In this document: piece by piece, positions 1 to 64,000 of the stretch
How the letters are laid out: each line of letters begins with the position of its first letter
Position numbering within the stretch: the first letter of the stretch is position 1
DNA from: Bernardetia sp.
Lineage (GTDB): Bacteria; Bacteroidota; Bacteroidia; Cytophagales; Bernardetiaceae
Direction: 5' to 3'
DNA: 64,000 nucleotides
NCBI GenBank assembly: GCA_020630575.1
Contig: JAHDBD010000009.1
Span: 1 to 64,000, forward strand
The notes under the pieces: generated by a model
What the model was told of the DNA's origin: nothing
Databases searched by the model: none
Seen by the model: only the letters and a program-made list of their open reading frames with translations
Made by a program: the position numbers and the translations under genes

Positions 1-1
1 T

Positions 2-478
2 CAAAAAGTGAGCAATGAAATTCATCCAACTAAATTTACTGACGAAAAAGGAAATATAGTAAAAGAAATTTCTGCTTCTGATATTGGTGTAATGTATTCC
101 GAAAATAAGGTTGCAGACAATTATTTGCTTGATGAATTGTTTTACGATTCTGAATTAGAAAAACAGAATATTGAAACAAACTTAACAGAAGTAGTTGTTT
201 TCTCTAAAATCCCAAAAAACTCGATAAAAATTCCTGTTGCTGGAGGTAAAAGTTATTCGCCAGATTTTGCTTATGTTTTGAATTATGAGGACAAATCAAA
301 AAAACTATACTTTATTATTGAGACAAAAAACACAACTGAAGAGAGTTTGAGAAACGAAGAAAAACAGAAAATAAGACACGCAGAAAAGTTTTTTGGAGAC
401 ACAATTAAGATTAAATTCAGAAAACAATTTAGCAACAAAAAAATAGAAAAATTAATACGAGAAATTATAGTTGAATAA
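2..478 (+). CDS. Type III restriction endonuclease Res subunit, C-terminal fragment (5' end outside window)
   Basis: The reading frame is open to the left edge, so only about the last 158 codons are visible. They contain a PD-(D/E)xK nuclease signature: SPDF followed about 19 residues later by ETK (D86, E105 and K107 when counted from the GTG at 8). This matches the C-terminal endonuclease domain of type III restriction (Res) subunits, which cut DNA after ATP-dependent translocation together with a Mod methyltransferase. The helicase part and any mod gene would lie left of the window. The next gene starts 14 bp downstream on the same strand. The family call comes from motif recognition and is fairly safe. 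Whether the full gene is intact cannot be seen. Confidence 0.72.
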   Translation, partial: QKVSNEIHPTKFTDEKGNIVKEISASDIGVMYSENKVADNYLLDELFYDSELEKQNIETNLTEVVVFSKIPKNSIKIPVAGGKSYSPDFAYVLNYEDKSKKLYFIIETKNTTEESLRNEEKQKIRHAEKFFGDTIKIKFRKQFSNKKIEKLIREIIVE

Positions 479-492
479 TTGTAATTGATTTT

Positions 493-1470
493 ATGCGCCT
501 CATCCCCCACCCCATTTTATGCAACTATTACCTAACCTATCGCTGCAATGCAACGTGTAGTTTTTGTGATATTTGGGAAAAACCGTCGCCTTTTGTAAAG
601 GTAAAAAATGTAGAAAAAAACCTTTCAGACTTGAAAAGATTAGGCGTAAAAGTAATTGATTTTACAGGAGGAGAACCACTTTTACATCCTCAATTAGACA
701 CTTTTTTAGATATTGCTAAAAAAAAGAAATTTATAACGACAGTTACCACAAACGGAATTCGTTATCCAAAACTAGCCGAAAAACTCAAAGGAAAAATAGA
801 TATGTTGCATTTTTCCTTAGATGCTGCTGATGCAGAAACTCACGACAAAATGCGTGGTGTAAAGTGTTTTGATAAAATAATGGAATCGATAGAAATAGCT
901 AAAAGTTTGGGAGAACGACCAGACATTTTATGTACTGTCTTTGAAGGAAATTTTGATGAAATAGAAAAAATCTATGAAACTATCACTTTGAAAAATAAAT
1001 TAGTTTTAATTCTTAATCCTGTTTTTGAATATAATTCGGTGGACACTTTGGGAAATTTGAATAAAAAATATTTACAGGATTTGTTAGCATTTTCTAAGAA
1101 AAAATTAGTTTATCTCAATGAGGCTTTTATCGATTTGCGCTTGGAAGGAGGAAACCATATTGAAAAACCGATTTGTAAAGCTGCTAGTTCAACACTTGTT
1201 ATTTCGCCAGAAAACAAACTCGTTTTGCCTTGCTATCATTTGGGAAAAGAAGAATTTGAAATCAATGATAATTTGTATGAGTTATATCATTCTGATAAAA
1301 TAAAAAAACTCATTTCAAAAGAAGGAAAACTCCCTGAGTGTGAAGGTTGCACCATTAATTGTTATATGCAACCTTCTTTTGCAGTAGAAATAAACCGTTT
1401 TTTTTGGAAGGCTTTACCTAGCACACTCAAATATAATTTCATGAAAGGAACTTGGAAGAATTTGATATAA
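493..1470 (+). CDS. Radical SAM protein with C-terminal cysteine-rich (SPASM/twitch-like) region
   Basis: This is a 325-residue radical SAM enzyme. The [4Fe-4S]-binding CX3CX2C motif is C18, C22 and C25 (RCNATCSFC). The SAM-binding GGEP motif is at 59-62, followed by TTNG. The C-terminal third has further cysteines (PIC, LPCYH, CEGC, INCYM), which suggest an auxiliary cluster as in SPASM or twitch enzymes. The substrate is unknown. It lies 14 bp after the restriction gene but probably has nothing to do with it. It ends in a basic, aromatic tail. The radical SAM assignment is firm; a specific reaction cannot be given. Confidence 0.85.
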   Translation: MRLIPHPILCNYYLTYRCNATCSFCDIWEKPSPFVKVKNVEKNLSDLKRLGVKVIDFTGGEPLLHPQLDTFLDIAKKKKFITTVTTNGIRYPKLAEKLKGKIDMLHFSLDAADAETHDKMRGVKCFDKIMESIEIAKSLGERPDILCTVFEGNFDEIEKIYETITLKNKLVLILNPVFEYNSVDTLGNLNKKYLQDLLAFSKKKLVYLNEAFIDLRLEGGNHIEKPICKAASSTLVISPENKLVLPCYHLGKEEFEINDNLYELYHSDKIKKLISKEGKLPECEGCTINCYMQPSFAVEINRFFWKALPSTLKYNFMKGTWKNLI

Positions 1471-1487
1471 AGTGTTATATCCTTGTA

Positions 1488-1877
1488 CTACATTTCTTCA
1501 AAAAGACCTGTCAATAATTCTGGTGTGATTGGTTTTACAACATACTTATCTATTATATTATACCCTTCAGCTCTTTGCATGTCTTTTGGATCTATAGAAG
1601 AAGTTACAACGTAAATAATTACCTTTTTTTTAGTAGGAATAATGAATTCTTCTAAAAACTGCCAGCCATCTATAACAGGCATAGCTAAATCTAAGAATAT
1701 CACATCAGGAATATTTCTTCCTGAACGTAATCTTGGCTTTAGTGAATTTAGTGCAGCTTCTCCATCTTTGAAAAACTCAATGTAATTAGAAAAATCTACC
1801 ATTTTCATCACTCTATCAGTAAGGTAAGTATAAATTGGGTCATCATCTATGACACAAACGTGATTAAATTTAGGCAT
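1488..1877 (-). CDS. Single-domain response regulator (CheY-like), copy 1
   Basis: This is a 129-residue receiver domain with no output domain. The acidic pocket is D11-D13 (IDDDP), the predicted phosphoacceptor is D63 in FLDLAMP, the switch Ser/Thr region is VVTSS around 91-94, and the conserved Lys is K115 (VVKP). It is closely similar along its whole length to the receiver gene about 90 bp upstream on the same strand, so the pair arose by tandem duplication. With that copy and the PAS kinase it forms a kinase-receiver-receiver order reading leftward. It probably acts as a phosphate-relay or protein-interaction regulator. The partner is inferred from position only. Confidence 0.9.
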   Translation of the reverse strand: MPKFNHVCVIDDDPIYTYLTDRVMKMVDFSNYIEFFKDGEAALNSLKPRLRSGRNIPDVIFLDLAMPVIDGWQFLEEFIIPTKKKVIIYVVTSSIDPKDMQRAEGYNIIDKYVVKPITPELLTGLFEEM

Positions 1878-1968
1878 TTTTTAACAAAATTTTCTTTTAA
1901 TAAATTATTAGTTTATCCACTTATATTGCAAATATTAGTTAGCAAATAACTTAAAGGCAAATTTGGCT

Positions 1969-2364
1969 TTATTTTTCTATTTTATCAAATAATCCTTTAA
2001 GTTTATCAGGTGTAATAGGTTTTACAATATAGTTTGTTACTAGTGAATACTGTTTTGCTTTATTTAGATCAGCAGGATCAATAGAAGAAGAAACAATATA
2101 GATAATAATTTTTTGAGTATTTGGTGTCATAAACTCCTCCAAAAATTGCCAACCATCCATAATGGGCATATTCAAATCCAAAAATATTACTTCAGGAATA
2201 TTTTCATTTGCTTCTACTCTAGGCTTGAGAGCTTCTAAGGCTTCTTTTCCATTTTTGAAAACTTCAATATAACTAGAAAAATTACCCATTTCCATTATCT
2301 TACGAGTAGTAAAAATATAAATAGGATCATCGTCTATGATACATACATGACTAAACTGTGGCAT
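1969..2364 (-). CDS. Single-domain response regulator (CheY-like), copy 2
   Basis: This 131-residue stand-alone receiver has the acidic triad D11-D13, the predicted phosphorylated D63 (FLDLNMP), VSSSID at 91-96 and K115. Its start codon lies inside the last codons of the upstream histidine kinase (14-bp overlap), so the two are probably translationally coupled and form a cognate pair. It shares the frame MPxFxHVCxIDDDPIY and most later residues with the neighbouring receiver at 1488-1877. No DNA-binding domain is present, so signalling is likely through protein contacts or a phosphorelay. Confidence 0.9.
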   Translation of the reverse strand: MPQFSHVCIIDDDPIYIFTTRKIMEMGNFSSYIEVFKNGKEALEALKPRVEANENIPEVIFLDLNMPIMDGWQFLEEFMTPNTQKIIIYIVSSSIDPADLNKAKQYSLVTNYIVKPITPDKLKGLFDKIEK

Positions 2365-3862
2365 TTTTTAAATAAATTTTAAATGTAGTTCCTTTATTAA
2401 CTTCGCTTTCTACTTCTACTTTCCCTCCAAGAGCTTCAATTTGATTTTTAGTAATAAAAAGACCTATCCCACGAGCATCATCTTTATTATGAAATGTTTT
2501 GTACATGCCAAAAAGCTTGTTGCCATGTTTTTCCAAATCTATTCCTAATCCATTATCCTTTATACAAAAAACAATATAATAAGGATTTTCTTCTGATTCA
2601 ATAAATATAACAGGATTTCTATCATCAGAACGATATTTTATTGAATTGGTCAGAAAATTTAAAATAATACTTTCTAAATAAGCTGGAATAGCTTTTACAA
2701 ATAGTTTTTTATTTACTCGGTTATGTATTTTTGCATTTGTAGAAGTAAACTGACTTTTTATTGAAGAATATGCTTTTTCTATATATTTATGTAGGTTCAA
2801 AGGTTGTGTATTCTCTTTTACTTCATTTTGCATAACTACAATATCAGTAAGATAAGATAGAGTTTCTTGCAAATTATCTGATGATTGCATCAAAAGAGGA
2901 AAAAAATCATTATCTACTAACTTTGGATTTTCCATTTTCATCATAGAAAGAAGCATAGAAAAATTGCTAGTATGCGAGCGAAGATTGTGTGATACAATAT
3001 GGGCGAAGTTAAGCAATCTTTTGTTTTGAGCAAGTGTTGTTTCTGATAAATTTTTTTTTTCTGTAATGTTTGTCAACTGAGAAACAAAATACAGAGGTTT
3101 GCCTGTCTCATCTTTCATCATAGATACACTTAGTAAAGCCCATACCAAGTTACTTGACTTATCAAAATAGCGTTTTTCCATCTGATAACTTTCTCTTTTC
3201 CCAGCTAAAAGTTCTTCTAAAAGTTTCAAATCCAAATCTAAGTCTTCGGGATGTGTGATGTCTTGAAAAGTAAGTTTAGATAATTCTTCTTTTGTATAAT
3301 TTAACATATTACAAACCTGTTGATTAACTTGTACCCACTTTCCTTCCAAACTAATCAGTGCCATTCCATTTGGTGCAAATTCAAAGGTTTGCCTGAAAAG
3401 TTCTTTTTGTCTTTCTAACTCCATTCTATATTTTACATTTTGGTCAATATCCTGAAAAAGCCCATATACCCTTATACATTTACCATCTTTAAACTCACTT
3501 ATACCGATAACTCGTGTCCATTTTATGTTTCCTTTCGCTGTTTTTATTTGAACTTCTAGGTCATAGTCTGTATTTTGCTCAATCGCTTTATTAAATGCTT
3601 GTGTAATGGCTTGTCGACTTTTTCCTTTTGCAAAAAAATTAATTCCTTCTTCTATACTTGGATTATATCCGTGTTCAGCCTCATGAATTTCTCGTGTAAC
3701 ATCACTCCAAATTACTTCTTTTTTTTCTACATCTATTTCCCACATTCCCATTTTAGCCACTAATTTGATTCGATGCAAAACGTCTTTATAGTTTCTCACT
3801 TCTTTTCTATGATCAGCTATTTCAGCAAGTAGTTCGTTAATAGTTAGTTTCCTAGTTTTCAT
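2351..3862 (-). CDS. PAS-PAS sensor histidine kinase
   Basis: This 503-residue kinase has no obvious transmembrane segment and is probably cytoplasmic. PAS domains lie at about 30-145 (PAS with PAC) and 150-270. The dimerisation helix carries H292 in the motif HIVSHNLRSH, a form common in Bacteroidota kinases. The ATPase domain has an N box (NFLTNSIKYR, N406), a G1 box (DNGLG, 436-440) and a G2 box (ARGIGL, 463-468). Its last codons overlap the start of the receiver gene at 2364, so the kinase and receiver probably work as a pair. The sensed signal is unknown. A divergent HAMP-GAF sensor begins 160 bp away. Confidence 0.9.
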   Translation of the reverse strand: MKTRKLTINELLAEIADHRKEVRNYKDVLHRIKLVAKMGMWEIDVEKKEVIWSDVTREIHEAEHGYNPSIEEGINFFAKGKSRQAITQAFNKAIEQNTDYDLEVQIKTAKGNIKWTRVIGISEFKDGKCIRVYGLFQDIDQNVKYRMELERQKELFRQTFEFAPNGMALISLEGKWVQVNQQVCNMLNYTKEELSKLTFQDITHPEDLDLDLKLLEELLAGKRESYQMEKRYFDKSSNLVWALLSVSMMKDETGKPLYFVSQLTNITEKKNLSETTLAQNKRLLNFAHIVSHNLRSHTSNFSMLLSMMKMENPKLVDNDFFPLLMQSSDNLQETLSYLTDIVVMQNEVKENTQPLNLHKYIEKAYSSIKSQFTSTNAKIHNRVNKKLFVKAIPAYLESIILNFLTNSIKYRSDDRNPVIFIESEENPYYIVFCIKDNGLGIDLEKHGNKLFGMYKTFHNKDDARGIGLFITKNQIEALGGKVEVESEVNKGTTFKIYLKNATV

Positions 3863-4024
3863 ATATTTATGTTCCTCCAGTTTTGAATTTTTACTCTAAT
3901 TATCTAAATCTAACAAAATTTTAAAAAAATCCCTTTAAAACTCAATAAAAAAAACTATCTTACCCTATATTTTTAAAAACAGAAAGGCAATAAGAAATTA
4001 GGATAAAACTCAAAGATTTTTTTG

Positions 4025-5728
4025 ATGGCAAAGAAACAAAATATTATTTGGCTTTATTTATCTCCACAAAATTTTCGTGGCAAAATCACAATGGGCATAA
4101 CTTTGATGGGTGTCTTGGCAACAATTACACTTATCGGAACATGGTGGTATATAAACAATCAAGTTATTTCTCAATATAATCATATTATAGATAATACTGC
4201 TCCTACTCAATATTATTCAAAGGTAATTGAAGACTGTATTAGTAGTAGCACCAGTCTAACAGCTATTTATTTAGCCACCAGCGAAGAAGAATACCGAACA
4301 GAGAGAGAAACAGTTTGGAAAGATTGTGAAGTTGCACTAGTAGCCCTAAGCAATTATACCGACCAATGGCGTAATGAAGCTGTTATTTCACTTGTTTATG
4401 ATGTGCGTACAAAAGCAAATCGCTTGAGAAAAGAACAAAATAATGTAGAACAAAAATATTTCGCTAGAAATGCAGACCTGAAAGAAGATTCTAAGACAGA
4501 AAGAGTACGACAAGTTGACCAATTAGAGCTTCTGACTGATGATGTACGTGCCGTTTTAGAACTTATTATAAATATTCAAAACGAAGAAATAGACAGAGCA
4601 AAAGCAGCTATTAGTTTTCACACTCAAAATCTTTGGGTTATTGTTTTGCCAGCTTGGATGATTATCTTGACTTTAGTTTGTGTTTGGTTGGCTTACTCTA
4701 TCAATCATAAATTATTACTTCGTCTTCATATCATTAAACATTCTCTTCGTCAGATTGCAAAAGGAAATTTGTCTAATCAAATCAAAACACATGAAAACGA
4801 TGAAGTTACGCCTATAGAAGCAGCTCTTAATCATTTAGCACAAGATATGGAACGTTTAAAAATATTTGCTAAAGATGTTGGAAGTGAAAAATTTGACACT
4901 AAAGTTATTCCTTTTAATGAAAATGGAGAAGTCGGACAAGCATTTATCAACATGCGTGATAGTCTTAAAATGATTGCTGAAAAAGATGAACAATTAAATT
5001 GGGCAGTTACTGGAGAAGCACATTTTGCAAAAATATTGAGAGATTTTAATGAAGATATTGACGAGCTAACACAGATTTTTGTAAGCGAACTCGTAAAATA
5101 TCTGAATATTTCACAGGCTAGTTTGTATTTATTAAATCAAGATATTCATTCAAAAAACGAATTAGAATTAAAAGCTTGGTTTGCTTATGACTCACATAAA
5201 AATCGTAAAAACACCATACAAATAGGAGAAGGATTAGTAGGAGAAACCTATCAAGAAAACAGAACACTTTATTTAGAAAATCTACCAAATGACTATTTGT
5301 ACATTGGCTCAGCGTTAGGAAGTGCAAAACCTGTCTCTTTATTATTTGTTCCTCTTACCATTTCAGAAGAAAATATTGGTATTTTAGAATTAGCAGCTTT
5401 CAAAACACTCAAAAAATATGAAATAGATTTTGTAGAAAAAGTATGTGAAAATATTACTTCTTCTATAATTTCTGTGCAAAATACAACTCGGACTCGCAAA
5501 CTTTTAGAGGAGTCTCAAATGCAACGAGAGGCTGTTTCAGCACAAGAAGAAGAAATGCGCCAAAACGTAGAAGAACTACAAGCCACACAAGAAGAGATGG
5601 AACGCAAAGAAAGAATAATCAATACAATGCTTCAAGAAGCAGAAGAAAAAGAACGAGAATTACGAAAAGTAATACAAGAATTACAAGCTGAAAAAGAACT
5701 CAAACAGACTGATAGTTTGGAAGAGTAA
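4025..5728 (+). CDS. Membrane HAMP-GAF sensor protein lacking an output domain
   Basis: This 567-residue protein has TM1 at about 23-44, an extracytoplasmic helical region at about 45-202, TM2 at 203-226, HAMP at about 227-280, a linker, a GAF domain at about 340-485, and a long charged coiled coil at about 490-560 (repeats of EEM, LQATQEEM and EKERE). In related Cytophagales sensors this coil usually leads into PAS, kinase or cyclase domains. Here the protein stops, so it must signal through partners. The ATG at 4025 is preferred over the TTG one codon upstream. The gene is divergent from the PAS kinase and receiver cluster, which is a possible partner set. Confidence 0.85.
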   Translation: MAKKQNIIWLYLSPQNFRGKITMGITLMGVLATITLIGTWWYINNQVISQYNHIIDNTAPTQYYSKVIEDCISSSTSLTAIYLATSEEEYRTERETVWKDCEVALVALSNYTDQWRNEAVISLVYDVRTKANRLRKEQNNVEQKYFARNADLKEDSKTERVRQVDQLELLTDDVRAVLELIINIQNEEIDRAKAAISFHTQNLWVIVLPAWMIILTLVCVWLAYSINHKLLLRLHIIKHSLRQIAKGNLSNQIKTHENDEVTPIEAALNHLAQDMERLKIFAKDVGSEKFDTKVIPFNENGEVGQAFINMRDSLKMIAEKDEQLNWAVTGEAHFAKILRDFNEDIDELTQIFVSELVKYLNISQASLYLLNQDIHSKNELELKAWFAYDSHKNRKNTIQIGEGLVGETYQENRTLYLENLPNDYLYIGSALGSAKPVSLLFVPLTISEENIGILELAAFKTLKKYEIDFVEKVCENITSSIISVQNTTRTRKLLEESQMQREAVSAQEEEMRQNVEELQATQEEMERKERIINTMLQEAEEKERELRKVIQELQAEKELKQTDSLEE

Positions 5729-5837
5729 AATTAATTTTCAAAATTTCATAAAATAAAGTAACGATTAATCTACCTTTGTTTTATAGTTTAGAAATTGTAA
5801 ATTTATTTTACATTTTTTAAAAATTCATTGCATTACT

Positions 5838-5920
5838 AAACACGGTTAAAACCCTGTTCAATTTATAATTCACAAGGTATTTTTTCAATTGGACAGGATT
5901 TTAACCCTGTTTTTATAAAT
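5838..5920. repeat. Two facing copies of a dispersed palindromic repeat (family 1)
   Basis: In the 293-bp gap between the GAF sensor and the ligase gene, an element containing GGTTAAAACCCTGTTC (5844 onward) is followed by an oppositely oriented relative, ACAGGATTTTAACCCTGT (about 5894-5911). The first copy shares 28 identical bases (5844-5871) with a copy at 40034-40061. Each copy is nearly palindromic and could form a short hairpin, and the two copies could also pair with each other. A terminator or a mobile extragenic palindrome is likely. Confidence 0.7.
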
Positions 5921-5953
5921 TACTAAAATTTAAGTTTATTTTTTAGCATTCCT

Positions 5954-5961
5954 TATGTTTG
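5954..5961 (+). promoter_or_regulatory. Possible -7 element (TATGTTTG) of the ligase gene
   Basis: The sequence matches the Bacteroidota -7 consensus TAnnTTTG and lies about 60 bp before the start codon. No clear TTG -33 element is present at the usual 19-21 bp spacing, so this is weak. Confidence 0.3.
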
Positions 5962-6021
5962 TAGTGCTAGTTTCTACATACAAAAGAATATACTTTTTTT
6001 TAATACAACAACTCACTACTT

Positions 6022-7887
6022 ATGATAAAGATAGGTGTTTTTTTTGGTGGGGTTTCTCGTGAACGTGAAATTTCATTTTCAGGAGCAAAAACAGTTTCCC
6101 AAACCCTCAATCGTTCACTTTTTGAGCCTGTTTATATTTTGGTAGATAGCTTAGGAAAGTTTATCAAAATAAATCCTGTTCAGTTCGAACACAAAGCCAT
6201 TTCTCATTTTTATCCTACTCAAGAATCTATTCCAGAAGAGTACGATGAGTTTTCGCCTGTCTATATCGAAACGCTTGAAGATTTGACCAAGGAAAAGCAT
6301 AGAAAAATAATGGAGGAAGTGGGAACACCAATTCCTACTGAAAGTTTGTCTGAACATATAGATTTTGCTCTTTTGATGTTGCACGGAACATTTGCAGAAG
6401 ACGGCATGTTGCAAGGACTTTTTGAGTGGTTACAGATTCCGTATTCGGGTTGTGGAATTTTTTCTTCATCTTTTTCTATTGACAAACATTTGCAGCAGGT
6501 TGTAAATGAAAAATTGAGTTTAGGAAGCAGCCGAAAGTATCACATGATGCGAAAAGACGAGTGGGCTAAATGTGATAGAAGTACGCTTTTTGAAGAGTTA
6601 AAATCAAAATTGGGCTTACCTCTTGTCATAAAAGCTCCTTATCAAGGTTCTTCGATTGGAGTTTCTATTCTGAAAGCTGATAATTTGGAAGCCTTCACAA
6701 AAGCTGTCAATACTTCGCTTTTTGCTCGTCAGATTTCAAAAGATGAATGGACAGAATTAACAGAACCACAACGAAAAGAATATGTAAATGGACTAATGAG
6801 TCTAGAAAAAGGAATTGGTTTGCCTGTTATTTTTGAAGAAAAATCTCTTTTAGGTGGAAATTTGGGTGAACAAATTATTTATTCTCCAATAAAACTGATT
6901 GCAAAACTGAATGATTTCTTTTCTTATTCTGAAGAAGATGCTTTGCTTTTTTCTTTTGAAAGTGAAGATATGGTTTTGTTTGAACAGCATTTATCAGGGA
7001 AAGAATTTTCTTGTGGAGTTATTCAGAATGAAAATTTAGAAGCTATTGCACTTCCTCCAACAGAAATAATAACCTTAACAAAAGTCTATGATTTTGAAGC
7101 AAAATATTTACCTAATGCAAGTCAAAAACGCATTCCGATAGATATTCCGACAGAAAAAATTATAGAAATTCAAGAAAAATGTAAGGAGATTTTCCAAACG
7201 TTTAAGTTTGATGCTTGTACAAGAATTGATGGTTTTTATACAGATGAAAATACCATTGAACTCATTGACATCAATACACTTCCAGGGATGTCACCTACAT
7301 CGCTTATTTTTCGTCAAGCTGCCGAAATTGGTTTTTCACCTACAGATTTTATGACTTATTTGGTGTATCAATCTCTAAATTGTAGAGTTCATACAGCCAA
7401 AAGACCTTATTTTTTCAGAACTTTATTCAAAAAACTAGAAAACGAACTTTTAGATTCTGATTACCATAAAAAAGAAAAAGTAGCTATATTTTTTGATTCA
7501 ACTACTTTTGAAGAAGCACGAAAAGAATATAATATCGTAGCCTCAGAAGGAAAACAAAATCCTTTTTGTGTGTTTGTAAAAGTTGATAATGAAGAAGCCA
7601 TTTTATACAAACTTCCTGTTTCTTTCCTTTTGAAACCGAATGTAGAAGAAGTAATTCAAAATTTAGATTCAAATCTTCATCCTGCCATTTCTCACACCAT
7701 CGAAAAGGCAAAAGAACTAACTGATTTCTTTGTAAAAGATTTTGTTTCTACTCCTCAAAAAATTGATTTAGAAAATATAGCTGATGAGACAAAAGAAATT
7801 ATTTGGCTTGCTAAAAATTCTGATAGCGAAGCCAAGAGTAAAATCAAAAGACAACTTTATGAAATTGGAATCGCTGTGGTGGATTAA
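6022..7887 (+). CDS. D-alanine--D-alanine ligase family ATP-grasp protein, oversized
   Basis: This 621-residue protein is far longer than a usual Ddl (about 300-370). The N-lobe motif GGVSREREIS (9-18), the ATP-binding segment LPLVIKAPYQGSSIGVS and the C-lobe TRIDGF and DINTLPGM (D416, N418) mark a real Ddl-type ATP-grasp enzyme that would join two D-alanines for peptidoglycan. The usual EVNTxPGM glutamate is replaced by D416. There is a large insertion in the central domain, and about 140 extra C-terminal residues from about 484. These begin KVAIFFDS and loosely resemble the start of a second ligase N-lobe. It could be the cell's Ddl or a paralogue with another substrate. Confidence 0.8.
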   Translation: MIKIGVFFGGVSREREISFSGAKTVSQTLNRSLFEPVYILVDSLGKFIKINPVQFEHKAISHFYPTQESIPEEYDEFSPVYIETLEDLTKEKHRKIMEEVGTPIPTESLSEHIDFALLMLHGTFAEDGMLQGLFEWLQIPYSGCGIFSSSFSIDKHLQQVVNEKLSLGSSRKYHMMRKDEWAKCDRSTLFEELKSKLGLPLVIKAPYQGSSIGVSILKADNLEAFTKAVNTSLFARQISKDEWTELTEPQRKEYVNGLMSLEKGIGLPVIFEEKSLLGGNLGEQIIYSPIKLIAKLNDFFSYSEEDALLFSFESEDMVLFEQHLSGKEFSCGVIQNENLEAIALPPTEIITLTKVYDFEAKYLPNASQKRIPIDIPTEKIIEIQEKCKEIFQTFKFDACTRIDGFYTDENTIELIDINTLPGMSPTSLIFRQAAEIGFSPTDFMTYLVYQSLNCRVHTAKRPYFFRTLFKKLENELLDSDYHKKEKVAIFFDSTTFEEARKEYNIVASEGKQNPFCVFVKVDNEEAILYKLPVSFLLKPNVEEVIQNLDSNLHPAISHTIEKAKELTDFFVKDFVSTPQKIDLENIADETKEIIWLAKNSDSEAKSKIKRQLYEIGIAVVD

Positions 7888-7947
7888 TGTAATATTGGGT
7901 GTCACTTCGCTAAAATACTACCAATAGCATAAAGGTTTCAAAACAAA

Positions 7948-7981
7948 AAACCTATAAGATTTTTGGAAATCTTATAGGTTT
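7948..7981. terminator. Bidirectional intrinsic terminator
   Basis: A perfect 15-bp stem, AAACCTATAAGATTT at 7948-7962 with its complement at 7967-7981, closes a TTGG loop. It lies between the convergent ligase and flavin oxidoreductase genes, with A/T tracts on both sides. Confidence 0.85.
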
Positions 7982-7988
7982 GAATAAA

Positions 7989-9245
7989 CTAAATCTCATC
8001 TCCAATCAAATTTGCCACCAAACGCCCCGAACGCATCGCAGCATTCAAAGAACCATTCAAAAGATAATCGCCACAACGGTACAAACCATCATGTATTTTC
8101 AAATCTTCCATAGAAGGTGTGTGTTTTACAGAGTTTTGATTTGGCAGAGCATGAGCAATAGAATACGACTTCAAAAAATCCCACTCGTAGGCGTGTGTTC
8201 CATACCACAAACTAAGCTCTCTTCTTGCCTTTTCTATTAATTCTTCTTCTGTGAAATCTTTATTTTCATCATCTGTAACAATCGAAACTGAAAGTAGTGA
8301 TTTATCAATCGGCGCATAATCCGAAGAAATATCACTCACTACGACAAAATTATTTACTAGTCGATTTTCTAAAGAATTTAGACACAAAATAGGACGTTTT
8401 ACGATTGATTTATCCATTGAGAAATATAGATTTGTTGTTCCTCTTGTGTTTTCATTTTCTGTAGTATTTGCTCTGTACGATTGTGCAAACTCATTGTTAT
8501 CCGTTGCTATCAAAATAACTTTTGCTTCAAACTCATTTCCACTTTCTGTGCTTGCTACATTTTTATGAATTGAAACTACTCTTTCATTAGTAACAATAGC
8601 ATCATTTGGTAAAATACTAGCCAACTGATGAGGAATTTCTTCCATTCCCAAAGCTGGAACTGCTCCTTTTCCATTCGAAAACATTTGAAAGACAAAATCA
8701 AACATTCGGTTAGAAGTTTCTAAGTCTTTTTCTAAAAATATTCCTGCCAAAAATGGATTAAAAAACTGTTCTATCAACGAGCTTTTAAAATGATAATTTT
8801 CTCTTAGAGCTTGATAAGTTGTAGTTTCGGGTTGTGTAAAAATCTCGTGCAAATCCTTTCCATTAATTTCCGTTTTTACCAAAAGCATACGTAGTTTGTC
8901 TGCCCACGTTCCTATCGGATTAGCTAGTGTAGAAAGCGTTTTGGATGGATTTCTAAATGGGTCTGCAAATTCAAAAACTCCTTTATCAGTATGCAAAAGC
9001 GCACCTGCATCAATAGTTCTGAGTTGTAGTTTTGAGTAACTTAATGCTTTTTGTGCTTCTGGATAAGCTGTCAGAAGAACTTGAAAACCTCTATCCAAAC
9101 GAAAGCCATTTACGATGTCGGTTTTTACTCTACCACCTACTCTATCTGTTGCTTCGATGATTTTAACAGAAAGTCCTCTTCTATGTAATTTTCTAGCAGC
9201 CGTAAGTCCTGCAATTCCTCCTCCAATGATAAGTACGTCGGTCAT
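7989..9245 (-). CDS. FAD-dependent amine oxidase / phytoene desaturase-like oxidoreductase
   Basis: This 418-residue flavoprotein begins with a dinucleotide-binding fold, IIGGGIAGLTAA, followed by the acidic strand end (KIIEA) and the DRVGGRV motif typical of the protoporphyrinogen oxidase / phytoene desaturase / monoamine oxidase superfamily. The C-terminal FAD motif appears in YRCGDYLLNGSLNAAMRSGRLVA. Homologues are usually annotated simply as NAD(P)/FAD-dependent oxidoreductases, and the substrate is unknown. It is the last gene of a leftward run of four genes. A terminator shared with the convergent ligase gene follows its stop. Confidence 0.85.
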   Translation of the reverse strand: MTDVLIIGGGIAGLTAARKLHRRGLSVKIIEATDRVGGRVKTDIVNGFRLDRGFQVLLTAYPEAQKALSYSKLQLRTIDAGALLHTDKGVFEFADPFRNPSKTLSTLANPIGTWADKLRMLLVKTEINGKDLHEIFTQPETTTYQALRENYHFKSSLIEQFFNPFLAGIFLEKDLETSNRMFDFVFQMFSNGKGAVPALGMEEIPHQLASILPNDAIVTNERVVSIHKNVASTESGNEFEAKVILIATDNNEFAQSYRANTTENENTRGTTNLYFSMDKSIVKRPILCLNSLENRLVNNFVVVSDISSDYAPIDKSLLSVSIVTDDENKDFTEEELIEKARRELSLWYGTHAYEWDFLKSYSIAHALPNQNSVKHTPSMEDLKIHDGLYRCGDYLLNGSLNAAMRSGRLVANLIGDEI

Positions 9246-9389
9246 AATATTTATTGTATAACAGACATTCCTGTCTGTTTGTATTTTTATTTACTTTTAC
9301 ACAAACTAGAAAGTCTGTGATACGTTTTAATTAATCAAAAATACAGTTTCTTGTTTAGAATTAGTTGAAAAATAATATCATTTCATTGT

Positions 9390-10253
9390 TCAAACAATTA
9401 CTTTTTCATCAAAGACTTGTTTAGCTTGATTTAATGATTCACTAAATTTGACCATATCCAAACCTGTTTCTAGTTCGTTCATATTTGCAAAAGCCAAAAT
9501 AGATTCAGTAGGAATATTTCCTGTTAGTTCATCTTTTGCCATCGGACAACCTCCAAAACCAAGCATTGCACCATCAAAACGCCTACAACCTGCTTGATAA
9601 GCAGCTTCAATTTTATCACTGGCAGTTCGGAGAGGAGAGTGAAAATGAGAGCCAATTTCTATATGAGGAAATTCTTTAGTAAGAGATTCAAATAAAGGAA
9701 TAATATTTTCTTTAGTAGAAGAACCAATTGTATCTGAGAGTTGAATAATTTTGATTTCCATGACATCTAACTTTTTCATAAACTCGCCTACAATTTCTGG
9801 ATTGTATGCTTCTTTATAAGGATTTCCAAAAGCCATTGACAAATAAACCACTAATTTTTTGTCATTTTTTAGACACAAATTTTGCGCTTCACTTACTACA
9901 CCAAGAGCTTCTTCAATTGTTTTTTTAGTATTTCTAATTTGAAAAGTTTCAGAAATAGAAAGAGGAAAACCTAAATAATCTATTTGTTCGAACTCAATTG
10001 CACGCTTTAACCCTCCGTATCCTGCAATAACAGCAAGTAATTTTGTATTTGTAGTAGATAAATCAAGATTTTCTAAAACCTCTGCTGTATCTCTCATTTG
10101 AGGAATTGCTTTTTCAGAAACAAAACTTCCAAAATCAAGTGTATCAAAACCCACTTTGAGAAGCGAATTGAGATAATTTATTTTAATATCTGTATCTATA
10201 AAATGTGATAAGCCTTGCATCGCATCACGAGGACATTCAATAATTTTGAGCAT
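9390..10253 (-). CDS. Hydroxymethylglutaryl-CoA lyase
   Basis: This enzyme cleaves HMG-CoA to acetoacetate and acetyl-CoA in leucine and ketone metabolism. The TIM-barrel start IIECPRDAMQG contains the conserved Arg-Asp. SHFHSP supplies the metal-binding His pair, and GFGGCPMAKDELTGN contains the catalytic-loop Cys of HMG-CoA lyases. The length of 287 residues is normal. The ATG at 10253 is chosen because family members begin just before this motif. An in-frame ATG at 10310 would add 19 unconserved residues. It lies in a leftward gene run with the EgtD-like methyltransferase upstream. Confidence 0.87.
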   Translation of the reverse strand: MLKIIECPRDAMQGLSHFIDTDIKINYLNSLLKVGFDTLDFGSFVSEKAIPQMRDTAEVLENLDLSTTNTKLLAVIAGYGGLKRAIEFEQIDYLGFPLSISETFQIRNTKKTIEEALGVVSEAQNLCLKNDKKLVVYLSMAFGNPYKEAYNPEIVGEFMKKLDVMEIKIIQLSDTIGSSTKENIIPLFESLTKEFPHIEIGSHFHSPLRTASDKIEAAYQAGCRRFDGAMLGFGGCPMAKDELTGNIPTESILAFANMNELETGLDMVKFSESLNQAKQVFDEKVIV

Positions 10254-10399
10254 TTTAAGTGTATTTATTGGTGGTATGTGTGTATCGTTTAGACGACTTT
10301 TTACAGTCATTTTATACCCAAAAATACAAAAAAATCAGATGATATTATAATTTTGAATACTACCAAAAAAAATATTACACTCTGTTTTGAATCTAAAAG

Positions 10400-11434
10400 T
10401 TAGTCATTTTGGTATTTTGCTTGTAGCATAAACTGCACTTCGATAATTTCATCATCATACATATTCTCTTCTTTTTCTGCAACAAGAAAATAATGTTCTT
10501 CTAATAGCTTTTCAAAAGTTGGTAGATAAAAATTTCGAATTGGATAAAGCAGTAGTTTTTGAGAAGGCATAAAATTAAACTCTTTCCCAAAGATTATGAC
10601 ACTTTCTTTTTTTTCAAACTCAAAAGCTATTTCGAATACTTTTGTATGATATTTTTCTTCCTCTCGTTCTGATAAAACCAACTTTCCTTTGTCTGTATTT
10701 ATACCTAATTCTTGTAATGGATTGAGATAAAATTTTTGCATAAAAGCACTTTTTAAATAAGCAGAATACCTCTTTTGTAACGCATCTAAAACAGAAAAAG
10801 ACACTTTTTTATGTTGAATAGATAAATTATCTGTCTGTCTTCCAAAAAGTTCTAACCACAAAAAATTATTTTTTCGATAGGAGGTAGTAAGTAATTTATG
10901 AAGAGCAAAAAGTAAACTACTTGGGTCAAAATTACTAATTGTTTTTCCCATCAACATAAATAAGTTGATGCTTGTAGGTACAAAAAAAGACTCTAGACTT
11001 TCCTTGATTTTTTCTTGTTCTAAACAAAAATCAGCACAAATGAAATTTTTAGTAATATCAATCTCGTTTAGATTTTCTTTAGCCAATTGAAGCATAGCTT
11101 CTGAATTATCCACTCCAAAATAAAAAATAGTATATCCACTTTTTACTAATGTTCTCAGTAATTCTTTTTCTTGAAAACCATTTCCACAACCCAAACTGAT
11201 AAGATTAATCTTTGGCTTTTGAAGTTTTGTTTCAATTAGGATATATTCAACAAAAGCAAGATAATCTAACTTAGAATGACTAAAACTTTCTTTCGAAGTC
11301 TGACTAAGCGTTTTTCCTTGTCCGTAGGCTTGATAATAATTTTCTGCTCCTTTTTGTAGATATAGAATTTCTTGAGGAATTTGTGCGTTTGATAATCCTT
11401 CTAAAATAAGAGAACGAAATTTTTCAGAATACAT
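10400..11434 (-). CDS. EgtD-like (histidine N-alpha-methyltransferase family) SAM methyltransferase
   Basis: This is a 344-residue class I methyltransferase. The SAM-binding loop is LISLGCGNGFQEKELL, the ribose-binding acid is in FGVDNSEAML, and the segment FMLMGKTISNFDP corresponds to the FxGSTIGNF signature of the EgtD/Methyltransf_33 family, which trimethylates histidine during ergothioneine synthesis. No egtB-like partner is in the window, and the sequence diverges from bona fide EgtD, so the acceptor substrate is uncertain. It starts 17 bp after the exonuclease gene on the same strand, so co-transcription is likely. Confidence 0.68.
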   Translation of the reverse strand: MYSEKFRSLILEGLSNAQIPQEILYLQKGAENYYQAYGQGKTLSQTSKESFSHSKLDYLAFVEYILIETKLQKPKINLISLGCGNGFQEKELLRTLVKSGYTIFYFGVDNSEAMLQLAKENLNEIDITKNFICADFCLEQEKIKESLESFFVPTSINLFMLMGKTISNFDPSSLLFALHKLLTTSYRKNNFLWLELFGRQTDNLSIQHKKVSFSVLDALQKRYSAYLKSAFMQKFYLNPLQELGINTDKGKLVLSEREEEKYHTKVFEIAFEFEKKESVIIFGKEFNFMPSQKLLLYPIRNFYLPTFEKLLEEHYFLVAEKEENMYDDEIIEVQFMLQAKYQND

Positions 11435-11451
11435 ATAATTTACTTTTTGTT

Positions 11452-12066
11452 TTAATATGTTCTTTTCCTCTTCGCTTTTTTGTGATTGGTAGAAGGAATA
11501 TAACCACCTTTAAAAAGTTTTCCAACCGTAATTTCTAGTTTTTCGGAAAAGGTTTTTTGACAAGTAACATTCATTTTCTCAAAACCTTTTATAGCTAATT
11601 GTGCTGTTGCATCGGCATCAGAACCTGCTCTGTGATGACGAAAATAAATTTCATTTTGGTTACAAAGGGTCTTTAAATCATAACGAGACATTTGAGTCCA
11701 AATCTTTTTAGCAAACAGATAACTACACGAATACGACAAATCAGGATAAGGTAAATCATAATGGTCTAGTGTTTTTCGCAGTACCGAAAAGTCAAAACTA
11801 GCATTATGAGCTATCAAAAACTGATTTTCTAATAAATCTTTCAAATCCGATTTCCAAAGCTGGTCAAAACGAGGTTGTTCCCAAACGTCAGCAGCCGTAA
11901 TTCCGTGAATAGAAACATTCATTGGATCAAATTGATTGATTTTTGGACGAATCAACCACGATTTTGTTTCTACAATTTGGCTATCTTTAACAAAGGTAAG
12001 TCCTATTTCACACGCACTATTTCTATACGAATTGGCAGTTTCGAAGTCTATTGTTATAAAATCCAT
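11452..12066 (-). CDS. DEDDh 3'-5' exonuclease (DNA polymerase III epsilon-like)
   Basis: This 204-residue nuclease has the DEDDh motifs: ITIDFET (Asp-Glu of motif I) at its start, AHNASFDFSVL (Asp of motif II), and HHRAGSDADATAQLA (His and Asp of motif III). A C-terminal basic tail ends in KRKRTY. Such stand-alone epsilon-like proteins proofread or trim DNA or RNA ends. The ATG at 12066 is chosen because MDFITIDFET matches family starts. An ATG at 12126 would add 20 residues unrelated to the family. It is the first gene of the leftward run 12066-7989. Confidence 0.87.
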   Translation of the reverse strand: MDFITIDFETANSYRNSACEIGLTFVKDSQIVETKSWLIRPKINQFDPMNVSIHGITAADVWEQPRFDQLWKSDLKDLLENQFLIAHNASFDFSVLRKTLDHYDLPYPDLSYSCSYLFAKKIWTQMSRYDLKTLCNQNEIYFRHHRAGSDADATAQLAIKGFEKMNVTCQKTFSEKLEITVGKLFKGGYIPSTNHKKAKRKRTY

Positions 12067-12540
12067 GCTAGTTTCTGATACTGTTTTTAAGAAGATAATT
12101 ACAAAAATAGCTTTATTTTTTAACAAATTGCTAATTTTACAGGAACAAAATAGTAAATCAATGATTCGGAAGTATGTATATATTGAAAACTTCTAGTAAC
12201 CTACTATTTTTATAGAACACGGATTTTTGCGAATTACACAGATTAACACAGCTTTTTACTATTATTTATTTGAATAAGTCAGTTTTAAATTGTTGTAGGT
12301 CATTTTAATTCTTATTCTTTTTATCCTCTGTGAACTCTGTGTTTAAAAAAGTAGGGGGCAGTAGAAAACTCCTCTTTTTCAAATGTTTTGAAACTGACTT
12401 TGAATAAATAGAGAAAGGCAGAGTAACTTAGATATTATTTAGTATTTTAGTGAAAATTTCTATATTATATATTTCTAACTCAGTAGAGCAGAATTATATT
12501 AAAATTATTATTATTCTAATACCTTTCAATCAACATAACT
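12067..12540. other. Intergenic region with repeat remnants
   Basis: No gene is seen in this stretch between divergent genes. TATAGAACACGGAT at 12211-12224 recurs as an exact reverse complement at 44916-44929. It is followed by CACAGATTAACACAG and, near 12318, by CTGTGAACTCTGTG, so the area looks like decayed copies of a dispersed repeat. No clear promoter motif was found for the DJ-1 gene. Confidence 0.5.
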
Positions 12541-13116
12541 ATGAAAAAAATATTGTTTTTAACAGGCGATTTTACGGAAGATTATGAAACTATGGTACCC
12601 TTTCAAATGCTTGAAATGGTTGGTTACCAAGTACATGCTGTGTGTCCAGACAAGAAAAAAGGAGATAGTATCAAGACAGCAATACATGATTTTGAAGGTG
12701 ACCAAACTTATACCGAAAAACCAGGTCATAACTTTGTATTAAATTACAGTTTTGCTGATGTTAAAGTAGAAGATTATGCAGGATTGGTAATTGCTGGAGG
12801 AAGAGCTCCTGAATATTTGAGATTAAATGAATCTCTTTTAGAAATGGTAAAACACTTCTTTTCAGAAAACAAACCTGTTGCAGCTGTTTGTCATGGTATT
12901 CAAATACTGACAGCAGCAAATGTTGTAAAAGGTTTTAAACTAACTGCTTATCCTGCTGTAGAACCTGAAGTAATACTTGCAGGAGGAGATTTTCAAAGAA
13001 TACCAGCAGATGCAGCTTTTGTAGATAAAAATCTAGTAACTTCTCCAGCTTGGCCAAGTCATCCAAGTTTGATTAGAGAATTTTTGAAACTTATGGGAGC
13101 AACAGTAAACATATAA
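12541..13116 (+). CDS. DJ-1/PfpI family protein (class I glutamine amidotransferase-like)
   Basis: This 191-residue protein has the DJ-1/PfpI fold: [14 protein letters not shown] at the start, [12 protein letters not shown] in the middle, and the nucleophile elbow AVCHGIQ with C117 followed by H118. Members act as deglycases, glyoxalases, chaperones or cysteine peptidases. The ending [15 protein letters not shown] is typical of the PfpI/YhbO subgroup. It stands alone between the exonuclease and ada genes and is followed by a strong bidirectional terminator. Activity cannot be assigned more closely. Confidence 0.88.
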
Positions 13117-13146
13117 GCATTTCTGAATATTCTCTATGAAAAAAAA

Positions 13147-13190
13147 TATCCCTTTGTAAGAGCATCATTTATTTTTCTTACAAAGGGATA
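13147..13190. terminator. Bidirectional intrinsic terminator
   Basis: A 15-bp perfect stem, TATCCCTTTGTAAGA at 13147-13161 with its complement at 13176-13190, lies between the convergent DJ-1 and ada genes. Confidence 0.85.
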
Positions 13191-13193
13191 AAT

Positions 13194-14330
13194 TCAAAAC
13201 AAACGCAGTTCTTTTTCATTTCCTTCCTTATTCGGATTGTGTTTGTTTTCATGCAATAAAAGCCATTTTTTGCGTTCTAATCCTCCTCCATAGCCTGTCA
13301 GTTTTCCGTCTTTTCCAATAACACGATGACAAGGAATTATAATCGATATTTTGTTCATTCCATTTGCTGAAGCAACTGCACGAATTGCCTTCGGATTTCC
13401 TAAATGTTCAGATTGCTCTTGATAGGAACGAGTTTTTCCGTAGCCAATTTGATGCAAACCTTCCCAAACTGTTTTTTGAAAATCTGTTCCGATTGGTTCT
13501 AACTTTACTTCAAAAATGGTTCGTGTTCCCTCAAAATATTCTTCTAATTCTTTTTTTGCTTGAGTAATATGTTTGTTTTCTCCTGTCAGGATAACAGCAT
13601 TTAATCGTTTTTGAATATCTGCAAATTCGGTTTCTAGCATTTTTCGGTCTGCAAATTCTAATAAACAAACTCCGTTTTCTGTTGCACACACAAACATTGC
13701 ACCCAAAGGAGTTGTCAATCTGCTTATCAAAACAGTTGATTTTGATTCTGTTTTGTCTTCTTTCTTTTTACTCATTATTTGAGTATTTTTTTGACTGTTC
13801 TTTGGTGATGTTCCCATAATTTTTTTAAAAGTATAACCAAAACCACTTAACGATTCGTAACCAATTTCAAAAGCTGTTTCGGTGGTTTGTTTTCCGTTTT
13901 GTAATTCTTGAAAAGCTGTATTTATTCTGTACATGCGTTGATAGGCGTGAAAAGTCATTCCATAATTTTTTTTAAACCAATTACGAACTACTTTTGCACT
14001 AATATCATTTTCTTGCAAACGATAATCTGATATTTTTTCTTTTGGATTTCGTTTAACCAATTGAATAGCTTTTTCTACTTCTTTAGGAGCTTGATTTGCA
14101 TTTTGAGTAGGTTTACAGATTTTACAAGGACGAAAACCTTCGCTCAAAGCCTCTTTAAAAGTGGTATAAAAAATTACATTTTCTAACTTTGGTTTTCTGG
14201 CTCGGCAATTGGCAATACAAAAAATAGAAGTCGTCTTTACACCAACATAGAAAATTCCTACAAAATTCTCATTTTTCTCTACTAAGGCTTTGTAATAAGT
14301 TGCTATTTGTTTTGAGTCTGTAATTTGCAT
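13194..14330 (-). CDS. ada: Bifunctional Ada regulator / O6-methylguanine-DNA methyltransferase
   Basis: This 378-residue adaptive-response protein removes methyl groups from alkylated DNA by suicidal transfer. When the start is set at the ATG at 14330, the zinc cysteines fall at C38, C42, C69 and C72, the same numbers as in Escherichia coli Ada, which supports this start over the ATG at 14402. C38 would take methyl groups from phosphotriesters. Next come an AraC-type helix-turn-helix (about 100-180) and the C-terminal methyltransferase with IIPCHRV (C334). It is divergent from pbpC, with about 130 bp between the starts. Autoregulation would be expected from the family. Confidence 0.93.
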   Translation of the reverse strand: MQITDSKQIATYYKALVEKNENFVGIFYVGVKTTSIFCIANCRARKPKLENVIFYTTFKEALSEGFRPCKICKPTQNANQAPKEVEKAIQLVKRNPKEKISDYRLQENDISAKVVRNWFKKNYGMTFHAYQRMYRINTAFQELQNGKQTTETAFEIGYESLSGFGYTFKKIMGTSPKNSQKNTQIMSKKKEDKTESKSTVLISRLTTPLGAMFVCATENGVCLLEFADRKMLETEFADIQKRLNAVILTGENKHITQAKKELEEYFEGTRTIFEVKLEPIGTDFQKTVWEGLHQIGYGKTRSYQEQSEHLGNPKAIRAVASANGMNKISIIIPCHRVIGKDGKLTGYGGGLERKKWLLLHENKHNPNKEGNEKELRLF

Positions 14331-14463
14331 TTTTTTATAAAATAGAAAATGAAAAAAATCCGTATTTTTAATAAAACTTTTGTTCAAAGGTCTAAAAATC
14401 AAATCAGTAGCGCAACCGAAAAATGGACGAGTATTTTATTTTATTCGTTTCTCTCTCAAAAAT

Positions 14464-16932
14464 ATGATAAAACAATTCCTCAAAAAACTTTTCAAACTAA
14501 CTTTCAGAATAGGCATAATCGGATTACTTTCTACTGTAATTCTATTCTTCACATGCAATTACTTTTTTCCTTTTAAGTTAGACATTTCTTATTCTAAACT
14601 TATTTTGGACAGGAAAGGAGAAATTGTATATGGTTTTTTGAGCAAAGACGACAAATGGCGTTTTCAAACTGAATTAGATGAAATCAGTCCAACTTTAAAA
14701 GAAACTATTTTATATAAAGAAGACCGTTGGTTTTATTATCATTTTGGCGTAAATCCGTTTTCTGTGGGTCGTGCAGCAGCTAGAAATATTTGGACTGGAA
14801 GACGAACTTCTGGAGCTTCTACAATTACAATGCAAGTTGTGCGATTACTAAATCCTAAATCAAGAACTTATTTTAATAAAGTTATCGAAACATTTAGAGC
14901 TTTTCAGTTAGAATTAAATCTTTCAAAAGACGAAATCTTACAACTTTATCTTAATCTAATTCCGTATGGTGGAAATATTGAAGGCGTAAAATCGGCTTCC
15001 CTTCTCTATTTTGGACAAGAACCTGAAAAGTTAAGTTTGGCACAAATTACAGCTCTTACCATTGTTCCAAATCGTCCGACAACACTAGGGTTTTCTACCA
15101 ATTCGGATAAAGATTATTGGATTACAGTTCAGAAAATCATTAAAGAGCGAAACAAATGGTTAAAGCGTTTTAAGAACGATAATTTATTCAAAACTGAAAA
15201 TATAAACGATGCTTTAGAAGAACCTTTGGATATTAATTTTAGAAAAATGAGCCGAGAAGCCCCTCATTTTTCTTTCTTTCTACATTCAAAATATCCAAAT
15301 CAGAATATTTTAGAAACTACTTTAGACCGAACCATTCAGCAAAAAGTAGAACAGATTACTCAAAATTACACTCGTAGATTAGGAAAATTAGGTATTTATA
15401 ATTCGGCTATTTTGGTCGTCGATAATCAGACAAAAGAAATTCGTGCTTATATTGGCTCGCAAGATTTTTCAGATTCGTTGCACAACGGTCAAGTAGATGG
15501 TGTGCAGGCTTATCGTTCACCTGGGAGTACATTAAAACCTCTTATTTACGGAATGGCATTTGACGAAGGATTTTTGACTCCAAAACGAAAACTCTTAGAT
15601 GTTCCGATTGATTACGACGGTTACACGCCTGAAAATTTTGATAAAAATTTTAATGGAGAAGTAAGCGTAGAAGTTGCGTTGGCGTATTCGTTGAATGTTC
15701 CTGCTGTAAATACGCTGAAAGATCTTAGTGTTTTCAAGATGGTTCAGAAACTTTCTGATGCAGGTTTTTCTCAGATTGAAGCCGATAGACACAAACTTGG
15801 TCTTTCCTTGGCTTTAGGTGGTTGTGGAGTTTCTTTGGAGGAAATGGTCGGACTTTTTTCAGCTTATTCTACAAAAGGAGTTTTTGAAAAGCCTCATTAT
15901 TTAAAGAAAAATAGTGATAAAAAAGACAAAAAAACAAATAAAAAAAGTCATTTGATTGCAGAAGATGATTTTTCATTTCAACTTATTTCAGAAGAATCTG
16001 CTTATATGATTTCTGATATTCTGACAAAAGTAGAACGCCCAGATTTTCCTTCTGATTATCAAAACAGTAAAAATGTTCCAAAAATTTCTTGGAAAACAGG
16101 TACTTCGTATGGTCGTAGAGATGCGTGGAGTATTGGCTACAATGCACATTATACAATAGGCGTTTGGATTGGAAATTTTAATGGACAGAGTTCTGAATAT
16201 CTGACAGGAGCGCAAGTTGCAACGCCACTTTTATTTCAGCTTTTTGGAAGTGTTGATTATGCAGCGACAAACGAATCTATAAAACCTCCAAAAACATTAA
16301 AACAGCGACTAGTTTGTAGTGAAACTGGAAAAGTCCCTGCTGATTTTTGTGAGAGTTTATTAAATGATTTTTATATTCCGACGATTTCGCAAAGCGATGA
16401 ATGCAAACATTTGAAAAAGGTTTTTGTGAGTAATTCTGTAAATGAAACTGATGAAAATGAAAAAATAACCTATTGTTCTTTTTGTCTTCCAAAAGATAAT
16501 TCGGAATACAAAACAGAATATTTCCCCAACATAAAACCAGAACTTACTTCTTATTATCTAAACAGAAATTTACCAATTCGTAGTGTTCCACCTCACAATC
16601 CGAATTGTACGCATATTTTTAAAGATAAAAACTCGCCTCAAATTATTTCACTTTTCGAAAACAGAGAATATATTTTAGATGATGATTCGACACAACTTTT
16701 ATTAGAATGTAGAACGGCATCAGATATTAGTAGTGTTTTTTGGTATATCAATGATAAATTTTTTAAGGAAAGTAAACCCAATGAACGAGTTTTTTTTAGT
16801 CCTTTTGAATTTGAAGCAATACAAAATAAAAATAACAAAAAAGGAAAAACTCATAATAAAACAAAGATTTCTTGTACTGATAATAAAGGACGCAATACAG
16901 ATATTTATGTTGTTTTGAAGAGGAATTTTTAA
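14464..16932 (+). CDS. pbpC: Penicillin-binding protein 1C
   Basis: This 822-residue bifunctional peptidoglycan synthase is anchored by one N-terminal TM helix (about 12-32). The glycosyltransferase domain has the catalytic Glu in EDRWFYYHFGV (E86) and GASTITMQ. The transpeptidase domain has SxxK at S355-K358 (SPGSTLKP), SLN and KTGTS. The last 150 or so residues match the PBP1C-specific C-terminal domain. The ATG at 14464 is chosen because the sequence before it would overlap the divergent ada gene and is not hydrophobic. It may act with alpha-2-macroglobulin-like proteins, but none is encoded here. Confidence 0.92.
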   Translation: MIKQFLKKLFKLTFRIGIIGLLSTVILFFTCNYFFPFKLDISYSKLILDRKGEIVYGFLSKDDKWRFQTELDEISPTLKETILYKEDRWFYYHFGVNPFSVGRAAARNIWTGRRTSGASTITMQVVRLLNPKSRTYFNKVIETFRAFQLELNLSKDEILQLYLNLIPYGGNIEGVKSASLLYFGQEPEKLSLAQITALTIVPNRPTTLGFSTNSDKDYWITVQKIIKERNKWLKRFKNDNLFKTENINDALEEPLDINFRKMSREAPHFSFFLHSKYPNQNILETTLDRTIQQKVEQITQNYTRRLGKLGIYNSAILVVDNQTKEIRAYIGSQDFSDSLHNGQVDGVQAYRSPGSTLKPLIYGMAFDEGFLTPKRKLLDVPIDYDGYTPENFDKNFNGEVSVEVALAYSLNVPAVNTLKDLSVFKMVQKLSDAGFSQIEADRHKLGLSLALGGCGVSLEEMVGLFSAYSTKGVFEKPHYLKKNSDKKDKKTNKKSHLIAEDDFSFQLISEESAYMISDILTKVERPDFPSDYQNSKNVPKISWKTGTSYGRRDAWSIGYNAHYTIGVWIGNFNGQSSEYLTGAQVATPLLFQLFGSVDYAATNESIKPPKTLKQRLVCSETGKVPADFCESLLNDFYIPTISQSDECKHLKKVFVSNSVNETDENEKITYCSFCLPKDNSEYKTEYFPNIKPELTSYYLNRNLPIRSVPPHNPNCTHIFKDKNSPQIISLFENREYILDDDSTQLLLECRTASDISSVFWYINDKFFKESKPNERVFFSPFEFEAIQNKNNKKGKTHNKTKISCTDNKGRNTDIYVVLKRNF

Positions 16933-16970
16933 TAATTAGACTTAGATAATTTTATAAAAGAATTTAATTT

Positions 16971-17915
16971 ATGAACTTTCAACAACTAGAATACATCATT
17001 GCTATTGACAAATACCGTCATTTTGTAAAAGCTGCTGAAGCGTGTTTTGTAACGCAGGCAACGCTAAGTATGATGATAAAAAAGCTAGAAGAAGAACTAG
17101 AAGTCAAGATTTTTGATAGAAGCAAACAGCCTGTTGTTCCGACAGATATAGGTGAAAAAATTATTTTGCAAGCCAAAATAACACTACAAGAAGCTCAAAA
17201 GATAAAAGAACTTGTGAACCAAGAACAAGACAAAGTAAGTGGAGAACTTCGAATTGGAATTATTCCGACACTTGCACCTTATCTATTGCCTTTATTTTTA
17301 CCTTCTTTTCTCAAAAATTATCCTTTGGTAAAAGTTCAGATTAGCGAACTAACAACTGAGGAAATTTTACAACGATTAGAACGAAATGAAATTGATGCAG
17401 GAATTTTGGCAACGCCTTTAGAAAACAAAATGTTGATAGAAAAACCTCTTTTTTATGAGCAGTTTGTGGTTTATGCTTCTAAAAATGAACAATTTATGGA
17501 TAAAAAATATCTTTTGGCAGAAGATATTGATGTAAATCGGTTGTGGCTTTTGGAGGAAGGACATTGTTTGCGCTCACAAGTAATTAATTTGTGTGAACTT
17601 AAAAACAAAGAAAAAGAAGTTCATCAATTAGATTTTGCAGCAGCAAGTATCGAAACACTCAAAAAAATTGTAGAAATCAATAACGGAATTACAATTATTC
17701 CCAGTCTTGCTTTAGCTGACATGACTGAAAAACAAATGCAAAACATTCGTCATTTTAAAAGCCCTGCACCTGTTCGTGAAATTGGTTTGGTAACCTATCG
17801 CCATTTTATCAAAGAAAAGTTATTGCTTTCTTTAGAAAATGAGATTTTGAGATTTATTCCAGACGAAATGAAAACATCTTTAAAAAAAGAAGTATTGCAT
17901 GTTAATTGGAAATAA
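16971..17915 (+). CDS. oxyR: OxyR-type LysR family hydrogen peroxide-sensing regulator
   Basis: This 314-residue LysR regulator has an N-terminal winged helix-turn-helix (about 1-60, VTQATLSMMIKKLE) and a periplasmic-binding-like sensor domain. The sensor contains GHCLRSQVINLC, in which the cysteines are C199 and C208. Position and spacing are identical to the redox-active pair of E. coli OxyR, which forms a disulfide on exposure to peroxide and switches DNA binding. No catalase or peroxiredoxin gene is adjacent, so its targets are elsewhere. Its stop directly abuts the convergent nucleotidase gene with no gap. Confidence 0.92.
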   Translation: MNFQQLEYIIAIDKYRHFVKAAEACFVTQATLSMMIKKLEEELEVKIFDRSKQPVVPTDIGEKIILQAKITLQEAQKIKELVNQEQDKVSGELRIGIIPTLAPYLLPLFLPSFLKNYPLVKVQISELTTEEILQRLERNEIDAGILATPLENKMLIEKPLFYEQFVVYASKNEQFMDKKYLLAEDIDVNRLWLLEEGHCLRSQVINLCELKNKEKEVHQLDFAAASIETLKKIVEINNGITIIPSLALADMTEKQMQNIRHFKSPAPVREIGLVTYRHFIKEKLLLSLENEILRFIPDEMKTSLKKEVLHVNWK

Positions 17916-18365
17916 TTAAATTTCATTAAAATAATCTAAAACGGCTTTCCAATTAGAAAAGTCTTCTGAACCAAAATGAATTAGTTTTCCTTCAAAATTT
18001 TCTTGTCCTCTTCCTTCTTTTATATCATCTATCAAATAATCTCCTTTCAAAAGTGCTTTATTAGGAGAAATAATTAACCTTTCTACCATTTCTATCCCAA
18101 AATAATCTTCTATCCACATTCGCTTTTCGGTATAGGACAAAGGGTTATAAATAGAAGGTGCAGTCAGAATATAAATATCAAAATCTTCTCTTTGCAATAA
18201 CAAGTGTACTGTCTCAATGGCATTTTCAATGGGCTGAAGTTTTCTATAAAAATCAAATTGACTTTGAGGAAAAGCAATTTTTGGATTTTGTTGGAGTGCT
18301 TTATCAAATGCACTCTGATAATCACAGAGAACGCCATCCATATCTATATAAATTATTTTTTTCAT
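17916..18365 (-). CDS. 5'(3')-deoxyribonucleotidase-like HAD phosphatase
   Basis: This is a 149-residue HAD-superfamily phosphatase of the NT5C type. Motif I is IDMDGVLCDY, with the nucleophile Asp and the general acid two residues later. Motif II is ILTAPS. The region K-GDYLIDD supplies the motif III/IV Lys and acidic residues. Family members dephosphorylate deoxynucleoside monophosphates, but small bacterial members are poorly characterised. Its last base touches the stop codon of oxyR on the other strand. It is probably expressed from its own promoter near 18380. Confidence 0.85.
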   Translation of the reverse strand: MKKIIYIDMDGVLCDYQSAFDKALQQNPKIAFPQSQFDFYRKLQPIENAIETVHLLLQREDFDIYILTAPSIYNPLSYTEKRMWIEDYFGIEMVERLIISPNKALLKGDYLIDDIKEGRGQENFEGKLIHFGSEDFSNWKAVLDYFNEI

Positions 18366-18406
18366 TGTATTTTATAATACGATTTGATAAATTAAGAAAT
18401 GAAATA

Positions 18407-20821
18407 TTAATTAATTCTAAAACTCACACCTGCTTGTATATTTGTTAATAGTTGAGGGTTAAAATTAGCATCTATGTCCAAACCTGTGGCATCTATACCT
18501 CCATACTCAGTATCAAAGACATTATTTACTCTAAAATAAGCACTTACATTCTTGTTGAAGTAATGACGAACTAGCATATCAAGTGTATAATATCCATCTG
18601 TTTTAGCTCTTTCTTCTTCATACTGTTCTATATTAAAAGTATTTCGTCTGTACCAACTACTCATCAGTACGTTTTGAAAGTTAATATACCATTTTGGAGA
18701 GGGACGAAAAGAGACACGTAACTGCCCCATAAAATCAGGCTGCATTCGATAATCATTTATTGTACCTCCATCATCTGGCAAAACTTCACTTCCTTGTGTA
18801 TAACTAAAAAACAAATCAGTATCTAAATGAATGCGTTCAATGATATTCTTTATCTTCAAAATTCCTTGTATTCCATAAATAGCTGAACGACTATCTTCAC
18901 TATTTATAAATTCTCGTGCTGTTCCATTAGAGTTTCCTGATAAGGAAGAAGCTAATGGATATATTTGTTTATCTATTCGACGAAAACGTCCCACAATTGG
19001 ACTTCTTGTTCCTGTAAAATAACCTACTATATCTAGAGTAATATTTTTACTTGGAAAATATCGAATTCCTGTTTCTATTGTAACAGAGGTTTCTGCATTC
19101 AAATTAGGATTTGGAACTTGTTGATAAATAATTGAATCTGTCTCAATATCTACTAAAGCAAGTGAAGTAAACTGAGTAGAAGGAGGTGGCGTACGAAAAG
19201 CTGTTGCTCCAGAAGCTCTAAATGATAATTTTGGAGTTGCCTTATACAACAAAGCTATTCTAGGATTTAAAGAAGAGTTAGCTGTTGTATCAGCATCTAC
19301 TCCACTACGAGTATCTGCTCTTAACCCAAAAACACCTACCCATTTATTTTTTGTATAATAGGCTTGAAGAAATACACCTCCATTAAAAAAAGTATTTCCA
19401 TTATACCCAAAATCTCCTAATATAGGATCAGGTTCAAGATTTCCATTTACAGCCTTATCATACAGATTTATATCAAAAGGTTTCTCCAAATCATTTGTCA
19501 CAGGCAGATTGAAAGAAGTAGTAACAGAAAAACCTCCTGTTAACTCAAAATATGGATTTATTTTTCTAGTATAAATACTTTCCAAAAAAACATCATCCGA
19601 ACCTTCATACCTATATGAGCGACCTACCGAACGACCAATATTATAATTTGTACCAAAAGAACTATTTGCGTCCAATCTATAATACAAATAAGAAGCATTT
19701 ATTAAAAAAGATGACTTTTTATTGCTTGTTTGATAAGAAATGTGTGTTCTACGAAGGGTTTCTGCCATATAGGTTTCTGGATTGGCATACGAGAAAAAAG
19801 CAGGAGTACGTCCCAAAACGCTATGCCTTCGACTGTACATTTCATCTATCGTAACTTGCAGTTTTCTATAATTAAATTTTACTCCTATCAAATAGCTTTG
19901 TTCTGGCAATTGATTAACTGTTGCTTTAGTAGGAGTTCCAGTATAAGAAGTAAACCCAACTCTTTCTTCTAAGAGTGTCAGAAAAGAATCTGGCTGATTG
20001 GTCGCCAAATCTCTAAGTAACCGTCTCGTCTGTAAATCACTTGGACTAGTAAAAGCATTTAGAAAAGCATTAAACGGATTAAAGGCATCTGAATCTTCAT
20101 CTAAAACCAAATCATCTCTTTTAGTAAGATTTCCATAAATGCTATATTGCAAAACGTTTCTATCTCTTCCAGCCTTTCCTCCTGCCAAAAAATCAACATG
20201 TCTATAATTTTCTGTTCCAAAATAAGCATTCGCTTGTGCATAAGCAGACTTTTCTGAAGTTTGAGTAATAATATTAATTACACCAGCCACAGCATCTGCA
20301 CCATAAACTGCTGAAGCAGGACCGTATACAATTTCGATGCGTTCGGCTTGAGATATTGGAAGTTGCGCTCCAATAGCAAGCGCACCATTTACAGCAGGCT
20401 GAATGGGAACATTATTTATCAAAATTTTGGTATATTCATTTCCTATTTGTCCACGCATAAAAAACATTTCACCCAAAACTCCAGAACCTGGTTGAGAAAC
20501 TTTTATCCAAGGAACTGTCTTTAATACATCTACAAGGGTAATATATCCATTTTCCATAATTTCCTCTTTTGTAACTACATATACTGTTGAGGGAATATCT
20601 TTGAGTTCCTTTGCCGAACGACTTACTGAAACTAAGCGGGTTTCTTCTGTAAAAGTAGTTTTATTAAGATCTGCTTCTGTTAATTTTTCTTTGGCTAGAT
20701 GAAGTGGAGTAGATATATTTTCTTGATTGTCTAAACTATCTGTAGTTTGAGCAAAAATGTTTGAAGCACACAACACGTAAAGAAGCAAAACAAATAAAGA
20801 AGTAAAACTATTATTTTTCAT
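18407..20821 (-). CDS. TonB-dependent outer-membrane receptor
   Basis: This 804-residue outer-membrane transporter begins with a signal peptide (FVLLLYVLCASNIFA, cleaved near residue 25). A plug domain follows at about 60-180 (SAKELKDIPSTVYVVTKEEI, then DVLKTVPWIKV and ERIEIVYGPASAVYGADAVAGVINI). The remainder is a 22-strand-type beta barrel that ends in FRIN, near a typical aromatic C-terminal barrel signal. The residues around YGADAVAGVINI resemble ferric-siderophore or vitamin B12-type receptors, but the substrate cannot be told. No SusD partner is next to it. It stands alone and is divergent from the sigma-factor gene. Confidence 0.92.
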   Translation of the reverse strand: MKNNSFTSLFVLLLYVLCASNIFAQTTDSLDNQENISTPLHLAKEKLTEADLNKTTFTEETRLVSVSRSAKELKDIPSTVYVVTKEEIMENGYITLVDVLKTVPWIKVSQPGSGVLGEMFFMRGQIGNEYTKILINNVPIQPAVNGALAIGAQLPISQAERIEIVYGPASAVYGADAVAGVINIITQTSEKSAYAQANAYFGTENYRHVDFLAGGKAGRDRNVLQYSIYGNLTKRDDLVLDEDSDAFNPFNAFLNAFTSPSDLQTRRLLRDLATNQPDSFLTLLEERVGFTSYTGTPTKATVNQLPEQSYLIGVKFNYRKLQVTIDEMYSRRHSVLGRTPAFFSYANPETYMAETLRRTHISYQTSNKKSSFLINASYLYYRLDANSSFGTNYNIGRSVGRSYRYEGSDDVFLESIYTRKINPYFELTGGFSVTTSFNLPVTNDLEKPFDINLYDKAVNGNLEPDPILGDFGYNGNTFFNGGVFLQAYYTKNKWVGVFGLRADTRSGVDADTTANSSLNPRIALLYKATPKLSFRASGATAFRTPPPSTQFTSLALVDIETDSIIYQQVPNPNLNAETSVTIETGIRYFPSKNITLDIVGYFTGTRSPIVGRFRRIDKQIYPLASSLSGNSNGTAREFINSEDSRSAIYGIQGILKIKNIIERIHLDTDLFFSYTQGSEVLPDDGGTINDYRMQPDFMGQLRVSFRPSPKWYINFQNVLMSSWYRRNTFNIEQYEEERAKTDGYYTLDMLVRHYFNKNVSAYFRVNNVFDTEYGGIDATGLDIDANFNPQLLTNIQAGVSFRIN

Positions 20822-21090
20822 AAGATTGAAAAAGGTTAAGCAAATAAATAAAACAGTGAAGTAAAACGAAATATACTATAAAACAAACTAGTAATCCACC
20901 TCCTAAATTTGAGTTTATTTTGTAATTTTGAGAGAAATTTATAAAAAATCAATATAAAAATGTTACTTTTTGACTAAAATACGGTTTTATTTGTAAAGAG
21001 TAAATAAAGTAGCACATAGAGTTTTCGAAACAGCTATTTTTAACTTTTCAATTTTGTTTTAAAGTAAAATTCTATTCACAAAATTTTCAT

Positions 21091-21678
21091 TTGACACAAT
21101 CTCAACTACATATTTCATTGCAAGATTCTAAAACGGATAAAAGCGAAGAAGAACAAATTTTAGCAGCACAAAAAGACTCTAAAAACTTTAGATTCCTTTA
21201 TGAGGCAAACTATGAAGCTATTTTTCGTTTTTTGTATCGAAAAGCAAATGATGAAGCTCTAGCTGCTGATTTGACTTCTCAGACTTTTATAAAAGCACTC
21301 CAAAATATTCAGAAATTTGAATATAAAGGAGTTCCATTTTCAGCGTGGTTGTATAGAATTGCTTCCAATGAATTTTTGAAATATTATAGAAAACAGAAAA
21401 AAATGCCTGTCTATTCATTAGAAGAAGAAACAGCAAAAAAACTAACTAACTTTTCAGAGGAATTAGTAGATGAAAGACAACAAGAAAGAATAGACCAACT
21501 CAAAAAAGTATTAGAAAAACTCAAAACAAAAGATATGCAGATGATAGAGCTTCGCTTTTTTGAAGACAAATCATTCAAAGAAATTGCCTTTATCTTAGAA
21601 ACAACAGAAAGTGCAGCCAAAATGAGAACATATAGAATATTAGAAAAAATAAAAGAATCAGTTACCAGTTATCAGTAA
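21091..21678 (+). CDS. ECF-type RNA polymerase sigma factor (sigma-24 family)
   Basis: This 195-residue sigma factor has region 2 at about 45-105 (NYEAIFRFLYRKANDEALAAD, then SAWLYRIASNEFL) and region 4 at about 130-190 (ELRFFEDKSFKEIAFILETTESAAKMRTYRILEKI). No ATG lies in frame before region 2, so the start must be the TTG at 21091 or another alternative codon. The gene 68 bp downstream encodes a single-TM protein that is probably its anti-sigma factor, and a strong hairpin sits between them. The divergent TonB receptor may be a target, but this is inference. Confidence 0.85.
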   Translation: MTQSQLHISLQDSKTDKSEEEQILAAQKDSKNFRFLYEANYEAIFRFLYRKANDEALAADLTSQTFIKALQNIQKFEYKGVPFSAWLYRIASNEFLKYYRKQKKMPVYSLEEETAKKLTNFSEELVDERQQERIDQLKKVLEKLKTKDMQMIELRFFEDKSFKEIAFILETTESAAKMRTYRILEKIKESVTSYQ

Positions 21679-21696
21679 ACAGTTAAGGATAAATCC

Positions 21697-21726
21697 TCGT
21701 TGACGGTTGCATTTGAACCTCAACGA
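21697..21726 (+). terminator. Hairpin between sigma factor and anti-sigma genes
   Basis: TCGTTGA and GGTT (21697-21708, one bulged C) pair with AACC and TCAACGA (21716-21726) around a 7-base loop. No T tract follows directly, so it may attenuate or stabilise the mRNA rather than terminate it fully. Confidence 0.55.
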
Positions 21727-21745
21727 TGGTTAAAAAACAAAAACT

Positions 21746-22426
21746 ATGAAAAATCAAGATATAAATTTCAATCAAAAATCTATTTCTTCAGAGAAAATAA
21801 AATCCTATCAAGATTTTGATGCTCTTTTAAATGAAGTAGAAAATAATAAATCTAGCAGTAAATCTAGTGAAAAGACAAAAACAGTTTTTATGTCTTTTTC
21901 TAATCCTTATTTCTCTATTGCAGCTTCTATTTGTTTGCTTTTTGTAATTGGAATAAGTTTATTTTTAGCTCAAAATGAATCAAATACAGAACTAGCCGAA
22001 ATCAGCAATCAAACAGAAAACAAAACAGATTTAGCGTATTCTATCACAAACAAAGATTTAGAAACTGCCGAACGCCTGACAGCTTCTCTTTCTCAAAAAA
22101 TAGATTTACCAACTCCCAAAAATGGAACTGCTGTTACAACAACTATTTTAGAAGAAAATGCAAGTCCTGAAAATGCTTCTTTAGAACAAGTTGCTCAAGT
22201 ATTGAAAAGTGAGATGAATAAAGAAAATTCGTGTAAACTAACTACTTCCTCTGAAAAACACACAAAGTATATTGCTTTTGTAGTCAGTAGTGAAGGACAA
22301 ATTACTGATATAGAAGCACAAGGTTGTGAACAAGAAGCTAGAAAAGTATTGGCTTCATTCCCAAAATGGAAATCTGGAACACTGCAAGGTCAGCACCTTT
22401 CACAACGTATTGTGGTAGCTATTTAA
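21746..22426 (+). CDS. Putative anti-sigma factor, single TM with TonB-C-like extracytoplasmic domain
   Basis: This 226-residue protein has a cytoplasmic polar N-terminus (1-50), one membrane helix at about 55-75 (PYFSIAASICLLFVIGISLFL) and an extracytoplasmic part. The last 70 residues (IAFVVSSEGQITDI, then SFPKWKSGTLQGQ and RIVVAI) resemble the TonB C-terminal fold seen in many Bacteroidota periplasmic proteins. Its position right after an ECF sigma gene and its inside-out topology suggest an anti-sigma factor, but no classical zinc anti-sigma motif is visible. The function is inferred from context. Confidence 0.6.
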   Translation: MKNQDINFNQKSISSEKIKSYQDFDALLNEVENNKSSSKSSEKTKTVFMSFSNPYFSIAASICLLFVIGISLFLAQNESNTELAEISNQTENKTDLAYSITNKDLETAERLTASLSQKIDLPTPKNGTAVTTTILEENASPENASLEQVAQVLKSEMNKENSCKLTTSSEKHTKYIAFVVSSEGQITDIEAQGCEQEARKVLASFPKWKSGTLQGQHLSQRIVVAI

Positions 22427-22479
22427 GAACTTAACTTTTATTGAACTCAAGCAGAGTAAGATGTATTTAGATAATTTCG

Positions 22480-22487
22480 TACTTTTG
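22480..22487 (+). promoter_or_regulatory. Possible -7 element (TACTTTTG) for mrp
   Basis: It matches TAnnTTTG and lies 47 bp before the mrp start. No good -33 TTG was seen at the normal distance, so the call is tentative. Confidence 0.35.
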
Positions 22488-22534
22488 TAATTCATTATTT
22501 AACAGCTAAAAAAAAGATTTACAAAAAATATATA

Positions 22535-23659
22535 ATGTCTATACAAATTACAAAAGAAGGAATTTTAGAAGCTCTTTCTACGGTAGATGACCCAGATTTG
22601 AAAAAAGATTTGGTTACCTTAGGAATGATAAAAAATATATCAATAGAACAAGAAGTAAACAAAACGACAGTACATTTTACAGTCGTTTTGACTACTCCTG
22701 CTTGTCCTCTCAAAGAACTCATTCGTAACAACTGTGAAAAAGCAATTCATCAAAAATACGATGAAAGCATTCGTTGTCAGATAGAAATGACTTCAAATGT
22801 TACTACAATTAGAAAAGGAAAAATACTTCCTGAAGTAAAAAATATAATTGCTGTTGCTTCTGGAAAAGGTGGCGTAGGTAAATCTACGGTTGCTTCAAAT
22901 TTGGCTGTTGCTCTTGCCCAAACAGGTGCAAAAGTAGGTTTAATAGATGCTGATATTTTTGGTCCTTCTATCCCTACCATGTTTGATTGTGAAACAGCAC
23001 GCCCTGGGGTTCGTCAAGAAGGCGAGCGTTATATTATCTTACCTTTCGAAAAACATGGCGTAAAGTTACTATCTATTGGTTTTCTTGCTCCTCCTGATGA
23101 TGCTATCGTGTGGCGTGGGCCTATGGCGAGTTCTGCATTTAAACAATTTTTGTCTGACACTGATTGGGGCGAACTAGATTATTTGTTTATTGACCTTCCT
23201 CCAGGGACGAGTGATATTCACCTTACTTTGGTTCAGACTGTTCCAGTAACAGGCGCAGTAATCGTGACGACACCTCAACGAGTGGCTTTAGCAGATGCTC
23301 AAAAAGGAGTGGCGATGTTTACACAACCAAAAATCAATGTTCCTATTTTGGGAATTGTTGAGAACATGGCGTATTTCACACCTGCCGAACTTCCTGAAAA
23401 CAAATATTATCTTTTTGGAGAAAATGGGGGAAAAGTATTAGCCAAACGAAATGATGTTCCATTTTTGGGAGAAGTTCCTTTGGTACAATCTATTCGTGAA
23501 GCTGGTGATGAAGGAATTCCTTTAGCAGCTCAAGATAACCTTGATAATCAATCTCAACTTGTTACAGAAACATTTAAGGATATTGCTCAAAAACTAGCGC
23601 AAAGTGTAGCTGTAAGAAATGCACAACAAAATCCAACAGAAGCTGTTTCTACAAACTAA
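22535..23659 (+). CDS. Mrp/NBP35 family Fe-S cluster carrier ATPase
   Basis: This 374-residue protein carries and inserts iron-sulfur clusters. The N-terminal DUF59/MIP18-like domain is at 1-90 (ALSTVDDPDL and TTPACPLKELI). The deviant Walker A is SGKGGVGKSTVA at about 107-118, followed by IDADIFGPS and DLPPGTSD. The usual C-terminal CxxC that bridges a cluster in many Mrp/ApbC proteins is replaced by YFTPAELPENKYY, as I recall for Bacteroidota members. An nfu gene follows 127 bp later on the same strand, which supports a joint Fe-S role. A long hairpin separates the two. Confidence 0.9.
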   Translation: MSIQITKEGILEALSTVDDPDLKKDLVTLGMIKNISIEQEVNKTTVHFTVVLTTPACPLKELIRNNCEKAIHQKYDESIRCQIEMTSNVTTIRKGKILPEVKNIIAVASGKGGVGKSTVASNLAVALAQTGAKVGLIDADIFGPSIPTMFDCETARPGVRQEGERYIILPFEKHGVKLLSIGFLAPPDDAIVWRGPMASSAFKQFLSDTDWGELDYLFIDLPPGTSDIHLTLVQTVPVTGAVIVTTPQRVALADAQKGVAMFTQPKINVPILGIVENMAYFTPAELPENKYYLFGENGGKVLAKRNDVPFLGEVPLVQSIREAGDEGIPLAAQDNLDNQSQLVTETFKDIAQKLAQSVAVRNAQQNPTEAVSTN

Positions 23660-23665
23660 GATATG

Positions 23666-23709
23666 ATTCCTAACTGTCAATAAAAGTTTAATTATTGACA
23701 GTTAGGAAT
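23666..23709 (+). terminator. Long hairpin after mrp
   Basis: An 18-bp perfect stem, ATTCCTAACTGTCAATAA at 23666-23683 with its complement at 23692-23709, closes an 8-base loop. No T run follows, so it may be a Rho-assisted terminator, an mRNA 3' stabiliser or an extragenic palindrome. Confidence 0.65.
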
Positions 23710-23786
23710 TATGATAAGAAAATCCCTAAAAATTGATTATATTTGAATGCAAATTATTCATCAAATCATTATAAAATAAAGCAATT

Positions 23787-24062
23787 ATGAGCCTAGAAAA
23801 TAATTTAGAAAAAAGAGTAGAAATAGCCTTAGATACCATTCGTCCTTATTTAAAAGCAGATGGTGGAGATGTAAAAGTAATAGAAATTACAGAAGACGGA
23901 ATAGTTAAAGTAGAAATGATTGGTGCTTGTGGGTCGTGTTCTATTTCTCCTATTACACTCAAAACAGGCATCGAACAAGCCATTTTGAGTCATGTGGAAG
24001 AAATAAAAAGTGTTGTTGCAATCAATTTGACTGATACAAAAGAAAAAAACGTAGCCGTCTAA
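23787..24062 (+). CDS. NifU-like (Nfu) Fe-S scaffold protein
   Basis: This 91-residue protein consists of the NifU C-terminal domain alone. The cluster-binding CxxC is C48 and C51 in GACGSCSISPITLKTGIE, preceded by the family hallmark LKADGGDVKV. Nfu proteins carry [4Fe-4S] clusters to target apoproteins. It follows mrp on the same strand, and the two are often found together. It is complete and of normal size. Confidence 0.93.
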   Translation: MSLENNLEKRVEIALDTIRPYLKADGGDVKVIEITEDGIVKVEMIGACGSCSISPITLKTGIEQAILSHVEEIKSVVAINLTDTKEKNVAV

Positions 24063-24360
24063 ACTTAAAAAGACAAGTAAATTAGAATAGAACTTACTCA
24101 AAAAAGGTTTAGTATCAATTCTTAAAAAATCACTATAAAAAGTCTTTTTTTTAAGAAATAGACACCGAAATAAAAAATAATTTCAGTTTTTTAACCAAAT
24201 TTTAAGAAATAGCTTGCAATTATGCCTATCAAATCATACATTTGGTAATAGAAATATACTTGTACTTGGTACAAGAAAATTTCTAAGCTTTTTCATAGCT
24301 GGTTGAAAGCCTTGAGGGGGAGGTTTTGCTTCCCTCACAAGTTTCAAATCTTCATAATTT
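24063..24360 (+). promoter_or_regulatory. Long, structured leader of the ubiA-type gene
   Basis: A candidate promoter, TTG at 24214-24216 and TACATTTG at 24237-24244 with 20 bp between, would start transcription near 24250. Just inside the transcript is a perfect dyad, CTTGTAC-TTG-GTACAAG (24259-24275), with an outer AGAAA/TTTCT pairing. A second hairpin at 24303-24347 ends 13 bases before the ATG. No known riboswitch pattern was recognised. The dyad could instead be a repressor operator. Confidence 0.5.
24303..24347 (+). ncRNA. Large hairpin directly before the ubiA-type start codon
   Basis: TTGAAA (24303-24308), CTTG (24311-24314) and GGGGGAGG (24316-24323) pair with CTTCCCTC (24329-24336), CAAG (24338-24341) and TTTCAA (24342-24347). 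The result is about 18 pairs with a GC bulge, one A.A mismatch and a TTTTG loop. It is much more G+C-rich than its surroundings. There is no T tract, so it is more likely a regulatory leader structure than a terminator. Confidence 0.45.
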
Positions 24361-25254
24361 ATGAAATCTTTTTGCAGTCTTGTATTTCAACTCTATTCCT
24401 CTTTACGTCCTCTCAACTTATTTCTTATTCTTCTTACCCAAACACTAACAAGTGTTTTTTTATTGAACAATTCACTTTGCATTACAAATATATTTAAAAA
24501 AACAGATTTTATTTTTTGTTTTAATTTTTACTTGCTTGTTTTGGCTACTGTTTTGAGTGCAGCAGCAGGCTATATTTTGAATGATATATTTGATAGAAAA
24601 ATAGATTTAATCAATTCCCCTAAGCGTGGTCTTTTCACAGAAAAAAACCTTTATCTATTCTATTTTTTAAGCAGTTTATTTTTTGGAGTAGCCTTATTTT
24701 CAAGTTTTATAATCTCCTTCCAAATTGGTTTTGCAGTTCTTTTTAGTTGTATTTTACTTATTTTTTATGCCAAGTACAGCAAACAGCTAGGAATCTTGAA
24801 ACCTATCCTAGTTTCTTTTCTGACAGCTTTTTCAATTGTTTTGTTAGGTTTTCTTTATTCTTTTGATTCTATTCCTATCACAATTTGGCTTTTTTCAATT
24901 TGGGCATTTTTACTTTCTATGATTAGAGAAATCATCAAAGATTTCGAAGATTTTGAAGGAGATATTTCTCAAAACAGCCTTACTTCTGTGATTCATTTAG
25001 GTAAAAGAAAAAGTAAAGTTTTGCTTATCCTTCTTTCCTCTCTTCTGATTCTTTCCTTATTAGTAGTTCCTTTTTTTACGCTTAATACTTCTTTTGGCTT
25101 TTTGCATCAATTGATAATGATTGTTTTGGTAGGAAATTTTATTTTTTTACTGAACAATAAGAAATTCAATTCCTCTACTAAAAACTACAAAAAACTTAGT
25201 CTTTTTTGTAAAATTATGATGCTCATCGGAATTTTGGGAATGATGGTTTATTAG
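24361..25254 (+). CDS. UbiA-type prenyltransferase
   Basis: This 297-residue polytopic membrane protein has both aspartate-rich motifs of the UbiA superfamily: NDxxDxxxD at 74-82 (NDIFDRKID) and the second motif KDFEDFEGD with D194, D197 and D201. Eight or nine hydrophobic helices follow the usual pattern. Members join a polyprenyl diphosphate to an aromatic ring or to glycerol phosphate. In Bacteroidota this group is often annotated geranylgeranylglycerol-phosphate geranylgeranyltransferase-like, and the acceptor is unsure here. The structured leader before the start suggests post-transcriptional control. Two palindromes follow the stop. Confidence 0.85.
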   Translation: MKSFCSLVFQLYSSLRPLNLFLILLTQTLTSVFLLNNSLCITNIFKKTDFIFCFNFYLLVLATVLSAAAGYILNDIFDRKIDLINSPKRGLFTEKNLYLFYFLSSLFFGVALFSSFIISFQIGFAVLFSCILLIFYAKYSKQLGILKPILVSFLTAFSIVLLGFLYSFDSIPITIWLFSIWAFLLSMIREIIKDFEDFEGDISQNSLTSVIHLGKRKSKVLLILLSSLLILSLLVVPFFTLNTSFGFLHQLIMIVLVGNFIFLLNNKKFNSSTKNYKKLSLFCKIMMLIGILGMMVY

Positions 25255-25275
25255 AAAGTTTCTATTCAGTTTAGT

Positions 25276-25340
25276 AATTCAAGCGAGGACGCTTGAATTA
25301 GAAAAAACTGGTTTAAGCGTCCTCGCTTAAACCCAGTTTT
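25276..25340. repeat. Two palindromes of repeat family 2 after the ubiA-type gene
   Basis: The first palindrome is AATTCAAGCG-AGGA-CGCTTGAATT (25276-25299). The second pairs AAAACTGG and TTTAAGCG (25304-25319) with CGCTTAAA and CCAGTTTT (25324-25340) with one bulged C. The shared AAGCG core and ACTGG arms reappear at 57528-57559. They probably serve as the terminator of the ubiA-type gene. Confidence 0.7.
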
Positions 25341-25646
25341 ACAAAATAAATTTCATGCGTTGCCCTACTAAAACACCAACAACATTAATGTATTTGTATT
25401 CTATCTGTATTCAAAATCCTGTTAACCGACAGTTCAGCGAAGCTAATCCTATAATTCCTTAAGCAATCAGTTACAGTATTTCTCATTAAAAGTATAGCAA
25501 AAACTAATTATTTTAGCTAAATTTACATCATTAAAAAATTAAATTCTAAACAAATTAGCAAAAACTATTTTTACGTATTTCTAATTATCTAAATTAAGTA
25601 ATTTTAATCCGTAATTTTTAATCCGTAATTCGTAATTATAAATTGT
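25341..25646. other. Intergenic leader of radA with repeats
   Basis: No gene is seen here. The segment CAGCGAAGCTAA (25434-25445) is similar to the reverse complement of TTAGCTACGCTG at 33012-33023. The last 45 bases are an array of the ATCCGTAATT / ATTCGTAATT unit, ending 7 bases before the radA start codon. Confidence 0.5.
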
Positions 25647-27032
25647 ATGGCTAAGAAAAAAGTAAAAACAGCTTATTTTTGTCAAGAATGTGGACACGAG
25701 TCTGCCAAATGGATGGGGAAATGTTCTGCCTGTGAAGAATGGAACACCTATGTAGAAGAAGTAATCGATAAAGGAGCAGACAAAACAGATGTAAAAAAAC
25801 TATGGCAAAGCGATAACGGAAGACGAGCATCCAACAAACCCAAAAAACTTTCTGAAATAGAAAAAACAGATTTTGCTAGAATCTCAACCCACGACGGAGA
25901 ACTCAACCGAGTTTTGGGAAGTGGATTAGTACAAGGTTCTTTAGTTTTGATTGGTGGAGAACCAGGGATTGGAAAATCTACTTTAATGTTACAGGTTGCT
26001 TTGGCTTTGAAAGACCATACTGTTTTATATGTTTCGGGAGAGGAAAGCGAACAGCAAATAAAACTTCGTGCTGAACGTTTGGATGCTTATTCAGAAAACT
26101 GTTTGATATTGAACGAAACAAATACACAAAATATTTTTATTCAGATAGAACAGTCAAAACCTGATGTTTTGATTATTGATTCTATTCAAACGCTTCATAC
26201 AGCACATATTGAGTCATCGGCAGGTAGCGTTTCGCAGGTACGTGAGTGTGCAGCCGAACTCTTGCGTTTTGCCAAAGAAACAGGAACGCCCGTATTTTTG
26301 ATTGGACATATTACAAAAGAGGGTTCACTTGCAGGCCCAAAAGTTTTGGAACACATGGTTGATACGGTGTTGCAATTTGAAGGCGACAGACACATGTCGT
26401 ATCGTATTTTGCGTACTATCAAAAATCGTTTTGGTTCTACTTCCGAGCTTGGAATTTATGAAATGCGCTCAACAGGACTTCGTGAAGTAAGCAATCCATC
26501 CGAAATTTTGATGTCGCAGCGAGATGAAGTTATTGGAGGGATTACTATTGGAACGACAATGGAAGGAAATCGCCCACTTTTGATTGAGGTGCAGTCGCTT
26601 GTCAGTATTGCAGCCTATGGAACGCCACAACGAAGTAGCACAGGTTTTGATGCCAAACGTTTGAATATGCTTTTGGCTGTTTTGGAAAAACGTGGAGGTT
26701 TTAGGCTCGGAACGCAAGATGTTTTCTTGAATATTGCTGGTGGTTTTAAAATTGAAGACCCTTCTATTGATTTGGCTGTCTGTACGTCGCTTATTTCTTC
26801 GTTGGAAAACTCGCCTGTTAGTTCGGATATTTGTTTTGCTGCTGAGGTAGGTTTGGGAGGAGAAATTAGAGCCGTTCAACGCATAGAACAACGTATTTCG
26901 GAAGCTGCAAAACTAGGTTTTCGTCAGATTGTAGTTTCAAAATACAATATAAAAGGATTGGATTTGAAGAAATTTGATATAGAAGTAAAAATTGCCAAAA
27001 CACTTGAAGATGTGATTAAACTGGTTTTTTAA
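25647..27032 (+). CDS. radA: DNA repair protein RadA
   Basis: This 461-residue RecA-like ATPase promotes branch migration in recombination. The N-terminal zinc finger is C12, C15, C26 and C29. Walker A is GGEPGIGKSTLM, the RadA-specific KNRFG motif is present (TIKNRFGSTSELG), and the Lon-protease-like C-terminal domain is at about 290-455. All regions are present at normal length. Its start codon directly follows a short AATTCGTAATT repeat that also precedes three other genes in this window. The TrlF-type gene follows 71 bp downstream. Confidence 0.96.
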   Translation: MAKKKVKTAYFCQECGHESAKWMGKCSACEEWNTYVEEVIDKGADKTDVKKLWQSDNGRRASNKPKKLSEIEKTDFARISTHDGELNRVLGSGLVQGSLVLIGGEPGIGKSTLMLQVALALKDHTVLYVSGEESEQQIKLRAERLDAYSENCLILNETNTQNIFIQIEQSKPDVLIIDSIQTLHTAHIESSAGSVSQVRECAAELLRFAKETGTPVFLIGHITKEGSLAGPKVLEHMVDTVLQFEGDRHMSYRILRTIKNRFGSTSELGIYEMRSTGLREVSNPSEILMSQRDEVIGGITIGTTMEGNRPLLIEVQSLVSIAAYGTPQRSSTGFDAKRLNMLLAVLEKRGGFRLGTQDVFLNIAGGFKIEDPSIDLAVCTSLISSLENSPVSSDICFAAEVGLGGEIRAVQRIEQRISEAAKLGFRQIVVSKYNIKGLDLKKFDIEVKIAKTLEDVIKLVF

Positions 27033-27103
27033 TTCTTTTTTTACCTAAAAAACATTATATTTATTTCATATTTTTAAAACTACAATTATTTTATACTTTC
27101 TTT

Positions 27104-29971
27104 ATGACCTATAATAAATATCCAAAAGGTTCTGAGTGGGCAAAGTGGGATTTGCAGGTACAACCTATAAAAAATGAGTGGTTAGCAAATAATAACTCTG
27201 ATATTTTAAACAAGATTCAACTATCCACAGAGGAATATCTTAAACAAGCAATTAAAAAGGGAATCTCAGTAATAGGTATTACTGACCATAATAATGGAAC
27301 AGCCATTGACTTTGCTTTTAATTTTGCAGAAAATGAAAATATTCAAATTTTAGCAGGTGTAGAACTTGACACTACTGAAGGTTGGCATTTACTTATTTTG
27401 TTTAATCCTAATTTAAAAGAGCGTTTTAACTTAGAATCCTGGAAGGATGTTGTAAATCATATTTTAGGAAATTATGCACAAATAAATCCCCCTTTTTACA
27501 AAGAAAATAGTCATATCAGTAAAAAAATTGGACTATCTACTATTGAATTTATTTTAAAAATATACAATGAAAATATAGGACTAGTGGTTTTTGCTCATTG
27601 TAAATCCAATGACGGTTTTTTTCAGAAGTCAGATGTACAAGGTCGTAAAGATGTCATAGATGCGTTTATAGATAATCGCTTTAAATTCATTTTTGAGATA
27701 AAAGATAAATACGAGCAAAAAGATGAAATATTGAATACTATAAAAGGATGATATAACAACCAAGATATAAAAATACCTATTTTGAGTTCTTCTGATGCCC
27801 ATAAAGCAACACAGGTTGGTTCTACTTTCACTTGGATAAAAGCTAATCCAACGTTTGAAGGTTTAAGACAAATTATTTTTGAACCTGAAAGAATAAAAAT
27901 ACAAGAACAAAATCCTAATACAAAAGAACCATATAATGTTATTAAAAGTGTTCGTTTTATTGATGAATCTGATAGATTTACCAATGAAAAAATATATCTA
28001 AACCCAGACTTAAACACTATTATTGGAGGAAAATCAACAGGGAAATCTCTATTATTGCATTACATAGCAAAAACATTGATTTTTGATAAAAAAATTATAG
28101 ATGAAAAAGGATTAGAGAAAAACTATAATAAAAAAAATAATAAAGGAAAAGAACAAAGTTTTGAAGATTTTTTTGATTTTGATTTTGAAGTTGAATTTGC
28201 AGATGGTAAAAAAATAAGATTAAAGGATAAAGAAAAATATATTGATAAAGAAGGAAATGAGAGAGAGATGCCTAATACAACACTCATTGAATTTATACCT
28301 CAACAATCACTTTCAAAAATAGTAGAAGGACATAATAGAAATGACAAGGAAAGCCCTTATCAAAAATTAGTAGAGAAATCTTTATCAGAAAAAAATGGGT
28401 ATGATGAAGTAAACAAGAAACATGAAGAGAACTGTAAGAATTTAGAGCATCAAATTCAAAATACTCTTACCAAATTATTTGAAACTCAAGAGAGTATTGA
28501 GAATTTGAAAAATGAGCGTTACGAAATGGGAAATCAACAAGATTTTAAGGAGAGTATAACTCAAATTGAAGAAGAAATTACAGCTTTGAAAGATGATTCT
28601 TCACTTTCAGAAGAAGAGAAACAAAACTTTGAAAAGCTACAAAAAGATAAAAATGAAACCTTGCGAGAAATTGATAAAAACCAAAATCAGTTAGAAGCAT
28701 TAAGAAGTTATCAGAGTAAAATAACAGTTGATTGGAATAAGTTTATAAATTCAATTGATGTTGGATACAATACAGTTATCAATGACTTTAACTTATTAGA
28801 AAACAATTTTCTACCCTTGAAAGCAAAGATAGTAGAGGACTTGAAATCTACATTTCAACAGAGTATCGATTCAATTACAAATCAAGAGGAATCACTAAAA
28901 AATAAAATAGAAGAACTAAATAAGAACAAATTACAAATAGAATCAGAATTACAACCTTTTGAAACAAAAACTGCGAACTATGCCAAAATACAAGAATGTG
29001 AAAAAGAAACTCAAGAATTTGAAGTTAAAATAAGAAAAATAACTTCACACGAAGCTGCAATTGAAAATAAACGCCAAGAACTTCAAAGACTAAAAGAAAG
29101 AATAAATACAGATTATCAAAATCTGTTTCAAGACTACAATAACTATGTTGATATTTTAAACAGTAATTATTCTATTATATTTGAAGCTAACGGAGATGAT
29201 AATAAAGACTTGATAGAATTGCATAGTGAATTAGGCTTTGAGTATGATAGTTTTGAAAGCAACTTTCTTTCCCTTTTCAACCGTCAAAGTTCCCAAATAA
29301 ATAAGGATATTTTGACTGACGAACATTTTTTTGATGAGCAAAATCAAATAGAGAAAGATAGATATGTGGAGTATTCTAAAAAGGTTTTTGATTTACTATT
29401 ATCTGAAAATGTAGAAAGTTTAGATTTTATAAAAAATAAAACTCCTAGAATGGCTATTGAAAGTCTTTTTGAAAATCGCTTTAAAGTAGATTATAAGCTA
29501 AAATATGAAAATGATTCGCTTGAAAATATGTCTCAAGGAAAAAAAGGAATAGTTCTTTTGAAATTGTATTTAGCTATTGAAAAAGCTCACTATCCTATTT
29601 TAATAGACCAGCCAGAGGACAATTTAGATAACCGAACTATTTACACTTCTCTAATGGATTTTATCAAAAAACGTAAAATTGCAAGGCAAATAATTATGGT
29701 TACGCATAATGCTAATTTGGTAGTTTCTACGGATGCAGAACAAATAATAGTAGCTAATCAAACTATTTTAAATGAGATAGACGAAGTAACAAATGATAAA
29801 AAATTTAAGTTTGAATATGTTACAGGAGCATTAGAGCATACCAAGAAAAAAGAGGAACATCCAAAAGGTATTTTATATGAACAGGGAATTAGAGAGCATG
29901 TATGTGAAATTTTGGAAGGAGGAGATACTGCCTTTAAAAAGCGAGAAGAAAAATATGGCTTAAAAAAATAA
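27104..29971 (+). pseudogene. TrlF-type PHP domain + SMC-like ATPase, interrupted by an in-frame TGA
   Basis: One continuous frame of 956 codons is broken only by TGA at 27749-27751 (codon 216). The N-terminal part is a PHP phosphoesterase domain (WDLQVQ at 15-20, ITDH at 59-62, GVE at 85-87). Its last metal-binding motif, SSSDAH (228-233), lies just after the TGA, so the two halves make one domain. Then come Walker A GGKSTGKS (308-315), long coiled coils (about 420-680), a signature-like MSQGKKG, Walker B ILIDQPEDNLDN and a VTHNANL His switch. This architecture fits the family I know as TrlF AAA-like ATPases, often found near defence genes. No ATG allows sensible restart after the stop. It may be a nonsense mutation, a sequencing error or readthrough. 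Confidence 0.8.
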
Positions 29972-30009
29972 ACCTTTTTTTAGAATTATTCCTATATAGC
30001 TTTAACAGT

Positions 30010-30978
30010 ATGTCAAAATACAAAATAAATGTTTCTCTCTACCTCATAGCATTCCTACTAACATTCACTTCCTGCAATGCACAAAATAGTGAGAGTAAAA
30101 ACGATTCAAATGATTCTTTGAAGGTTGTTCGAAGTAAAATTAATTCTACTGATTTATCTGCTGATGATTTTCCAAAAGTAGATACAAGAAAAATTCCTCC
30201 TTATGTAGAATTAAGTAGAGATAGCATCAAAAATTTACTTGCTGAAAAAGTAAAGAATAATCAGCCTTTATTTGTACATATTTTTGTTCCTCTTTGTGAT
30301 AATGAAAATCAAGGAATTGTTCCTGTCAATAAATCGCTAGGAGATGGACAAAATTTAAGGACAAATTTGTATTGGGGAGCAGGTTATGGCATCAAAACGC
30401 ATTTCAAACGATTGAAAGAATGGACGCTTTTGAGTAGTCAATTAGATGTAGATTCGATAGTTTTGGAACGTGTTATTTTTAAGAAAAAATACCCAAATGG
30501 AGCGACTGTTTTTCTAGTTGCTGATGCCTATCGTGGCGACAAAATGCACGAATGTTTGACAGATTATTTTGCTTCTTTAGCAGGAAAAAAGAAAGAAATT
30601 TTAGGAGTGGATACTGATTCAACAAAAATAAAAGCCTTTGGAGAAGCTGATTTGATTGCTTTTAATGGACACAATGGGCTTATGGATTCTTATGCAGCTC
30701 TTTTTATAAACGAAGATAACCGAATGCGTGATGCTGTTTCGATTGCTTGTACTTCTCACACTTATTTCAGAAGGCATTTGAATGTCGCTAGAGCTTATCC
30801 ACTTCTTACCACTACAAATCTGCTCGCTCCTGAAGCCTACGGAATGGAAGCTGTGATTGATTCTTGGGCAATGTTAGAAGATGGAAAAACAATTCGTTCG
30901 AAAATAGGAGCTATGTATCACAAAATCCACAAATGTGGATTAAAAGGGGCTACAAATTTATTTCATACTGGGTGGTAA
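30010..30978 (+). CDS. Conserved lipoprotein of unknown function, possible caspase-like fold
   Basis: This 322-residue protein has a lipoprotein signal (LLTFTSCNAQ, Cys at about 23). The body contains the striking segments HIFVPLCDNENQGIVPV, NLYWGAGYGIKTHF and VFLVADAYRG. A strand then ends in GHNG (H221) and another in SIACTSHTYF (C247). A strand-His-Gly followed by a strand-Cys is the order of the catalytic dyad in caspase-like peptidases, so a peptidase or decayed relative is possible, but this is only inference. I cannot name a family. It starts 38 bp after the TrlF-type gene, on the same strand. Confidence 0.7.
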   Translation: MSKYKINVSLYLIAFLLTFTSCNAQNSESKNDSNDSLKVVRSKINSTDLSADDFPKVDTRKIPPYVELSRDSIKNLLAEKVKNNQPLFVHIFVPLCDNENQGIVPVNKSLGDGQNLRTNLYWGAGYGIKTHFKRLKEWTLLSSQLDVDSIVLERVIFKKKYPNGATVFLVADAYRGDKMHECLTDYFASLAGKKKEILGVDTDSTKIKAFGEADLIAFNGHNGLMDSYAALFINEDNRMRDAVSIACTSHTYFRRHLNVARAYPLLTTTNLLAPEAYGMEAVIDSWAMLEDGKTIRSKIGAMYHKIHKCGLKGATNLFHTGW

Positions 30979-31057
30979 AATTGCTTTTTTCATACCATTA
31001 TAGTATATTAGGTATCATTTTTTTCTTATTTTCCCTTTAAATACCAACTCTATTTTT

Positions 31058-31450
31058 ATGAAGAATTTAGCTAGTAAACAAGCAACTGTAATTTATGATG
31101 AAGCACTTGGAGCTTTCCATGCTACTTTTTTTAATTTTGTTCAGCATACCGAATTTGTGAATGTATTGGAGTACGAATATGAAATGGTAGAGCATTATCA
31201 ACTCAAAAAAGCTTTAATAGATTTACGTCAAATGAAAATCTATGCAAAGGGAAATGAGGATTATATCAAAACTACTTGGTTTCCCAAAATGAAGTCTTTA
31301 GGATTACAAAGAGTGGCTTTTGTAGTACCTGTAGATATTTTTGCAAAGGTTACAATGGAAAAGGCTCACAATGAAGAAGACATTACTCCTACTCTACAAC
31401 TTAAGCATTTCAAAACCATTGAAGAAGCTAAAAACTGGCTAAGTGAGTAA
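31058..31450 (+). CDS. STAS / SpoIIAA-like domain protein
   Basis: This is a 130-residue cytoplasmic protein. Alternating strands and helices (ATVIYDEALGAFHATFFNFV, LKKALIDLRQM, RVAFVVPVD, KHFKTIEEAKNWL) resemble the small STAS/SpoIIAA-like proteins common in Cytophagales. The ligand and role are unknown. It is convergent with the TPR gene, with 17 bp between the stops and no evident hairpin. Confidence 0.6.
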   Translation: MKNLASKQATVIYDEALGAFHATFFNFVQHTEFVNVLEYEYEMVEHYQLKKALIDLRQMKIYAKGNEDYIKTTWFPKMKSLGLQRVAFVVPVDIFAKVTMEKAHNEEDITPTLQLKHFKTIEEAKNWLSE

Positions 31451-31467
31451 TGTATAATCACGCTATT

Positions 31468-32868
31468 TTAAGATTGTGAAAGATTATTAAGGTCTTTCAT
31501 TTTTTTTATAGCTTCTGGTTCATTTTTTTCAACAGCTAATTTCAAATACTTCATTGCTTCTTCTTCTTTATTTTGATTGAATAGAAAAAGAGCATAATCG
31601 AATTCTAACAAATCTACTGGCAACTCTGCTTCTCTAAAAGCCATATCAAAATACTCTTCTGCTTTCTCGGTTTCTCCTTTTGAAGCATAATACAAAGCTA
31701 CATTTCTGTAATGATAAGCTAACTCATTATTTTCAGTTGCAATGGCTTCTTCAAGGTAATGCTTTGCTTTTTCCAACTGCCCCAACTTAACAAAAACATA
31801 CGCCAAATTATCGTTGGCATTTCCAAATCTAGGTTCTAATTCGATAGCTTTCTCAAAATTGATTATACTTTTTTCAAAATCCCCATTTCGCATTTGAGAA
31901 TAACCAATACTATTATAAATGTCTATTTGTGTTATCGAATCATTAGTTAGTGTTAGAGATTCCTGTAAAAGAGAAATAGAAAATTCAAATTTATTCTTTT
32001 CATACTCTTGATTAGATTTTTCAATCAAACGAATCGCTTTTAGTTCTGCTGGATTTAGCAAAGAAGAAGGATATTTTGCCAAAAACTCCATTGCTTTTTC
32101 AAATTGCAACTTGATAGATGGGTGTAGGTTTTCTTTCCACTCAAAACTTTCTTCTTCTATCAATCCACAATGCAGAGCTAATGCATAAGTCATTACTTCC
32201 TTTGGCATCGGAGAAATATAGTTCCATTTAGTTTCCCAAACGCCATCTGTTGAGTAACCACCACCAATAAGACTTTGGCAAAAAATCACTCCAAAACCAA
32301 AATAAACTCCTGTTAGACAAACAAATAACTCTGAATATAGCTCATCATCTTCCTTGTCAATGTCTAAACCGTATTCTATTAGCTTGATTTTGATAAATTC
32401 TTGAATTACACTAAAAAGAAGTCCATTAGGGCGATTAATTAGATTGTTAGGGATATGAATAATATATCCTTTTTCTGTAACTTCTGTCTCAGAGCGATTT
32501 ATATTATCTTCTGCATAAGGCATTCCATAAATATCTGTAATATCTTTTTCTAACTCAAAATCAATTTTTTCAGCATCTAAATCTAATAAATTAGATAAAT
32601 CTTTTATCAAAAATGGAATAGATAAAGGTTGAGAACTAAATGTTGTAGGAAAAAACCTTTCAGTAAACAAAATTTGTGTGTTATTTTCTTTAGGCAATCC
32701 GTAAGTTGTCATCAACCATTGAAAACTGCCTTCTACCCATTCTTTATCTGCTTCTGTAATGACTGGAAACTTGGCTCTTTTTTGCTCAAAAGGAATTTTT
32801 TGGTTCTCTTCTTTGATATATTTTTCTTTTTTTGATGTATTGCCAAATTCGAATCCAAATAGTTTCAT
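31468..32868 (-). CDS. TPR-repeat protein
   Basis: This is a 466-residue protein without a signal peptide. The first 280 residues form an unrecognised domain with an N-terminal basic segment. The C-terminal part (about 285-460) is a run of tetratricopeptide repeats, such as IDIYNSIGYSQMRNGDFEKSI, NANDNLAYVFVKLGQLEKA and YHYRNVALYYASKGETEKAEEYF. It probably mediates protein contacts in the cytoplasm. It is divergent from the DbpA-type helicase gene. Confidence 0.75.
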   Translation of the reverse strand: MKLFGFEFGNTSKKEKYIKEENQKIPFEQKRAKFPVITEADKEWVEGSFQWLMTTYGLPKENNTQILFTERFFPTTFSSQPLSIPFLIKDLSNLLDLDAEKIDFELEKDITDIYGMPYAEDNINRSETEVTEKGYIIHIPNNLINRPNGLLFSVIQEFIKIKLIEYGLDIDKEDDELYSELFVCLTGVYFGFGVIFCQSLIGGGYSTDGVWETKWNYISPMPKEVMTYALALHCGLIEEESFEWKENLHPSIKLQFEKAMEFLAKYPSSLLNPAELKAIRLIEKSNQEYEKNKFEFSISLLQESLTLTNDSITQIDIYNSIGYSQMRNGDFEKSIINFEKAIELEPRFGNANDNLAYVFVKLGQLEKAKHYLEEAIATENNELAYHYRNVALYYASKGETEKAEEYFDMAFREAELPVDLLEFDYALFLFNQNKEEEAMKYLKLAVEKNEPEAIKKMKDLNNLSQS

Positions 32869-33000
32869 TTTTTCTTTAGTTGTAGATAAGGTAAATTTGT
32901 ATTTTCAAAAGTAATAAATTTATTCCTCTCTTTATATCGTTTTTTGCTCCTAGTTTAAAGTTGCAAATCATTATAATTAGATAGTTGTTATTGTATTCCA

Positions 33001-33053
33001 TAATTTTTAATTAGCTACGCTGATTATTTTCATAATTCGTAATTATTATTTCT
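33001..33053 (+). repeat. AATTCGTAATT repeat copy before the helicase gene
   Basis: TAATTTTTAATTAG (33001-33014) and ATAATTCGTAATTATTA (about 33031-33047) flank a TAGCTACGCTGATT core. The repeat ends 6-7 bases before the ATG at 33054, as at radA, dapF and the PorE-like gene. Confidence 0.55.
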
Positions 33054-34400
33054 ATGTCAAATTCTATCAAAAATCAAAAAGCTATTTTATCAAAATTAGG
33101 AATAGAGAAACTCAATGAAATGCAAGAAGAAGCAAAACTTGCTATTCATTCTTCTGATGAAGTTATTTTACTTTCTCCAACAGGAACAGGAAAAACAATT
33201 GCTTTTTTATTGCCTATTATTAATGAACTCAGTGCTAAAAAAAATGAGAATATAGAAGAAATACAAGCACTAATCGTTGTTCCGTCAAGAGAACTTGCCA
33301 TTCAGATAGAACAAGTAATGCGTGAAATGGGAACAGGCTTTAAAGTAAATGCTGTTTATGGAGGACGTGCAGGCTCAAAAGATAGACTAGAAATAAAACA
33401 TCGACCAGCCGTTTTGATAGGAACAATGGGAAGAGTAGCCGACCATTTGAGAAGAGAAGCCTTTGAAACAAAATTTATCAAAACATTAGTCTTAGATGAG
33501 TTTGATAAATCTTTAGAAATTGGATTTGAAAGCGAAATGAAAGAAATTTTGAATATTTTGCCAAAAATTGAGAAGAAAATACTCACTTCTGCTACCCAAG
33601 GCGTAGAAATTCCTAGTTTTGTAGGACTAAAAAATCCTCTTACGATTGATTACCTCAGAGATGGAAAAGGAGGAAATAGAAAAAGTAGTGATTTAAAAAT
33701 TAAATTAGTTACTTCTCCTTCAAAAGACAAACTAGAAACACTTCTAGAATTGCTTTCTCATATTGGAAATGAAAACGGCATTATTTTTTGTAATTATAAA
33801 GATTCTATTGAAAGAATAAGTAATTTCTTGACAGAAAATAATATTTCTCATGGAGCTTTTTTTGGTGGAATGGAGCAAGTAGACAGAGAACGAGCATTGA
33901 TAAAATTTAGAAATGGAACGCACCGAATTTTATTAGCCACCGATTTGGCAGCACGAGGAATTGATGTTCCAGAACTCAATTTTATTATTCATTATCATTT
34001 ACCTCAAAGAAACGAAGAGTTTACACACCGAAACGGACGTACAGCTCGTATGAATAGCAAAGGAACAGCGTATGTTTTGCATTACGAGTATGAAGATGTT
34101 CCTGATTTTATTGAAGAATTGAATTTACCGAATCAAAGTCTAACAGAACGGCAACTTCCAAATCCTTCTGAATGGATTACTTTATATATTTCTGGAGGAA
34201 GAAAAGATAAAATTTCGAAAGGTGATATTGCAGGCTTATTTTTCAAACAAGGAAATCTCACAAAAGAAGAATTAGGAATAATAGAACTCAAAAATGATTG
34301 TGCTTTTGTTTCTGTAAAAAAATCTGAATTAAATAGTCTTTTACCAAAAGTAAATAATCAGAAATTGAAGAAGAAGAAGGTTAGAGTTTCGGTGGTTTAG
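33054..34400 (+). CDS. DEAD-box RNA helicase with DbpA-type RNA-binding domain
   Basis: This 448-residue helicase has motif I SPTGTGKT, Ia PSREL, a motif II variant DEFD, motif III SAT, ATDLAARGID and HRNGRTAR. The C-terminal 75 residues (EWITLYISGGRKDKISKGDIAGLFFKQ) match the DbpA RNA-binding domain, which in E. coli recognises hairpin 92 of 23S rRNA. A role in 50S ribosome assembly is therefore likely. The DEFD variant in place of DEAD recurs in Bacteroidota homologues, as far as I recall. Confidence 0.9.
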   Translation: MSNSIKNQKAILSKLGIEKLNEMQEEAKLAIHSSDEVILLSPTGTGKTIAFLLPIINELSAKKNENIEEIQALIVVPSRELAIQIEQVMREMGTGFKVNAVYGGRAGSKDRLEIKHRPAVLIGTMGRVADHLRREAFETKFIKTLVLDEFDKSLEIGFESEMKEILNILPKIEKKILTSATQGVEIPSFVGLKNPLTIDYLRDGKGGNRKSSDLKIKLVTSPSKDKLETLLELLSHIGNENGIIFCNYKDSIERISNFLTENNISHGAFFGGMEQVDRERALIKFRNGTHRILLATDLAARGIDVPELNFIIHYHLPQRNEEFTHRNGRTARMNSKGTAYVLHYEYEDVPDFIEELNLPNQSLTERQLPNPSEWITLYISGGRKDKISKGDIAGLFFKQGNLTKEELGIIELKNDCAFVSVKKSELNSLLPKVNNQKLKKKKVRVSVV

Positions 34401-34442
34401 CTTTTTAGAACCACTCTTGTATCTTACAAAAAAAATAGAATA

Positions 34443-35003
34443 ATGAAAATACTAATTGCCCTTACAATCATTTTATTGCCCTTTAAAATAATGGGGCAAA
34501 CATTTCATACCGAATTTAATTATAGTGACTCTATTAATAAAGGTATTAGGATTCAGAATAGTTATCCAAAAGGTGGACAAAAATATACAGCCTCAAATGG
34601 CAAAAAATATACTTTCGTAATATTTTGGACTTGTATAACTAATAATACAGATAGTAACCTAGAAGTCAAAATGAACTTTTCTGCTGATTCATTTATTGTT
34701 CCGTCTTCACCAGATGTGAAATTCAATTTGTATTTACCAATGGAAGAAATGACATTTGAAAAAGAGTCCTTGCCAAACTATGGTTTGGATTTAAAATCAT
34801 TTTTAGATAAAAATATTGATAAACCAACCAAATTAGTTACAAACATTTCCCCAAATGCTTCACATCTTTTTTATATGGTTGTAATTTCAAATAAAGGAGT
34901 AAAGGGTACAGTAAGAGCTGGATTTGAATTACAAAAAGAAAAGCTAATTTATAAAGTTAATAACTATGAAATTAATTGTGGGCAAATTGTAAGTGTAAAA
35001 TAA
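34443..35003 (+). CDS. Secreted protein of unknown function
   Basis: This 186-residue protein has a signal peptide (ILIALTIILLPFKIMGQ, cleavage after about residue 19). The mature part is rich in beta-strand patterns (YTFVIFWTCITNNTDSNLEV, LFYMVVISNKGVKGTVRAGFEL), which suggests an immunoglobulin-like or sandwich fold. No known family was recognised. It follows the helicase by 42 bp and may be transcribed with it. A hairpin lies after the stop. Confidence 0.65.
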   Translation: MKILIALTIILLPFKIMGQTFHTEFNYSDSINKGIRIQNSYPKGGQKYTASNGKKYTFVIFWTCITNNTDSNLEVKMNFSADSFIVPSSPDVKFNLYLPMEEMTFEKESLPNYGLDLKSFLDKNIDKPTKLVTNISPNASHLFYMVVISNKGVKGTVRAGFELQKEKLIYKVNNYEINCGQIVSVK

Positions 35004-35026
35004 AATGATAAATCGCTTCTATTGCT

Positions 35027-35053
35027 GTCGCTCATTTTATAACAGAGCGACAA
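35027..35053. terminator. Hairpin between convergent genes
   Basis: TGTCGCTC (35027-35034) pairs with GAGCGACA (35046-35053) around an 11-base loop, between the secreted-protein gene and the convergent serine hydrolase gene. Confidence 0.6.
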
Positions 35054-35095
35054 GTGAGGAAACTTTAAAGTTATACAATTAATGAAAATCAAGTT

Positions 35096-36535
35096 TTATT
35101 TTTTTTCTACTTCACTTTCAATCTTCTCAATCATTTTTTTTGCATTCGAATTATTAGGGTCTAACTCTAATGATTTTTTGTAGTTGAGAAGAGCCAAATC
35201 AGTATTTCCATTGAGATAATAGGCTTCTCCCATACTGTCATACGGATTCGAAGAGTTTGGAAATTCAGAAATGAGTAGTTGAAATATTTTTATAGCATCT
35301 TCTATTTGTTCTTTTTCAATTAATTTATAGCCTAGTTGATTCAGCTCACTTTCATCAGAGAAATTATAGGTTTCAAAATCTTTCTTTTTTAAGTTGGTGT
35401 ATAATTTGATTCCTTCTTCTACATTTTCATAACTCTTCTGACGTATAGCCAAATAAATTGATTTTTTAGGAATTTCAAAATTCTCACCTTTTGAAATATT
35501 TTCGACTGCTTGAGTGATTTCTTGTAATCTAGAATTCTTATTATTTGTCATCAAAATGACGATTAAATTCTCTTTTTTGTTGTAATGAGTAAATGCTTCA
35601 TAGTTGGAAGATGAACCATGATGACGATGAATTACTAAATCATTATTTTCAACAAATCCATTCCCCAAAGCTGACTGACTATTTTCTGAATATGCGTCTG
35701 CCAATGTAACTAGAGATTCTTTACTAATCAATTCTCCTGAATGCAAACTAACAATCCATTTTTGCATGTCATTTATTGTAGGACAAACCCAGCCTGTAAA
35801 TTCAATGTCCATAGGCGCATCGTTTACCTGTTCATTACTAAACGCATTTACAAATTGAGGATTTTGAGAATTAGGGTCAATAATAGAATTATTCATCTCA
35901 GTTGGAACAAGAATATTTTTCTTTACAAAATCATTAAAACTCATTCCTGATACTTTTTCAACAATTCTTCTTTGAAGAAATACGTTGTTATTGTTATAAA
36001 AATAATCTGTTCCAGCATCAAAACTCAACTTTTTAAGGTTTCTCAAATCGGTAAGCATATCTTGGTCATTTTTAACAGTTTTCCAATTTATTCTTGGCAA
36101 CCCACTTGTATATTGTAGCAAATGACGAACAGTAACCGTTTCTGCCCATTTTGGTAAGCCTAAATCAAATTTTGACAATTTATCATCCAAACTGAGCTTT
36201 CCTTGTTCTTTTAGCATCATTATAGCCACAGCATTAAATTCTTTGGCTATCGAACCAATATTAAATACAGAATTTTGATTTAGTTTGGTTGTTTTAGAGG
36301 CATCTGTATATCCAAATTCATTCTGATAAAGTATTTTATTATTTTTGACTACCAAAATATTCCCATTAAAAATGCCACGTTCATAAGCTATTTTCATTAA
36401 AGAGTCTATCTGAGAATGATAAATATCTTCTTCTTTCAGAATAGTGGTATCACTACTACTTTTGGAATCTGATTTTTTATTACAAGCAGTTTGAAAAAAA
36501 GCGAAAATCACTAATAGAAGAATTGATTTATACAT
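35096..36535 (-). CDS. Beta-lactamase-family serine hydrolase lipoprotein with TPR tail
   Basis: This 479-residue lipoprotein (lipobox ending at C18, FFQTACNK) has a class C beta-lactamase / DD-peptidase-like domain. It shows SxxK as SIAK in FNIGSIAKEF, the YxN region in DYFYNNNN and HHGSS in place of the KTG box. The last 110 or so residues carry tetratricopeptide repeats (NPYDSMGEAYYLNGNTDLALLNYKKSL). Such fusions are common in Bacteroidota and are seldom antibiotic-resistance enzymes; peptidase or esterase activity is more likely. Confidence 0.88.
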   Translation of the reverse strand: MYKSILLLVIFAFFQTACNKKSDSKSSSDTTILKEEDIYHSQIDSLMKIAYERGIFNGNILVVKNNKILYQNEFGYTDASKTTKLNQNSVFNIGSIAKEFNAVAIMMLKEQGKLSLDDKLSKFDLGLPKWAETVTVRHLLQYTSGLPRINWKTVKNDQDMLTDLRNLKKLSFDAGTDYFYNNNNVFLQRRIVEKVSGMSFNDFVKKNILVPTEMNNSIIDPNSQNPQFVNAFSNEQVNDAPMDIEFTGWVCPTINDMQKWIVSLHSGELISKESLVTLADAYSENSQSALGNGFVENNDLVIHRHHGSSSNYEAFTHYNKKENLIVILMTNNKNSRLQEITQAVENISKGENFEIPKKSIYLAIRQKSYENVEEGIKLYTNLKKKDFETYNFSDESELNQLGYKLIEKEQIEDAIKIFQLLISEFPNSSNPYDSMGEAYYLNGNTDLALLNYKKSLELDPNNSNAKKMIEKIESEVEKK

Positions 36536-36732
36536 AGTTTTATTTTGTGGGAGTTTTTAATGAAGTAGGAATTAAGTACAAAGACAAGTATAGAATTCGA
36601 TAGGTTGCTTTAAATTTTGAGCCAAGTATATTTTAATAATTGCAAATAAACTTAAATATTATATTATGCCAAACAAAATTTCACTAATTTCCCATCTCAA
36701 ACAGTTCTAAAACAAAACAACTCACAAATCAA

Positions 36733-39168
36733 ATGAAACTCAAAATTCTATTTTCACCCTTACTACTTTTATTTTCTCTACTTTTTATAACTACCCTTTC
36801 TTTTTCTCAAGAAGTCAAAAGCCAAGAACAAGCCTTAGACAGAATAAATCAAATTATGCAAGGCGATAACTTTGTGGGTGTTTTGCCTGAAAATGGTCGT
36901 TGGTCGTATGATGGAAAAGCAATTTATTTTTCTAAAAAATCCTCTTTAGAACCTTTGCCCACATGGTACAAACAAAGCATTTCGAATGGAAACCCAATTG
37001 GTCAGCCGTTAAAAATTGCTGCAAATGATTTTAACCTAAATCCTCAAAGTTATATTTTTGGAGATGATTTTCATGCAAGTAATTACAATGAATCTGAAAC
37101 ACATAAAGTAGTTTCAGTAGATGGAGATTTGTATTTGCAAGACATCGAAAATGGTCAAACTATGCGTTTGACAAATACATTAGATAATGAAAGTAACCCA
37201 CATTTTACAAGAAATGATAGTGCTATTGTTTATCAAAAAGGAAATGATTTGTTTTATTTTTGGCTGGAAGGAAAGCAAATCGGACAAACGCAGCAACTTA
37301 CTTCTTTTGTAGATTCAGATAAAAAAGCCGAAAAATCGCTTTCAGATGCTGATAAATGGCTCAATCAACAACAAAGTGATTTATTAGAAATTGTTAGATT
37401 GAATAACTTAGAAGATTCTATCAAAAATGCTCAACCTAAACCATATCGCTTGACAGCCATTCCACTCAATGGAAAATATGTTTCCTCAGTTCAGATTAGT
37501 AACGACGGACGTTTTGTGATTTATGTTTTGGGAGAATATTCTTCAAAAGCTACTGAAGTTCCAAATTATATCAATGAACTTGGTTATACTGAAAATCTTT
37601 CTGCTCGCTCAAAGGTAGGAAATGAAAATGCTGATTTTTCACTTCATGTATATGATAGATATGCAGTGGCAAATGATAAAATTGATTTATCTATGCTGCC
37701 AAAAATTATGGAAAACCCTGCTTACTATACAGAATATGGAAGAGATACAAAACGAAATACAGCAAGAAAAGTATGGATTCAGGAAACAAGATGGTCACCA
37801 AATGGAAAAAAAGGAGTTTTTGTAGTTCGTGCAGATGATTCAAAAGACCGTTGGATTGTAGGAATGGATTTGACAAGTGAAAACGAAAAATTAAAACTCA
37901 TTGACCATCAACATGACGATGCGTGGATAGGTGGAGAAGGCATTAGTGGTTGGCATGGTTCAACAGGAACATTAGATTGGCAAGATGATGAAACGGTTTA
38001 TTTTCAATCTGAAAAAACAGGGTTTTCACATCTTTATACCTATAATTTCAAAACAAAAGAACAAAAGCAGCTCACAAACGGAAAATTTGAAGTAACTGAT
38101 GTTTGGCTTTCAAGAGACAACAAGACATTTTATGTTCGTGCAAACAAAGAAAATTTCCATGAATATCATCTATACAAATTAGGTAAGAAAAACGATTTAG
38201 AAAAGATTACTTCTCAAAAAGGAGTGTACCAAGACTTAGCTTTATCACCTGATGAAAAATTTTGGATTGCTCGTTATTCCTATTCAAATAAGCCTTGGGA
38301 ATTAGTAGTTTTTGAGAATAAAACAAATTCTTCACAAAGACAGATTACAAATTCGGTTTCAGAAGATTTTAAAAAACAATCTTGGTACGAACCAAAAATC
38401 ATTACTTTCACAACACCTGACGGAGTAGAAGTTCCTGCACGTATTTATGAGCCAGAATCAAATGTAAAAAATAAAGCTGCTGTTATGTTTGTTCACGGAG
38501 CAGGTTATTTACAAAATGTTCATTATGGTTGGAGTTCGTATTATAGAGAATATATGTTTCATAATCTTTTGAGAGAACAAGGCTATACAGTTATTGATAT
38601 TGATTATCGTGGTAGTCAAGGCTATGGCAGAGATTGGAGAACGGCAATTTATCGCCACATGGGAAATAAAGAACTTGTAGATTATGTAGCTGGCGCAGAC
38701 TATTTAGTCAAAAATCATGAAATTGATAAAGACAGAATAGGAATTTATGGTGGTTCGTATGGTGGTTTTATGACAATGATGGCTATGTTTAAAGAACCGA
38801 AAGTTTTCCGTTCGGGTGCTGCACTTCGTTCAGTTACAGATTGGGCGCATTATAATCATGGGTATACTTCAAATATCTTGAATACACCTTTAGAGGATAG
38901 TTTGGCTTATGTTCGTTCTTCACCTATTTATTTTGCTGATGGTTTGGAAGGTGATTTATTGATTTGTCATGGAATGATAGATACAAATGTTCAGTTTCAA
39001 GATGTGGTTCGTTTAGCACAACGACTTATCGAACTTAAAAAAGAAAATTGGGAACTTGCTGTTTATCCGATTGAAGGACATGGTTTTGTATATCCAACTA
39101 GCTGGGCAGACGAATACAAACGCATTTATCAACTCTTTGATAGGACAATAGGGCAGCCCAAAGAGTAG
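36733..39168 (+). CDS. S9 family peptidase (dipeptidyl peptidase IV / prolyl oligopeptidase type)
   Basis: This is an 811-residue secreted peptidase with a signal peptide (LLLLFSLLFITTLSFSQ). A beta-propeller fills about 50-540. The C-terminal alpha/beta hydrolase has the nucleophile S675 in GGSYGG, the acid D750 (GMIDTNVQ) and H783 (EGHGF). It probably removes dipeptides or cleaves after proline in the periplasm or outside the cell. The gene is complete and sits 21 bp before the PhnP-like hydrolase gene, so the two may be co-transcribed. Confidence 0.92.
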   Translation: MKLKILFSPLLLLFSLLFITTLSFSQEVKSQEQALDRINQIMQGDNFVGVLPENGRWSYDGKAIYFSKKSSLEPLPTWYKQSISNGNPIGQPLKIAANDFNLNPQSYIFGDDFHASNYNESETHKVVSVDGDLYLQDIENGQTMRLTNTLDNESNPHFTRNDSAIVYQKGNDLFYFWLEGKQIGQTQQLTSFVDSDKKAEKSLSDADKWLNQQQSDLLEIVRLNNLEDSIKNAQPKPYRLTAIPLNGKYVSSVQISNDGRFVIYVLGEYSSKATEVPNYINELGYTENLSARSKVGNENADFSLHVYDRYAVANDKIDLSMLPKIMENPAYYTEYGRDTKRNTARKVWIQETRWSPNGKKGVFVVRADDSKDRWIVGMDLTSENEKLKLIDHQHDDAWIGGEGISGWHGSTGTLDWQDDETVYFQSEKTGFSHLYTYNFKTKEQKQLTNGKFEVTDVWLSRDNKTFYVRANKENFHEYHLYKLGKKNDLEKITSQKGVYQDLALSPDEKFWIARYSYSNKPWELVVFENKTNSSQRQITNSVSEDFKKQSWYEPKIITFTTPDGVEVPARIYEPESNVKNKAAVMFVHGAGYLQNVHYGWSSYYREYMFHNLLREQGYTVIDIDYRGSQGYGRDWRTAIYRHMGNKELVDYVAGADYLVKNHEIDKDRIGIYGGSYGGFMTMMAMFKEPKVFRSGAALRSVTDWAHYNHGYTSNILNTPLEDSLAYVRSSPIYFADGLEGDLLICHGMIDTNVQFQDVVRLAQRLIELKKENWELAVYPIEGHGFVYPTSWADEYKRIYQLFDRTIGQPKE

Positions 39169-39222
39169 GAGTCATCTTCTAAGATTTCTATGAAAAATTT
39201 AATTAGAAAAAATATAAAATAC

Positions 39223-39999
39223 ATGAAAGTAACATTTTTAGGAACAGGAACATCACAAGGTGTTCCTGTAATTGCTTGTAGTTGTGAAGTTTGCAAATCT
39301 TTAGATTATAGAGATAAACGTTTGCGTGTTTCTATTCATATTGAAGTAGAAAATAACGAAGGTGAGCAAAAAAGTTTTATTGTTGATACAGGAGCAGATT
39401 TTAGACAGCAATGTTTGAGAGAGCGAATTACAAAGCTAGATGCAGTTCTTTTTACTCACCAACACAAAGACCATACGGCAGGAATGGATGATATACGTTC
39501 TTTCAATTTTGCTCAACAAAAAGATATGCCGATTTATGCAAGAGAAGCTGTTTTAGAACAGTTAAAAAGAGAGTTTGCTTATATTTTTGCCGACTTCAAA
39601 TATCCAGGTATTCCACAAGTGGAAACTCATATCATTGAAAATGAACCTTTTGAAGTAGAAGGCATAAAAATAACTCCTATTGAAGTTTTGCATTACAAAC
39701 TCCCTGTTTTTGGATTCAGAATTAAAGATTTTACCTATATCACTGATGTAAATTTTATTTCAGATAAAGAACTAGAAAAAGTAAAAGGAACAAAAATATT
39801 AGTTTTGGGAGCATTACAAAAAGAAAATCACATTTCTCATTATACGCTAGATGAAGCTGTAGAAGTTATCCAAAAAATAAATCCTGAAAAAGCATATTTG
39901 ACACACATTAGCCATAAAATGGGACTTCATAAAGAAGTTTCTGGAGAATTACCTCCAAATATTGAATTGGCACATGATGGTTTGCAGATAAAATTGTGA
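39223..39999 (+). CDS. PhnP-like MBL-fold metallohydrolase
   Basis: This 258-residue metallo-beta-lactamase-fold enzyme starts MKVTFLGTGTSQGVPV. It has CxCEVC near residue 20 and the metal site H79-Q-H-K-D-H84. The GTGTSQG start and early cysteines match the PhnP / LipB-associated group, whose members hydrolyse cyclic phosphodiesters or similar compounds. The ATG at 39223 fits the family. One at 39190 would add 11 residues. It is followed by a family-1 palindrome. Confidence 0.87.
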   Translation: MKVTFLGTGTSQGVPVIACSCEVCKSLDYRDKRLRVSIHIEVENNEGEQKSFIVDTGADFRQQCLRERITKLDAVLFTHQHKDHTAGMDDIRSFNFAQQKDMPIYAREAVLEQLKREFAYIFADFKYPGIPQVETHIIENEPFEVEGIKITPIEVLHYKLPVFGFRIKDFTYITDVNFISDKELEKVKGTKILVLGALQKENHISHYTLDEAVEVIQKINPEKAYLTHISHKMGLHKEVSGELPPNIELAHDGLQIKL

Positions 40000-40025
40000 T
40001 GTATAAAACCTTATTTATGATTTAG

Positions 40026-40061
40026 TAAAACAGGGTTAAAACCCTGTTCAATTTATAATTC
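40026..40061. repeat. Family-1 palindromic repeat between convergent genes
   Basis: AACAGGGTT-AA-AACCCTGTT at 40029-40048 is a 9-bp inverted repeat and continues with CAATTTATAATTC. The 28 bases 40034-40061 are identical to 5844-5871. It probably terminates both the PhnP-like gene and the convergent DUF4349 gene. Confidence 0.75.
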
Positions 40062-40151
40062 TGCCATTATCAGTCCCCACCGACGATAATAAAACACAAA
40101 AAACTTATGTTACGCTTTGCTAAATAAGGCTTTTAATTTAGGTTTCATCAT

Positions 40152-40868
40152 TTAATTTCTAACAAAAAACCATTTTACACCTTTATACAAACCCACACCT
40201 ACATATCCCAAAAGACCTAGTTTTTTCTTTTCTTTAATAGAAATAGTAATGGTAGCAAATTCTTCCAAATTATCTAATTTATTAATTTGTCCTTTCAAAA
40301 GGTCTATGTCTTGTGTAATCCGTGCCAGTTCTCGTTCTACTAAGATAGCTTCTTCTACATTTTGAGCCATTTTTAATAGTTCTAAATAGCGTTTTCTAGT
40401 TTCTAAAGCATTATTCAAACGAATTTGAGCATCCCAGTACTGTTCTGTTACATCATTACCATAAATATTTTTACGTGTAACTTTTCCTAATTTTTCAATT
40501 TCTTCGATAACAGTTTCAAAATATTCACTCTTTATTCGGATAGTTGTTTCGGTTGTACTCAAACGCCCTACATAACCATCGTATTTTTCTGTAATGCGTT
40601 CTAATTGTGGATTTATGCTATCAGGAAGGGCAGAAATGAGATTCAAATTTGCTGAGTAAAGTATTTTTCTTTTTTCCTTTGGTGTTTTAGGATTTTTCTG
40701 AATTTTATCAAGATTAATTTTCTCTAAAGTAGCTGAAGAATTGGAATAATTTCCTTGGTCTTGAGTTATTGCAGCATATTTTTTAGCAGGACGACAAGAA
40801 CTAAATAAAGTAAAACTTGAGAATACTAGTAAGATGAATACAATTTTCTTGAAGATTAAGTTAGTCAT
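40152..40868 (-). CDS. DUF4349 domain lipoprotein
   Basis: This 238-residue lipoprotein has a lipobox in FTLFSSCRP. The DUF4349 region runs from about 65 (RKILYSANLNLI) through DGYVGRLSTTETTIRI, VTRKNIYGNDVTEQYWD and ETRKRYLELLKMAQNVEEAI to TITISIKEK. It contains a central helical hairpin or coiled coil and ends near a short hydrophobic stretch. The function is unknown, although DUF4349 proteins are widespread envelope components. It is convergent with the PhnP-like gene. Confidence 0.85.
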   Translation of the reverse strand: MTNLIFKKIVFILLVFSSFTLFSSCRPAKKYAAITQDQGNYSNSSATLEKINLDKIQKNPKTPKEKRKILYSANLNLISALPDSINPQLERITEKYDGYVGRLSTTETTIRIKSEYFETVIEEIEKLGKVTRKNIYGNDVTEQYWDAQIRLNNALETRKRYLELLKMAQNVEEAILVERELARITQDIDLLKGQINKLDNLEEFATITISIKEKKKLGLLGYVGVGLYKGVKWFFVRN

Positions 40869-41037
40869 AAAACAAAAATTTTAATGGAATAAGTTGCTTA
40901 AATAAATTAATAAATTTTATTCCATGATGCCCAAAACTTTGTTTTTGCATAAAAATTATTCAAAATTTCTATTTATTCAGTCATTTTTTTTATAATTCCT
41001 TAATAAACAAAGTGTTAAGCTATTTCGTTTACTGTTT

Positions 41038-41607
41038 ATGAATACAAAAACTATAATATTGCCAATATTAGCTATTGTTTGTGGCTTAGGATTAGTCGCA
41101 TTTTTGGGTATTGCAGATAGTTCTCAAAACAATACTGCTAACAAAAAAGTAGAGAATAATGAAAGTCTTGAAAATTTAAACATAAACAAATTAAACCAAA
41201 AAGATACCTCTATGTCAGATTACAAAGTAAAGAAAAGCGAAAACGAATGGAAAGAAGAACTAACAGACAATGAATACCGAGTTTTGCGTCAAAAAGGAAC
41301 AGAACGAGCATTTACTGGAGAGTTTTATGACCATCACGAAAAAGGAGTTTATACCTGTGCAGCTTGTCACGAAAAACTATTTGATTCTAAAACCAAATTT
41401 GAATCAGGTAGTGGTTGGCCAAGTTTTTATACTACTATTGAAGGAAATGTAAAAGAAATTGCAGACCGTTCTCATGGAATGGTTCGTACAGAAGTAGTTT
41501 GTAATAACTGTGGTTCACACCTCGGACACGTTTTTAATGATGGTCCTAAACCAACAGGAATGCGTTATTGTATTAATTCAATTTCGTTAGATTTTGAAAA
41601 AGAATAA
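41038..41607 (+). CDS. msrB: Peptide-methionine (R)-S-oxide reductase, membrane-anchored
   Basis: This 189-residue protein repairs oxidised methionine in proteins. An N-terminal hydrophobic helix (5-25) would anchor or export it. The MsrB domain is at about 60-188, with two zinc CxxC pairs (CAACHE and CNNCGS), the signature GWPSFY, GLGHVF-like SHLGHVF, and the catalytic C178 in RYCINS. The leader suggests a role in protecting envelope proteins. It stands alone and is followed by a strong terminator. Confidence 0.94.
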
Positions 41608-41634
41608 TTTTTGATATTAATTTCTGTAAAAGCA

Positions 41635-41670
41635 AAAAAAGCATTTTGACTGAATTCAAAATGCTTTTTT
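41635..41670. terminator. Bidirectional intrinsic terminator
   Basis: AAAAAAGCATTTTGA (41635-41649) pairs perfectly with 41656-41670 around a 6-base loop, and a T tract follows on the + strand. It lies between the convergent msrB and YwqK-like genes. Confidence 0.88.
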
Positions 41671-41685
41671 GTTTTATAGATTTAT

Positions 41686-43200
41686 CTATCTTTTGAAAGG
41701 CGATTTCTTACGAGGTTTTCCTTTCTTATATGTTTTGGCAGAAGAAACTTTTCCTTTTCTATGAATTTCTCTTCTATTCAATCTTTCGTCTTCATCGTAG
41801 TAGTACCATTTTCCATTTTTAATATCTTTATAAAAATTCCCTTCTGCTGAAACTTTTCCGTTTGAGTGATAATAAGTAGCAACACCCCATTTTTTACTTA
41901 ATTTGTACTCAGTTTCAGAAACCAAATCTCCTTTTGAGTTATATTCTTTTGTAATTCCGTTTTTGTGTCCAAAAGCATACTCTTCTTTGAGATGTGTTTT
42001 GCCAGTTGAAAAGTAAGTTTCACGTTTACCATGTAGTTTATCATTATTATAATTTTCTTCTACTTTTTTATCACCATTTGGATAAAAATATTTCCATTCA
42101 CCTGCCTTTTTATCATCATTAAATTCAACTTGTTTTTGTTTATTTCCATTGGCATAATAATGAGTTTCTTTTCTATCCTTTAATGTTTTTCCAAAATCAA
42201 TTTCTTTTGCAAGATTTCCATTTTCTCTGTAAATTTTGGAAGAAAGCTGTTGTCCAGAACGATATTTTACTTCTTGTTTTAGTTTTCCGTTGTCATAATA
42301 AAGAATGTTATCACCATTTAACTGACCATTTTTATAAATTGCATCCTGTACCAAAATGCTATCTCTTGTATATCTTCTAAAATAGCCATTCTTTTTACCA
42401 TGAATATTTATGGTTTCTAATTCTAAAATTCCATTGTCGTAATAGCTTTTAAAATCGCCACTCATTTCTCCATCCAAATAGGTTGTAATTGTACGTAAAA
42501 CTCCGTTTTGATAAAATGTTTTTTCTTCTCCGTTGGGTTTGTTGTCTTTGAAAGTAATTGTTCTTTTAACTTGTCCATCAGGATAAAACTCCTCTACAAA
42601 GCCATTTATTTTATCCAATTCAAAAGGCGTTTCTGCTTTCAGTTTACCATCAGGGTAAAATGTTTTTACGATTCCATTTAAGTGGTCATTTTTATAATTT
42701 GCTTCCTGTACAATAATTTGTTTTTCATTAAATACCTTTGCATTTCCATTTCTCTTATCATCTTTACATTCATATTCTGCCATCAAACCACCTTCAAAAT
42801 AATATTCTTTAAAGACACCCTCTTTTTTTCCTTCTTTATATGAACCAACTAATTTTTCTTTTCCATTTGGATAATATTCGATAGCTCTTCCCTGTATTTC
42901 GCCTGCTTTAAAATTTGCAAGAGACTTTAGTTCTCCTGTGACATGAAAAAGTTTGTATTCTCCATCTACGTTTGTGCTGTCGCTTCCGATAAAATAATAT
43001 TCTGCTTTTAAGATGGTATTATCCATATCATAATATGTGCGAGCTACTCTTCGTCCACTCTGATTAGCAGATTTCAAGCGTTCGTTTTCAGCCGTTTGAG
43101 TAGAAGCTGAAAGCTGACCAAAAACACAAAAAGGAAGATTGTATAGAATCAAAAAGGCTAAAAAATAGATTGTTTTATTCGTCATTATTTTATTTTTCAT
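41686..43200 (-). CDS. YwqK/MORN-like repeat protein, secreted
   Basis: This 504-residue protein has a signal peptide (IYFLAFLILYNLPFCVFGQ). The rest is about 17 repeats of roughly 23 residues with the pattern YYxNGxLKxxxxYxxGxxxGxxxxYY (for example SYYDNGILELETINIHGKKNG). This is the YwqK family repeat, related to MORN repeats. It is often labelled as a toxin-antitoxin antitoxin, but here the large secreted form has no toxin neighbour and is more likely a surface or periplasmic scaffold. It ends in a basic tail, KPRKKSPFKR. Confidence 0.85.
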   Translation of the reverse strand: MKNKIMTNKTIYFLAFLILYNLPFCVFGQLSASTQTAENERLKSANQSGRRVARTYYDMDNTILKAEYYFIGSDSTNVDGEYKLFHVTGELKSLANFKAGEIQGRAIEYYPNGKEKLVGSYKEGKKEGVFKEYYFEGGLMAEYECKDDKRNGNAKVFNEKQIIVQEANYKNDHLNGIVKTFYPDGKLKAETPFELDKINGFVEEFYPDGQVKRTITFKDNKPNGEEKTFYQNGVLRTITTYLDGEMSGDFKSYYDNGILELETINIHGKKNGYFRRYTRDSILVQDAIYKNGQLNGDNILYYDNGKLKQEVKYRSGQQLSSKIYRENGNLAKEIDFGKTLKDRKETHYYANGNKQKQVEFNDDKKAGEWKYFYPNGDKKVEENYNNDKLHGKRETYFSTGKTHLKEEYAFGHKNGITKEYNSKGDLVSETEYKLSKKWGVATYYHSNGKVSAEGNFYKDIKNGKWYYYDEDERLNRREIHRKGKVSSAKTYKKGKPRKKSPFKR

Positions 43201-43566
43201 TTTTTTATAAAAATATTCTGCTTTTAAAGAAATGGGAGTTGAAAACTCTCAGTCACAATCGAAACGCTTGATTAGAAGTCTTATTGCAGTCAAAATTCTG
43301 TCAAAAGCATTATTTTTTCTTAAAACAGATTTTCATTTACTATATATTCCAAAAATATACCAATATAAGACAAACAAAAAAATGATTTTGGGATTCTTAT
43401 AGAAGATTGAATAAAAAATGGCTATTTTCGCTTATTCAAATACAAAGATTAAAAATATAAATATGGTTTGTTAGATTCTTTTAGAAGTCTCAGACAATTT
43501 TTTTGAACGAAATTACACGCTGTTGTTGGTTTCTCACCAACAACATCATTTTACTAAACTCTATCT
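43201..43566. other. Intergenic region between divergent genes, with a hairpin before the M16 gene
   Basis: No gene is seen in this stretch. TGTTGTTGGT-TTCTC-ACCAACAACA at 43521-43545 is a perfect 10-bp stem ending 21 bases before the M16 start. It would lie in the 5' leader or stop read-in from upstream. The remainder is A+T-rich, and I could not define promoters. Confidence 0.55.
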
Positions 43567-44832
43567 ATGCTTGACCGTAAAATAGCTCCTGATTTTCAGC
43601 TTATTAAAGCTCATAAACTTCCAGAAATTAATACTCAAAAATTAAAAAATGGTGTTTCATTTCATCAATTAATTACCAAAAACCAACCTGTTTTGGGTTT
43701 TCAGATTGCTTTTGAGGCAGGAAGATGTCAGGAAAATAAAGTGGGCATTGCTTCTTTTATGGCAAAAATGCTTTTAGAAGGAACACACCACCATACAGGA
43801 AAACAAATTGCTGACAAAATTTCATTTTATGGAGCTTCAATAAATATAGATTCTGGAAATGATTTTACAATTGTTTCTTTTTATACATTAGAGAAGCATT
43901 TAGAGCAGCTTTTACCTTTATTAAAAGAAATTTTACAAGAACCTAATTTTCCTCAGTCAGAATTAGATAACTTAAAAAACCGAACGGTTCAGAATCTCAA
44001 AATTCAAGAGGAAAGAACAGCCTACTTAGCAACAGTCAAAATTAAAGAGGTTCTTTTTAAAGAAAACCATCCCTATTCAGCTTCTTCAAGTGAGGAAAGC
44101 ATCAGAGCTATTCAAAGACAAGATATAATTGATTTTTATGAGAATAATATAAAATCAAATCCTTTTGAAGCCTATTTAGTAGGAGATATTGATGCAGATT
44201 CTGAAAAATTGATAACTGATTTTATTGAAAGTTTCAATGTTGATACTCATAAAAAAGATAAAGAATTATTACAAAATCCAGCCAATTCAGTTACAAAGAT
44301 CTATAAAGAAATAGAAGGAAGTGTACAAACTTCTATTCGAATAGGACGCCTTCTTTTTAATCAAAAACATCCAGACTATGCTGCTTTCAAAGTTATGAAT
44401 ATGATTTTGGGAGGTTATTTTGGCTCAAGATTGATGCAAAATATCAGAGAAGACAAAGGTTATACGTATGGAATTTCATCAAGAAATGCAGCTATGAAAA
44501 ATGGTTCGTATTTCGTTATCGGAACAGATGTAAAAAAAGAAATTTATCAAGATGCAGTTTCTGAAATCTACAAGGAAATTGAAAAATTGAAAAATGAACC
44601 TGTTACAGAAGAAGAATTAGAAAATGTAAAAAATTATATGAGTGGAAACTTTTTGGGTTCACTCTCAACAGCTTTTGCAGTTATGGACAAAATGCAAGAC
44701 ATTCATTTGTATAACTTGGATGAAAATTATTATAATGACTATGTTACCAAACTAAGAAAAGTAACAATAGAAGATGTACAGAAAGTAGCACAGAAATATT
44801 TAGTAGATTTGACAGAAGTTTGCATAGGCTGA
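43567..44832 (+). CDS. M16 peptidase family protein lacking the zinc-binding motif
   Basis: This 421-residue M16B-type protein, two tandem halves long, aligns with the processing-peptidase fold (GIASFMAKMLLEGTHHHTGKQIAD, later DKGYTYGISSRNA). The catalytic HxxEH is replaced by S63-F-M-A66-K67, so it should not bind zinc. Such members usually pair with an active M16 subunit, but no active partner is encoded within this window. It lacks a signal peptide. It would have a chaperone-like or regulatory role in a heterodimer. Confidence 0.85.
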   Translation: MLDRKIAPDFQLIKAHKLPEINTQKLKNGVSFHQLITKNQPVLGFQIAFEAGRCQENKVGIASFMAKMLLEGTHHHTGKQIADKISFYGASINIDSGNDFTIVSFYTLEKHLEQLLPLLKEILQEPNFPQSELDNLKNRTVQNLKIQEERTAYLATVKIKEVLFKENHPYSASSSEESIRAIQRQDIIDFYENNIKSNPFEAYLVGDIDADSEKLITDFIESFNVDTHKKDKELLQNPANSVTKIYKEIEGSVQTSIRIGRLLFNQKHPDYAAFKVMNMILGGYFGSRLMQNIREDKGYTYGISSRNAAMKNGSYFVIGTDVKKEIYQDAVSEIYKEIEKLKNEPVTEEELENVKNYMSGNFLGSLSTAFAVMDKMQDIHLYNLDENYYNDYVTKLRKVTIEDVQKVAQKYLVDLTEVCIG

Positions 44833-44835
44833 TAC

Positions 44836-44990
44836 AATTACGAATTAGAAATTACGAATTACGAAAAATAATTCTAATTAATAATTCGTAATTAATCCAT
44901 TAAGTAAATACCTTTATCCGTGTTCTATAGCACACAGAATACAGTTTATGTTGCTATATTGAATTCGTAATTTTTAATTCGTAATTGAAC
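44836..44990 (+). repeat. AATTCGTAATT repeats, both orientations, before dapF
   Basis: Just after the M16 stop, ATTACGAATTAGAAATTACG (44838 on) is followed by the opposite orientation, TAATAATTCGTAATTAAT (about 44879-44896), giving an inverted pair. A second direct copy, ATTCGTAATTTTTAATTCG, begins at 44963 and ends 4-5 bases before the dapF ATG. Bases 44963-44986 are identical to 45962-45985. ATCCGTGTTCTATA at 44916-44929 is the reverse complement of 12211-12224. Confidence 0.7.
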
Positions 44991-45875
44991 ATGCATTTTT
45001 ACAAATATCAAGGAACAGGAAACGATTTTATTATGATTGATAATCGTGATAATTCTTTTTCTGAAGAGCAAAAAAAAGACAATCATTTTATCGCAAAGCT
45101 CTGTCATCGTCGTTTTGGAATTGGTGCTGACGGACTTATCTTAATAGAAAACTCAAAAGATAAATCAGTTGAGGGCGATTTTGTCATGGTTTATTTCAAT
45201 TCTGATGGAAATCCAAGTTCAATGTGTGGAAATGGTGGACGTTGTGTTGTTGCTTTTGCGTACCGTTTGGGTGTTTTTGAAGGAAAAGAAACTACTTTTA
45301 TGGCTTTTGATGGACTTCATTTTGCAAAAATAGCAAGTGTAGAAAATCAAGAACACGAAATTGTTACACAAGTAGAACTCCAAATGGGCGATGTTTCACA
45401 AATAGAAATAAATGCTGACTCTGCTGAAAATACCTACTTTTTAAATACAGGTTCGCCTCATTATGTGAGTTTTTTACCAAAAATAGATGACGAAAAAGCA
45501 CAAAATGGCTTAGAAAATTATGCTGTTGTAGAAGAAGGAAAAAAGGTTCGGTATAATGAAAGATTCAAAAAAGAAGGTACAAATGTTAATTTTGTTTCAA
45601 GGAATGCAAATAATTCAGAAAAAAATAGCATTTTTGTAAGAACTTATGAACGTGGCGTAGAAGACGAAACGCTCTCTTGTGGAACAGGTGTAACAGCTTG
45701 TGCCATTGCCTACTCTTTATATGAAAAAAACTTGAATACCAATTTAGTCAATATCAAAACTTTAGGAGGAAATCTGAAAGTGCGTTTTGATTATTCTACT
45801 ATAAATTCCGAACATCATTTTACAAATATTTTTCTGATAGGAGCTGCAATAGCAGTTTTTGAAGGAAATCTATAG
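44991..45875 (+). CDS. dapF: Diaminopimelate epimerase
   Basis: This 294-residue enzyme converts LL- to meso-diaminopimelate for lysine and peptidoglycan synthesis. The catalytic cysteine pair is C79 in MCGNGGRC and C230 in SCGTGVTAC. YKYQGTGNDF at the start and RTYERGVEDET are typical. The ATG at 44991 is chosen over the TTG two codons upstream because family members start MxFYKYxGxGNDF. The leader is made of the AATTCGTAATT repeat. A small hairpin follows the stop. Confidence 0.95.
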   Translation: MHFYKYQGTGNDFIMIDNRDNSFSEEQKKDNHFIAKLCHRRFGIGADGLILIENSKDKSVEGDFVMVYFNSDGNPSSMCGNGGRCVVAFAYRLGVFEGKETTFMAFDGLHFAKIASVENQEHEIVTQVELQMGDVSQIEINADSAENTYFLNTGSPHYVSFLPKIDDEKAQNGLENYAVVEEGKKVRYNERFKKEGTNVNFVSRNANNSEKNSIFVRTYERGVEDETLSCGTGVTACAIAYSLYEKNLNTNLVNIKTLGGNLKVRFDYSTINSEHHFTNIFLIGAAIAVFEGNL

Positions 45876-45876
45876 C

Positions 45877-45896
45877 TGATAGCTTCCAAGCTATCA
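45877..45896. terminator. Hairpin after dapF
   Basis: TGATAGCTT (45877-45885) and AAGCTATCA (45888-45896) form a compact inverted repeat immediately after the dapF stop. No strong T tract follows. Confidence 0.5.
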
Positions 45897-45961
45897 TAAT
45901 AACAATAAATAACAATAAATAAAGAATATAAAATTAAATTAATACCATTTCAACGTATTAC

Positions 45962-46000
45962 ATTCGTAATTTTTAATTCGTAATTCGTAATTATTCTACT
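45962..46000 (+). repeat. AATTCGTAATT repeat copy before the PorE-like gene
   Basis: ATTCGTAATTTTTAATTCG is followed by two further TAATTCG units and ends at TTATTCTACT directly before the ATG at 46001. It is identical to the copy before dapF over 24 bases. Confidence 0.7.
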
Positions 46001-48097
46001 ATGAATCTCAAAAACCAATCTCAAAAAGGTAATTCTATCAAGCTATTTCTAGCTTTGGGTTTACTTTTTGCATTTTTTACAGGTTGCTCATCTGTGTATC
46101 AAAAAGCAGAATCCGAATTTGATAGAGCAGCATACAATAAAGCAATTACGCTTTATCAGTCTTATTTGTCTAAAAATCCAGCCAAAGCTGCCGAGGTAAA
46201 TTATAAGATTGCAGAAGCCTATCGCCGTTCGAACCGTTTGCAAATGGCTCTTCCTTATTATAACAAAACTAAAGAAGCAGGAACAGAAAAACTTACAGCA
46301 GGTGACCGTGATACACTTCGTTATTACACAGCCGAAGCATTGAAAGTCAATAAAATGTATGATGCTGCAAAAGTACAGTTTGAAGATTATGTAAAGTTAG
46401 GCATCAATCAAAAGCTTAAAACTTTAGCTCAAACAGAGATTGAAAACCTAGAAAATATCAATCAGATTATAGAAGGTAATAAATATGTAACAGTTGTTCC
46501 TTGTGATGGAATAAACACAGAAAGCTCTGATTTTGCGCCTACAAAATGGATGAACAAACTTGTTTTTTCATCAGATAGAAGAAAAGAAGCTACTTATGAA
46601 GGGACAGGACAAGGTTTTTATGATTTGTACAGCTTCGAAACCGAAAACGATATTTCTGACACAACCAATGCTTGTGTGGGAACAGTAAAAATTTGGGGAG
46701 GAGATGTTTTTAATAAAGCAGGAACTCATGATGCGTCAGCTACTTTTTCGCCTGATGGAAATACTGTTATTTTTGCTCGCAGTGGAAACGGTGATAAAAG
46801 AGGAGAATCTGACAAAGAAGTAAGTCTTTATACATCTTCTTTGAACAATGGAGTTTGGTCAGAGCCAAAAGCATTAACCTATGTAAATAGTAGCTATTGG
46901 GACGGAACACCACATATTTCTAAAGATGGACAGACACTTTATTTTTCTTCTAATCGTGCTTCTAGCAAAGGAGGCTTAGATATTTATACAGCAAGTTATA
47001 ATGATAGAGACAAAACATGGTCAAATGTTCAGCGTTTGGGAGACGATATTAATACAGAAGGAAATGAAATGTTTCCTTATATTGATGAAACAGGTCGTTT
47101 CTTTTTTGCTTCTGATGGGCAAGGTGGTTTAGGTGGTTTGGATATTTTTGTGCAAGAAGAAATGAAAAATCCTTCAGATACAGATACCACTTCTATGATT
47201 AAGAAAGTTCGTAATGTAGGTGCGCCAATAAATAGTGCAGGCGATGATTTTGGACTTACTTTTACAGAAAAAGAAGATAAAGGAGGTTATTTTACGTCAA
47301 AGCGTGATAATAAAAACGGAATGGACAGCACAATCACAGAAACGAATGATGATATTTATCGTTTTCATTTAGATTCTTTGGATATTCGTGAAGTACGTTA
47401 TGTGCTTCGTGGAACAGTAGAAGGAATTGATAAAGTAGAAAATACTCGTGAATTTCTTTCAGGTGTCGAAATGGATTTAAACTTAGGAAATAATAATATA
47501 GTAAAAGTTTCAACAGATGATAAAGGAAAATTCTTATTTGATACTTCCCTTGTTATTGGAAAAGTATATGATATAGATGTAAATGCAGCAGGATATTTAC
47601 CAAAAAATGATAATGCTTTTTCTACTGTTGGTCGTGGTTTGGATGAAACTAAACTAACTCAAATGTACACACTTGTTTATTTTGATACTGCTTTCGTCTT
47701 GACAAAAGACTTTTTTGTAACAGGTGGAGGAGAAGGAAAAGACATGTTGCCACCAGAGATTGAGATTTTATATGAATTGGATAAAGACAGACTTACGCCA
47801 GAAGCAAAAGAAAAACTAGATAATTTTGTAGTTTTCTTGAAAGAATATTTGGCTATGTATCCAGATGCTAAACTTACAATGGGTTCTCATACCGATTCAA
47901 GGGGGTCTAATAGATATAATCAGAATCTTTCTCAACGTCGTGCAAATTCTGCTGTAAATTATATCATAGCAAAAGGAATTTCTAAAAATAAAATAAAAGC
48001 AGTAGGTTATGGAGAAAATCGTTTGAAAATACCGAATGCTAAAAATGAAGAGGAACATCAGCTCAATCGTCGTACTACTGTAGAAGTGGTTAAGTAA
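46001..48097 (+). CDS. PorE-like OmpA family lipoprotein (TPR, PD40 propeller, Cna-B/CRD, OmpA)
   Basis: This 698-residue outer-membrane lipoprotein has its lipid-anchored Cys at about C29 (FFTGCSS). TPR-like repeats run from about 35 to 150. WD40-like PD40 propeller blades fill about 160-440 (SATFSPDGNTVIFAR, PHISKDGQTLYFSSNRA, DGQGGLGGLDIF). A carboxypeptidase-regulatory-like domain follows at about 460-540. An OmpA peptidoglycan-binding domain closes the protein (GSHTDSRGSNRYNQNLSQRRA). This order is that of PorE, which in Porphyromonas gingivalis ties the type IX secretion system to peptidoglycan. Many paralogues exist, so a T9SS role is inference. Confidence 0.85.
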   Translation: MNLKNQSQKGNSIKLFLALGLLFAFFTGCSSVYQKAESEFDRAAYNKAITLYQSYLSKNPAKAAEVNYKIAEAYRRSNRLQMALPYYNKTKEAGTEKLTAGDRDTLRYYTAEALKVNKMYDAAKVQFEDYVKLGINQKLKTLAQTEIENLENINQIIEGNKYVTVVPCDGINTESSDFAPTKWMNKLVFSSDRRKEATYEGTGQGFYDLYSFETENDISDTTNACVGTVKIWGGDVFNKAGTHDASATFSPDGNTVIFARSGNGDKRGESDKEVSLYTSSLNNGVWSEPKALTYVNSSYWDGTPHISKDGQTLYFSSNRASSKGGLDIYTASYNDRDKTWSNVQRLGDDINTEGNEMFPYIDETGRFFFASDGQGGLGGLDIFVQEEMKNPSDTDTTSMIKKVRNVGAPINSAGDDFGLTFTEKEDKGGYFTSKRDNKNGMDSTITETNDDIYRFHLDSLDIREVRYVLRGTVEGIDKVENTREFLSGVEMDLNLGNNNIVKVSTDDKGKFLFDTSLVIGKVYDIDVNAAGYLPKNDNAFSTVGRGLDETKLTQMYTLVYFDTAFVLTKDFFVTGGGEGKDMLPPEIEILYELDKDRLTPEAKEKLDNFVVFLKEYLAMYPDAKLTMGSHTDSRGSNRYNQNLSQRRANSAVNYIIAKGISKNKIKAVGYGENRLKIPNAKNEEEHQLNRRTTVEVVK

Positions 48098-48125
48098 AGT
48101 AAGTTTCCTCTAAAAGTTTACCTTG

Positions 48126-48157
48126 AAAGGCATTTCTTAATTGAAATGCCTTTTTTA
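48126..48157 (+). terminator. Intrinsic terminator of the PorE-like gene
   Basis: AAAGGCATTTC (48126-48136) pairs with GAAATGCCTTT (48143-48153), and a T-rich tail follows to 48160. Confidence 0.88.
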
Positions 48158-48175
48158 TTTGATTATAAAATAACT

Positions 48176-48622
48176 ATGAAGATTTTTATAAAAATAATAC
48201 TTACTGTTGTTATATTTCAAGGTTGCACAACTTCAAAAACTAAAATTGGGAAAGATTTTGTATGTGATGGTAATGAATATTATTGTGAGAGAAATGAAGA
48301 AAATCTTAAATGTTTGGCTACTTTTAAATTTTCGACTTCAAAAAACAGGTTTCATATAAATGAAAAGGTTTATTATGAGTATTCAATTGGAAGTGATAAC
48401 AATTATTCAGCATCCTTTTTTTGTATAGAAAATGAATTGAATGAAATCGTATATTATAGAGGAGCAACACACTATTGCAGCTTTTATAAAGATAATGAAG
48501 AAGGCAAAGAAGTGAAAGAGTATATCTTATCTCAAATCCTCCCCATACAAATTATGGAAGCAGAGGAAATAGGAGGCGAAATGGAAGGAGTAGATGGAGA
48601 AATTGAAATAAAAGAAAGGTAA
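48176..48622 (+). CDS. Small lipoprotein of unknown function
   Basis: This 148-residue protein starts MKIFIKIILTVVIFQGCTTS, a clear lipoprotein signal with Cys at 17. That is why the ATG at 48176 is preferred over the one at 48146, which sits inside the preceding terminator. The mature part has several cysteines (VCDGNEYYCERN, KCLATF, SFFCIE, HYCSF) and an acidic tail. No family was recognised. It is convergent with the gene ending at 48630. Confidence 0.65.
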   Translation: MKIFIKIILTVVIFQGCTTSKTKIGKDFVCDGNEYYCERNEENLKCLATFKFSTSKNRFHINEKVYYEYSIGSDNNYSASFFCIENELNEIVYYRGATHYCSFYKDNEEGKEVKEYILSQILPIQIMEAEEIGGEMEGVDGEIEIKER

Positions 48623-48629
48623 ACTAGTA

Positions 48630-49409
48630 TTATGTTTTCTCTAAAACAGCTAAATACTCCACCAAACGACGCTTTGCAATTGGAAAAATAGAGTTTTCAA
48701 ATGAACAAACAACAGAACTCTGCATCAAAAAAGTAGCAGGATTTGGTAAGTTTCTATTGTTTCTAATAAGATTTATTTTCAGGTTTTCATAGGTTTCAAA
48801 CTTACTTTTTAGAAGTGTGTCTATGTGTTGCAAGTTCAATCCTCTCAAAATTTCCTTTGTATCTGTTTTTTCGAAAAGTGTAATTTTATATTTATAAATC
48901 TGAACTGTATTGTTTAGTTTTTCTTTATTCTGATTTTCATTTACTCCTAAAAATAAATATCCTTCTCTAAAATAAATAGGTGTAATTCCGACAGGAACAA
49001 TCTCTAAATGCTGATTTATCCAATCATAAATCTGTTTTCCTTCATTTACACTAGCATTGATTTTTGGTAAAGCAAACTCAACTACGCTTTCTATTTCTTG
49101 CATCATGTCATCATCTTTCAAAATAGAAGTATAAGTTAATTTTAATTTTTCAAAATCTGCTTTGGAAAGTTTTTTAGGAAATTTTTCTGATAAGAGCTGT
49201 TTGTTTTCTTTTATTTGAAGTAGATTATTATAATGAAAAAGCAGTTCTGAAAAAGTAGGATATAATTTTACTTCATCAAATTGTTTTTTTGTGTATTGCA
49301 AGTATGCTAAAAGCATATATTTTTTATACTCAAAATCTATAAGACCTTGCGTAATCCAATCTGGAGATAGATAGTTGGTTTTTTTATTCGAAGAATTTGA
49401 CAATTTCAT
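48630..49409 (-). CDS. Conserved protein of unknown function
   Basis: This 259-residue protein has no signal peptide or membrane helix. It is mainly helical at first (SPDWITQGLIDFEYKKYMLLAYLQ), with a mixed central part (GKQIYDWINQHLEIVPVGI) and an ending in VCSFENSIFPIAKRRLVEYLAVLEK. The start at 49409 is preferred because residues before it are not structured like the rest; an ATG at 49451 is also in frame. I do not recognise a domain. Confidence 0.6.
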   Translation of the reverse strand: MKLSNSSNKKTNYLSPDWITQGLIDFEYKKYMLLAYLQYTKKQFDEVKLYPTFSELLFHYNNLLQIKENKQLLSEKFPKKLSKADFEKLKLTYTSILKDDDMMQEIESVVEFALPKINASVNEGKQIYDWINQHLEIVPVGITPIYFREGYLFLGVNENQNKEKLNNTVQIYKYKITLFEKTDTKEILRGLNLQHIDTLLKSKFETYENLKINLIRNNRNLPNPATFLMQSSVVCSFENSIFPIAKRRLVEYLAVLEKT

Positions 49410-49500
49410 TAGATAATTATTTGGTTCTCTATCTAAAATAGCAAATATCATTCTTACTTCAAAATCAATTTCAAACTATTATTTAAATCTCTGCTATTTT

Positions 49501-49827
49501 CTAAAGATTTATTTTAAGCGTGTTTTTTGTTTTGGCATCAACAACAGTATAAAATAGTTCGCCTTTCTTTTTATACACAGAATCTCCAACATGTATCTTC
49601 TCTGTCAAAGAATTATTTATCTTGAAAGTATCTCCATTTTCTAGTTCTATTATCTGATAGCTTACTTTTCGTCCTTCTCTTGCTTCTCTAATCAATTTTA
49701 TTGTTCCATTTCCTTCTTGATTTAGAATACTTTCTGTGTTGCTCTTATCTAACTTTGAAACCATAATTCCGAAAATAAGCATAAAAAGCACAATAACACC
49801 GACTATCACTTTAGTTGAATTTTTCAT
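49501..49827 (-). CDS. Small single-TM protein of unknown function
   Basis: This 108-residue protein starts MKNSTKVIVGVIVLFMLIFGIMV, which gives one N-terminal membrane helix and an extracytoplasmic beta-rich part (YQIIELENGDTFKI, then IHVGDSVYKKKGELFYTVVD). An ATG at 49932 would add a 35-residue lysine- and hydrophobic-rich leader that looks like non-coding sequence. The protein is likely periplasmic and anchored. Its function is unknown. Confidence 0.6.
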   Translation of the reverse strand: MKNSTKVIVGVIVLFMLIFGIMVSKLDKSNTESILNQEGNGTIKLIREAREGRKVSYQIIELENGDTFKINNSLTEKIHVGDSVYKKKGELFYTVVDAKTKNTLKINL

Positions 49828-49949
49828 AATAGTATTTTTTATAAGAAGTTGTTTAAGAATATTTTTTGATAAATTAATTTTCTCTGAACTAAAAATAAAT
49901 AAAATTCTGTTAGATTGAACAATACTTACCAAGATAGATAATAGAAATA

Positions 49950-50912
49950 ATGGATACTACAACTACTAATTTTACAACTGAGAAGCTAACAAATAAGCAT
50001 CCTTTTCGGCAATGGCTAGAGTGGCAAATTCCAAATACACATTGGAAAATGAAAGGCTATTCAAGAAGTGGTGACAAAACTTTTTTTTACATTCCTCAAC
50101 TTGATATTTGTTTGGATGCAGCTTTAGCAGAAGGAAACCAAGCAAAACACGTTTTTGTTACGCATACACACAACGACCATATTGCAGATATTGAATATTT
50201 GTCTAGTAAAAGAGACGTTGAAATTTATTTACCAAAATCATCAGTTTCTTATTTGGAAAAATATATTTTGGTAAGACGAGAACTAAATCATTCTGCGCCC
50301 TATAATCCAGAACTGAGAGGAAACTGTTCTATCAAAGGAATAGAAAAAAATGATGTTGTTTTTTTTGGAAAGCACGACAATTATAAAGTAGAAATAGCCG
50401 AATGTTTTCATCGTATTGATTGTGTTGGTTATGCTTTTTCTGAAAAAAGCCGTCGTTTGAAAGCTGAATATGAAACAATAAAGCAAGAATATTTAGCAAA
50501 AAATGAAATGCCAGAGTTTGGAAAGTTTTTAGCAGAAAAGAAAAAAACAGAAGAAGTAGAAGAATGGATTTATGAACCCAAATTTGCTTTTTTAGGAGAT
50601 ACAACTGAAAGAGTGTTTGAAGAAAATTCTTTTTTATTGAACTATCCTGTCATTTTTACAGAATGCACTTTCCTTACAGATGAGCATTTTGAGTATGCAG
50701 CAGAAAGAGGGCATAGTCATTGGCAGAATCTAAAGTCAATTATTAAAGCTAATTCAAATATAATTTTTGTATTGATTCACTTTAGTTTGCGTTATTCAGA
50801 TGCTGAAATTATTGAGTTTTTTAATCAAGAATTAATACAAAATGAAATTTCGAATGTCAAAATTTGGGTTTCTGAAAGCTCTTTACTTCCAGCACAACAC
50901 CAAAAAAGTTGA
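49950..50912 (+). CDS. RNase Z-like MBL-fold hydrolase
   Basis: This 320-residue metallo-beta-lactamase-fold protein has the metal motif H72-T-H-N-D-H77 (VTHTHNDHIADI), FLGDTTERVF with the bridging Asp, and AERGHSHWQNL, which resembles the tRNase Z HST-type region. The layout resembles ribonuclease Z, but the N-terminus is unusual and the sequence is divergent, so the substrate may differ. A hairpin shared with the convergent gene follows its stop. Confidence 0.75.
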   Translation: MDTTTTNFTTEKLTNKHPFRQWLEWQIPNTHWKMKGYSRSGDKTFFYIPQLDICLDAALAEGNQAKHVFVTHTHNDHIADIEYLSSKRDVEIYLPKSSVSYLEKYILVRRELNHSAPYNPELRGNCSIKGIEKNDVVFFGKHDNYKVEIAECFHRIDCVGYAFSEKSRRLKAEYETIKQEYLAKNEMPEFGKFLAEKKKTEEVEEWIYEPKFAFLGDTTERVFEENSFLLNYPVIFTECTFLTDEHFEYAAERGHSHWQNLKSIIKANSNIIFVLIHFSLRYSDAEIIEFFNQELIQNEISNVKIWVSESSLLPAQHQKS

Positions 50913-50918
50913 AACAAT

Positions 50919-50958
50919 AAAATAGCTAAACTTCAATCGTATGAGGTTTAGCTATTTT
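50919..50958. terminator. Bidirectional intrinsic terminator
   Basis: AAAATAGCTAAAC (50919-50931) pairs with GTTTAGCTATTTT (50946-50958), between the convergent RNase Z-like and membrane-protein genes. A T-rich tail follows. Confidence 0.85.
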
Positions 50959-50980
50959 GATTTTTCTGATTAAAAATTAT

Positions 50981-52420
50981 TTATTTTTCTTCATACTTTA
51001 CATTATCAAACTCAACTATTTGAGTTCCACAAGTTATCAGTCCTATTTTTTCAATTTTAGAAAAAAGCATTTCTTCCTTCAATACTTTTTTATCATTGAC
51101 AAAAAATTCTAACTGTTTCTTTCCTAATGATTTTATAGATAAACGATAGGTTTCTTTTCCTTTACTGACAAATCCTGTTGGAACATACTTTGTTGCATAA
51201 GTTACTTTATTATCTTGTCCGACGAGTTTAAAAATAGCTTTTCCTGCATTTGTTATCATAAACTCTCCTATTTCTCCATCTCCAGAAATAAATAAAACAC
51301 CAAAATCTTTTGGCTGCCCCTCTTTCCAAGTTACATCTGTACTTAGTTCCCATTTTTTATCCTGCCTAACAGTTGGTAGAAAAGCTTCTGTACGATGACA
51401 AAACTCCTCTTCATTATGATTCATAATAAATTTGCCTTCTTTATTTTCGAAGGTATAACTAAATTTACTATCCACATCCCAATCTGAAAAAGTCGTCGTC
51501 GTCGGATTTTCAAATGATTCATTTAAAATATATTCTCCTGTATCATCATTTTTGATACTAATTTCATCAAAACCAATAGTTTGATGGTCGCAAAGCCTAA
51601 ATCCAATATAATTAAATTGAAAAGGAGCTAATTTTCCTTTTCGGATAAATTTATCATCAATATAATATTCGTAATTGCCTGCCTTTACTTCAATACGTTG
51701 TATATGAGCATTGGATTTATCTGTAAAGACTTTGTAATTCCAATCATTATCTGTGAATTTATCATAATAGCGCACTGAAACATTTGCTTTTCCTTCCTTA
51801 CTCAAAGAAAAAATCATATAGTTTTCATTATTATTGATTAGGTTGATTCCATACATTGCATACGAGCCACTTTTCCAATTACTCTTAGTTATAATAGTGT
51901 AGTTTTCTGGAAATTTTATGACTGGACTGCTATTCCAATAACACCATTCATCAATATTGCTTTCATAAATAAACTCTCCATTTTCGATATTTTTTTTATA
52001 ATTATAACTTTCTTCATTTACAAAAATACTTGATTCTGTTTCAAAATCTTCTGTATACGAAAACAAAACAGGTTCAACAGGCTTAGGACGAAATAAATAA
52101 TAGGCTACCAAAATACTGATTAATCCAAGCGCAAAAACGATTAAATAAAAGGTATTTCTTTTTGTTTTCTTTGAAAGCTGTTCTCTTGCAGCTTTTTCTA
52201 GCTCGTCTTTTTTTATTTTTTGATAGAGCTTTTCTACATCTTCTTTTTCTAAAGAAGTCATTTCTGCTAAGGCTTCTTTGGTTGCTTCTCTGACAGATGT
52301 ATCGTTTTGATGGCTTTTGAGCTCTTCATCTTTATCAAAAACTTGTTTTTTGAGCCGTTCTAATATTCGTTTTTCTAGTTCTTCTTTCTCTCTTCTATTT
52401 TTTTCTGAATGATTAGCCAT
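50981..52420 (-). CDS. Single-TM protein with cytoplasmic coiled coil and extracytoplasmic beta-rich domains
   Basis: This is a 479-residue protein. Residues 1-88 are highly charged and predicted coiled coil (EKEELEKRILERLKKQVFDKDEEL). A membrane helix lies at about 91-111 (TFYLIVFALGLISILVAYYLF). The remainder holds two similar beta-sandwich-like halves (LFSYTEDFETE and YILNESFENP start them; ISIKNDDTG and NVKYEEK end them). These recall LamG or concanavalin-like folds. It would link cytoplasm and periplasm. No specific family was recognised. Confidence 0.65.
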   Translation of the reverse strand: MANHSEKNRREKEELEKRILERLKKQVFDKDEELKSHQNDTSVREATKEALAEMTSLEKEDVEKLYQKIKKDELEKAAREQLSKKTKRNTFYLIVFALGLISILVAYYLFRPKPVEPVLFSYTEDFETESSIFVNEESYNYKKNIENGEFIYESNIDEWCYWNSSPVIKFPENYTIITKSNWKSGSYAMYGINLINNNENYMIFSLSKEGKANVSVRYYDKFTDNDWNYKVFTDKSNAHIQRIEVKAGNYEYYIDDKFIRKGKLAPFQFNYIGFRLCDHQTIGFDEISIKNDDTGEYILNESFENPTTTTFSDWDVDSKFSYTFENKEGKFIMNHNEEEFCHRTEAFLPTVRQDKKWELSTDVTWKEGQPKDFGVLFISGDGEIGEFMITNAGKAIFKLVGQDNKVTYATKYVPTGFVSKGKETYRLSIKSLGKKQLEFFVNDKKVLKEEMLFSKIEKIGLITCGTQIVEFDNVKYEEK

Positions 52421-52557
52421 AAGTAAAAATTGATTAATGATAATTTGGTAAATTTTGGTAAAAACAAATTACTAATTATTTTGCTATTTTTTGGAAGAGT
52501 TATGGAAAAAATAAAATAAATTTAAGTTAATGCAGCATTTTCTTAAAAAAAAGTGTC

Positions 52558-52587
52558 TTGTTTAAAAGTATTTAATGCTTAATTTTG
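52558..52587 (+). promoter_or_regulatory. Bacteroidota-type promoter of the lipoprotein gene at 52633
   Basis: TTG at 52558-52560, 19 bp, then TAATTTTG at 52580-52587 match the -33/-7 consensus of Bacteroidota housekeeping promoters. The predicted start site gives a leader of about 40 bases. Confidence 0.6.
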
Positions 52588-52632
52588 CATCTTATAAAAA
52601 TCAAACTCAAAAATCATCAATAACTTTATTAT

Positions 52633-53139
52633 ATGAATACTTGGTCAATCTCAAAATATAGTATAAAGTATCAATTTATTTTATTTATCGCTACCTCACT
52701 TTTTATTTTTAGTGCGTGTGGAGATAGCTCAAAAGAAACACCAAAACCAGATTACAAATCTTTGATAATTGGAAAATATGCAGGAGAGATTAGCTTTGGT
52801 AATGATTTAGTATTTACAGATACTGCAACTGTTTCAGCAGGTAGTGTTGCTGACGAGATAATCTTTACTTATAAACTTTCTCCACCTGATAGTTCTATTA
52901 CCCTCAAGATACAATTAGTGGATATAAATTCTTATGAAGGGCTTGCACTAAGAATTCCTGAGCAAACTGTAAATTCGATACAAGTAGCAGGGGTTGCCAT
53001 AGATCCTTCAGATGTACGAGGAAGACAAGGGTATTTCTTTTATCAAGACGAAAATAATCAATTACTCAATCAAATAAGATTTACAGTTATAGCAGACGGA
53101 TTAGTTTCTTTTCATGATTTCAAAAAAATTGCAGAGTAA
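52633..53139 (+). CDS. Small lipoprotein of unknown function
   Basis: This 168-residue lipoprotein has its lipobox in FIFSACGDS. The mature part starts YKSLIIGKYAGEISF and is mostly beta (DTATVSAGSVADEIIFTYKL, SITLKIQLVDINSY). Small calycin- or lipocalin-like lipoproteins of this kind abound in Bacteroidota, but I cannot assign a family. It has its own promoter-like motif and a very strong terminator, so it is likely a single-gene transcript. Confidence 0.7.
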   Translation: MNTWSISKYSIKYQFILFIATSLFIFSACGDSSKETPKPDYKSLIIGKYAGEISFGNDLVFTDTATVSAGSVADEIIFTYKLSPPDSSITLKIQLVDINSYEGLALRIPEQTVNSIQVAGVAIDPSDVRGRQGYFFYQDENNQLLNQIRFTVIADGLVSFHDFKKIAE

Positions 53140-53160
53140 CTTACACGTAAATAACTGCAA

Positions 53161-53194
53161 AAAGGCAAACCAAAATTTTGGTTTGCCTTTTTTT
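53161..53194 (+). terminator. Strong intrinsic terminator
   Basis: AAAGGCAAACCAAAA and its exact complement form a 30-bp perfect palindrome (53161-53190), followed by a T tract. Confidence 0.92.
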
Positions 53195-53342
53195 ATGTCA
53201 AAAAATAATTTCTGAGCTATAGAACATTTAAAAAAACACAAAGAATGAGTAGAATTACGATTTTTCAAAAAAAAACTCTAAACTTTATAAGCAAAGACAC
53301 GTTTTGAATACAAATTTTAACTAAACTTTTAATCAAAAAACA

Positions 53343-53732
53343 ATGAATTTAGTCACAAAATTCATTTCCAAACTATTCAACGAACCTATCATGAACTGGA
53401 ATAAATTAGAAACTCCTGAAAAACTTCAAGAAATTATTAAAGATTCAAATACAACTCCTATTCTTATTTTCAAACACAGTACACGCTGCTCTATTAGTTC
53501 CATGGCTCTTTCTCGCTTCGAACGCCAATGGAATCAAGAAAAAATGGGAAATGTACAGCCTTATTATTTAGATTTAATTCAGCATAGAAATATTTCAAAT
53601 ATGATTGCAGAAGAATTGAATATCAATCACGAATCACCTCAAGTCTTATTAGTAGAAAATGGAAAATGCACTTACAATGCTTCTCATTCAGCTATTTACT
53701 TTGATGATTTGGTGGGAAAAGCACAGATTTAG
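53343..53732 (+). CDS. ytxJ: YtxJ-type monothiol bacilliredoxin-like protein
   Basis: This 129-residue thioredoxin-fold protein has ILIFKHSTRCSISS with a single Cys in the active-site position, and ESPQVLL with the cis-Pro of thioredoxins. This is the YtxJ family, proposed to remove bacillithiol from proteins. The next gene, 78 bp on, is bshA, which supports this role. A second ATG at 53391 (MNWNKLETPE) could be the true start; residues before it are hydrophobic and basic. Confidence 0.87.
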   Translation: MNLVTKFISKLFNEPIMNWNKLETPEKLQEIIKDSNTTPILIFKHSTRCSISSMALSRFERQWNQEKMGNVQPYYLDLIQHRNISNMIAEELNINHESPQVLLVENGKCTYNASHSAIYFDDLVGKAQI

Positions 53733-53810
53733 ATATTTAATAAAATAGGGAAAAGATAATACAAATTTTAATCAAACTCATTCTTACTTTTTACAAACTC
53801 ATTAAAATTC

Positions 53811-54950
53811 ATGAAAATAGGAATCGTCTGTTATCCTACTTATGGTGGAAGTGGTGTAGTAGCTACTGAACTAGGAAAAGCACTTGCAGAAGCAGGGCAT
53901 CAAGTTCATTTTATCACTTACGACCAACCTTCACGCCTTGCCCTTTTGAGTGGCAACATTTTTTATCATAAAGTCGATATCAGAACATATCCACTTTTCA
54001 AATATCCTCCCTATGAGCTTGCACTTGCCAGTAAGATGGTAAATGTAGTTAAGTGTGAAAAACTTGACCTTTTGCATGTTCATTATGCCATCCCTCATGC
54101 CTCGTCTGCCTATATGGCAAAGCAAATTTTGAAAACAGAAGGAATCCAAATTCCAGTTGTCACAACTTTGCATGGAACAGATATTACCCTTGTCGGAAAA
54201 GACCCAAGTTATGCACCTGTTGTAACATTTAGCATCAATGAATCGGATGGCGTTACAGCAGTTTCGGATAGTCTTCGTCAGCAAACCTATGATACATTTA
54301 AGGTTACAAAAGATATTGATGTTATTCCAAATTTTATTGACTTAGAGCGTTTTAAAAGACAGAAAAAAGACCATTTCAAAACAGCTATTTGTCCAAATGG
54401 AGAAAAATTAGTGGTTCATACTTCTAATTTTAGAAAAGTAAAACGTATTGATGATGTTATAAAAGTTTTTGCTAAAATTAGAAAACAAATTGAAGCAAAA
54501 TTACTACTTGTTGGAGAAGGTCCTGAAAGAAGCCCAATGGAAGAACTTGTAAAACAGTTAGGACTCTCAGATGATGTTCGTTTTTTGGGAGAAATCGAAG
54601 CCATTGAAGAAGTTCTGTCGGTAGCTGATTTATTTGTAATGCCTTCAGAAACAGAAAGTTTTGGTTTAGCTGCTTTAGAAGCAATGGCGTGTGAAGTGCC
54701 TGTCATTTCAAGTAATGCAGGTGGACTTGTAGAGCTGAATGTACAAGGTGTAAGTGGTTTTATGAGTAATGTTGGCGATGTGGAAGATATGGCAAAAAAT
54801 GCTTTAATTATCTTAGATGATGCTAATTTACCGACCTTCAAGGAAAATGCTCTCAAAAGAGCAAAAGAATTTGAGCTTTCAAATATTTTGCCTTTGTACG
54901 AAGAAGTGTATCATAAAGCTGTTGAGAAAGTGAAGGGGTTGGCAGTTTAA
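53811..54950 (+). CDS. bshA: N-acetyl-alpha-D-glucosaminyl L-malate synthase
   Basis: This 379-residue GT4 glycosyltransferase carries out the first step of bacillithiol synthesis (UDP-GlcNAc plus L-malate). KIGIVCYPTYGGSGVVATELG at the start is a BshA hallmark, with HVHYAIPHASSA, TTLHGTDITLVG and the nucleotide-sugar motif PSETESFGLAALEAMACEVPV. It is complete and of normal length. It lies with ytxJ upstream, and two small membrane-protein genes follow 12 bp later. The bshB and bshC genes are not in this window. Confidence 0.94.
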   Translation: MKIGIVCYPTYGGSGVVATELGKALAEAGHQVHFITYDQPSRLALLSGNIFYHKVDIRTYPLFKYPPYELALASKMVNVVKCEKLDLLHVHYAIPHASSAYMAKQILKTEGIQIPVVTTLHGTDITLVGKDPSYAPVVTFSINESDGVTAVSDSLRQQTYDTFKVTKDIDVIPNFIDLERFKRQKKDHFKTAICPNGEKLVVHTSNFRKVKRIDDVIKVFAKIRKQIEAKLLLVGEGPERSPMEELVKQLGLSDDVRFLGEIEAIEEVLSVADLFVMPSETESFGLAALEAMACEVPVISSNAGGLVELNVQGVSGFMSNVGDVEDMAKNALIILDDANLPTFKENALKRAKEFELSNILPLYEEVYHKAVEKVKGLAV

Positions 54951-54962
54951 TTTTACTTTTTT

Positions 54963-55277
54963 ATGGAAGAAATTTTAGATAGGGAAATATCAATTAAAAA
55001 GAAAAATAAGCCAAATAACTGGATAACTGTTTTTATAATAAACCTTATTTTAGTATTTGGCATTTTATCTCTAGGTATGTTTGTGAAAAATGCGAAAGAA
55101 GGTTTTTTATTGCTTGGGTTAGGAGTTATTATAGCATTACTTCTAAATACTGTAATAGCTATTGGACTATTATTTTCTACTTCTTCAAATTGGAAAAATT
55201 GGGCTATAGCTTTGATTGTTATCTTTATCCTAATTTTAGGAATTATTCTATACCTTGTCTTTGTTTTAAATAGTTAA
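54963..55277 (+). CDS. Small membrane protein, paralogue A
   Basis: This 104-residue protein has a polar head (MEEILDREISIKKKNK) and three predicted membrane helices (ITVFIINLILVFGILSLG, GFLLLGLGVIIALLLNTVIAIGLL and IALIVIFILILGIIL), with SSNWKNWA between the last two. It is clearly related to the gene that starts 5 bp after its stop. It probably shares a transcript with bshA, 12 bp upstream. The function is unknown. Confidence 0.7.
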   Translation: MEEILDREISIKKKNKPNNWITVFIINLILVFGILSLGMFVKNAKEGFLLLGLGVIIALLLNTVIAIGLLFSTSSNWKNWAIALIVIFILILGIILYLVFVLNS

Positions 55278-55282
55278 TTAGG

Positions 55283-55597
55283 ATGGAGAAAGTTTTAGAT
55301 AAGGAAATAGAAAGCAAAAAATCAAATGGCTGGATATCTGTTTTGATAACAAATTTTATTATTATCTTCATTGGTTTTCTTATTCATATTTTAGATAATG
55401 AGGCATTTTTTGTAGTAGTAGTTATAGGAGGATTTCTGTTAATTCTAATCAATGTTTTTATGTCAATTATCTTGTTTTTTTCATCTTCTCCTAACTGGAA
55501 AAAATGGGCTGTCGTTTTATTCATTATCCTATTTTCAATTTTAATGCTGTTCTCTTACTTTCTTTTTATATTTGATGACATTTATTTTAATAAATAG
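55283..55597 (+). CDS. Small membrane protein, paralogue B
   Basis: This 104-residue protein is a tandem paralogue of the one before it: MEKVLDKEIESKKSNGWISVLITNF parallels MEEILDREI and NNWITVFIINL, and SSPNWKKWAVVL parallels SSNWKNWAIAL. It has three membrane helices. Identical length and a 5-bp gap indicate a recent tandem duplication within an operon. The role is unknown, although the context is bacillithiol synthesis. Confidence 0.7.
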   Translation: MEKVLDKEIESKKSNGWISVLITNFIIIFIGFLIHILDNEAFFVVVVIGGFLLILINVFMSIILFFSSSPNWKKWAVVLFIILFSILMLFSYFLFIFDDIYFNK

Positions 55598-55690
55598 ATA
55601 ATAATGACAGACCGATATATCAACCTTTTTACAGATTTTAGCTTCAAAAAATAATTAATAAATCCATACACACAAACTAACAACAAAAAC

Positions 55691-56416
55691 ATGTTTTCAT
55701 TAAAAGACAAAGTTGCTCTCATCACAGGTGGCGCAAAAGGAATTGGAAAAGCAGTTGCTGAAATATTCCATAAAGCAGGTGCAAAAATCGTTATTTGGGA
55801 TTTGGATGAAGAAGGACAAAAAATGGCTGATTCTCTAAACGGAAAATTCTATAAAGTCAATACGGCTGATAGAGAAGGGTTAGAAAAAGCTACTCAGCAA
55901 GTAATTTCTGATTTTGGAAGGATAGATATTTTGGTAAATAATGCAGGAATACTCAGAGATTCTTCATTCTTGAAAATGACAGATAACATTTGGGATGATG
56001 TTATAAATGTCAATCTTACAGGCGTTTATAACTGTGCAAAAGCCGTAGTTCCACACATGAAAGCACAAAAATATGGAAGAATAATCAATGCTTCTTCTAT
56101 TGCTGGTGTCTATGGAAATTTTGGACAAACGAATTATTCGGCTGCAAAAGCTGGCGTAATTGGTTTTACAAAAAGCCTTGCTAGAGAAGTCGGGAAAGAT
56201 GGAATTACAGTCAATGCCATTGCACCAGGTTATATTCAAACTGAAATGACAGCTTCTATTCCACAAGAGTTTCAAGAAAAAATCATTGCTTCTATTCCTG
56301 TTCGTCGTGCAGGAAAGCCTGAAGATGTCGCAAATGCATATTTGTATTTAGCCTCAGAAGAAGCTAGTTTTGTTAATGGTTCTGTCTTGCATGTAGATGG
56401 AGGAGGAATTCTTTAA
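55691..56416 (+). CDS. Short-chain dehydrogenase, FabG-like (3-oxoacyl-ACP reductase)
   Basis: This 241-residue Rossmann enzyme has the cofactor motif TGGAKGIGKA (TGxxxGxG), NNAG, the catalytic Ser in NASSIAGVYG, and YSAAK with Tyr and Lys. PGYIQTEM and the DGGGIL ending match FabG or acetoacetyl-CoA reductase. The WDLDEEG acidic residue after strand 2 could favour NADH over NADPH. Other SDR substrates cannot be ruled out. No fatty-acid cluster adjoins it. Confidence 0.88.
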   Translation: MFSLKDKVALITGGAKGIGKAVAEIFHKAGAKIVIWDLDEEGQKMADSLNGKFYKVNTADREGLEKATQQVISDFGRIDILVNNAGILRDSSFLKMTDNIWDDVINVNLTGVYNCAKAVVPHMKAQKYGRIINASSIAGVYGNFGQTNYSAAKAGVIGFTKSLAREVGKDGITVNAIAPGYIQTEMTASIPQEFQEKIIASIPVRRAGKPEDVANAYLYLASEEASFVNGSVLHVDGGGIL

Positions 56417-56535
56417 GTCAGTAAGCAATGAGCAATTATCAGTCATCAGTTAATTTCAATAAAAAATTCAATGACAGCAAAGCCTTGTCGATAATTTGAG
56501 TATATTGAAAACCTTCCAACAAAAAAATAAAAATT

Positions 56536-57522
56536 ATGAAAGTTCTTTTCAGTTATTTTATTCCTATTTGTGCTTCCTCTGTTTTACTTTTTTCGTCTTG
56601 TAATGACAACCAAAGTAAAAAAATAGATTCTGAAATTTCAGCTTTAGATTCTCTTGAAAATATTGATACCACATCAATAAACATTGAAGTTGACGAATCA
56701 GAAACGGCTGCTATGCAAATGCCTTTTGTTCAAAAGAAATATTCTAAAAGTGTAGATGAAGTTTATAATTCTATCAAGTCAGCGATTGAAGCAAAGGAAA
56801 ACCTCAAAATTATTGCAGAAGTAAACCATTCGGAAGCTGCGAAAGGTGTAGAAATAGAACTTTCTGAAAGTCGTTTGATTATTTTTGGTAACCCAAAAGT
56901 AGGAACACAGCTAATGCAACAAAATCAAGCTGTTGCAATAGATTTACCTATGAAAATACTTGTTTATGATAATAATGGAACAACAAAAGTAATTTACAAT
57001 AATGCTTCAATTTTGATGAATCGCTATGAAATTATGCTTCCAGAATTAGAAGAAAAAATGAATGCACTTTTAGATAAAATTACTGTCTCAGATATAGAAG
57101 AGCCACAATTACACAAATTGCAGTTAGAAAGTAGTTTAGCTGATTTACATACAAAAGAAAGTTCTTTGTCCTTAGATAAAGCAAGCGAAAAACTAGAAAG
57201 TTTACTCAAAGAAAAAGAGTTTAAACTCATTGAAAAAGTAGAACACGATAAAGCAGCCAAAAATGCAGGTTTAGAGCTTCGTCCTACTCGTTTGTTTATC
57301 TTTGGGAAGCCACAAGTAGGAAGTCAACTTATGAAACTGAATTCTACAATAGGTTTAGATTTACCAATGAAAATGCTTATTTGGAAAGATGAAAACGGAA
57401 AAACACAAGTGAGTTATTTTAAAGGTTCATTTTTGGCAACTCGTCATGGCATTGATAATCAAGAACTGACAAATAAAATTGATGGTGTTTTGGAAATGCT
57501 TAGTGATGGGATTTTGAAATAA
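56536..57522 (+). CDS. Lipoprotein with two DUF302 domains
   Basis: This 328-residue lipoprotein (Cys at 22, LLFSSCNDN) contains two copies of DUF302. Copy one, at about 60-170, has SKSVDEVYNSIKSAIEAKENLKIIAEVNHSEAAKGVEIELSESRLIIFGNPKVGTQLMQQN. Copy two is at about 210-320 (LEKVEHDKAAKNAGLELRP and IFGKPQVGSQLMKLN). DUF302 proteins are implicated in small-ligand or metal stress responses, but the function is not settled. The double copy in a lipoprotein is less common than single-domain forms. Confidence 0.88.
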   Translation: MKVLFSYFIPICASSVLLFSSCNDNQSKKIDSEISALDSLENIDTTSINIEVDESETAAMQMPFVQKKYSKSVDEVYNSIKSAIEAKENLKIIAEVNHSEAAKGVEIELSESRLIIFGNPKVGTQLMQQNQAVAIDLPMKILVYDNNGTTKVIYNNASILMNRYEIMLPELEEKMNALLDKITVSDIEEPQLHKLQLESSLADLHTKESSLSLDKASEKLESLLKEKEFKLIEKVEHDKAAKNAGLELRPTRLFIFGKPQVGSQLMKLNSTIGLDLPMKMLIWKDENGKTQVSYFKGSFLATRHGIDNQELTNKIDGVLEMLSDGILK

Positions 57523-57527
57523 TTTAT

Positions 57528-57559
57528 AACTGGTTCAAGCGTCGACGCTTGAACCAGTT
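57528..57559. terminator. 32-bp perfect palindrome (repeat family 2), bidirectional terminator
   Basis: AACTGGTTCAAGCGTC at 57528-57543 is followed by its exact reverse complement up to 57559. It lies between the convergent DUF302 and OlsF-like genes, with flanking T/A tracts. The core AAGCGTC and the ACTGG arms are shared with 25304-25340. Confidence 0.85.
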
Positions 57560-57566
57560 TTTATTT

Positions 57567-59396
57567 CTATGAAGGCAATTCCATTTCTTTATTCAAATTC
57601 TTAATCGTTTCTTCTGGAACTTCATTAATATCCAAAACCATCAGACCATCAAGCGCATTGTTAAATTTTGGATCAAGATTGAAAGAAATAATCTTTGCAT
57701 TGAGTTGAATATATTTTTTGAGTAAAACAGGTACAGAATGACGATTTGGTTCTAAATCCCACAAGAGTTTGTCTAATTGAGCCAAATCATGTGCGCCTTC
57801 AAAGAGTGCATCTGTATCTAATAAATCTAATTTTGGCTTGAATTCTTTTCGTGGAGCTACTAATTTTGATAATTTTTCATCATAAAAATAACGCTGAATA
57901 AACTCTACAATTAGGGTTCTTGATGCTTCTGTATAATTGCTGCTAATACTTACAGGCCCTACTAAATAACGATATTGAGGATTTTGGAGCAAGAAAAACA
58001 AAATTCCTTTCCAAAGTAAGAATAAAGGCAAGCGTTTTTGTTGGTATTCTTTTGTAATAAATGAGCGACCAAGTTCTAACGATTTCTCTAAATAAGGCGT
58101 AAACTCATCATCCATTTTGAATAGACTTTCCAAATAAAAACCTTTTTTACCAAAACGACGCATAATTTTGTCTCCTCTACCTACACGATATGCACCTACA
58201 ATTTTTTGCTCATCTTTATCCCAAATAAATAGATGATGATAGTATAAATCAAATTCATCCAAATCTGTTTTTTTATTAGTTCCTTCACCTACTTCTCTAA
58301 AGGTAATTTCACGCAATCTTCCTATTTCACTCAAAATAGTCGGAATTTGATTTGAATTAGCTACATAACCCTCATAGTTTTGCTGAATAAAAAGTAATTT
58401 ATCAGCTTCCTTGAGTTTTTCGACCTCCTTTATTATTTTGTCTTTTGAATTTTCTTTTACAATTTCTTGGGGTTTGGAAGGAAAAGTAAAAGAAGGATAA
58501 TAGAATTTTTTTACTTCCATTGTCGAACCCAAAGCATACGTTTTGGCTCTTAAAAAACGTCCAAAACGTTCTATATCATCAAAATCTTCTTGGCTTTTTA
58601 CAGAAATAGGATGTCCAATTCTTATTCTTACTTCTTCGCCTTTTTTATTAAACATTTCACGAGGAATAGAAGCTGTTCTTAAAAGTGGATGTAGTTTTCC
58701 TATCAAATGAAAAATACGACTATTACTTCCTTGAAAATAAATAGGAACAATAGGAACTTTTGCTTTTTTGATGAGCTTGATAGCAGGAGTTTGCCACTGA
58801 CGGTCAGAAATTGTTTTTAATTCTGGTTGATAACTAGAAACCTCACCAGCAGGAAAAATACCCAAAGGTTTTCCTTCACGAAGTTGAGTAAGGGCAGCCT
58901 TCATTCCAGCCATACTAGAGTAAGCATCTTGATGATTTTCTAAAGGGTTTACAGGAATTACGTAAGGGGCTAAACGTTCAATTTTCATTAATAGAAAATT
59001 TCCCATTACCTTAAAGTCTTTATTTTGTTCTACCAAATAACGCATCAATAAAAGTCCGTCAATCACTCCAAAAGGATGATTAGAAACTGTAATGAATGCA
59101 CCTTCTTTTGGAAAACGCTCTAATTCTTGTTCGTTAACAATCGTTTTTATATTCAAAAACTCAAAAAAGGATTTTAGAAAATCAAGTCCTTCGTTGTTGG
59201 CAATAGCTTTATAAAGATCATTTGCTTGCTGTAATTTCAAAGCACGCATCAGCAAACCTGCAAACAATTCGATGTGGTATTTATTGAGTTTTGTAGCTTC
59301 GATAAAGTCTTCTTTACCAATTAAATCTTTTATTTCATTATGCAAATCTACATCTAAGTTAGAATTGATGTTTTCTGATTTTTTTATATTTTCCAT
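57567..59396 (-). CDS. OlsF-like bifunctional ornithine-lipid acyltransferase (PlsC + GNAT/OlsB)
   Basis: This is a 609-residue protein. The N-terminal half is a PlsC-type acyltransferase with SNHPFGVIDG (H107, D113), GIFPAGEVSS and VPIVPIYFQGSNSR. The C-terminal half (from about 340) is a GNAT-fold OlsB/hemolysin-like acyltransferase (REITFREVGEG, AYRVGRGDKIM, ELGRSFI). Fusion of O- and N-acyltransferase domains in this order is that of OlsF, which makes ornithine lipids in some Bacteroidota and gammaproteobacteria. Glycine-containing aminolipids are also possible products. Confidence 0.85.
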   Translation of the reverse strand: MENIKKSENINSNLDVDLHNEIKDLIGKEDFIEATKLNKYHIELFAGLLMRALKLQQANDLYKAIANNEGLDFLKSFFEFLNIKTIVNEQELERFPKEGAFITVSNHPFGVIDGLLLMRYLVEQNKDFKVMGNFLLMKIERLAPYVIPVNPLENHQDAYSSMAGMKAALTQLREGKPLGIFPAGEVSSYQPELKTISDRQWQTPAIKLIKKAKVPIVPIYFQGSNSRIFHLIGKLHPLLRTASIPREMFNKKGEEVRIRIGHPISVKSQEDFDDIERFGRFLRAKTYALGSTMEVKKFYYPSFTFPSKPQEIVKENSKDKIIKEVEKLKEADKLLFIQQNYEGYVANSNQIPTILSEIGRLREITFREVGEGTNKKTDLDEFDLYYHHLFIWDKDEQKIVGAYRVGRGDKIMRRFGKKGFYLESLFKMDDEFTPYLEKSLELGRSFITKEYQQKRLPLFLLWKGILFFLLQNPQYRYLVGPVSISSNYTEASRTLIVEFIQRYFYDEKLSKLVAPRKEFKPKLDLLDTDALFEGAHDLAQLDKLLWDLEPNRHSVPVLLKKYIQLNAKIISFNLDPKFNNALDGLMVLDINEVPEETIKNLNKEMELPS

Positions 59397-59573
59397 AGTT
59401 GAATAGTTGTTAAGTTGTTTTTGATTTCAAAGAATTACCTTAGTTTAATCAAAATAAGTAAGCATAATTTGGTGGTTTTTAATAGTGTCCACAATATAAG
59501 AAAGTCAATTTAGAATAGTCTAAAATCAAGACTAAAAAATCTAAAAAGTAATGTTAATGTAGTATAAAGCTAA

Positions 59574-59622
59574 AAAATATCCATTCCTCAACTAAATTTT
59601 AGTTTTTTGAAATGGATATTTT
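59574..59622 (-). terminator. Terminator hairpin of rbfA
   Basis: AAAATATCCATT (59574-59585) pairs with AATGGATATTTT (59611-59622), and the minus strand then runs into a T tract. It lies about 70 bp after the rbfA stop. Confidence 0.7.
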
Positions 59623-59688
59623 CTTCCGAAAGCTAAAGCATTCAGTATATTTTACTCACTCTAAAAAGTAAGCTACAAAATTTTACAT

Positions 59689-60111
59689 TTAAAAATCGTC
59701 TGCGCTTAGTCTTCCTTCATCTTTGTAGTCACCATAGTTTTCGTCATCTTCATCTGGAGCTGGTGGAATATCCAAGCTATCGATAAGTTGTTCTATTTCA
59801 GCAGCTTCTTCTTCTGTTTTATCAACAAAAAATTCTAAATTAGGAACTTGTCTAAATTGATGTCTGACACGTTTTCCTATTTCGCTACGAATTAAGCCAC
59901 TTTTTTTCTCAATTTCTTCCATTACTGCATATTGTTTTACAGGAGGAAAAACGCTGACATAAATTCTGCAAAGCCCTAAATCGGGAGCAGATTTTACAGC
60001 AGTAATTGTAACTAAAGAATCTTTACCTATATTTTGAAGTTGAAAAATTTCGCCTAAATCTTTCTGTATAATTTTTGAAACTTGTTTTTGTCGTTGGGTT
60101 TCGTTGTGCAT
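59689..60111 (-). CDS. rbfA: Ribosome-binding factor A
   Basis: This 140-residue KH-like protein helps mature the 30S subunit and process 16S rRNA. QKQVSKIIQKDLGEIFQ, LVTITAVKSAPDLGLCRIYVSVFP and RHQFRQVPNLEFFVDKT are the characteristic segments. A highly acidic C-terminal tail (PPAPDEDDENYGD) follows. It has its own terminator and lies apart from the usual nusA-infB cluster. Confidence 0.94.
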   Translation of the reverse strand: MHNETQRQKQVSKIIQKDLGEIFQLQNIGKDSLVTITAVKSAPDLGLCRIYVSVFPPVKQYAVMEEIEKKSGLIRSEIGKRVRHQFRQVPNLEFFVDKTEEEAAEIEQLIDSLDIPPAPDEDDENYGDYKDEGRLSADDF

Positions 60112-60191
60112 ATTACTATTTTTTCGTTATAATTTTTTTGTTTTACTTAAAAGTAACTGATTAACGTATCAAAAAGTTCGCTAAAGTAACT

Positions 60192-60233
60192 GACACTTTA
60201 ACTTCGTTGAGGGCTAAAGCCGTTCCAAGTGTC
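60192..60233. repeat. Hairpin with nested stem between rbfA and the Smr gene
   Basis: GACACTT (60192-60198) pairs with AAGTGTC (60227-60233) and encloses GGC-TAAA-GCC (60212-60221). The GACACTT arms recur in the hairpin at 62105-62135. Confidence 0.5.
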
Positions 60234-60360
60234 GTAAAATAGAGTTAAATAAATGTTAAATAGTAGCATTAAATCTTTTATTAAGAGCATTTTACCAATT
60301 GAAAAAAACTTTATTTTAGTTGTTAGCCTACTTTATTTTCAAAAAAACTATTTTGACTTA

Positions 60361-60392
60361 TAAATTGAACAGGATTTTAATCCTGTTTTTAC
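60361..60392. repeat. Family-1 palindrome after the DUF2027-Smr gene
   Basis: AACAGGATT-TT-AATCCTGTT (60368-60387) lies just past the stop of the minus-strand Smr gene. It is related to 5887-5920 and 40026-40061. A terminator function is likely. Confidence 0.65.
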
Positions 60393-60395
60393 ATT

Positions 60396-61403
60396 TTATT
60401 TAAAAACTGCTTTTGTAGCTCCATAGCCAAATTTATCTTTATAAGCATCTTGATAGTATTTCACATGTGGATGCTGGCTAAGCCTTCTATGAATTTCTTG
60501 TCTTAGTTTACCAATTCCTATTCCGTGAATAAAAATAATTGATTCCATATTGGCAGCCAATGCTTTATCCAAATAAATTTCAAAATGCTCTAATTGCATG
60601 GTAATTATTGCCTCATTTGTCATTACGTCATAATGGTCTGGCGACAAAACTTCAATGTGCAAGTCAATTTCAGAGGGTGGAGCTTCTGTTTTGTAAGGAG
60701 AAACTTTTGAGCTATTTTCTATAATTCGTTCTCTAAGACTATTTACATCAATAACTTGTGGCTTTTCAACTGGCAAATCAGGCTGAATTTCTCTTCCTTC
60801 TACTCTAAAAAGATACGATTCTTTTTCCAAAACTGGCGCAGTTCGTTTGATTCTGAAAAAAGAATTGTTAAAACCCATTTGAAAAAACAGCGTTTGTTTA
60901 GGTTCAAAATTTCCTTCTTTAAAAAATATAGCTCTAATAATGAGAGGTTTCCAATTATTAAATTCTTCTCTGCTCAATCTATGAACTCTTGGCGCATCTT
61001 TTTTGTCTATTTGTTCTGAAAAAAGATGTTTTTCATGACCATTTTCTAGCTGTTCACTTACCGTAACAAGCATAGAATAAGCCATATTATTTACCAAATA
61101 AACATTCAATAATTTATCATTAAAATCAGTAAAGGCAAGATAAATTCCTTCTCCGACAGTAGACTTTTTTACTTTTTTGGTGGGTTTGAAAAGTGGCTTT
61201 TTCTCTTCTTCCACGACTGAAACAGGCGATTTTTTACCAAAATATTTTTCTTCTTGTTTATGGATTAAGACTACTTCGGCAGCCATAACAGGCAGACGAA
61301 AACCCTCTTCAATTTCTACTTCTACTTGTCCGTGTTGTAAAATTTTTGTGATAACGCCTTCTTCTGTTCCCGAAAGCATACGCACTTTATCGCCTATTTT
61401 CAT
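60396..61403 (-). CDS. DUF2027 domain protein with C-terminal Smr domain
   Basis: This 335-residue protein has an N-terminal KOW-like barrel (KIGDKVRMLSGTEEGVITKIL), then the DUF2027 beta domain (about 80-210), and finally a Smr (small MutS-related) domain from about 245 (EIDLHIEVL, IIFIHGIGIGKLRQEIHRRL, YKDKFGYGATKAVFK). Smr domains are nucleases acting on DNA or RNA. The combination is typical of Bacteroidota, and its physiological role is unknown. The Leu-Asp-x-His-like motif appears as DLHIE. Confidence 0.88.
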   Translation of the reverse strand: MKIGDKVRMLSGTEEGVITKILQHGQVEVEIEEGFRLPVMAAEVVLIHKQEEKYFGKKSPVSVVEEEKKPLFKPTKKVKKSTVGEGIYLAFTDFNDKLLNVYLVNNMAYSMLVTVSEQLENGHEKHLFSEQIDKKDAPRVHRLSREEFNNWKPLIIRAIFFKEGNFEPKQTLFFQMGFNNSFFRIKRTAPVLEKESYLFRVEGREIQPDLPVEKPQVIDVNSLRERIIENSSKVSPYKTEAPPSEIDLHIEVLSPDHYDVMTNEAIITMQLEHFEIYLDKALAANMESIIFIHGIGIGKLRQEIHRRLSQHPHVKYYQDAYKDKFGYGATKAVFK

Positions 61404-61514
61404 TTTTTGGTTGATTCTATTTTGAATTATCTTATTATTTTTTCTGTAAAAATACAGCTTTTGAGTTTGGTAAGCAAGAAGAGAGTTTTTTCATAAAAGC
61501 ATTAATCTATATTT

Positions 61515-62087
61515 CTAGAAATAAGAATAAGGGTCTTTCAACTTAACTTGTGTGACTATTCCTTTCTCTAAATAAACTATTAATTGCCAACCACCTTGTA
61601 CAGAATAAGATAAAATATCTAATGTATTAGTATCTTGTGAATCATATTTTCCATTACAATCTCCTAATTTATTTAGTATTTCAGTTCTACTTAATCCTAT
61701 TAATTTTTTATTTTTGAGTAAAGTAACTGTCATATTTTTATCTTTGTATTCTGATTTATTCCATTCAATTTTATCAAAAGGAGCATAATAATTAAGCTCT
61801 TCTATCGCTTTAAAAGTAAAAACACAAAGAAAAATCAAGGGGAGTATATTAATTGAAATAGCTAAATGTTTTTTGCTGCTTCTCCAATGTTTCAATCCTA
61901 TTGTTAGAGAAAACATAAAAACTAAACTACAAATAATTATAGGTATAATTTGCTTAATTTCCATCATTTCCCACTCTTCGCCTTGAGGAAAAGTAACAGC
62001 GAAGAAAAAAATACACATTATTGCAATAAAAATTACTATTATGCTTATTACTACCCCGAAGAAACATTCTATTATTTTTTTAGTCAT
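61515..62087 (-). CDS. Membrane protein of unknown function with BamE/OmlA-like tail
   Basis: This 190-residue protein has three hydrophobic segments (about 8-35, 48-65 and 74-95), followed by an extracytoplasmic domain. The tail GLSRTEILNKLGD is reminiscent of BamE/OmlA repeats, and WQLIVYLEKGIVTQVKLKD resembles their second strand pair. No family match is certain. It lies directly upstream of the hairpin that ends uvrA, on the same strand. Confidence 0.65.
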   Translation of the reverse strand: MTKKIIECFFGVVISIIVIFIAIMCIFFFAVTFPQGEEWEMMEIKQIIPIIICSLVFMFSLTIGLKHWRSSKKHLAISINILPLIFLCVFTFKAIEELNYYAPFDKIEWNKSEYKDKNMTVTLLKNKKLIGLSRTEILNKLGDCNGKYDSQDTNTLDILSYSVQGGWQLIVYLEKGIVTQVKLKDPYSYF

Positions 62088-62104
62088 AAATTTAAAAAAT
62101 AAGA

Positions 62105-62135
62105 ATTGTCTGACACTTGAAAGTGTCTTGACAAT
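62105..62135 (-). terminator. Terminator hairpin of uvrA
   Basis: ATTGTC and GACACTT (62105-62118) pair with AAGTGTC and GACAAT (62121-62135), with a small internal bulge. On the minus strand it follows the uvrA stop by 9 bp and is trailed by a T-rich run. Confidence 0.8.
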
Positions 62136-62144
62136 CGTAAAAAA

Positions 62145-64000
62145 TTACTTCAACTCTTCCCTCAAAAACTTAGCAGTATAACTTTTCTTATTTTTGGCTA
62201 CTTTTTCAGGAGTTCCTTCTACCAAAATTTGTCCACCTGCTGCGCCTCCTTCTAAACCTAAATCGATAATCCAATCGGATACTTTGATTACGTCCAAATT
62301 GTGTTCGATGACCAAAACAGTATTTCCTTTTCCTACTAATTTGTCCAAAACATCTAGTAAAAACTGAACGTCTTTAAAATGCAGACCTGTTGTAGGCTCA
62401 TCAAGAATATAAAATGTTTTTCCTGTGTCTTTTTTTGATAGTTCGCTTGAAAGTTTTACTCGCTGTGCTTCTCCACCTGAAAGTGTTGTGGCGTGTTGTC
62501 CTAGAGTGATATAACCCAAACCCACATCGTTGAGTGTTTTGATTCTACGCAAAATATTAGGCTGATTAGCAAAAAACTCTGATGCTTCTTCTACACTCAT
62601 ATCTAAAACATCGGCAATAGATTTTCCTTTAAAACGAATTTCTAAAGTTTCTCGGTTGTAGCGTTTTCCTTTACACATCGGACATTCTACATGAACATCT
62701 GGTAAGAAATCCATTTCAATAAGTTTTCGTCCTGCACCTTCGCATTCTTCACAACGCCCCCCCTTTACATTAAACGAAAAACGTCCAGGTTTGTAACCTC
62801 TAACTTTTGCCTCTGGAAGCTGTGTAAATAAAGCACGAATATCTGTAAAAACACCTGTATAAGTAGCAGGATTTGAACGAGGAGTACGACCAATAGGTGA
62901 CTGATCGACTTCAATAACCTTATCAATGTTCTTTAATCCTTCAATTTCTTTATAATCTAAAGGTGTTTTGACACCTCTATAAATATGTTTGTTCAGAATT
63001 GGATAAAGCGTGTCATGAATTAATGTAGATTTTCCAGAACCTGAAACGCCTGTAATACAAATCATTTTTCCCAATGGAAAATGTGCTGTTACATTTCTCA
63101 AATTATTTCCTGTTGCTCCTTTCAAAACAAGTTCTTTACCGTTTCCTTTTCTGCGTTCGGTCGGAACTTCTATACGTTTTTGATTATTGAGATATTGTGC
63201 TGTTGTGCTATTTCCCTTCAAAAATTCGGTTGGTGTTCCTGCTTCTACTACTCTTCCTCCGTGTCTTCCTGCCCCAGGTCCTATGTCTATCAAATAATCG
63301 GCTGCCAACATCATATCTTTATCATGTTCGACAACAATTACTGTATTTCCCAAATCACGCAAATCTTGTAACGCCTTTATCAGTTTTACATTATCTCTTG
63401 AATGAAGTCCTATACTTGGCTCATCCAAAATATACAAAACTCCGACAAGTTGTGTTCCGATTTGAGTTGCCAAACGAATACGTTGTGCTTCTCCACCTGA
63501 AAGCGTTCTTACAGGTCGGTCAAGGGTTAGATAATCCAAACCAACATCCAATAAAAAGCCAATTCGTTTTCTAATTTCTTTCAAGATTTCGGCAGCAATA
63601 ATATTTTGTCTTGCTTCCAAACGGCTTTCAATATCTTCAAAAAATTCTCCTAACTGATTAATGTCTTTTTGAGCTAATTCAGATATATTTTTGTCTGCAA
63701 TTTTGAAATATAAAGATTCTTTTTTGAGCCTTGCTCCATCACAATCTGGACAAACTGTAACAGTCAAATAATCTTGTAAACTTGATTGTTGTTTCGAACT
63801 TCCACTTTCTAATTGATATTTTTCTAAATAATCAATGACTCCTTCAAATTCACTATTCCATGTTCTGTCAGAAGACTTGGCTTTTACTTTTACAATTTCT
63901 TTCGAACCGTAAAGAATTTTTTGTTGGATTTTCTTATCAATTTCTTTCCAAACTGTCGTAATATTTACCTTTTGGCTTTTCATAAAAGCAGCTAACTTCT
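62145..64000 (-). CDS. uvrA: Excinuclease ABC subunit A, C-terminal two thirds (5' end outside window)
   Basis: The frame is open past 64000, so the first 330 or so residues of a protein of about 940 are missing. Visible parts are the middle zinc module (CPDCDGARL), the ABC signature of domain I (RTLSGGEAQRI), Walker B (YILDEPSIGLH), the second Walker A (ITGVSGSGKSTL), the zinc finger (CEECEGAG and CPMCKGKRY) and the second signature TTLSGGEAQRVKL, with DEPTTGLH. UvrA recognises DNA damage with UvrB. All motifs are intact. Confidence 0.97.
   Translation of the reverse strand, partial: KLAAFMKSQKVNITTVWKEIDKKIQQKILYGSKEIVKVKAKSSDRTWNSEFEGVIDYLEKYQLESGSSKQQSSLQDYLTVTVCPDCDGARLKKESLYFKIADKNISELAQKDINQLGEFFEDIESRLEARQNIIAAEILKEIRKRIGFLLDVGLDYLTLDRPVRTLSGGEAQRIRLATQIGTQLVGVLYILDEPSIGLHSRDNVKLIKALQDLRDLGNTVIVVEHDKDMMLAADYLIDIGPGAGRHGGRVVEAGTPTEFLKGNSTTAQYLNNQKRIEVPTERRKGNGKELVLKGATGNNLRNVTAHFPLGKMICITGVSGSGKSTLIHDTLYPILNKHIYRGVKTPLDYKEIEGLKNIDKVIEVDQSPIGRTPRSNPATYTGVFTDIRALFTQLPEAKVRGYKPGRFSFNVKGGRCEECEGAGRKLIEMDFLPDVHVECPMCKGKRYNRETLEIRFKGKSIADVLDMSVEEASEFFANQPNILRRIKTLNDVGLGYITLGQHATTLSGGEAQRVKLSSELSKKDTGKTFYILDEPTTGLHFKDVQFLLDVLDKLVGKGNTVLVIEHNLDVIKVSDWIIDLGLEGGAAGGQILVEGTPEKVAKNKKSYTAKFLREELK

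Follow-up and report, generated by a model that had tools for sequence, protein, structure and literature searches.

The trlF gene belongs to the temperature-restriction locus of Photorhabdus, and in the part of the describing article that is accessible no trlF mutation appears among the temperature-tolerant clones, so that no function was assigned to it (PMC7554251). The accessible part of another article contains neither PHP nor TrlF (PMC7159879). Photorhabdus TrlF has two partners, TrlG and TrlR, and the protein family NF045780 was probably named after this gene. The window analysed here, a 64,000-nucleotide stretch of DNA from Bernardetia sp., contains a gene of the same family that is cut by a TGA codon, and we consider it very likely that a recent nonsense mutation was the cause and would thereby have put a predicted anti-phage gene out of action. 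Like other members, it matches the family profile over its full length, with a PHP and an ATPase part and a score over the cut-off; it differs by one internal stop, by QxQ in PHP motif I and by PHP and ATPase parts that resemble different TrlF lineages.

A TrlF-family frame with one internal stop

The frame (27104..29971, forward strand, 955 codons) runs from an ATG at 27104 to a TAA at 29969-29971 and contains exactly one internal stop, the TGA at 27749-27751 (forward strand, codon 216), which lies ahead of the last PHP metal motif; downstream of it, 739 codons are open in the same frame. The upstream ORF (27104..27751, forward strand, 215 amino acids) encodes a PHP domain without this motif (PF02811, E 4e-9), and the motif itself, SSSDAH (27785..27802, forward strand, residues 228-233), starts 12 codons past the TGA. 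These results bear out the preliminary description, which had reported two segments in one frame split only by this TGA, the last PHP motif downstream of it and a remainder free of further defects. Its statement that no ATG is available for restart stood in part: the first in-frame ATG after the stop, at 28268, is past Walker A, but an alternative start exists in a TTG at 27782..27784 (forward strand). Between the stop and Walker A it is the sole in-frame codon of the types ATG, GTG and TTG, and from it, 30 bases past the stop, runs a 729-amino-acid ORF with both Walker A and Walker B. An out-of-frame ATG at 27748 overlaps the TGA and closes after two codons.

Both halves match the TrlF profile NF045780, residues 8-207 of the first half corresponding to profile positions 1-208 and residues 6-736 of the second half to positions 223-944. 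The family cut-off is 350 bits; the second half alone scores 415.8 bits and the protein read across the stop 496.8. The PHP domain is N-terminal, with PF02811 in the first half and PHP_C (E 8.5e-5) in the second. With this score, an N-terminal PHP domain, Walker A and Walker B, and a frame that is interrupted, the gene is a broken member of the family.

Canonical PHP enzymes carry HxH in motif I and DxH in motif IV. Motif I of the window's protein reads DLQVQ (27149..27163, forward strand), that is, QxQ and not the canonical HxH. It is followed on the same strand by ITDHN (27278..27292), which we take to be motif II, by GVELD (27356..27370), whose E87 is invariant in a 55-row alignment, and by FAHC (27590..27601), presumably motif III. 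SSSDAH, which we regard as the DxH metal motif IV of a canonical PHP phosphoesterase, is encoded in the frame, but after the stop. QxQ was found in all 15 members of the window's PHP class (class 3 in a 202-protein sample), and over all 202 TrlF proteins of that sample motif I is HxH in 125, QxQ in 57, QxH in 12 and of other kinds in 8. This QxQ makes nuclease activity uncertain even for the intact form.

The ATPase part contains Walker A (GGKSTGKS, 28025..28048), a presumed ABC signature-like motif (MSQGKKG, 29528..29548) and Walker B (ILIDQPED, 29597..29620), with long, coiled-coil helices at 28400..29167 (residues 433-688 in the predicted model), all on the forward strand. In a structure predicted with AlphaFold2 from the 55-row alignment (mean pLDDT 86.4, pTM 0.72), residue 216 is the end of a helix, after which come strands at residues 226-228 and 243-246, with the DxH motif between them; judging from this model, the PHP fold of the upstream product would be incomplete, its last strands and DxH ligands missing. 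The predicted ATPase fold resembles SMC/Rad50 heads, and the PHP fold resembles those of EndoQ, RNase AM and the PHP domain of Pol III. A profile search against solved structures gave two weak matches, one of them RAD50, and a phmmer search of the same structures gave none. No relative of the read-through protein was confirmed in collections of genome contigs and viral contigs.

Readings of the stop

An alignment of homologues at codon 216, which the preliminary description had proposed as a check, placed tryptophan at this column in 12 of 14 homologues of the window's PHP class (P0006-P0017; not P0020 and P0022), which makes a single-base nonsense change the simplest history. Overall the column is unconserved, with tryptophan in 15 (the window, read through, included) of 133 aligned TrlF sequences. 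The 739 open codons, together with tryptophan at the aligned residue in these homologues, mean that the stop in the sequence is real, beyond chance. Since there is one stop and no second, and 4-6% of substitutions in this frame are nonsense, neutral change after the break is limited to at most about 0.018-0.026 substitutions per site (95% bound). The gene is also absent from a genome of the same species (G444), which differs by about 6% from the window's genome in aligned blocks. With no other defect in the frame and no copy of the gene in G444, a recent nonsense mutation, one of several explanations offered previously, is the best-supported reading.

An assembly or sequencing error, with the gene intact in the living cell, is an unlikely alternative. 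It would require one base change, the simplest event, in an assembly that is a draft of 94 contigs and 84.5% complete. As a control, genes from two stretches of G444 were matched to two stretches of this assembly at no less than 80% identity over no less than 90% of their length. Of these genes, 54 of 150 and 64 of 149 were kept (118 of 299), genes below either threshold being dropped, so that badly broken genes could escape this control; only one was flagged, and only upstream of its likely start, so that none of the 118 was truly interrupted. The reverse comparison kept 113 genes (53 of 123 and 60 of 125), three of which are broken internally in G444, two by a stop and one by a split frame, with two further flags at C-terminal ends. 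The three genes broken inside in G444 (L092-L102) are intact in the window's genome. These controls show that the window's assembly is without general breakage, and broken genes are to be expected at a low rate in this species.

To place the stop in a wider setting, 95 distinct TrlF matches over the cut-off were collected by searching the phylum of the window (Bacteroidota, going by the names of relatives), its order and two classes (39, then 22, 23 and 11 new), with repeats removed by hand, at most two candidates scored per genome, and stops as the only breaks counted. One internal stop was present in three of them, at three unrelated places: that of the window, a TAG in the PHP part of a gene in a single-contig genome (G332; L018, contig C1) and a TAG at the very codon of the Walker A lysine (G1324; L190, contig C67). 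Such scattered positions point to sporadic losses and not to a recoding site, and they likewise speak against a programmed stop at a single conserved position, a reading that was rejected. In a DnaE control no stop was seen among the best-scoring matches listed (about 150, of 337 matching genomes among 340), which gives P ~0.057 for the difference from 3 of 95 if the number of best-scoring DnaE matches is taken as about 150. Given this value, and the 3 of 113 matched genes that are broken in G444 anyway, there is no sign that TrlF breaks more than other genes or that stops are in excess in the family.

It is highly improbable that the TGA is read as a sense codon and the whole protein made, perhaps under some conditions only, as the preliminary description had entertained under conditional expression or readthrough. 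The 739 codons intact past the stop would fit such decoding, but TGA closes 13 of the 123 ORFs in contig C38 that reach 150 amino acids, the upstream ORF of the broken gene among them, and 18 of the 125 such ORFs in a 200-kb part of contig C1 (31 of 248 in both stretches together); in this genome TGA serves as a normal stop, and RF2 is encoded too. The best match to SelB reached 108.4 bits against a cut-off of 242.25, and no UCA anticodon occurs in the 57 tRNAs called by ARAGORN of 59 tRNA matches, although in a genome that is 84.5% complete a missing SelB or UGA-reading tRNA is no proof. Folding of the RNA after the stop is no better than that of shuffles (z 0.27), the aligned residue is tryptophan and not cysteine, and the two other stop-bearing TrlF genes have their stops elsewhere.

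Four tRNA genes of the window's genome were called with four-base anticodons (L149, L153, L154; contigs C23, C84, C18), which would imply enlarged anticodon loops. Two uncalled tRNA matches (L143, L155; contigs C34, C36) carry inserted sequence in the anticodon arm, of which 54 and 46 positions are absent from the displayed alignments, and share the motif GGTCAAAT.

Equally improbable is a two-protein form, in which the PHP fragment and an ATPase translated from the TTG at 27782 act together. The ORF from this TTG does hold both Walker motifs, but the last PHP strands and the DxH motif would fall on the other chain. Neither is such a split seen elsewhere: no PHP-only homologue ending at this point with a separate ATPase was found, the search with the PHP half returning only the window's ORF and one fragment of 298 amino acids on a 1130-base contig. 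With no homologue of this form, a natural split gene was rejected. Genome-wide recoding of TGA was set aside in view of the ORFs that end in TGA, of RF2 and of the failure to find, in this 84.5%-complete genome, SelB over its cut-off, a UCA anticodon or an RNA fold better than shuffles.

A PHP domain and an ATPase that resemble different lineages

The nonsense mutation favoured above lies in a gene whose two parts resemble different relatives. The window's PHP domain (residues 1-242) is 52-58% identical to those of P0007-P0011 and P0013, whereas the remainder is 29-31% identical to theirs; for the TrlFs of Cellulophaga (P0010) and Flavicella (P0007) the PHP values are 58% and 55%, with 31% for the rest. 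Conversely, in BLASTP alignments its ATPase (residues 247-955) is 61-62% identical to P0002-P0004, whose PHP domains are 22-27% identical to the window's and represent three PHP classes, all other than its own. Identity to the two TrlF lineages switches at about residues 228-246 (27785..27841, forward strand). We infer from these identities that the PHP and ATPase parts are probably of different ancestry. Support around the window's protein in the PHP tree is low (0.43).

The wider pattern was examined in the 202-protein sample, which comprised the window and 201 of 211 retrieved proteins (the best 120 of 1002, the best 120 of 232 and two more); the window's two ORFs, one fragment and seven proteins of fewer than 860 amino acids were left out. 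Among these best matches, 14 PHP classes were distinguished at 40% linkage, and more than one PHP class occurred in 8 of 26 multi-member ATPase clades at 55% linkage, the window's own clade having four members and four classes. In 42 of the 992 pairs that are at least 60% identical after residue 242, the PHP domain is below 30% identity, whereas the four remaining segments stay at or above 30% in all of these pairs; the coiled-coil segments do fall below it where the proteins compared are less alike overall. Along the ATPase tree we counted 46 changes of PHP class, where at least 13 are needed and shuffled labels give about 134, which indicates that the classes mostly track the ATPase tree but that exchange was frequent. 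It is most clearly seen in P0088 and P0196, whose ATPases share 91% identity and whose PHP domains share 18%; P0175/P0193 and P0002/P0003/P0004 are further examples of exchange at a joint behind the DxH motif.

Going by these comparisons, the whole PHP domain appears to have been exchanged repeatedly at one joint just behind the DxH motif. Closely related TrlF ATPases with unrelated-looking PHP domains suggest that the PHP domain is what is exchanged and that the ATPase is a conserved chassis. More tentatively, TrlFs may swap a whole PHP cassette at a fixed joint and thereby change target or effector, a swap that can be likened to that of specificity subunits in restriction systems, and the window's stop might then have been selected because it silences a cassette that is mismatched or costly; this we hold to be possible but doubtful. 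We found no description of PHP-domain exchange at a fixed joint in the open-licence literature, and a literature search for inactivated defence genes gave none. The stop itself is ordinary, and the exchange is the part worth following; its pattern would allow a direct test of which part decides sensing or cutting.

The slot behind radA and likeness to known systems

The gene occupies a variable slot (27033..30017, unstranded) with flanks that are conserved in the genus and variable content, between radA on the left (25647..27032, forward strand, TIGR00416) and a gene without family match on the right (30010..30978, forward strand). The slot was compared in G444 and five congeners (loci L053-L058). 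Both flanks were found in G444, G003, G001 and G004, and radA alone on the fetched pieces of G002 and G005; five of the slot proteins were scanned with Pfam and three with PADLOC. G444 has one protein there, lipoprotein-like by eye, and G003 has a relative of it together with a short DUF1016_N piece that matches the PADLOC candidate family PDC-S02 (E 8e-48). G001 carries a 366-amino-acid protein and a piece that by eye resembles the DUF1016_N piece of G003, G005 a shorter relative, again by eye, of the 366-amino-acid protein, G004 a DUF4476 protein on the opposite strand and G002 a KAP NTPase matching the PADLOC PifA model (E 2e-67). None of the six relatives has TrlF in this slot, and a search with P0002 found a TrlF-like gene anywhere in only one of them (G003), at a different place.

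We read the slot as a site of turnover of partly defence-like genes, and the window's TrlF probably arrived by horizontal exchange into a slot that takes different genes of this kind. The window's gene is a predicted defence gene, a role that fits both its family and its slot, and its breakage is ordinary turnover of such a gene. New defence genes of the genus may be sought in the slot behind radA.

Among described systems, the anti-phage protein Ppl (NF042955) has the same architecture. The second half of the window's protein matches positions 197-879 of the 882 of its profile (E 1e-32) and also the PADLOC Ppl model (E 1e-23); at 112.9 bits against a cut-off of 1000, however, it is not a member. 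An intact form of the window's TrlF might work like Ppl, the head and coiled coil sensing phage-linked DNA ends or nucleotide state, and sensing by the ATPase part could, by family resemblance, license the PHP nuclease. With the stop, the products would be a PHP fragment without its last strands and DxH ligands, and at most small amounts of an ATPase that starts at the TTG at 27782 and lacks a PHP domain, and hence no working enzyme. The ATPase part also matches the Spaf_1101 family of AAA-like ATPases (NF045781) with 115.7 bits, under its cut-off of 475, the best stretch covering only residues 292-668 of the second half. Finally, the predicted model shares a head and coiled-coil fold with the SMC/Rad50 ATPases of Wadjet, Lamassu and MRN. 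In those systems the nuclease-like domain is a separate subunit, whereas in the window's protein it is fused to the ATPase as an N-terminal PHP domain.
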